Origin: a virus
Length of the DNA: 20,634 nt
IMG/VR virus record: IMGVR_UViG_3300017782_000293
Location: 1-20,634 of that record
Direction: 5' to 3' (one strand)
In this document: positions 1 through 20,634 of the stretch, one piece after another
Numbering within the stretch: the first letter of the stretch is position 1
How the letters are laid out: every line of letters starts with the position of its first letter
Translations under genes and position numbers: made by a program
The notes under the pieces: generated by a model
Told to the model about the DNA's origin: nothing
Database searches by the model: none
The model's input: only the letters and a program-made list of their open reading frames with translations

Positions 1-31
1 AGTAATTAATTAAATTAGTTTTATTATTCGC

Positions 32-60
32 TTGACTTTAAAGACTTTATATGCTATAAT
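32..60 (+). promoter_or_regulatory. sigma70-type early promoter P1
   Basis: TTGACT at 32-37 and a perfect TATAAT at 55-60 are separated by exactly 17 bp, a near-consensus host sigma70 promoter. It points into the early genes and lies in AT-rich DNA with no coding frame (1-157). By analogy with the tandem A1-A3 promoters of T7 it probably serves host RNA polymerase before the phage enzyme is made. The call rests on motif and spacing only. Confidence 0.75.
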
Positions 61-105
61 AATATTAACAATCAAAATAGAGTCTTATAAAGATAATAAT
101 AAAAA

Positions 106-139
106 TAGTTTTATTAATGTGTTGACTTTTTAAGACTTT
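106..139 (+). repeat. imperfect direct repeat of the promoter segment (copy 1 at 16-48)
   Basis: Positions 16-48 and 106-139 align over about 33 bases with one single-base gap and a few mismatches. Both start TAGTTTTATTA and contain TTGACTTT followed by AAGACTTT. The shared segment includes the -35 box and part of the spacer of each promoter, so the tandem promoters look like products of a small duplication. Confidence 0.6.
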
Positions 140-150
140 TCTGGTAGTAT
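122..150 (+). promoter_or_regulatory. sigma70-type early promoter P2
   Basis: TTGACT at 122-127 and TAGTAT at 145-150 have 17-bp spacing. The element is a diverged copy of P1, 90 bp downstream, sharing the upstream TAGTTTTATTA stretch and the downstream AAGACTTT. The two promoters sit in tandem ahead of the first early genes. The -10 is weaker than that of P1. Confidence 0.65.
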
Positions 151-220
151 TATATTTATGAAAGTGGGAGAAAGAGTTAAAAAATCTTTAAAAGAATTTA
201 AATTTCTTTTAAATAAATTA

Positions 221-235
221 GTTGACATTGTCAAC
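221..235. promoter_or_regulatory. GTTGACA palindrome, copy 1 (possible operator)
   Basis: GTTGACA-T-TGTCAAC is a perfect 7-bp inverted repeat around a single central base. The same palindrome with the opposite central base recurs at 1029-1043, and both copies are preceded by AAATTAGTTGACA. Such symmetry is typical of a dimeric repressor or activator site. It lies between promoter P2 and the first clear gene. No regulator gene with an obvious DNA-binding motif is visible in the window, so the binding protein could be a host factor. Confidence 0.5.
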
Positions 236-259
236 TATTAAAGAAAGGTAAGGAAAATA

Positions 260-376
260 ATGAAATTGGAATGGATTGAAGAAATTGAAGAAAATGAAGA
301 CCTTTATAAATCTTTTATGTCTGACGAAGACTATAAAGAATTTAAAAAGTATTGCAAGAAAACAAAGACTGACTAA
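260..376 (+). CDS. small acidic early protein (38 aa), unknown function
   Basis: An open frame of 38 codons starts at ATG 260 after the ribosome-binding sequence AAGGA (250-254), 5 nt upstream, and ends at TAA 374-376. The protein begins MKLEWIEEIEENEDLYKSF; its first half is very acidic and its last dozen residues are Lys-rich. I do not recognise it. It lies directly downstream of the tandem host promoters and the first palindrome, where T7-like phages keep small host-takeover genes, so a host-interacting role is plausible but only inferred. Evidence for it being real is the good ribosome-binding site, the position and the tight frame. Its length alone proves nothing. Confidence 0.55.
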   Translation: MKLEWIEEIEENEDLYKSFMSDEDYKEFKKYCKKTKTD

Positions 377-428
377 GTCTATAAAATAGTTATGATCTTT
401 GACATCTGAATAAAGTTTAATTACTTAC

Positions 429-463
429 AACCATTTTAATTTTCTTGCAAATGGTTTGCAAGA
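429..463 (+). promoter_or_regulatory. leader with two mutually exclusive hairpins
   Basis: AACCATTT (429-436) pairs with AAATGGTT (449-456), an 8-bp stem. TCTTGCAAA (443-451) pairs perfectly with TTTGCAAGA (455-463), a 9-bp stem with a 3-nt loop. The two stems share bases 449-456, so only one can form at a time. The element ends 37 nt before the start codon at 501. Alternative structures in a leader suggest attenuation or control of translation, but no ligand or T-tract is evident. Confidence 0.4.
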
Positions 464-500
464 TTTAAAAGTAACTAATAAAAATAAGGAGAATAAAGAA

Positions 501-938
501 ATGAGTAATGCTAAAGTAGTTAAGTTCGCTAAAGAGTTCAACAACATTAATGATCTTGTAAGATTATCAAGAGAATATGGTTCTGTTCAGAGTCAATTCA
601 CTTGTAAAGTCTTAGAAGATGTTAAAAGACTTGAAACCTTTAAAAGGTTTGCGAAAGAAGTTTACAAGCATGTATGTCTTCAACATAATTGTGAGTCTAA
701 AAAAGACTTGCCAAATGATGATGCTCTTAAACATTATCAAAATACTGCTAAACTTCTTTCAAGAGCTAAAAAAGAGTTAAAGTCTTCCTTAGGTGTTGAA
801 GAACCTAAAAAAGTTACTAAGTCTGCAAGACTTAAAAGTCTTGAGAAGTCTTTGGAGTTCTGCAAAACTTCTTCACAACTTAAAAAGTACATTGAAGACT
901 TAGAAAAGAAATATGAAAAAGCAAAGAATGCTAAATAG
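501..938 (+). CDS. Lys-rich early protein (145 aa), unknown function
   Basis: The chosen start is ATG 501, preceded by AAGGAG (486-491) at 9-nt spacing. The frame is open back to 456, but that upstream ATG has no ribosome-binding site and lies inside the leader hairpins. The protein is rich in Lys, Glu, Leu and Ser. Its C-terminal third, ending SQLKKYIEDLEKKYEKAK, looks strongly helical and may form a coiled coil. There is no signal peptide or membrane segment, and I recognise no family. Codon use is far more AT-rich than in the genes after 1100, and the AAGACTT word is dense in this region. A strong terminator follows at 955-996, so it is probably the last gene of the first early transcript. 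A host-takeover or nucleic-acid-binding role is possible but not shown. Confidence 0.75.
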   Translation: MSNAKVVKFAKEFNNINDLVRLSREYGSVQSQFTCKVLEDVKRLETFKRFAKEVYKHVCLQHNCESKKDLPNDDALKHYQNTAKLLSRAKKELKSSLGVEEPKKVTKSARLKSLEKSLEFCKTSSQLKKYIEDLEKKYEKAKNAK

Positions 939-954
939 TTAGCAAGTCTTAATA

Positions 955-996
955 GAGTTCGTAAGATCGTAAAGGTCTTGCGAACTTTATTTTTTT
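955..996 (+). terminator. intrinsic terminator after the first early unit
   Basis: AGTTCGTAAGA (956-966) pairs with TCTTGCGAACT (976-986), an 11-bp stem with one G-U pair and a 9-nt loop, followed by a T-rich run to 996. It lies 17 nt after the stop codon at 938, and would stop host RNA polymerase coming from P1 and P2 before the amidoligase and RNA polymerase genes. Confidence 0.85.
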
Positions 997-1028
997 ACTA
1001 ATATGATTAATATCTTTAAAAGAAATTA

Positions 1029-1043
1029 GTTGACAATGTCAAC
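1029..1043. promoter_or_regulatory. GTTGACA palindrome, copy 2 (possible operator)
   Basis: GTTGACA-A-TGTCAAC repeats the palindrome at 221-235. About 10 bases upstream (ATCTTTAAAAGAA) also match a segment upstream of copy 1. This copy overlaps the -35 hexamer of the candidate promoter at 1030-1058, which would suit a repressor competing with RNA polymerase. Confidence 0.55.
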
Positions 1044-1058
1044 TTTTCAAAATGTACT
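1030..1058 (+). promoter_or_regulatory. candidate promoter restarting transcription after the terminator
   Basis: A consensus -35 TTGACA (1030-1035) is followed after 17 bp by TGTACT (1053-1058), a 4/6 match to the -10 consensus. It lies between the terminator at 955-996 and the gene at 1104. Some such promoter is expected if the amidoligase and RNA polymerase genes are read by host RNA polymerase. The -10 is imperfect, so confidence is moderate. Confidence 0.4.
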
Positions 1059-1103
1059 GTGTGTACTAACAAAAAATACAAACCCAGAAGGGAAAGGAAA
1101 CAA

Positions 1104-1364
1104 ATGAGTGATAGAATCAAATACGAAAAAAGTTCTTCAGCGTTGCCAGATAGGTACGAAGAAGAAACAGGTGGGTGGGAAGTACAACCTACCTATGTAC
1201 AATGGCTAGAAAGCAAGGTCAGAGCATACGAAGAGGACAACCTAGACAGGCAGTTGAAGTCTGTGATAGCTAAGAATGAATCGTACTTCAAACGAACAGA
1301 GATGCTCATTCACGGTGACTTGCGTGACGCACTAGACGCAGGTTGGGGGGAGTGGATACGATGA
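1104..1364 (+). CDS. hypothetical early protein (86 aa)
   Basis: I chose ATG 1104, with GGGAAAGGA just upstream, over the frame's first ATG at 1059, which has no ribosome-binding site and overlaps the candidate promoter. A very similar leader, CAGAAGGGAAA, precedes the amidotransferase gene at 1698. The protein is hydrophilic, with a central segment GGWEVQPTYVQWLESKV and a charged helical stretch after it; no family is recognised. Its stop codon overlaps the next start (ATGA at 1361-1364), so translation of the next gene is probably coupled. It opens a set of three tightly linked small genes ahead of the amidoligase cassette. Confidence 0.65.
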   Translation: MSDRIKYEKSSSALPDRYEEETGGWEVQPTYVQWLESKVRAYEEDNLDRQLKSVIAKNESYFKRTEMLIHGDLRDALDAGWGEWIR

Positions 1365-1471
1365 GTGATGACTGGAAAGAGTTCGTGTGGCTGTTAGTGG
1401 GTTGTGTTCTTATGAGCCTACTAGCAGGTGAGATGTTCGTGTACTTCGTTGAGATGGGGAGATTGATATGA
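1361..1471 (+). CDS. single-pass membrane microprotein (36 aa)
   Basis: ATG 1361 overlaps the upstream stop, and its own TGA (1469-1471) overlaps the ATG (1468) of the next gene: two ATGA junctions in a row. The sequence is a short polar N-terminus, a hydrophobic stretch of about 20 residues (FVWLLVGCVLMSLLAGEMFV, residues 8-27), then FVEMGRLI. It has the look of one transmembrane helix. The perfect fit between two overlapping neighbours is the main evidence that it is a real gene. Function is unknown; small membrane proteins in early phage regions may alter the host envelope or exclude other phages, but nothing here shows that. Confidence 0.6.
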   Translation: MSDDWKEFVWLLVGCVLMSLLAGEMFVYFVEMGRLI

Positions 1472-1677
1472 ACTCACCACTACTGTTTACAAGCAGAAGC
1501 AACAAACGAGATACAAGAGACAAGCATCTACTGGAGAAGTATCCAGATATAGAGAACGAAGCAGAACGGTATTTAACTGTGGACTGCAAGGACTTGATTA
1601 CTTACAAGACCAAAATAAAAAAGGAACACGGTGAGGAGTACCTCCGAGCTGTGGAAGTATACGCACTTAACATCTAA
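1468..1677 (+). CDS. hypothetical early protein (69 aa)
   Basis: ATG 1468 overlaps the preceding stop, and GGGGAG lies about 6 nt upstream. The protein is hydrophilic and basic, with no membrane segment and no family that I recognise; the second half (KIKKEHGEEYLRAVEVYALN) looks helical. It is the last of the three coupled small genes and is followed after about 20 nt by the first glutamine amidotransferase gene, so it is likely cotranscribed with the amidoligase cassette. Whether it works with that system cannot be told. Confidence 0.65.
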   Translation: MNSPLLFTSRSNKRDTRDKHLLEKYPDIENEAERYLTVDCKDLITYKTKIKKEHGEEYLRAVEVYALNI

Positions 1678-1697
1678 CCAGAAGGGAAACTAATGAA

Positions 1698-2582
1698 ATG
1701 TGTGTAGCAATAATCAAACCCGAAGGTGTAGCATTGCCTTCGGATGAAGTACTAGAGAGGTGCTTCATTCACAATCCAGATGGTGCAGGTATTGCTGTGC
1801 CATCTGTGGGAGGGGCTGAAATATCCAAGGGGTATTTCGACTTCGATCAGTACTTGGAAGCTGTCAAAAGCATGGTGACTACCAAGAAACTAGCGTTCCT
1901 TCACATGAGGATAGCTACGCTTGGTCAAGTGGATGAGGGTAACTGTCATCCGTTTCCATTGTGTGATGACTACGAACTAATGAGGAACATGGAACTAGTA
2001 CAGGTAGGTACTGTGATGATGCACAATGGTACGTTCGATATGGACAACGAGGTAGACTCTGTGTCCGATACGATGACCTTTGCAAAAGCTGTGTACACAT
2101 CGGGACTAGATCCTTTCAAGGACTCCAGTAGGTTCTTGATAGATCAGATCGCACATCCTTGCAGGGTGGCTTTCATGCGTGGTGAGCATTGGACTACATT
2201 CGGTAAGTGGGAGACAAAGGACGGCTGTATGTTTTCCAATGACTCCTTCAGGAGACCTGTGTACCCAAAAGCTCATATGCACTCTCGAACATGGAGTACT
2301 GGGGCTGGCACTTGGACTAGTAAAGACGGGTACAAGTTGTACTCTAAAGACTATCTAGAGCCAGAGCAGATAGAGCAGGTTGCTCTTGGCTATGATCCTC
2401 TTGATGGGAGTGTGTTAACAGATAACCACAGAGGCACATCTAGTAAGTACGACTATAGTGTCATTGTAAAGTGGCTCAACGAGGCTGACGATAGGGAGTT
2501 GCGATTGTCAGGTGTAGATAAGGAAACTATAAAGTACTGTCAAGAGTACAGAAAGGTGAAACAAAATGGAATCATCAAGTAA
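1698..2582 (+). CDS. class II glutamine amidotransferase-like protein, copy 1
   Basis: The start MCVAIIKPEG puts Cys at position 2, so removal of Met exposes an N-terminal cysteine, the nucleophile of class II (Ntn-type) glutamine amidotransferases. Other PurF-like active-site motifs follow in order: HMRIATLG (69-76, Arg71), CHPFP (83-87), MMHNG (107-111, the Asn-Gly oxyanion pair) and SDTM (123-126, Asp124). These predict hydrolysis of glutamine to glutamate and ammonia. The start is fixed by the Cys: a nearby ATG at 1693 gives only MKCV. The ~150-residue C-terminal part has no motif I recognise. The gene overlaps the amidoligase gene by 17 nt, implying coupled translation and joint action. 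The protein is paralogous to the one at 4004-4846. Fold and catalytic residues are clear; the acceptor substrate is unknown. Confidence 0.82.
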   Translation: MCVAIIKPEGVALPSDEVLERCFIHNPDGAGIAVPSVGGAEISKGYFDFDQYLEAVKSMVTTKKLAFLHMRIATLGQVDEGNCHPFPLCDDYELMRNMELVQVGTVMMHNGTFDMDNEVDSVSDTMTFAKAVYTSGLDPFKDSSRFLIDQIAHPCRVAFMRGEHWTTFGKWETKDGCMFSNDSFRRPVYPKAHMHSRTWSTGAGTWTSKDGYKLYSKDYLEPEQIEQVALGYDPLDGSVLTDNHRGTSSKYDYSVIVKWLNEADDRELRLSGVDKETIKYCQEYRKVKQNGIIK

Positions 2583-3999
2583 GAAAGCTATTAGGAATGT
2601 CCTAAGCTATCTTCATCATCACTCTGAGTTCAGAGGTGAGTGTAGGCTAACGCTTAGAGACCAGAAGTATCTTACCTTAGTTAGAAAGTGGACTGGATGG
2701 TCAAGGTATATATACGACTTAGCAGGTCAACGTATCTTTGTGAAAGGTGCGGAAATCCACGGTCATCTTAGAGGTAGGCTACCATTGCAGTCGTCGGATA
2801 CTACAATCAATGAGAGCGTTGATTCTATCATGCTTCTGTCACTAGACGAAACACTGCTATGTGTGGAAACTGAGGAGGGAGGCTATACTGCTCGTTTACC
2901 GCTAGAGTGGTTCGAAGAAACGTATGAGTACTGTTACGAAAATGTTTCACAGTATTGGATCTGTGATGGCTCAAGGGACATAGTCGCTGGTCACAGATGG
3001 GAGGCTCCTCTCATCAATGGTCACAGGTACTGTCAGGATCACTTGGATAGGTACTTCGTACATTGCGTAGAATCAGGTGAATACGATGACAGTCGAGAGA
3101 TGGTAAAGACTCCAAGAGGTTGGATGACTAGACTAGCTGTGCAAACATCAGAGTTCAGAACCTGTAATAGTTGTGGTAACTTAGCACACGAGAGCTTGTA
3201 CATATCCTTGTGCAACTCTTGTGGTGACCAACAACAATATGATGCTGACAATAGGAGTTATTCTTCAGAGTATCACTCATGTTATCATTGGAAGAAGCAT
3301 ATCTTGGATGACGAGGATGAAGATGTTGTCCTGTACGGCTGTGAGATCGAGGTTGACAATGGACAGCGTGAAGATTCGCTTGACCTTGAGGATATTAGAA
3401 GTCACGATCTAGTAGCTGACATCCAATCAGATGGTAGCTTGGAGCAAGGTTTCGAGGTTATCACTCATCCTTCTTCTCATGGATACCTGAAGGTACATCT
3501 AGGTGACGTAGTACAAGACTCCATGGAGTACATGGATTGTGAGTACGAACACAAAGCTGGCTTTCATGTTCATGTGGGCAGAAGTCATCTAAGTGGTGAT
3601 GCTTGTAAGAGACTTGACTACTTTGTCCACAGGTACAGAGAAGAAGTAACTCAATTGGCTTATCGTGACAGTGATGAGTGGGCTGGCTTCAACAAGGACA
3701 TCAATGATAGGTTCGATCTGTTCGGTAAAAGCAACTCAAGATATGAAGCTATCAACTTCAATAACGATAGAACAATAGAGTTCCGTATGTTTGCTCCTCC
3801 GCCTACCAAGGGTAGAGTAGATATGTACTTGGACTTTGTGAAGTCTGTGGTAGAATACTGTAGACTCACAACTAACTATCATGTTCAAGAGGAGAATGCT
3901 TGGAGGGATTACGTCAAGTATGTGAAAGCCAATAGGCACACCTATGACGTACTAATAAAACATCGGTTGTTCAGAGACCTAATGACAGAAGGAGTATAA
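2566..3999 (+). CDS. amidoligase (glutamine synthetase-like carboxylate-amine ligase) with zinc ribbon
   Basis: This 477-aa protein has an N-terminal region of unknown type (1-195), a zinc ribbon with Cys200, Cys203, Cys216 and Cys219, and a C-terminal amidoligase domain from about 250. Motifs of that family (Pfam amidoligase_2-like) are YGCEIEVD (257-264), SDGSLEQGFEVITHP (288-302), GFHVHVG (332-338) and INFNNDRTIEFRMFA (396-410). The Glu and His residues match the metal/ATP-binding acids of the GCS/GS fold. The expected reaction is ATP-dependent joining of an amine or ammonia to a carboxyl group. Comparative work on amidoligases has reported neighbouring class II glutamine amidotransferases in many genomes, and here they flank both sides (17-nt overlap upstream, 4-nt gap downstream). 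A further His/Cys-rich patch (C133-H159) could bind a second metal. The substrate, possibly a peptide, protein or cell-wall carboxylate, cannot be read from sequence. Confidence 0.85.
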   Translation: MESSSKKAIRNVLSYLHHHSEFRGECRLTLRDQKYLTLVRKWTGWSRYIYDLAGQRIFVKGAEIHGHLRGRLPLQSSDTTINESVDSIMLLSLDETLLCVETEEGGYTARLPLEWFEETYEYCYENVSQYWICDGSRDIVAGHRWEAPLINGHRYCQDHLDRYFVHCVESGEYDDSREMVKTPRGWMTRLAVQTSEFRTCNSCGNLAHESLYISLCNSCGDQQQYDADNRSYSSEYHSCYHWKKHILDDEDEDVVLYGCEIEVDNGQREDSLDLEDIRSHDLVADIQSDGSLEQGFEVITHPSSHGYLKVHLGDVVQDSMEYMDCEYEHKAGFHVHVGRSHLSGDACKRLDYFVHRYREEVTQLAYRDSDEWAGFNKDINDRFDLFGKSNSRYEAINFNNDRTIEFRMFAPPPTKGRVDMYLDFVKSVVEYCRLTTNYHVQEENAWRDYVKYVKANRHTYDVLIKHRLFRDLMTEGV

Positions 4000-4003
4000 C
4001 AAA

Positions 4004-4846
4004 ATGTGTATAGCAATAGTAAAACCAGCAGGAGCAAACGTTCCTAGCTATGATAGAATACTGAACTCGTGGGAGTCCAACCAAGATGGTGGTGGCTTCG
4101 CAGTTCAACGAAAAGGTAAGACTCTCATCAAGTATGAGAAAGGTTACTTCGATATGGATAAGTACTACAACAAGTTAGTAGACACCATTAAACCAGAGGA
4201 CACAGCATTGATCCACATGAGGATCACTACTCATGGTGGTACGTCTAAAGAATGTTGTCATCCTTTCCCTATCAGCCAGGACTACGACAATATGCGTGAG
4301 ACTCATGGCAAGTGTAAAAAGATAATGATGCACAACGGAATACTAGGTGGTGCGTTTGGTCAGGTGGACAAGCCTGGAGTGTCAGACACTATGGAGTTGG
4401 TCAAGTATCTAGCTAAGGCTAACTTAGATACGTACGGTGAAGGCTTCCAAAGACTTATGGAACCTATCCTAGGGTCAGGTAACAAAGTGGCTGTACTAAC
4501 AGAAGATGGGTACACACTAGCAGGTAAGGGTTGGATTAAAGAAGACGATGGGTGCTACTACTCTAACGGTACTTACGAGGATTACTACGCTAAGTATTGT
4601 GGCTACAATAACAACTTCTCGTTCAAGCCTTCCAAAGCTAAGAAGAAGTCCAATCACTTCAAGAAGAAGACTCTCAACAGAGGATACAACAAGGTGTACA
4701 ACTACAAGAAAGTGGATGTTACTAGCTTGCCATCACACGACCAAGATGACATACTATCGTCTGTATGTCCTTCGTGCTTGCAATTTATGCCTGACGCTGT
4801 GTATGGTGATACGGTTTGTAAGTATTGTAACATTGAATATAATTAA
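4004..4846 (+). CDS. class II glutamine amidotransferase-like protein, copy 2, with C-terminal zinc ribbon
   Basis: The N-terminus MCIAIVKPAG again places the nucleophile Cys at position 2. HMRITTHGG (71-79, Arg73), CCHPFP (84-89), MMHNG (108-112) and SDTM (127-130, Asp128) match copy 1 and the PurF-type active site, so glutamine hydrolysis is expected. After residue ~195 comes a Lys-rich linker, and the C-terminus carries a CxxC-CxxC zinc ribbon (Cys255, Cys258, Cys272, Cys275) that copy 1 lacks. The start has AAGGAG (3989-3994) at 9-nt spacing and follows the amidoligase stop by 4 nt. The two copies probably arose by duplication; one may feed ammonia to the ligase while the other contacts a different partner or target. 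Roles beyond the fold are inference. Confidence 0.82.
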   Translation: MCIAIVKPAGANVPSYDRILNSWESNQDGGGFAVQRKGKTLIKYEKGYFDMDKYYNKLVDTIKPEDTALIHMRITTHGGTSKECCHPFPISQDYDNMRETHGKCKKIMMHNGILGGAFGQVDKPGVSDTMELVKYLAKANLDTYGEGFQRLMEPILGSGNKVAVLTEDGYTLAGKGWIKEDDGCYYSNGTYEDYYAKYCGYNNNFSFKPSKAKKKSNHFKKKTLNRGYNKVYNYKKVDVTSLPSHDQDDILSSVCPSCLQFMPDAVYGDTVCKYCNIEYN

Positions 4847-4856
4847 GGAGAATGAA

Positions 4857-5060
4857 ATGAGTTATTATCCAGCAGGTGCTGAGTGTGACCCAAGAGCCCC
4901 TTGGAATGAACAAGAGGTTGAGGAAGTTAAGATAGATGCTATAGATGTAGAGATGTGGTTGAAGGATGAGAAGATCACAGAGGTCTACGAGATCATAGCT
5001 TCTATAGCTAACAAAGAGTACACAGTAGAAAACTTATTAAAAGATATGAAAGGAGAATAG
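4857..5060 (+). CDS. small acidic protein (67 aa) upstream of RNA polymerase
   Basis: ATG 4857 follows AAGGAG (4845-4850) at 6-nt spacing. An upstream ATG at 4852 gives only two codons, and the longer open frame back to 4548 merely runs through the amidotransferase gene. The protein begins MSYYPAGAECDPRAPWNEQE and is acidic and helical after residue 18. No family is recognised. It sits 1 nt before the phage RNA polymerase start, so the two are translated from one transcript. T7 encodes small regulators of polymerases, but no similarity to any is visible here. Confidence 0.7.
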   Translation: MSYYPAGAECDPRAPWNEQEVEEVKIDAIDVEMWLKDEKITEVYEIIASIANKEYTVENLLKDMKGE

Positions 5061-5061
5061 T

Positions 5062-7497
5062 ATGGACATGGGAATGTATGACCAACAACTAGAGTTGGAA
5101 AACCAGTCCATAGAGATAACACTAGATAGGTACAAAAAATCTCTCAAGGAGATGGAGGATAGAGGAAGGTCAGGAGAAACAAAGCCTGTGATACTTTTAA
5201 TCTCTCGATCAACAGAAGAGTTAGCTAAGGCTATAGAATCATGGATGTACCCTACGGAAAAGAATCGTGGGTGGAACGCAGGTAGAAAAGCTACCACTAG
5301 ATCAATGATGAAGTCCTTAGATCTCTCACCTTTTGAGATAGCCTTCTGTACCTTGAAGGTAGTGTTTAACTCTGTGGTAAGTGATAAAGGAGACTTCGCT
5401 AGGCAGACAGCTATCTGTATGAGCCTGGCGGATACTCTCATTCACGAAGCAAACTACAGGAAGTTTAAGAGAGAGCAACCTAAGATGCTGCGATCTATAC
5501 AAACTCATGTAGGACACTTGGATACTTATAAGTTCAAGGAGTTAGAGTTCGTAGAGAAAGCTATGGACGAGAAGGGTATCCTCAAGTGTCATCTAGATGC
5601 TGAAGATAAACTACGTCTAGGTCACAAGTTACTTGAGTTGTGTATAGAAGTTACAGGAATGTTTGAATCTAAACGAATCAAGCTGAGTAGAAACAGATCA
5701 CCGTTTGTAGTAATGATAACTAAAGAGATCCAAAAGTTTATAGAAACTAGTGGTGACATCTTAGCTTTCTTCACTCCTACTTACAGACCTATGATAGTTC
5801 CTCCTATAAACTGGACAGGACTTTACACAGGAGGTTATCTATCTAATCACCCTAACTGGAAGCCAGACTTCATACGGAGGATGACGATACAACAGAGGGA
5901 GATGCTCAAGGAGGAAGACTTAACAAAAGCTATGGAGGCTGTGAATATAGCACAGCAGACCAAGTGGAAGATCAATACAGATGTGTTGGAAGTTATGCAG
6001 GATCTGTGGTTTGAAGAAGGTGGCGGAGATGCTGGTCTTCCTAACGCAGACCCAGTACCTTTACCGCCCAGACCTTGGGCTGATATGAGTAAGCAGGAAT
6101 GGGCAGAATACAAAGAATATAATAAAGAAGAAGTATCTAAGTATTCCAAAGCCTGTGCTGACATCTACACAGAGAACAGAGAGATGACATCTAAACGTCT
6201 AGCGTTACTGATGCAGATGGAAATAGCTAAACAGTATAGTGAGTATGATGTGTTCTACTTTCCATGGAATCTAGACTTTAGAGGTAGGATGTATCCCATA
6301 CCTACTACACTCAACCCACAGTCAAATGATATAGGCAAGGGGTTGTTGCAATTCGCTGATGGTCAACGACTTACAGAGAGAGGGTTGTACTGGTGGAAGG
6401 TAGGTTGTGCTAATGCCTTTGGCTTCGACAAGTCAGACTTTGAATCAAGAGTCAAATGGTTCGATGAGAACGAGGAGTGGATAGCTAATGCAGGTAGAGA
6501 TCCCTACTTTGAGCACGGTTGGAGAGTTGCTGATAACCCATTCCAATTCTTAGCATACTGTATCGAGTACGCTAAAGGTGATGGTATCTCTTACTTACCT
6601 GTAAACATGGATGGTACTTGCAACGGCTTACAGCACTTGTCAGCTATGACGCTAGACCCTGTAGGTGGTAAGGCTGTTAACTTACTAGACTCAGACGAAC
6701 CTCAAGACATCTACACAGAAGTAGCTGAAGAACTTAAAGAGCAACTAAAGGTAGATGACGAAGACGGAGTGAACAGACAATGGTGTCAACTATGGCAAGA
6801 CAAGATTGATAGGAAGCTAGTTAAGTCAGGTACTATGACTACACCTTATGGGGTGAGTGAGTACGGAATGAAGGATCAGATACTTGACCAGGCTAAGGAC
6901 AAACTAGAGGGATATACAGTAGACAAGTTTAAAGCCTCTGTATACCTAGCTGAAAAGCTTGGAGAATCCATCAGGAACGTAGTAGTAGGTGCTAGACGTA
7001 CTATGGACTGGTTTGAAGCTGTCGTTGACGAGAGCCCACAGCAGTTCCTTAGATGGCGTACCCCATTGACAGACTTTCCTGTCATACAAAGCTACCAGAG
7101 GAGTAAGAAGAAGAGAGTTAACTTGTTTGTTGGCAGTCAGAGAGTACAGCTACACCTTCAGAAGGCTGTTAACTTACCTGCTGAGGGTAAACAGAAGTCA
7201 GGGTTTAGTCCTAACTTCGTACATAGTATTGATGCTTGTATGTTGATGGCTACAATCTCAAGACTTAGAAGTAAGTGTGGGGCTACAGAGTTCTCGTTGA
7301 TACACGATTCTTATGGCACTCACGCTAATCATGTAGACCATCTACATAAAATATTAAGGGAAGTATTCGTTGAAATATATAGGAATGGCGATATACTTCA
7401 AGATATTAAGGAGCAGTTAGGAGCCACTACTGAACCGCCGAAAAATGGCGAGTTAGATGTGACTGAGGTATTGACAAGTAAGTACTTCTTCCATTAA
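5062..7497 (+). CDS. T7-like single-subunit RNA polymerase
   Basis: The 811-aa product (T7 gp1 is 883) has all catalytic motifs. DFRGRMYP (405-412) matches T7 Asp421-Arg425. MDGTCNGLQHLSAM (516-529) carries Asp517, equivalent to metal-binding Asp537. RKLVKSGTMTTPYG (584-597) matches the O-helix region, with Lys588 as Lys631 and Tyr596 as Tyr639. HDSYGTHA (748-755) carries Asp749, equivalent to Asp812. The C-terminus ends YFFH, an aromatic end like the FAFA foot of T7. It transcribes the replication and virion genes from phage promoters. AAAGGAG (5049-5055) precedes ATG 5062; Met codons 3 and 5 are alternatives. The gene comes after the amidoligase cassette, so that cassette is expressed no later than the polymerase. 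A candidate promoter for this enzyme overlaps its stop codon. Confidence 0.97.
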   Translation: MDMGMYDQQLELENQSIEITLDRYKKSLKEMEDRGRSGETKPVILLISRSTEELAKAIESWMYPTEKNRGWNAGRKATTRSMMKSLDLSPFEIAFCTLKVVFNSVVSDKGDFARQTAICMSLADTLIHEANYRKFKREQPKMLRSIQTHVGHLDTYKFKELEFVEKAMDEKGILKCHLDAEDKLRLGHKLLELCIEVTGMFESKRIKLSRNRSPFVVMITKEIQKFIETSGDILAFFTPTYRPMIVPPINWTGLYTGGYLSNHPNWKPDFIRRMTIQQREMLKEEDLTKAMEAVNIAQQTKWKINTDVLEVMQDLWFEEGGGDAGLPNADPVPLPPRPWADMSKQEWAEYKEYNKEEVSKYSKACADIYTENREMTSKRLALLMQMEIAKQYSEYDVFYFPWNLDFRGRMYPIPTTLNPQSNDIGKGLLQFADGQRLTERGLYWWKVGCANAFGFDKSDFESRVKWFDENEEWIANAGRDPYFEHGWRVADNPFQFLAYCIEYAKGDGISYLPVNMDGTCNGLQHLSAMTLDPVGGKAVNLLDSDEPQDIYTEVAEELKEQLKVDDEDGVNRQWCQLWQDKIDRKLVKSGTMTTPYGVSEYGMKDQILDQAKDKLEGYTVDKFKASVYLAEKLGESIRNVVVGARRTMDWFEAVVDESPQQFLRWRTPLTDFPVIQSYQRSKKKRVNLFVGSQRVQLHLQKAVNLPAEGKQKSGFSPNFVHSIDACMLMATISRLRSKCGATEFSLIHDSYGTHANHVDHLHKILREVFVEIYRNGDILQDIKEQLGATTEPPKNGELDVTEVLTSKYFFH

Positions 7498-7528
7498 CCT
7501 GCTCCCTATTAGGGTACTTAAAAGTACC
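7495..7528 (+). promoter_or_regulatory. candidate phage RNA polymerase promoter for the replication operon
   Basis: TAACCTGCTCCCTATTAGGG (7495-7514) recurs with one mismatch at 14271-14290, in the only two larger gaps that open the replication and virion operons. Its CTCCCTATTAGGG core resembles CTCACTATAGGG of the T7 consensus, suggesting initiation at the GGG (7512). The transcript would start with the hairpin GGTACTT-AA-AAGTACC (7513-7528), a 5' end stabilised much like T7 late mRNAs. It overlaps the stop codon of the polymerase gene. Confidence 0.6.
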
Positions 7529-7586
7529 TTTGTAATAGTAATTAAATAATAACTAAACTAAAGTAACTTAAAAGGAGTTATGTAAT

Positions 7587-8192
7587 ATGAGTAGTAATAT
7601 AGTAAGAATGGTAACACCAGTAGGCGTAGGTAAATACGTGTTTATCAACGAACCGCAGACTAAGTTTGATCCTAACGGTATCTATAACGTAAGTCTAGTA
7701 ATGTCGGCAGAAGACGCTCAACCTTTAGTAGACAAGCTTGAAGAGCAAGTCGAACAAGCACGGACACAAGCAATGGAAACTTGTAAGCCTCAGAAGCGTG
7801 ATAGTCTGTCACTTAACAAACCGTTCACAAAAGAGTATGATGAATCAGGTGTCGAGACTGGTAACGTAGAGTTAAAGTTTAAGATGTCTGCTAAGTATAC
7901 AACTCGTGATGGTGAGGTTAGAGAACGTAAGCCAGTAATTGTAGACACTAAGAAGAATCCTGTAACTGAAGTTGTTGGATCAGGTTCTAAGTTAAAGGTA
8001 GCTTTCAACGCTCGCCCTTACTATATGCCATCAGCTAACGCTTACGGGGTATCATTATTCCTATCTGCTGTACAGGTAATCGAACTCAATGGTATGGATG
8101 TAGCTGACTTCGCTGAAGAAGAAGGTTTCGTTAGTACAGCTATTGCTGAAGAGAAGATCCAAGCAGTAGAGAACGCACCTGATGACTTCTAA
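7587..8192 (+). CDS. single-stranded DNA-binding protein (gp2.5-like)
   Basis: The 201-aa protein (T7 gp2.5 is 232) begins MSSNIVRMVTPVGVGKYVF and has a beta-rich OB-fold-like middle, with KLKVAFNARPYYMPSANAYG and VSLFLSAVQVIEL typical of this family. The C-terminus is acidic and ends DDF; a terminal Phe on an acidic tail is what T7 gp2.5 uses to contact polymerase and helicase. It should coat single strands at the fork and aid annealing. AAGGAG (7572-7577) lies 9 nt before ATG 7587. It is the first gene after the candidate phage promoter, and its 3' end overlaps the endonuclease gene by 11 nt, matching the T7 order 2.5-3. Confidence 0.88.
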   Translation: MSSNIVRMVTPVGVGKYVFINEPQTKFDPNGIYNVSLVMSAEDAQPLVDKLEEQVEQARTQAMETCKPQKRDSLSLNKPFTKEYDESGVETGNVELKFKMSAKYTTRDGEVRERKPVIVDTKKNPVTEVVGSGSKLKVAFNARPYYMPSANAYGVSLFLSAVQVIELNGMDVADFAEEEGFVSTAIAEEKIQAVENAPDDF

Positions 8193-8610
8193 AAAGAAGC
8201 CAACTAAAGTTAACAGAGGTGACCCAGGTCTTAAACACGGATTCCGTTCGGGCTTGGAGTTCACCTTTGCTAAAGACTTAGAAGAGCAAGGGATACCTTA
8301 CGAGTATGAAAGTACGGTGGTTAAATACACCAAGCCAGAGTCCTCGCATAGGTATACCCCCGACTTCTCCATTGAAAGTAAAAATGGGAAGACTATTATT
8401 ATAGAAACCAAAGGACGCTTCGTATCAGCAGATAGGGTAAAACACTTGTTAATCAAGAGACAACACCCAGAGCTTGACATCCGCTTTGTATTTAGTAGAT
8501 GTAGACAACGGCTCAGTAAAAGGTCTAAGACTACTTACGGAGACTGGTGCGAACGACACGGTTTTATGTACGCAGAAAGTAAAATACCAAAGGAGTGGTT
8601 AAATGAATGA
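8182..8610 (+). CDS. endonuclease I, Holliday-junction resolvase (gp3-like)
   Basis: The 142-aa protein aligns closely with T7 endonuclease I (149 aa). FRSGLE (21-26) gives Glu26 for Glu20, EYE (41-43) gives Glu41 for Glu35, YTPDF (58-62) gives Asp61 for Asp55, and ETKG (75-78) gives Glu75/Lys77 for Glu65/Lys67. KHLLIKRQHPELDIRFVFS (88-106) and YGDWCERHGF are also near-identical to T7. It cuts branched DNA, resolving replication intermediates and helping to break down host DNA. The start overlaps the SSB stop by 11 nt with no strong ribosome-binding site, so translation is probably coupled. Confidence 0.95.
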   Translation: MTSKKKPTKVNRGDPGLKHGFRSGLEFTFAKDLEEQGIPYEYESTVVKYTKPESSHRYTPDFSIESKNGKTIIIETKGRFVSADRVKHLLIKRQHPELDIRFVFSRCRQRLSKRSKTTYGDWCERHGFMYAESKIPKEWLNE

Positions 8611-9067
8611 TGAATACAATCCAGAGGAAGCTTATCATCCTAATCAGGAAGGGTTTGCTTTCGAAACAAAAGATAGCGGAGAACGAATAGAGTTCGAATC
8701 AGGTATGAAACGAGATGTTAATACTGGTAAGGCTAGGTTCGATCTCTTGTTGCCTAAGGGTGTACGCTACGAAGAGCAAATGCTCACAAGAGTAGCAGAG
8801 CTGATGACCAGAGGAGCCTCTAAGTATGGGGATCGTAACTGGGAAAAAGCTGAAGGTGTAGAGGAAATGAATCGTTTCAAAGAATCTGCATTTAGACATT
8901 TCGTACAATGGATGAGTAATGATATGTCAGAGGATCACGCCTCTGCTATTATCTTTAACATCATAGCTTATGAAACAACATTTGTTAAACATTGGAACTC
9001 TGATGAGGATCCTAACGAAGAAACAATACAAGACATGGAAAGGTGGTGGCGAGATGCCAATGGGTAA
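8603..9067 (+). CDS. MazZ/DUF5664-like dATP/dGTP diphosphohydrolase (MazG superfamily)
   Basis: The 154-aa protein has a variable acidic N-terminus, then the conserved core SGMKRDVNTGKARFDLLLP (33-51), GASKYGDRNW (71-80), RFKESAFRHFVQW (91-103) and EDHASAIIFNI (110-120). These are hallmarks of the phage dATP/dGTP diphosphohydrolase family formerly called DUF5664; the Glu, Asp and His residues in the helices bind metal as in all-alpha NTP pyrophosphatases. It probably converts a purine dNTP to dNMP plus pyrophosphate, altering nucleotide pools. The best known member (MazZ of cyanophage S-2L) helps make 2-aminoadenine DNA, but no PurZ is present in this window, so that role is not supported. 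AAAGGAG (8589-8595) precedes ATG 8603, which overlaps the endonuclease stop. Confidence 0.78.
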   Translation: MNDEYNPEEAYHPNQEGFAFETKDSGERIEFESGMKRDVNTGKARFDLLLPKGVRYEEQMLTRVAELMTRGASKYGDRNWEKAEGVEEMNRFKESAFRHFVQWMSNDMSEDHASAIIFNIIAYETTFVKHWNSDEDPNEETIQDMERWWRDANG

Positions 9068-9161
9068 AGGTACATACGGAAATAAAATAGGTCGTCCTTC
9101 TAAAGCTGATAAGATGAAGAAGGTTACTAAGAAAAAGACCATGAAGAAAAAGAAGAAGTAA
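9054..9161 (+). CDS. very basic GRPSK-motif peptide (35 aa)
   Basis: ATG 9054 lies within the end of the preceding gene, and AAGGTGG is about 8 nt upstream. The longer frame from 8970 is only a shadow of that gene. The product begins MPMGKGTYGNKIGRPSK and ends in a run of lysines. The GKGTYG-GRP pattern is one I recall from small proteins of many marine phages. GRP flanked by basic residues resembles an AT-hook, so DNA binding is plausible, but no function is established from sequence. It overlaps upstream by 14 nt and abuts the next gene, indicating one translational block of small basic proteins. Confidence 0.7.
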   Translation: MPMGKGTYGNKIGRPSKADKMKKVTKKKTMKKKKK

Positions 9162-9162
9162 G

Positions 9163-9459
9163 ATGGCTGAGAAAAAGAAAAAAGATTCTCGTTTAGCACG
9201 AGCTGGTGTCTCTGGTTACAACAAACCAAAGCGTACTCCTAACCATCCTAAAAAGTCACACGTAGTTGTTGCTAAAGTAGGAGATAAGGTTAAGACTATA
9301 CGCTTCGGGGAGCAAGGAGCAAAGACAGCAGGGAAACCTAAAGCAGGGGAATCAGCTAAGATGAAGGCAAAGCGTAAGTCCTTCAAAGCTCGACACGGTC
9401 GCAACATCTCTAAAGGAAAGATGAGTGCTGCTTATTGGGCGGATAAAGTTAAATGGTAA
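9163..9459 (+). CDS. DUF6321-like basic phage protein (98 aa)
   Basis: The protein has the conserved string of a widespread phage domain of unknown function: RAGVSGYNKPKRTPNHPKKS (13-32), KTIRFGEQG and, at the end, ARHGRNISKGKMSAAYWADK. It is very rich in Lys and Arg throughout with no membrane segment. Family members are small and their role is unknown to me; such charge suggests nucleic-acid binding. ATG 9163 comes 1 nt after the previous stop, with an AG-rich Lys-codon run serving as a weak ribosome-binding region. Confidence 0.8.
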   Translation: MAEKKKKDSRLARAGVSGYNKPKRTPNHPKKSHVVVAKVGDKVKTIRFGEQGAKTAGKPKAGESAKMKAKRKSFKARHGRNISKGKMSAAYWADKVKW

Positions 9460-9460
9460 T

Positions 9461-9658
9461 ATGCAGACAAAGTTATTCAGTTTCATAGAATCTGTTACTA
9501 ATATATTGGTGGGGTATACTATCAATTTAACAGCACAGGTTCTGATTTTTCCTTTGTTTAATATTTACATCAGCTTAGATAGTAATATTAAAATAGGATT
9601 AATCTTTACTGTTATATCTCTGTGTCGTAGTTATATTATCAGAAGGTTGTTTAACTAA
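9461..9658 (+). CDS. DUF7220-like two-helix membrane protein (65 aa)
   Basis: I start at ATG 9461, just after the preceding stop; the frame runs open from 9425 but that part is inside the previous gene. The protein is MQTKLFSFIESVTNILVGYT... with two hydrophobic segments (about 11-33 and 42-60) and a C-terminus RSYIIRRLFN. The pattern SFIE-x3-N-x3-GY ... IFP ... RSY-x2-RRLF matches a small phage membrane family I recall as DUF7220. Two helices with a basic tail are compatible with a holin-like or membrane-altering role, but family members are uncharacterised as far as I know. It has a weak ribosome-binding site and lies between the basic proteins and the primase gene. Confidence 0.7.
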   Translation: MQTKLFSFIESVTNILVGYTINLTAQVLIFPLFNIYISLDSNIKIGLIFTVISLCRSYIIRRLFN

Positions 9659-9673
9659 AAAAAGGAAATTAAT

Positions 9674-11299
9674 ATGGAGGATATGGATATACAAGGAGCG
9701 TTGCAAACACACCTACCCTGTGAAGATTGTGGGAGTAGTGATGCGTTAGCTAGATACGCTAATGGAACATATTGTTTCTCATGTAAAACCTATCACAAGG
9801 AAGATAATGAAGAAGGAGCAGTAGTAATGAAGGTAAAACAAAGGATAGAGTTCATAGATGGAAAGTACCAAGCACTCGGTAAAAGAGGAATCACAGAAGA
9901 AACCTGTAGGAAGTTTCACTACAAAGTTGGAACTTGGAACGGACACCCATGTCATCTTGCGAGTTATTACAAGAATGGGACAGAAGTTGCACAGCATATA
10001 CGAACACCTGATAAGCAGTTTCCTTGGGCAGGTTCTACTGATTCTCTGGAATTGTTCGGACAGCACCTATGGAAAGCACAAGGTGAAAATCCTAGGCTTA
10101 TTATTACCGAGGGGGAAATCGATGCTATGTCGATTAGCCAAGTATTTAACAACAAATGGGCTGTCGTTAGCGTCCCTAACGGTGCTTCATCGGTTGGTAA
10201 GTACCTCAGGCAGAACCTCGAATTTATTGAATCGTTCGATGATATTGTCTTGGCTTTCGACGATGACGCCCCAGGACAAGAAGCAACTGAGGAAGCGGTT
10301 GGGATTATTAGCGTTGGTAAGCTACGAGTGCTCCAGTATCCAGACGGCTTCAAGGATGCGAACGATATGCTTGCTAGTGGAAAGGGAGGTCAACTTGTTG
10401 CAGGAATCTTCCAGGCTAGACACTATAGACCAGATGGAATCTTGTCAGGAAAAGAACTATGGGGATTCGTATCTCAACCAGTCACAGACGGAATCTCAAT
10501 TCCATACCCCGAACTTAGTCACATGTTACGAGGACTACAAAAGGGAGTATACATGTTTACAGCAGGGTCAGGGGCAGGTAAGTCAACGCTTGTACATGAG
10601 ATAGGCTATCACATTATGCAGGAGCACCAAGAGAAGATAGGTGTTATAGCTTTAGAAGATAGCACACAGAAAACTTCTCTTCGTTATCCAAGCTTGTATC
10701 TTAACAAGCGTTTAGAGTTAGATCCTGTAGAGCCAGAGATTCTTCGTGATGCTTACGAGAAGACAATCAACAATGACTTGTTCTACTTGTACGATCACTT
10801 CGGATCACTTGACAGCGACAACCTAATGAACAAGATTAGGTTTATGATAGTATCCTTAGGATGTAAGTACATAATCTTAGATCACTTATCTATTGTGATT
10901 AGTGGGATGCAGACTGGTGATGAACGTAAGGCTATTGATAGACTGATGACTGACTTACGAAGCTTGGCAGAAGAAACTGGTGCGTGTCTGTTATGTGTTG
11001 TGCATATCAATCGGGCGGGTAACAATGCTAATGAAGGTGGTCAAATATCTCTTCGTGACTTACGAGGCTCTGGTAGTTTAGAACAGTTATCAGATGCAGT
11101 AATCGCATTAGAGAGAGACCAACAGTCAGAGGAAGGTAAAAACATCTCAAGAGTTAGGGTATTAAAGAACAGAACTACTGGTGAAGTTGGTGTAGCAGAT
11201 GTCTTGACATTCAATAAAGATACTGGTAGGTTACTTCCATCGTGGCAGGAAGACTTCGAAGCTTTAGATGGAAAGGACTTTGATGAAGTTAGTATTTGA
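9674..11299 (+). CDS. bifunctional primase-helicase (gp4-like)
   Basis: The 541-aa protein (T7 gp4 is 566) has an N-terminal zinc site (Cys16, Cys19, Cys34, Cys37), a TOPRIM primase domain with LIITEGEIDAMS (142-153, Glu146 as T7 Glu157) and the Asp cluster AFDDDAPGQEA, then a RecA-type DnaB-family helicase with Walker A AGSGAGKST (297-305, Lys303). Further motifs include HLSIV and VVHINR. It primes lagging-strand synthesis and unwinds the fork with the polymerase and SSB. AAAGGAAA at 9661-9667 precedes ATG 9674. An in-frame ATG with a strong ribosome-binding site lies just after the zinc domain (see 9813-9829), so a primase-poor short form like T7 gp4B is likely. The 3' end overlaps the polymerase gene. 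Confidence 0.95.
   Translation: MEDMDIQGALQTHLPCEDCGSSDALARYANGTYCFSCKTYHKEDNEEGAVVMKVKQRIEFIDGKYQALGKRGITEETCRKFHYKVGTWNGHPCHLASYYKNGTEVAQHIRTPDKQFPWAGSTDSLELFGQHLWKAQGENPRLIITEGEIDAMSISQVFNNKWAVVSVPNGASSVGKYLRQNLEFIESFDDIVLAFDDDAPGQEATEEAVGIISVGKLRVLQYPDGFKDANDMLASGKGGQLVAGIFQARHYRPDGILSGKELWGFVSQPVTDGISIPYPELSHMLRGLQKGVYMFTAGSGAGKSTLVHEIGYHIMQEHQEKIGVIALEDSTQKTSLRYPSLYLNKRLELDPVEPEILRDAYEKTINNDLFYLYDHFGSLDSDNLMNKIRFMIVSLGCKYIILDHLSIVISGMQTGDERKAIDRLMTDLRSLAEETGACLLCVVHINRAGNNANEGGQISLRDLRGSGSLEQLSDAVIALERDQQSEEGKNISRVRVLKNRTTGEVGVADVLTFNKDTGRLLPSWQEDFEALDGKDFDEVSI
9813..9829 (+). promoter_or_regulatory. internal ribosome-binding site and start for a gp4B-like helicase
   Basis: AAGGAG at 9813-9818 stands 8 nt before ATG 9827, which is codon 52 of the primase-helicase frame. 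This site is stronger than that of the full-length start. The short product (490 aa, ending at 11299) would lack the zinc-binding domain but keep TOPRIM and helicase. T7 gp4B begins in the same way at Met64. The sequence shows a good start signal; use of it is inferred. Confidence 0.6.
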
Positions 11300-13037
11300 T
11301 ATAGAAGCTGACGCATTACAATTAGACGCTACAAAGATTCATTGCTTTGTAGCCTCTGATTTACTTTCAGGTCAAAGCTATGCATTACATACACAGGAGG
11401 AATACGATGAGTTTTATGCAAATACTTTTAACTCTGTTGATTTGTGGATTGGGCACAACATCATTGATTATGATATGCCTGTACTCGAAAAGATACTAGG
11501 TTGGAACTTTAGTGGTAAGAAAGTATTCGATACCTTAACAGCTTCAAAGTTAGCTTTCGGGGATATTAAAGACTCAGATGTATTTCGTGCTAAAGCTAAA
11601 GTACTACCACCTAACTTAATGGGTTCGTACAGTCTCAAAGCTTTTGGTTACAGACTAGGCGAACACAAGGCTGAGTATGCAGGAGGTTGGGAAGAATACT
11701 CTGACGAGATGTTAGATTATTGTAAACAAGATGTACAAGTAACAGCTAACCTATACAGAAAGATAGTAGAGCGTGGGGTTTCAAACCAAGCTCTAGACAT
11801 CGAGCAAGATGTAAGACGTATCACATCTAGACAAAGTAGATACGGTTGGCAGTTTGCCTGGAAAGCTGCTGAACAATTGTACGCTGAGTTGACAGTTAAT
11901 AGATTAGATATTGAGAATGAAGTAAGTAAATACTTTCCAGACTTTGTAGACTATAAGGAGTTTATCCCCAAGGTTAATAACCAATCCAGAGGCTATGTCA
12001 AAGGAGTTCCTTTTACTAAGGAGATTGTGACTAAGTTCAACTGTGGATCTAGACAGCATATAGCTAGAGGATTAATAGAGCAGTACGGATGGGAACCTAC
12101 GGAGTTTACTGAGACTGGTATCCCTAAGATTAATGAGGGTATTCTAAAGTCTTTGGAGTACGAAGGTGCTAAGAAGTTAGGAGACTACTTTGTAATACAA
12201 AAGACTCTTGGTATGATTGGCGAAGGTAAGAACGCCTGGCTTAAGATGTACAGAGGCGGTAGGATGCACGGACAAGTAGACACCCTAGGTGCTGTTACTG
12301 GTCGTATGACACACTCTCGTCCTAACATGAGCCAAGTCCCTGCTTGTTACAGTCCTTATGGTACTGAATGTAGACAGTTATTTATCGCATCCCCTAACAA
12401 CAGCTTAGTTGGTTGTGATGCTAGTGGCTTAGAGTTGCGTTGTCTTGCACACTACATGGCTAGATATGATGACGGTGACTACGCTGAGATTATATTAAAT
12501 GGTGATGTGCATACAGCTAATATGAACGCCTTAGGTATTAGCGATAGGAATGTTGCTAAGACTTTTATATATGCTTTCTTATATGGAGCTGGTATAGAAA
12601 AGATAGCTACTATATTAGGTTGCTCATCAGCAGAAGCTAAAGCTACTAAAGAAAGATTCTTAACTGAGATTCCTGCGTTTGGTGAGTTAATCGACCAAGT
12701 AGCTAAGGCTAGTACAAAGGGTTTCTTATATGGACTAGATCGTAGACGTATACCAGTACGCTCTGCTCACAGTGCTTTGAACGCTTTGTTACAATCAGCA
12801 GGTGCTGTAGTAATGAAGAAGGGGTTACAACTACTAGCTCCTAAAGTGTATGAGTATCAAGGGGAGTTTGTTGGGAACATACACGATGAGTGGCAGATCG
12901 ATGTACCTGAGAGTAATGCTGGAAATGTAGGAGAGCTTGCTGTTCAGGCTATTAGAGATGCAGGAGAAGCTTTTGATTTTCTTTGTCCTTTAGATGGCGA
13001 GTACAAAATAGGAAGAAATTGGGCGGAGACACACTAA
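11283..13037 (+). CDS. T7-like family A DNA polymerase with 3'-5' exonuclease
   Basis: I choose ATG 11283 (MKLVFDIEADAL), which aligns with the T7 gp5 start and follows AAAGGA (11272-11277); the ATG at 11268 lies before that site. Exonuclease residues are Asp6/Glu8, Asp64 (HNIIDYD) and Asp150 (YCKQD). Polymerase motif A is CDASGLELRCLAHYMAR (Asp379), motif B AKTFIYAFLYGAG (Lys426, Tyr430), motif C IHDEWQ (Asp535). Length is 584 aa against 704 in T7. Part of the deficit falls in the thumb insertion: between KYFPDF (216-221) and YVKGVPFT (238-245) only about 16 residues remain where T7 has a long basic stretch of the thioredoxin-binding domain. The gene overlaps the end of the helicase gene by 17 nt. 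Confidence 0.96.
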   Translation: MKLVFDIEADALQLDATKIHCFVASDLLSGQSYALHTQEEYDEFYANTFNSVDLWIGHNIIDYDMPVLEKILGWNFSGKKVFDTLTASKLAFGDIKDSDVFRAKAKVLPPNLMGSYSLKAFGYRLGEHKAEYAGGWEEYSDEMLDYCKQDVQVTANLYRKIVERGVSNQALDIEQDVRRITSRQSRYGWQFAWKAAEQLYAELTVNRLDIENEVSKYFPDFVDYKEFIPKVNNQSRGYVKGVPFTKEIVTKFNCGSRQHIARGLIEQYGWEPTEFTETGIPKINEGILKSLEYEGAKKLGDYFVIQKTLGMIGEGKNAWLKMYRGGRMHGQVDTLGAVTGRMTHSRPNMSQVPACYSPYGTECRQLFIASPNNSLVGCDASGLELRCLAHYMARYDDGDYAEIILNGDVHTANMNALGISDRNVAKTFIYAFLYGAGIEKIATILGCSSAEAKATKERFLTEIPAFGELIDQVAKASTKGFLYGLDRRRIPVRSAHSALNALLQSAGAVVMKKGLQLLAPKVYEYQGEFVGNIHDEWQIDVPESNAGNVGELAVQAIRDAGEAFDFLCPLDGEYKIGRNWAETH

Positions 13038-13210
13038 TGATGATACCAAAACTAGAAGACCTATCTTATTTAGAATGTATGACTTGTAAGAATTACTTTT
13101 TTATACATGAGATAGGAATGGGAATTAACGATCCAAACTTCTGCCCTTATTGTGGGATAGAATTTACAGAAACTAAAAACGGAGGAACACTAAATAATGA
13201 GTCTGACTAA
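13037..13210 (+). CDS. zinc-ribbon peptide (57 aa)
   Basis: The start ATG 13037 overlaps the polymerase stop (TAATG), a typical coupled junction; a second ATG follows at 13040. The frame is open from 12983, but that part is polymerase coding sequence. CxxC pairs at Cys14/Cys17 and Cys36/Cys39 (FCPYCG) form a classic zinc ribbon. It may act as a small nucleic-acid or protein adaptor beside the polymerase and exonuclease. No family name is certain. Its 3' end overlaps the next start by 14 nt. Confidence 0.65.
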   Translation: MMIPKLEDLSYLECMTCKNYFFIHEIGMGINDPNFCPYCGIEFTETKNGGTLNNESD

Positions 13211-13388
13211 ATTAAAAATTAAAAAAAGATTAATATATATTAAAGCAATTAGAAAAGTACTAGAGCAAATGTCAGGTACATTTACTCACAAAACTTCTAA
13301 ACGTAGAGACCTTATTAAAAACATAGTAGAGTTAGTTAATCTACTTGAGCGTGAAATACGTAGGGACATTAAAACAAATGTCAACTAA
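13197..13388 (+). CDS. small basic helical protein (63 aa), unknown function
   Basis: ATG 13197 has GGAGG at 13181-13185, 11 nt upstream, inside the preceding gene. The product, MSLTKLKIKKRLIYIKAIRK..., is basic and probably all helical, with heptad-like leucines in its second half (IKNIVELVNLLEREIRRDIK). I recognise no family. It overlaps genes on both sides (14 nt and 11 nt), which supports translation as part of the replication operon between the polymerase and the exonuclease. Confidence 0.55.
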   Translation: MSLTKLKIKKRLIYIKAIRKVLEQMSGTFTHKTSKRRDLIKNIVELVNLLEREIRRDIKTNVN

Positions 13389-14187
13389 GGCTTTAATAGA
13401 TGGGGATATAATTGCTTATAGGTTTGCCTTCATTAACGAGTTTGATATTGACTTTGGAGATGAAGGAGAACCTTCTATCATTACAGTAGCCAGAGCTGAG
13501 GAAGCTATGGTTGATGTAGACCATTTTATTAAATGGGTAGTAGAAACCACAGGAGCTGACAAAGCTGTTGTTTGTCTGAGCGGTAAAGATAATTTTAGGT
13601 ATAAAGTAATGCCTAACTATAAAGATAATAGAAACGCTTCAACAGTTCCTACTTTAGTAGATGTACTAAAGAACTATATGTACCAAGCCTGGGACGCTAA
13701 AAGCGAACCTCAGTTAGAAGCTGATGATTTACTTAGTATTCTACAAGATAATAAATCTATTATATGTACAATAGACAAAGACTTGAATCAGGTACAAGGC
13801 ATGCACTTTAATTGGAACAAAAAGGACTTATATGAAATTGATGAAATACAAGCGTCGCATTTCTTTTGGACTCAAGTACTTATGGGAGACAGTACCGATG
13901 GATATAAAGGTTGTCCTAAAATTGGTAAAGTCAAGAGTAAAAGTATTGTTGATGATTTTATCGAAAGACAACTAAGCGAGCCAGAAATTTGGGAAGAAGT
14001 AGTAAACATCTACTACACTAACTACCGTAAGTATGTAGACGAAGAAGCTACAGATCAGTTCATAGAAGAACTAGCACTGGCTAATGCTAGAGTAGCACGA
14101 ATGGTTCAACGTGGTGAATATAATTTTGAAACACAAGAGCTAACTCTCTGGAGTCCAGAGGGTGGATTAATTAACAATAAATTATAA
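13378..14187 (+). CDS. 5'-3' exonuclease (gp6-like, FEN/PIN family)
   Basis: Starting at ATG 13378 the protein begins MSTKALIDGDIIAYRFAF, the usual opening of phage 5'-3' exonucleases; the ATG at 13345 gives an unlikely extension inside the previous gene. Metal-binding acids appear in LIDGD (Asp8, Asp10), LEADDLLS (113-120), CTIDKD (130-135) and MGDSTDGYKGCPKIG (169-183), the last being the helix-hairpin region. Length is 269 aa (T7 gp6, 300). It should remove RNA primers and degrade host DNA. The order polymerase-exonuclease is as in T7. It is the last gene of the replication operon and is followed by a terminator. Confidence 0.92.
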   Translation: MSTKALIDGDIIAYRFAFINEFDIDFGDEGEPSIITVARAEEAMVDVDHFIKWVVETTGADKAVVCLSGKDNFRYKVMPNYKDNRNASTVPTLVDVLKNYMYQAWDAKSEPQLEADDLLSILQDNKSIICTIDKDLNQVQGMHFNWNKKDLYEIDEIQASHFFWTQVLMGDSTDGYKGCPKIGKVKSKSIVDDFIERQLSEPEIWEEVVNIYYTNYRKYVDEEATDQFIEELALANARVARMVQRGEYNFETQELTLWSPEGGLINNKL

Positions 14188-14243
14188 AATAAAGAAGGAG
14201 GAAAGTTACCTTTTTAAAATTTCAAATAACTTGTTGAACTAAG

Positions 14244-14268
14244 AGCCTCTAGCAATAGGGGCTTTTTT
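14244..14268 (+). terminator. intrinsic terminator of the replication operon
   Basis: AGCCTCTA (14244-14251), a GCAA tetraloop, TAGGGGCT (14256-14263) and then T6 form a compact 8-bp hairpin with one G-U pair and a stabilising GNRA loop. It lies 57 nt after the exonuclease stop and directly before the second copy of the candidate phage promoter. Confidence 0.88.
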
Positions 14269-14270
14269 GT

Positions 14271-14301
14271 TAACCTGCTCCCTAATAGGGAAAATAATCC
14301 C
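14271..14301 (+). promoter_or_regulatory. candidate phage RNA polymerase promoter for the virion operon
   Basis: TAACCTGCTCCCTAATAGGG (14271-14290) matches the element at 7495-7514 in 19 of 20 positions. It begins 2 nt after the T-tract of the upstream terminator. Initiation is expected near GGG 14288-14290, and the transcript could open with a short GGG/CCC stem (14288-14301). A second terminator lies about 30 nt further on. Confidence 0.6.
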
Positions 14302-14329
14302 GAAATATCCTCCTTTATTAGTTTCCTTT

Positions 14330-14372
14330 AACCCCTTTTTTAGTTACAATCTAACTATTAAAGGGGTTTTTT
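14330..14372 (+). terminator. intrinsic terminator downstream of the virion-operon promoter
   Basis: AACCCCTTT (14330-14338) pairs with AAAGGGGTT, and inner bases TAGTT/AACTA extend the stem around the loop, followed by T6 (14367-14372). It lies between the candidate promoter at 14271 and the first virion-module gene at 14380, so it could attenuate the phage transcript as well as back up the upstream terminator. Confidence 0.82.
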
Positions 14373-14379
14373 ATATATT

Positions 14380-14625
14380 ATGACAACAATAGAAAAAATA
14401 AAAGAGATGAGTGCTGCACAACTTTCTGAGTTTATTCCTAAAGACTTAGAAGAAACTGTAGCTTATTTACAAGTGGTACATCCACTCCGCAATCCTGACT
14501 CAAAAGTCTCAGAAAGAGAACTTTGGATAGAAGTTGGGAGACAACAACTAATTGAATTTTTAATTAATACATTAAACAAACACGAGGACATAACAGATGT
14601 GTGGACCCAAAAAGACTACGATTAA
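14380..14625 (+). CDS. hypothetical protein (81 aa), start of virion module
   Basis: The frame starts at ATG 14380, only 7 nt after the terminator T-tract and with no ribosome-binding site, which is unusual; ATG 14407 is an alternative start with purines immediately before it. The protein is hydrophilic and helical (EKIKEMSAAQLSEFIPKDLE...), with no family I recognise. It occupies the position of small T7 genes such as 7 and 7.3, just before the portal. Its 3' end overlaps the next gene by 29 nt. Confidence 0.6.
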   Translation: MTTIEKIKEMSAAQLSEFIPKDLEETVAYLQVVHPLRNPDSKVSERELWIEVGRQQLIEFLINTLNKHEDITDVWTQKDYD

Positions 14626-14872
14626 TAACGAAGTCAGAGAACAAGATGTTATGCCAGCTATCGATATGAAAGTAGCAGATATAATGATTGGTAGTACTAA
14701 TGCAAAAAAACAAGCCAAAAAAGGCAAGGGCATTAAACAACTAGAAGTTACAGAAGTCGGTAAAGCACAACAACTAAATACAAATATAAAGCCAGTATCT
14801 AATGATATAGGTTATATTTCAGAAGCTCAAAAAAAAGCTCGTGAAAACACAAGCTCACTAACGATTGGTTAA
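14597..14872 (+). CDS. MCGPK-type small protein upstream of portal (91 aa)
   Basis: ATG 14597 lies within the end of the previous gene, with GAGGA at 14584-14588 upstream. The product begins MCGPKKTTINNEV and ends EAQKKARENTSSLTIG; it is Lys/Gln-rich and probably partly disordered. Proteins opening MCGPK-like and sitting just before the portal recur in T7-like phages and may be minor head or tail components comparable in position to T7 gp7.3, but I cannot assign this one. It ends 2 nt before the portal start, so expression is coupled. Confidence 0.65.
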   Translation: MCGPKKTTINNEVREQDVMPAIDMKVADIMIGSTNAKKQAKKGKGIKQLEVTEVGKAQQLNTNIKPVSNDIGYISEAQKKARENTSSLTIG

Positions 14873-14874
14873 CT

Positions 14875-16482
14875 ATGATAGATAGACAGGAACGAGGAAT
14901 ACTTACTCCCGAAAATGTAGCTGAACACAAAGGTAAAGCAGCGAAGCACTATGCTTCTATGGCTACTAAACGTCATACAATCTTGGATAGAGCTAGACGA
15001 TGTGCTCAACTTACTTTGCCTGCAATTTTAACACCTTCAGAGAATAACGAGTATGATGTACTTACTACTCCTTATCAGTCTTTAGGAGCAAGAGGAGTAA
15101 ATACTCTAGCATCTAAACTACTATTAGCTTTATTCCCACCTAATACACCTTTCTTTAAAATGAGTATTAGTGATAAAGAAGCTATGGATTTACAACAACA
15201 GGCTAAACAACTAGGACTATCACAAGGTAAATCATTTCTTTCAAGCTTAGAAGAAGCCTTGACTAGGTACGAGCGTATAGTTACCCGTGAAGCTGAAAAA
15301 GATAGCTTACGTGTTCAGTTGTTTGATGCTCTAAAACTTTGTGTAGCAACAGGTAACGCATTATTGTACGTACCTAAAAAAGGTGATGTAAAAGTTTTTG
15401 CTCTAGATAAGTTTGTAATAGAACGAGATTTAGCAGGTAATCCAATACGATGGATTGTTAGCGAAACTATATCACCTAAAGCACTAAGTGAAGAAATTCT
15501 TTCTACTCTATCTAAAAAAGACCAAGAAAAATCAGAAGTAGATATTTATACTTATGTAGTTCGTGAAGGTAAAGACACTTATCGTGGATGGCAAGAACTT
15601 AAAAAAGGCACAGTAATACCAGAAACAGAAGGTACTTACAAAGCTAGTGAACTGCCTTGGATACCTGTTCGTTGGTCATCTATAGCTGGAGAACACTATG
15701 GTCGTGGACTAGTAGAAGAATACTTAGGAGACCTTAACTCCTTAGAAGCTATATCTAAAGCTATTGTACAAATGGCTGCAGTATCTTCTAAGATTTTGTT
15801 TATGGTTAATCCTAATGGTACTACTAAGGTACGTGACTTAGCTCGTAAAGAGTCAGGTGATTTCGTTGTTGGTAATGTACAAGATGTTAGTACCCTACAG
15901 GTTCAAAAAGCAGGGGACTTCCAAGTAGCTTACCAAACAAAAGTAGGGTTAGAGGAAGCATTGTCATCAGCTTTTCTATTAAACGTAGCTGTTAGACGTA
16001 ACGCTGAACGAGTTACAGCCGCTGAGATTAGATATGTAGCTGCTGACTTAGAGGATAACCTAGGTGGAGAATACTCTGTCTTATCACAGACATTACAGTT
16101 ACCTCTTATTCGTGCATTAATGGCAAGATACACCACTCAAAACAGACTTCCAAAACTTCCAACAGGGTCAGTAGAACCTACAATTATCGCAGGTTTAGAA
16201 GCTCTTGGAAGAGGACATGACTATGGCAAACTTAAACAGTTTGTTGGAGATGTTATGAGTTTACAAGCAGGACAATTTATAAATATGCCCGATTTAGTTT
16301 CTCGTATTGGTATTGCCCAAGGCGTAGAGATGGAAGGGTTAGTTAAATCACAAGAACAAATAGCTCAGGAACAACAAGCCGCTGCTCAAGCACAAGCAGA
16401 ACAAATGCAAATGCAACAGCAGTTGGATACATTAAAAACAATGGGACCCGAGTTAGCTAAACAAATCACTAAAGAAGGATAA
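14875..16482 (+). CDS. portal (head-tail connector) protein, gp8-like
   Basis: At 535 aa it matches T7 gp8 (536) in length. The N-terminus (LTPENVAEHKGKAAKHYASM) and the segment YQSLGARGVNTLASKLLLAL (67-86) are typical of T7-like connectors. The C-terminus is a Gln/Ala/Met-rich helix (EQQAAAQAQAEQMQMQQQ) as in other podophage portals. It forms the ring through which DNA enters the head and to which the tail attaches. The start is 2 nt after the previous stop, with only weak complementarity to 16S rRNA, so it probably relies on coupling. Confidence 0.96.
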   Translation: MIDRQERGILTPENVAEHKGKAAKHYASMATKRHTILDRARRCAQLTLPAILTPSENNEYDVLTTPYQSLGARGVNTLASKLLLALFPPNTPFFKMSISDKEAMDLQQQAKQLGLSQGKSFLSSLEEALTRYERIVTREAEKDSLRVQLFDALKLCVATGNALLYVPKKGDVKVFALDKFVIERDLAGNPIRWIVSETISPKALSEEILSTLSKKDQEKSEVDIYTYVVREGKDTYRGWQELKKGTVIPETEGTYKASELPWIPVRWSSIAGEHYGRGLVEEYLGDLNSLEAISKAIVQMAAVSSKILFMVNPNGTTKVRDLARKESGDFVVGNVQDVSTLQVQKAGDFQVAYQTKVGLEEALSSAFLLNVAVRRNAERVTAAEIRYVAADLEDNLGGEYSVLSQTLQLPLIRALMARYTTQNRLPKLPTGSVEPTIIAGLEALGRGHDYGKLKQFVGDVMSLQAGQFINMPDLVSRIGIAQGVEMEGLVKSQEQIAQEQQAAAQAQAEQMQMQQQLDTLKTMGPELAKQITKEG

Positions 16483-16484
16483 TA

Positions 16485-17258
16485 ATGTCAGAAGAAACTA
16501 TGGATACTAGCGGTTTACCTGCAGGAGCTGTCGAAGGCACTACTCCTCCAGGAGAAGTAACAACAATTCCTAACGGAGTTAATATTCCAATGGGAGAAAA
16601 CACCCCTGTTAATAATGCAGGAGAAAAGATTCTAGGAAAATTCGAAAGCCAAGAAGCTTTAGTAAAAGCATACCAAGAACTAGAAGGAAAACTAGGATCA
16701 CAAAATGAACAACAAACAGAAACAACTACAGAATCAGACAACAATGAAATTGTTAACGAAGATGGATCGTTTGACATTTCTCAGTACTCCGAGGAGTTTG
16801 CTAAAAATGGAAAATTATCCGAAGATAGTTATCAAGAGCTTTCGGAAGTAGGATTCTCAAAAGAAATTGTAGACGCTTACATACAAGGACAAGCTGCCTT
16901 AGGAAATCAATGGGGACAGCAAGTCAAAGCTATGGTAGGCTCAGACGAACAGTATCAAGAACTGGTTGATTGGGCTGGATCAGGAGGCGTTGATAACGAA
17001 TTTATCAAAGCTTACGATGAAGCGATAGGTTCTATGGATTCTAATCGTGCTAAGATGGCTGTTGAAGCTTTGAAGAGCATGTATATGACATCCAATAGTG
17101 ACCCTAAACTTCTTGACGGAACCACTAATGGTTCTGGAAGCGGTGATGTATATGAAAGTTGGGCTCAAGTAACATCTGATCTCAATGGTAAACTATATCA
17201 CAGCGACCCCGCTGAACGGGAAAGAGTTCAGCAAAAACTATCAAGATCAAATATTTAA
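16485..17258 (+). CDS. scaffolding (capsid assembly) protein, gp9-like
   Basis: The 257-aa acidic protein (T7 gp9 is 307) lies between portal and capsid as in T7. A disordered Pro/Gly/Thr-rich N-terminus (1-45) leads to the conserved segment ILGKFESQEALVKAYQELEG (49-68), then an acidic linker and helices, and ends in a basic tip (RERVQQKLSRSNI) that would contact capsid subunits. It guides procapsid assembly and leaves before maturation. AAGGA (16475-16479) precedes ATG 16485, 2 nt after the portal stop. Confidence 0.9.
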   Translation: MSEETMDTSGLPAGAVEGTTPPGEVTTIPNGVNIPMGENTPVNNAGEKILGKFESQEALVKAYQELEGKLGSQNEQQTETTTESDNNEIVNEDGSFDISQYSEEFAKNGKLSEDSYQELSEVGFSKEIVDAYIQGQAALGNQWGQQVKAMVGSDEQYQELVDWAGSGGVDNEFIKAYDEAIGSMDSNRAKMAVEALKSMYMTSNSDPKLLDGTTNGSGSGDVYESWAQVTSDLNGKLYHSDPAERERVQQKLSRSNI

Positions 17259-17266
17259 TTTTTGGA

Positions 17267-17305
17267 GCCCTACTTGATAACCCTGAGGGGAAGTTACAGT
17301 AGGAC
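17267..17305 (+). repeat. nested inverted repeat upstream of the capsid gene
   Basis: CCTACT (17269-17274) pairs with AGTAGG (17298-17303), and inside it TAAC (17278-17281) pairs with GTTA (17293-17296) around a CC/GG core. The whole could fold as an interrupted stem-loop in the 110-nt gap before the capsid. There is no T-tract, so it is not an ordinary terminator; an RNA-processing site or promoter-linked structure is possible. Confidence 0.4.
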
Positions 17306-17368
17306 AACTTGCGATTGTTATTTATAGATCAATTTAATTATTAATCTCTAAATATAAGGACATTTAAA

Positions 17369-18406
17369 ATGGCTGACAATTATACTACATTTAGCCGTCC
17401 AGGTCAGGCTAATAATACTGGCAATACGGACGACTTATTCTTGAAGTTGTTCTCAGGCGAAGTTCTTGCAAGTTTTGATCGTACTACGGTTATGCAAGGT
17501 CTCGTTCGGGAACGTACAGTAAGCGGACAGAAGTCTGCTCAATTCCCAATGACTGGTCGTGCATCTGCTGGATACCACTCACCTGGTGAAGAAATTACTC
17601 CTGATGCTATCGCTAATAACGAAAAAGTTATTACTATCGATGGCTTGATGTATGCTACTACTTTCGTAGACGACTGGGAAGACATGGTCTCTCACTACGA
17701 AGTACGATCAGTATACGCAGGTGAGCTAGGTGCTACACTTGGCTTTAACTACGACAAGCATTTGCTTCGTCGGTTGGTACTTGCTGCTCGTGAAGCCAAC
17801 GAATTAGTTGGTGCTGATACTACTCAGCTTCCTGCAGTTGCTGGTGATAACACTATCACAGATGATACATTCCAGTTATCAGCAGGAGACACAATTACTG
17901 GAGACGCTACTTCAGTCGGTGCTAAAGCACAGGCTATTGCTGATGGCATCTTCGCTGCTCAAGCTAAGTTTGATAATGCTTACGTTCCAGAATCTCAGGA
18001 AAAATTCTGTATTCTGCGTCCTAAGGATTATTACGATCTTGTAGCAGGTGTTCAAGATTCTGGATTCTCAGTAATCAATCGTGATTACAACGGAGCAGGA
18101 TCTTATGCTGACGGTAAAGTATTGAAGATTGGTGGAGTTACTATTCTTAAGAGCCCTAACCTTCCTTCAACTGACGTTCAGCGAAGTGGAGCTGCTTCTG
18201 GATTAGATTACTATCACTACGGTGACTTCTCTAAAACAGTTGGTATTGTATTCTCTGCTGACGCTATTGGTGCAGTACGCTTGATGGGTCTTGGAGTTCA
18301 AACTGATTATCAGGTTGAGCGTCAAGGTACTTTGATGGTTGCTCGTCAATCAGTAGGTATTGGCACTCTCCGTGCAGAATGTGCGGTTGAGCTGGCTATT
18401 GCTTAA
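17369..18406 (+). CDS. major capsid protein, gp10A-like
   Basis: The 345-aa product has the same length as T7 gp10A and shares DLFLKLFSGEVLASFDRTTV (22-41), SGQKSAQFPMTGRASAGYHS (52-71) and EKVITIDGL. It forms the HK97-fold shell. AAGGA (17356-17360) precedes ATG 17369 at 8-nt spacing, after a 110-nt non-coding gap, which fits high-level expression. No frameshift extension like T7 gp10B is apparent; the stop is followed at once by a strong terminator. Confidence 0.97.
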   Translation: MADNYTTFSRPGQANNTGNTDDLFLKLFSGEVLASFDRTTVMQGLVRERTVSGQKSAQFPMTGRASAGYHSPGEEITPDAIANNEKVITIDGLMYATTFVDDWEDMVSHYEVRSVYAGELGATLGFNYDKHLLRRLVLAAREANELVGADTTQLPAVAGDNTITDDTFQLSAGDTITGDATSVGAKAQAIADGIFAAQAKFDNAYVPESQEKFCILRPKDYYDLVAGVQDSGFSVINRDYNGAGSYADGKVLKIGGVTILKSPNLPSTDVQRSGAASGLDYYHYGDFSKTVGIVFSADAIGAVRLMGLGVQTDYQVERQGTLMVARQSVGIGTLRAECAVELAIA

Positions 18407-18414
18407 TTAACTTT

Positions 18415-18454
18415 AAACCCTCTCTATTAATTTAGGGAGGGTTTTATTTATTTT
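18415..18454 (+). terminator. intrinsic terminator after capsid (T-phi-like position)
   Basis: AAACCCTCTCTA (18415-18426) pairs with TAGGGAGGGTTT (18433-18444), a 12-bp stem with one G-U pair and a 6-nt loop, then a T-rich tract. In T7 the T-phi terminator for the phage polymerase sits at the same place and lowers expression of tail genes relative to capsid. Confidence 0.88.
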
Positions 18455-18465
18455 ATAAGGACTAT

Positions 18466-19074
18466 ATGAATTTACTACCACAAACAGAACTAGAGGCTGT
18501 AAACGTATGTTTGCAAAACATCAACGAGTCCCCTATCAATAGTTTAACTACAGCTTTTGGGGATGCTCTTATCGCACAACAGATGTTGCATGACGTTTCT
18601 CGCAGAACTCAATCTATAGGGTTGGTATGTAATACGGATTACGAATATGAACTTACTAGAGACAGTAATAACAATATTGCTTTGCCTACAAATTGCCTTA
18701 AAGTTTATGACATAGCAGAAGGAACAGTAGCTGTTAGAGACATAGTACAACGTGGTAATAAGTTGTATGATAGAAAAAATAATACTTATGCTTTCGATAA
18801 AAATCTAAAAGTAACTTTAGTTTCTTTCTTAGAATGGGAAGACCTTCCACAAGTAGTTCGTAATTTTATTACAATTAATACTGCTCGTAAATTTGCAGCA
18901 CAAATAGTAGGCGATATAGACATCTATCAACTTACTCAACAAGATGAACTAGAAGCTCGTTTAGAATTTAAACGTGAACAAGTAGACGTTGAACAAGCAA
19001 ATCTTTTAAGCGACTCCGAATCAGTATTTGGAGTTATTCACAGATCAAGGGATTATCCTAATTATGGCATCTAA
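18466..19074 (+). CDS. tail tubular protein A (gp11-like)
   Basis: The 202-aa protein (T7 gp11 is 196) has the family pattern: TELEAVNVCLQNINESPINS (7-26), then LPTNCLKVYDI, WEDLPQVVRNFITINTARKF near the middle, and the late ELEARLEFKREQVDVEQANL. It forms the ring joining the portal to the tail nozzle. AAGGA (18457-18461) lies 4 nt before ATG 18466, directly after the terminator. Its end overlaps the next gene by 11 nt. Confidence 0.93.
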   Translation: MNLLPQTELEAVNVCLQNINESPINSLTTAFGDALIAQQMLHDVSRRTQSIGLVCNTDYEYELTRDSNNNIALPTNCLKVYDIAEGTVAVRDIVQRGNKLYDRKNNTYAFDKNLKVTLVSFLEWEDLPQVVRNFITINTARKFAAQIVGDIDIYQLTQQDELEARLEFKREQVDVEQANLLSDSESVFGVIHRSRDYPNYGI

Positions 19075-20634
19075 ATCATATTTTACAGAACAAGTCACAG
19101 GACTTCATAATGGTGTATCTACACTACCAGATCAATTACGTAGAGAAAACCAAGCAGAGGAGCAGATTAATTTTATCTCTGATATTAGCAGAGGTCTTGA
19201 AAGTCGTAACGGTACAGAGTATATATCTTCTTTAGACTTTGCTACTAATGTAACTAGTAACTCTTATATTACTAAAATAGACAAAGATACAAGACCTATT
19301 ACTACTGTTACAGATAAAACTCAAACTTTTGAAGATGATTATATTGTAGTCTTTACTGGAGCAGATGACGCTGAACTTGGTGCTGTAGAAATATATGATA
19401 AAAATGGGATTCAACAATCAGTATCAAATCCTAATAACACGTATCTTCACACTGACAACCCTCGTAGAGATATTAGAACAACTTTAATAGAAGACTACTT
19501 TATAGTATCTAATGCTAATATAAAAACAGCTATGACTAACGCTTTGTCTCCTAGTGGTGATGAAAGTAAAGTAATTGTATACATTAAACAACTACAACCT
19601 ACTGCTACTTATCAGATATTTTTAGGTAGTGACAAAGTAGCTGAAAAATCTTTAAACAATGTAAACAACCCTCAAACATTATTAGAGGATTTAAGAGATG
19701 ACATTAATAATGGATCTAGTGACTTAGATATATCTGCTACATATACAGCTTCAATAGAACACGGTAATTTAATTATTACTAAAAATAGCGGAAGTATTAG
19801 AGGAGACGCTTTTACAACAGTAGATACTTATGGAGATACTCTGCTAGGTATTCTAAATGGTAAACTTTCAAGATATAGTGAACTACCCCCTTCTGCTCCT
19901 AATGGAACAATCGTTAATATTGTAGGTGTAGATGCCCAAAATGAATTTGCTAACTACTACGTAAAGTATGATTCTTCCGAACACGTTTGGAATGAGACAG
20001 TAGCACCTGGTATTTCTACGACTATTGATTCTAGTACAATGCCCCACTTTATTATTAAAACTGATACTACAACTACCAATCCTGCCACTACCTTAGACGA
20101 TGGTATTGCTAGAGGAGTATTTCAAATTGTACAAGCAGGAGATGCTGGCTTAAGTAATCAACGATCAGCAAGTGCTTTTACAGATAGACTAGTAGGCGAT
20201 GAGGACTCTAACTCTACCCCTTCATTTATAGGTTCTCCAATTCTTGATTTACTATTTTATAGAAATAGATTAATTTATCTAAGTAAAGACAGTGTAGTAA
20301 TGTCAGCTTCTAATGATTACTTTAATTTATTTAACGACTCTGCAATTCGTGCATTACCAACAGACCCTATTGATATTTTCTTAGCAACTAACTATTCGGT
20401 TAGAGCTAAATTTATGGAGCCTTATCAAACTGGTGTTATTGTTTTCTGTGAAGATCAGCAGTTTGCTATTCATTCTTCAGACAGAACGTTATCTCCTGTA
20501 AATGTTAGATTAGAACAAGTTACACAATATCAAACAAACGAAGACGTACATCCAGTATCTATTGGAGACCATGTAGTCTTTGCAGGATCTAAAGGTAATA
20601 ATGCTGTTATTCGTAGGTTCTCTACTAAATCAGG
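19064..20634 (+). CDS. tail tubular protein B (gp12-like), partial
   Basis: An open frame begins at ATG 19064 (MASKSYFTEQVTGLHNGVST) and runs to the end of the window without a stop, giving about 523 codons; T7 gp12 is 794 aa, so roughly the last third lies outside. The opening GLHNGVSTLPDQLRRENQ matches the T7 pattern of an N-terminal Gly-Ile/Val-Ser followed by P-D-x-LR, and the sequence near DLLFYRNRLIYLSKDSVVMS fits the nozzle family. It makes the hexameric tail nozzle with gp11. The start lies inside the gp11 gene, with AAGG about 13 nt upstream. Confidence 0.93.
   Translation, partial: MASKSYFTEQVTGLHNGVSTLPDQLRRENQAEEQINFISDISRGLESRNGTEYISSLDFATNVTSNSYITKIDKDTRPITTVTDKTQTFEDDYIVVFTGADDAELGAVEIYDKNGIQQSVSNPNNTYLHTDNPRRDIRTTLIEDYFIVSNANIKTAMTNALSPSGDESKVIVYIKQLQPTATYQIFLGSDKVAEKSLNNVNNPQTLLEDLRDDINNGSSDLDISATYTASIEHGNLIITKNSGSIRGDAFTTVDTYGDTLLGILNGKLSRYSELPPSAPNGTIVNIVGVDAQNEFANYYVKYDSSEHVWNETVAPGISTTIDSSTMPHFIIKTDTTTTNPATTLDDGIARGVFQIVQAGDAGLSNQRSASAFTDRLVGDEDSNSTPSFIGSPILDLLFYRNRLIYLSKDSVVMSASNDYFNLFNDSAIRALPTDPIDIFLATNYSVRAKFMEPYQTGVIVFCEDQQFAIHSSDRTLSPVNVRLEQVTQYQTNEDVHPVSIGDHVVFAGSKGNNAVIRRFSTKS

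Follow-up and report, generated by a model that had tools for sequence, protein, structure and literature searches.

Paired palindromes in the early region of a T7-like phage as probable MexR-type operators for a regulator supplied in trans

Two perfect palindromes of the same sequence lie in the leaders of the two early units of a T7-like podovirus, and they are probably MexR-type operators of the MarR family that would place both units under a regulator supplied in trans. The window analysed here is a stretch of 20,634 nucleotides, positions 1 to 20,634 of IMG/VR record IMGVR_UViG_3300017782_000293. Site 1 is retained in one relative whose surrounding sequence has diverged, and the same sequence together with its flank marks MarR genes in bacteria. 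That a regulator binds the sites and represses, and where it comes from, we infer. An earlier sequence-only reading had proposed operators for a dimeric regulator; that proposal is supported, and the likely class can now be named as the MarR family, MexR-like.

The palindrome pair and the early region

By gene content (Pfam, PHROG) the window belongs to a T7-like podovirus, encoding a gp2.5-like SSB, endonuclease I, DNA polymerase, exonuclease, a head-tail connector and a major head protein in addition to the RNA polymerase. The first kilobase has a GC content of 21-32% versus 41-48% across the following 1.6 kb. The features that bear on the argument are as follows.

32-60, plus strand: P1, predicted early sigma70-type promoter, TTGACT-17-TATAAT with extended -10; 11/12 consensus; same in relative L004
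122-150, plus strand: P2, predicted early sigma70-type promoter, TTGACT-17-TAGTAT with extended -10; same in L004
221-235, no strand: site 1, GTTGACATTGTCAAC, proposed MexR-type operator; extended palindrome 219-237
260-376, plus strand: first early ORF, 38 aa, acidic; no family; missing from L004
501-938, plus strand: second early ORF, 145 aa; no Pfam or PHROG family; low-confidence all-helical model
951-991, plus strand: intrinsic terminator ending the first early unit; 18 pairs, then a T-run
1029-1043, no strand: site 2, GTTGACAATGTCAAC, proposed MexR-type operator; holds a candidate -35
-35 at 1030-1035 and -10 at 1053-1058: candidate promoter at site 2, TTGACA-17-TGTACT; weak -10; 10/12 consensus
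1104-1364, plus strand: opening ORF of the second early unit, 86 aa; no Pfam or PHROG family
5062-7497, plus strand: RNA polymerase, T7-like single-subunit; PF00940, E 1.8e-101; phrog_414
7494-7514, plus strand: putative phage-RNA polymerase promoter TTAACCTGCTCCCTATTAGGG; second copy at 14270-14290

The palindrome GTTGACA-N-TGTCAAC occurs at 221-235 and 1029-1043, exactly where it was first placed, and a scan of the whole record found no third copy at one mismatch or fewer. The copies differ in the central base alone, as originally described. Because the site is palindromic, this difference amounts to T versus A, the same base pair read on opposite strands. Both sites share the half-site architecture GTTGA-N5-TCAAC, and the symmetry extends to 9-bp arms at site 1 (219-237) and 8-bp arms at site 2 (1028-1044). 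Among 400 dinucleotide shuffles of window 1-1100, comparable palindromes (arm of at least 7, gap of at most 1, at least 3 G/C per arm) had a mean of 0.03 and never occurred two at once (0/400). The flanks reported as shared were borne out: AAATTAG abuts both sites in register, and a TTA flank is found at both, but the upstream element ATCTTTAAAAGAA (184-196 and 1012-1024), while also shared, is separated from site 1 by 24 nt and from site 2 by 4 nt, so that AAATTAG is the sole part of the flank in register.

Both sites are non-coding, each within the leader of one early unit, with the centre of site 1 lying 32 nt before the ATG at 260 and that of site 2 lying 68 nt before the ATG at 1104. By their sequence P1 and P2 are strong host-type promoters, and P2 transcripts would run into site 1 ~64 nt beyond their presumed start, just ahead of the first ribosome-binding site. 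The overlap of one site with a -35 box, as first noted, applies to site 2; TTGACA is present in both copies, but a passable -10 accompanies it at site 2 alone, and site 1 has no -10 at usable spacing. The 38-aa ORF gave no Pfam or PHROG match at E 0.001, and the single-sequence structure model of the 145-aa ORF (mean pLDDT 49.6) is too low in confidence to inform. Between 1698 and 4846, two class-II-glutamine-amidotransferase (GAT)-like ORFs flank an amidoligase-like ORF; the first GAT-like ORF and the amidoligase-like ORF gave weak, sub-cut-off Pfam matches, the second GAT-like ORF gave none, and phrog_2443 was matched in this region at E 1.1e-4. The repeats of TTAACCTGCTCCCTATTAGGG, of which a third copy lies near 7007 in record L013, are probably the promoter of the phage's own RNA polymerase. 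The palindromes were ruled out as promoters of that polymerase, with this separate T7-like motif sitting at 7494 and 14270.

Two other records span the early region. L013, which also supplies the terminase end, is 99.65% identical to window 1-4590, and L004 matches the window at 99.8% identity over bases 390 to 3976 and diverges ahead of base 390. In L004, the one diverged relative and thus a single comparison, the 19-mer of site 1, TTAGTTGACATTGTCAACT, is intact (19/19 bases), while the flanks match the window at 20/40 positions on the left and 12/40 on the right (null 12.4, sd 3.2). Site 1 was therefore kept where its flanks had diverged, and the operator proposal withstood the comparison that could have told against it. 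At site 2 neither the palindrome nor its flanks differ in L004 or L013, so this site is uninformative on conservation. An extended -10 promoter, TTGAAA-15-TATAAT, lies immediately ahead of site 1 in L004 (2163-2189). The 38-aa first early gene thus differs in presence between these close relatives (window 236-389 versus L004 2231-2251). Site-specific recombination bracketing a cassette is unsupported, as L004, without the 38-aa ORF, diverges on both sides of site 1 and has the 145-aa ORF in unchanged orientation. Queries with the RNA polymerase, the 145-aa ORF, the GAT-like and amidoligase-like ORFs and the P1 promoter returned only L004 and pieces of two contigs from sample 3300022074.

The same site beside bacterial MarR genes

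PMC9892617 gives the operator of MexR, a MarR-family repressor, as GTTGA-N5-TCAAC in half-sites and spacing, and its PII oligonucleotide includes TTAGTTGACCTTATCAAC. Site 1 is identical to this PII site at 16/18 positions and site 2 at 15/18. Both phage sites carry the inverted GTTGA half-sites with the 5-bp spacer, both occupy a promoter or leader, and both are more symmetric than the natural PII site. The repABC parS consensus differs from the phage palindrome at its centre. BirA boxes (TTGTcAACC-N14-GGTTgACAA; PMC545781) were rejected on half-site order and spacing.

An exact scan for TTAGTTGACANTGTCAAC in prokaryote genomes, with one genome per species and MarR not assumed, gave 38 loci. 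A profile made from 9 of the proteins encoded next to these matches placed a MarR reading frame within 400 nt of the site in 23/38 loci; the 38 loci, 295,061 bases in total, contained only 3 further MarR frames, and in the remaining 15/38 loci the frame was missing beside the site. Pfam assigned MarR (PF01047) to 23 of the 59 flanking ORFs scanned, 7 of the 66 listed having been omitted, and to 9/10 hand-picked ORFs adjoining the site. At the 23 MarR loci the distance from the centre of the site to the MarR ATG had a median of 29 nt (range 11-117), compared with 32 nt at phage site 1, and a second GTTGA-N5-TCAAC-like site with at most one mismatch lay within 130 nt at 8/23. Two of the site-adjacent MarR proteins, tested singly against the PDB, each gave MexR as top match (E 1.7e-9 and 7.9e-20). 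Most of 16 aligned site-adjacent MarRs contain a DKAQxTR-like stretch, which we take to be the recognition helix of the family; MexR has RDKALITR.

It is the flanked site that marks MarR genes in this way and not the bare core. Without the TTA flank the core was not enriched, occurring in 6/369 gammaproteobacterial genomes against 7 matches for a reversed control, and only 1/6 of these core matches adjoined a MarR gene, in a genome that had been included for having the site. The inference of a MarR operator therefore needs the TTA flank.

In IMG/VR the flanked pattern was not over-represented (13 stretches against 12 for the reversed control), and independent cases are few, since 10 of the 13 come from one other phage family and 2 from this phage. 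Placement did separate the two patterns: 14/15 forward matches in viruses were intergenic, compared with 1/13 for the reversed pattern. The signal of the flanked site is thus in its position and not in its number. In the second phage family (L001-L003, L005-L008 and L010-L012), TTAGTTGACATTGTCAACTG lies between two genes over TTGACA-16-TATAAT, a perfect sigma70 promoter (for example at L001 1644-1658), and this is a second candidate for a MexR-type operator in phages. The family encodes an SNF2-type helicase that shares ~40% identity with its counterpart in Pseudomonas phage Rollin. One ORF of L003 looks like a winged-helix protein but has only a weak Pfam match (PF22194, E 0.095), and MarR matches in records of this family are also weak (best E 0.015).

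Source of the regulator and alternative readings

The sequence-only reading allowed a regulator that was host-encoded or phage-encoded outside the window, and proposed a search for a helix-turn-helix gene elsewhere in the phage. No such gene was found in the available sequence, which runs up to either side of a stretch of a few kb between the non-overlapping contigs L022 and L013; this gap is bordered by internal-virion-type genes (T7_gp14 match). The MarR profile gave no gene in G000, G001 (which extends the window by about 6 kb), G002 or G003; a phage-MarR profile gave no match in the window, L013 or L022, and L004 is likewise without a MarR gene. No helix-turn-helix family appeared among the 25 of 38 families listed for the 34 phage ORFs scanned. 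Outside the gap, no integrase was recognised in ORFs of the window, L022 and L013 or among those 25 families, and neither a MarR nor an integrase gene was found between 1104 and the start of the RNA polymerase gene at 5062. Because the available phage sequence holds no cognate gene, a trans-acting protein of the host or a prophage is favoured over a phage protein. Of the two sources first suggested, the host side is therefore preferred and the phage-encoded side is left without a gene, although the regulator could be encoded in the gap or have an unrecognised fold. Most likely it is supplied by the host or by a prophage resident there.

An alternative is that the operators are a remnant or a working part of a phage-encoded MarR lysogeny switch. 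On this view the phage would stem from temperate T7-like ancestors that had a MarR-integrase module, and the regulator gene would have been lost, have diverged beyond recognition or lie in the gap. Published T7-like phages include some that have temperate features and encode a MarR of their own (PMC10134795), and the earlier remark that the pair is unexpected for a strictly lytic T7-like phage is accordingly only half correct. The annotations of LUZ100 and CRP-125 place MarR and an integrase ahead of the RNA polymerase, and the authors of LUZ100 propose that MarR represses the polymerase (same source). A MarR-like frame was present in 30/80 T7-like IMG/VR loci, a count in which the weakest matches may be spurious, several loci are truncated, and all were gathered with an RNA polymerase alignment in which two of the three rows came from MarR carriers. 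This phage shares with the MarR-controlled temperate phages the RNA polymerase, but the MarR gene before it and the integrase were not found in the sequence searched as above, and the unread gap falls among internal virion genes. The sites are also intact and kept, unlike a decaying relic, and the inverted repeats near the RNA polymerase in LUZ100 and CRP-125 differ in sequence from the phage palindromes. We consider a lysogeny switch of this kind unlikely.

Twin GTTGA sites were absent from the 80 T7-like loci, many of which end before the early region and one of which (L079) is this phage's own second contig, and from LUZ100 and CRP-125. A single GTTGA-N5-TCAAC lies upstream of the RNA polymerase in L135, L137 and L139 and downstream in L110 and L154, and other repeated near-palindromes are present in LUZ100, L087, L106, L121 and L147. 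In LUZ100 (L020), the annotated host-type promoters P1 and P2 share the palindrome GCGCATAAGATGCGC at the -10 region (386-400 and 587-601), which may be either a further twin operator or a promoter duplication. L121 has six copies of GTGCAGTNACTGCAC (at 196, 989, 4086, 5766, 7923 and 8898), and in L106 a block of the palindromes AGGGAGATCATCTCCCT and AGGGGAATGATTCCCCT is duplicated 317 nt apart ahead of the RNA polymerase (160-243 and 477-560).

The greater symmetry of the phage sites over MexR PII would suit a decoy role, in which perfect operators soak up a host MarR repressor as the phage replicates and thereby lift the repression of efflux or stress genes. There are two copies only, both in early-unit leaders, a placement needless for a decoy, and this reading is very unlikely. 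Slightly less probable still is that the palindromes act as RNA hairpins in the leaders of the early mRNAs, where they would serve stability or processing. Both sites do fold, with a stem of 7-8 bp and a 3-nt loop, but folding of the leaders is barely above that of shuffles (z -1.26 and -1.15), the two copies and the bacterial MarR operators have the same arms, free of compensatory changes, and the TTA flank, a DNA element, belongs to the signal. On a par with hairpins in its improbability is a small phage binder of the T7 Gp5.7 kind, a winged-helix repressor of early promoters: Gp5.7 adopts a wHTH fold resembling that of MarR and targets the -35 region of T7 A1 (PMC5569994), and several small window ORFs have no known family, but Gp5.7 binds weakly at that region and not to a palindromic operator, Pfam gave no winged-helix family in the phage ORFs scanned, and the likeness to bacterial MarR operators would be coincidence.

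Proposed control and comparison with known systems

T7-like early regions are usually pictured as unregulated bursts of transcription by host RNA polymerase. Under the preferred reading, MexR-type operators for a regulator supplied in trans, host RNA polymerase would transcribe both early units, and a dimeric winged-helix repressor of the MarR family (MexR-like) would bind the palindrome in each leader. Site 1 falls between P1/P2 and the first start codon; since it has no usable -10 and lies well past the P2 start, a bound repressor would act as a roadblock to elongation. Site 2 follows the terminator of unit 1 and precedes unit 2, and its left arm doubles as the -35 box; a dimer sitting there would keep RNA polymerase from binding. 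The two early units, one of which leads to the phage RNA polymerase, would thus be repressed together, and departure of the repressor from the DNA would release them jointly. More tentatively, it is possible that in this T7-like phage without a recognisable lysogeny module the redox or small-molecule state of the host, acting via a MexR-like MarR, gates the start of infection.

If the operators are true, infection may depend on the physiological state of the host or on a resident prophage, and the pair bears on the origin of virulent T7-like phages from temperate ancestors under MarR control. The exact 21-bp site and the regulator class named here can now be tested. MarR-type control is itself known; what appears to be new is the placing of such operators in the early region of a T7-like phage that has no recognisable gene for their regulator. 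A literature search found no description of MexR-type operators in a T7-like phage in the partial texts it reached, and the available part of PMC8070244 gives no operator sequence.

Among known systems, the PI and PII sites of MexR in mexR-mexAB-oprM of Pseudomonas aeruginosa (PMC9892617) resemble the phage pair in being two sites that overlap promoter elements. Unlike PI and PII, the phage sites are ~800 bp apart in two separate early units, are perfectly symmetric and have no regulator gene alongside. T7 Gp5.7 at the A1-A3 promoters (PMC5569994) resembles the proposed repressor as a winged-helix protein that silences early promoters of host RNA polymerase; it differs in being phage-encoded and in acting on -35 DNA and RNA polymerase with no palindromic operator pair. 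The MarR-integrase module of LUZ100 and CRP-125 lies just before the RNA polymerase, where this phage has the GAT-like and amidoligase-like genes, its palindromes being ~4-5 kb upstream of the polymerase. The RNA polymerases are nonetheless related (33-35% identity), and in those phages MarR-type control has been proposed for the step to the phage RNA polymerase (PMC10134795), as it is here.

Follow-up and report, generated by a model that had tools for sequence, protein, structure and literature searches.

An amidoligase between two class II glutamine amidotransferases in a T7-like viral clade: a candidate early amidation enzyme

Genes for amidoligases and for glutamine amidotransferases (GATases) are annotated in many phages, and phage amidoligase/GATase pairs have already been described (PMC10580990, PMC5498523, PMC3890496). 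Later papers cite Iyer 2009 and Hardies 2013 for a cassette in phages of the phiEco32, LUZ24, tf and RIO-1 type that has been given the name 'peptidoglycan modification'.

The window analyzed here, i.e., the whole stretch of DNA under study, is a partial viral record of 20,634 bases in which an amidoligase gene is located between two genes for class II (Ntn) GATases, hereafter A and B, with all features discussed below lying on the forward strand. It was recognized as DNA of a T7-like phage from the genes downstream of this cassette, which encode RNA polymerase, a T7-type single-strand binding protein, endonuclease I and a helicase-primase, as well as DNA polymerase, 5'-3' exonuclease, head-tail connector, scaffold, capsid and tail tube proteins. 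A nucleotide search of the window against annotated phages gave no matches, and the closest annotated T7-like phages, as judged by their RNA polymerase, were merely 32–34% identical and were absent from both the ligase and the GATase matches.

The three open reading frames had been predicted to form one coupled block, and this was confirmed. GATase A (1698–2582; 294 amino acids, without a zinc tail) overlaps with its stop the start of the ligase gene (2566–3999; 477 amino acids) by 17 nt, and 4 nt separate the ligase stop from the start of GATase B (4004–4846; 280 amino acids), which occupies the ancestral position of the family and is preceded by a strong Shine-Dalgarno sequence, AGAAGGAG. 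This overlap and the short spacing behind the Shine-Dalgarno sequence make coupled translation of the three genes plausible. Directly downstream of the cassette lies the gene for a T7-type single-subunit RNA polymerase (5062–7497), both in the window phage and in its relatives L015–L019, and in all relatives whose sequence extends far enough to show it, the cassette precedes the phage RNA polymerase gene. Furthermore, a consensus scan revealed two sigma-70-like sites, both within a tandem 60-nt repeat at the left end: a putative early promoter at 32–60 (TTGACT-17-TATAAT, with TG before the −10 element and 11/12 matches) and a second predicted one at 122–150 (TTGACT-17-TAGTAT, also with TG). 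Based on the position upstream of the RNA polymerase and on these two near-consensus sites, we infer that the cassette is expressed early in infection, in line with the early position that had been proposed originally.

The ligase motifs quoted in the original prediction (EIEVD, DGSLEQGFEV, HVHV and EFR) were all present. In a single-sequence Pfam scan, the window ligase scored 15.3 bits (E = 0.019) against Amidoligase_2 (PF12224), for which the cut-off is 22, and the orthologue from L015 was above this cut-off with 26 bits. GATase A reached 17.4 bits (E = 0.005) against GATase_6, with a cut-off of 27, and GATase B had no Pfam match in the same scan; likewise, in an NCBIfam scan GATase A matched glmS no more than weakly, and the ligase and GATase B had no match. 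Since these single-sequence scores were sub-threshold, family-level evidence was assembled from relatives drawn from annotated phages, viral contigs and bacterial genomes. Taken alone, the single-sequence scan would have come close to refuting the original prediction; the predicted profile matches were, in contrast, recovered at the family level: at E ≤ 0.01, Amidoligase_2 was matched by 64 of 70 ligase relatives, and GATase_4 and GATase_6 were matched by 49 and 40, respectively, of 73 GATase relatives.

Residues G258, E260, E262, D289, E297, G332, H334, R367, E405 and R407 of the ligase were invariant across 70 aligned relatives, and the catalytic domain harboring E260, E262, D289, E297, H334, R367, E405 and R407 was mapped to 3313–3960. 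AlphaFold models of the ligase and of GATase B were built on the family alignments. The ligase model, reliable from approximately residue 125 (the N-terminal 120 residues had a pLDDT below 50), matched the YbdK-like protein 1tt4, glutamine synthetases, Dop and PafA. All its fold matches better than E = 0.1 belonged to the GCS/GS superfamily, these matches being partial, with low superposition TM-scores of 0.2–0.3 of the whole query. The profile built from the 73 GATase relatives retrieved the GlmS and PurF glutaminase domains in the PDB with E-values down to 1e-12, and the model of GATase B (pLDDT 87) matched GlmS, GFAT and EgtC, with a probability of 1.00 and an E-value of 4e-7 in the PDB. 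Judging from these alignments and models, we assign the central protein to the Amidoligase_2 family of GCS/GS-fold enzymes and both flanking proteins to the class II GATases, as had been proposed. Chance open reading frames were ruled out, given that the active sites are fixed at only 20–35% identity and that the gene pairing is conserved.

The claim that both GATase active sites are intact also held. C2, H71, R73, T76, G78, H110, N111, G112, D128 and N188 (numbering of the protein encoded at 4004–4846) were invariant in 73 relatives, with a Cys directly after the initiator Met in both window GATases and in all 73 aligned sequences, and both window proteins keep Cys2, Arg73, Asn111-Gly112 and Asp128. 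The two are paralogues with 35% identity across 193 amino acids. At position 77, within the T-H-G motif, GATase A has a Leu where most relatives have a His (H 56, S 11, Q 4 and L 1 across the 73 GATases). Decay of GATase A through this His77Leu change was considered and rejected, since relatives differ at this position and the His is kept in three sister copies.

In about 120 loci on viral contigs, and likewise in Clostridia and Actinobacteria, ligase and GATase follow each other in this order as a two-gene unit with hardly any exception. In the 80 loci fetched with the GATase query, a GATase was next downstream of 71 of 73 ligases, and a ligase adjoined 79 of 83 GATases; in the loci fetched with the ligase query, 42 of 46 ligases had the GATase next downstream, with three more ending at a contig edge. 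The median gap between both genes was 3–16 nt. Some of these loci overlap or repeat one contig, and distinct ligases at 85% identity amounted to 86. Pairwise distances of ligases and GATases were correlated (r = 0.69; 0 of 2000 permutations), a value to which related sequences contribute and which therefore shows joint inheritance, not contact. Clostridioides difficile phage AR1086-1 encodes a zinc-less ligase and no recognizable GATase across its 130-kb record, so that the partner is not obligatory everywhere.

A scan of bacterial genomes with the ligase pattern yielded 276 relatives; with the GATase pattern no relative was recovered, which reflects the narrowness of that pattern and not absence, given the result with the ligase pattern. 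Among the best 80 of these 276 matches, a sample that is no census, the neighbors of the pair included resolvases (15 of 121) as well as integrases, a relaxase and DUF960, and from its gene context we consider the bacterial pair to be mobile-element cargo in Clostridia. Triple tandem pairs were present in two Nocardia (L145 and L147). PADLOC defence models did not match the window proteins or their relatives.

Ahead of the ligase domain, CxxC arrays are common: at least two motifs were present in 70 of 81 viral ligases, with a maximum of 18 in L136, and all 82 bacterial ligases contained at least four. The window ligase has only one ribbon (C200-x2-C203 and C216-x2-C219; 3163–3222), the counterpart of the arrays of its relatives, and a long unmodelled N-terminal stretch. 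Cys occupied these four columns in 65, 64, 58 and 59 of 70 sequences, respectively. The ligase of L127 matched LIM at E = 6e-9 and the ligase family profile weakly matched LIM proteins in the PDB, with no LIM profile match for the window ligase itself. In the collection of papers searched, none linked 'amidoligase' with 'LIM domain'; the fold matches, however, include a viral entry that already bears the name LIM-domain protein in the database, and the domain itself has therefore been observed before. Most likely, the N-terminal zinc-binding region serves to recruit the substrate; alternatively, the function of the arrays could be nucleic-acid binding or cohesion of the complex, and not the selection of a protein.

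Apart from the window and further contigs of its phage, only L015, L017 and L018 showed the GATase-ligase-GATase arrangement, the contigs of L016 and L019 ending before the place of the first GATase. Two GATases for one ligase, noted as unusual in the original prediction, are indeed confined to this one T7-like clade among about 120 viral loci. In the phylogenetic tree, the A copies and the B copies were each monophyletic (100/96 and 100/99, respectively) and together formed one clade (99/98), which indicates a single duplication in the ancestor of these T7-like phages; separate acquisition of both GATases was rejected on the same grounds. A C-terminal pair of CxxC motifs, which forms a zinc-ribbon-like tail in GATase B of the window (4766–4828), was present in all five B copies and in none of the four A copies. 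In the comparison of L017 with L018, omega values of 0.16 and 0.18 for the two GATases indicated purifying selection. The tail restricted to B, together with purifying selection on both copies, speaks for two maintained, different roles, and A and B probably do different jobs, for example as a heteromeric glutaminase or through two docking modes.

Core genes of the window were 59–87% (mostly 65–83%) identical to those of L015–L019, with values of 71–73% for RNA polymerase and 75–83% for the helicase, as compared with 35–50% for the cassette. Between L017 and L018, dS was 0.64–1.07 for the cassette and 0.18–0.22 for RNA polymerase, the single-strand DNA-binding protein and endonuclease I, i.e., 3–5 times higher in the cassette, at cassette omega values of 0.16–0.28. 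The raised dS implies that cassette alleles were exchanged or are much older than the remaining genome, and recombination may explain part of the rapid divergence. Divergence of this kind is common for host-facing genes and unusual for housekeeping enzymes, and it suggests a role of the cassette in host conflict.

The interpretation that we favor, with a little better than even confidence, is that the block encodes an early glutamine-dependent amidation enzyme whose carboxylate substrate is probably part of a macromolecule to which the zinc region binds, most likely a host protein. Removal of the initiator Met would expose the N-terminal Cys of the GATases, which would hydrolyze glutamine and pass ammonia to the ligase. 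The latter, recruiting the substrate through its zinc-binding N-terminal region, would perform an ATP-dependent carboxylate-amine ligation in which the carboxylate is activated, probably as an acyl phosphate, and the amide is formed. Three observations lead us to favor a macromolecular substrate, most likely a host protein: the zinc arrays vary, the cassette diverges quickly, and the module occurs in phages as well as in conjugative or integrative elements; taken by itself, this part of the interpretation is held at less than even odds. Phages and such elements share the need to have host factors neutralized after entry.

Modification of the cell wall, by which peptidoglycan stem peptides would be amidated or extended so as to exclude other phages or to time lysis, recurs as a hypothesis in the literature on phiEco32, RIO-1, PSA-HP1 and OM43 phages. 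We regard it as unlikely here, even though about 30 viral loci have a RimK-like ATP-grasp after the pair, one with a relative in phage tf: no ATP-grasp was found in the 38.8- and 28.1-kb records of L017 and L018, which belong to the clade of the window, and we found no experiment in the literature on a hypothesis that has been repeated since 2009. The zinc arrays would also suit a cytoplasmic macromolecule better than a lipid-linked or soluble precursor. Moreover, in Actinobacteria and Clostridia, where the module is present on mobile elements, MurT/GatD has often amidated the wall already. MurT/GatD itself has been described elsewhere (PMC3267633). In other phages, the genes next to the pair serve replication and packaging, and neither a wall gene nor a nucleoside gene recurred among these neighbors.

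It is also conceivable, and in our opinion quite unlikely, that the GATases act as amidases or gamma-glutamyl hydrolases and not as ammonia donors, with the ligase using another amine. EgtC, which as an Ntn hydrolase splits a gamma-glutamyl amide, was indeed among the GATase fold matches, and amines are also used by ligases of this fold (GmaS). However, R73, N111-G112 and D128, which correspond to the glutamine-binding residues in GlmS, are invariant in the GATases. In the same direction, some members of a ligase clade from gut Clostridia and their phages (L010, L123, L127 and bacterial kin) carry a distant GlmS-like GATase; the partner was therefore replaced at least once with the pairing kept, so that a glutaminase appears to be wanted regardless of its origin, which argues for glutaminase activity.

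It is also quite unlikely that the enzymes make a small-molecule or peptide metabolite (an amino-acid amide, a nucleotide or a peptide) that would aid replication. Zinc-finger arrays would be unexpected for such an enzyme, metabolic enzymes seldom diverge so fast beside conserved core genes, and no recurring biosynthetic neighbors were found near the module, against which stand the small-molecule substrates of most GCS/GS enzymes, the nearest solved folds being glutamine synthetases and a YbdK-like protein, and the replication genes that in many phages adjoin the module. It is highly improbable that a carboxylated nucleoside of tRNA or DNA is amidated, since genes for methyl- or hydroxymethyl-bases or for tRNA modification neither recurred next to the module nor were recognized in the annotated part of the window, despite the frequency of zinc ribbons in nucleic-acid enzymes and the location of the module among replication genes in many phages.

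Within the favored interpretation of an early amidation enzyme acting on a macromolecule, we put forward, tentatively and as rather unlikely, a more specific version: a zinc-finger-guided protein amidation or isopeptide-forming system, common to phages and integrative elements, that would inactivate or reprogram a host factor, e.g., a defence protein, right after entry, and that would have become a three-subunit machine with two specialized glutaminases in the T7-like clade. What emerges is one compact and very widespread two-gene module common to phages and bacterial mobile elements, with a zinc-finger part for the substrate or for docking. Being widespread, zinc-fingered, fast-evolving and catalytically fixed, this module is well suited as a candidate for a new weapon or shield that acts covalently in the phage-host conflict, and the two-GATase clade lends itself naturally to the question of how glutaminase and ligase are matched.

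With regard to the enzymes of known function, Dop/PafA and glutamine synthetase share the GS-superfamily fold with the window ligase at only about 10% identity, and no Pup or Pup-like protein was seen. The glutaminase domains of GlmS and PurF, as well as EgtC, have the Ntn fold and the glutamine-binding residues in common with the window GATases, which differ in lacking a fused synthase domain and in having a separate ligase as partner. The copies on bacterial mobile elements (Ruminococcus, Oscillospiraceae, Nocardia, Actinokineospora and others) also consist of a CxxC-array ligase followed by a GATase, and differ in being located in cellular genomes, often near a resolvase, integrase, relaxase or DUF960 gene.

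Among the phage systems, the phiEco32-type cassette, for which phage tf was taken as the representative, also combines an Amidoligase_2 enzyme with a class II GATase in an early or replication region, and the tf proteins matched the ligase and GATase family profiles at 1e-11 and 5e-12, respectively. In contrast to the clade of the window, where the L017 and L018 records lack an ATP-grasp, this cassette adds an ATP-grasp, a COOH-NH2 ligase and a gamma-glutamyl cyclotransferase, and the tf ligase is devoid of a CxxC array; the collected loci contained no relative of the tf COOH-NH2 ligase or cyclotransferase. Mycobacteriophage Marvin (gp105-gp106) and the OM43 phages MEP401 and MEP402 encode both families adjacently and in the same order, with a Cys-rich N-terminal part of the ligase as in the window family, and the Marvin GATase has a zinc-ribbon tail like that of GATase B; they differ from the window in their single GATase, in sequence (21–31% identity) and in belonging to unrelated phage types. 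As far as these sources show, three aspects appear to be new: a triplet, within a T7-like clade, whose GATases are duplicated and asymmetric, the recognition that phages and mobile elements share one module of zinc-finger ligase and GATase, and the replacement of the GATase partner.

Divergence between two loci that belong to the same T7-like clade as the window (L017 and L018) was unevenly distributed, with dS of the GATase-amidoligase-GATase cassette (1698-4846 in the window) being 3-5-fold that of the neighbouring core genes, which points to allele exchange of the cassette. With regard to gene order, the arrangement in the window is mirrored by that of two other relatives (L039 and L137), namely ligase-GATase-ligase. 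In two Nocardia contigs (L145 and L147), the ligase-GATase pair was present three times in tandem. The ligase of C. difficile phage AR1086-1 (L008) lacks the zinc region, and no GATase of the window's family was found in the 130-kb record of this phage.

The gene at 8603-9067 follows endonuclease I, the place of the lysozyme gene in T7. Its product harbors dGTP_diPhyd_N as sole domain (2e-13); related PHROGs are labelled endolysin/RNAP inhibitor, and no amidase match was observed in the domain and PHROG comparisons.

Upstream of the cassette, the perfect 17-bp palindrome AGTTGACAWTGTCAACT (220-236 and 1028-1044) occurs twice, versus none expected from shuffled sequence, and outside the window only in near-identical contigs. 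Each copy is enclosed by a 42-nt repeat, with an early ORF downstream, and might possibly serve as an operator. At 951-991, a predicted hairpin of 18 pairs precedes a run of T residues and is probably a terminator separating the ORF at 456-938 from the next block. Both copies of a 60-nt tandem repeat (7-66 and 97-156) carry one promoter-like site in a consensus scan (TTGACT-17-TATAAT and TTGACT-17-TAGTAT, respectively), and the first ORF past these sites (260-376) encodes 38 residues and is acidic. Judged from sequence, this repeat pair would constitute an early promoter array, comparable to that of T7.
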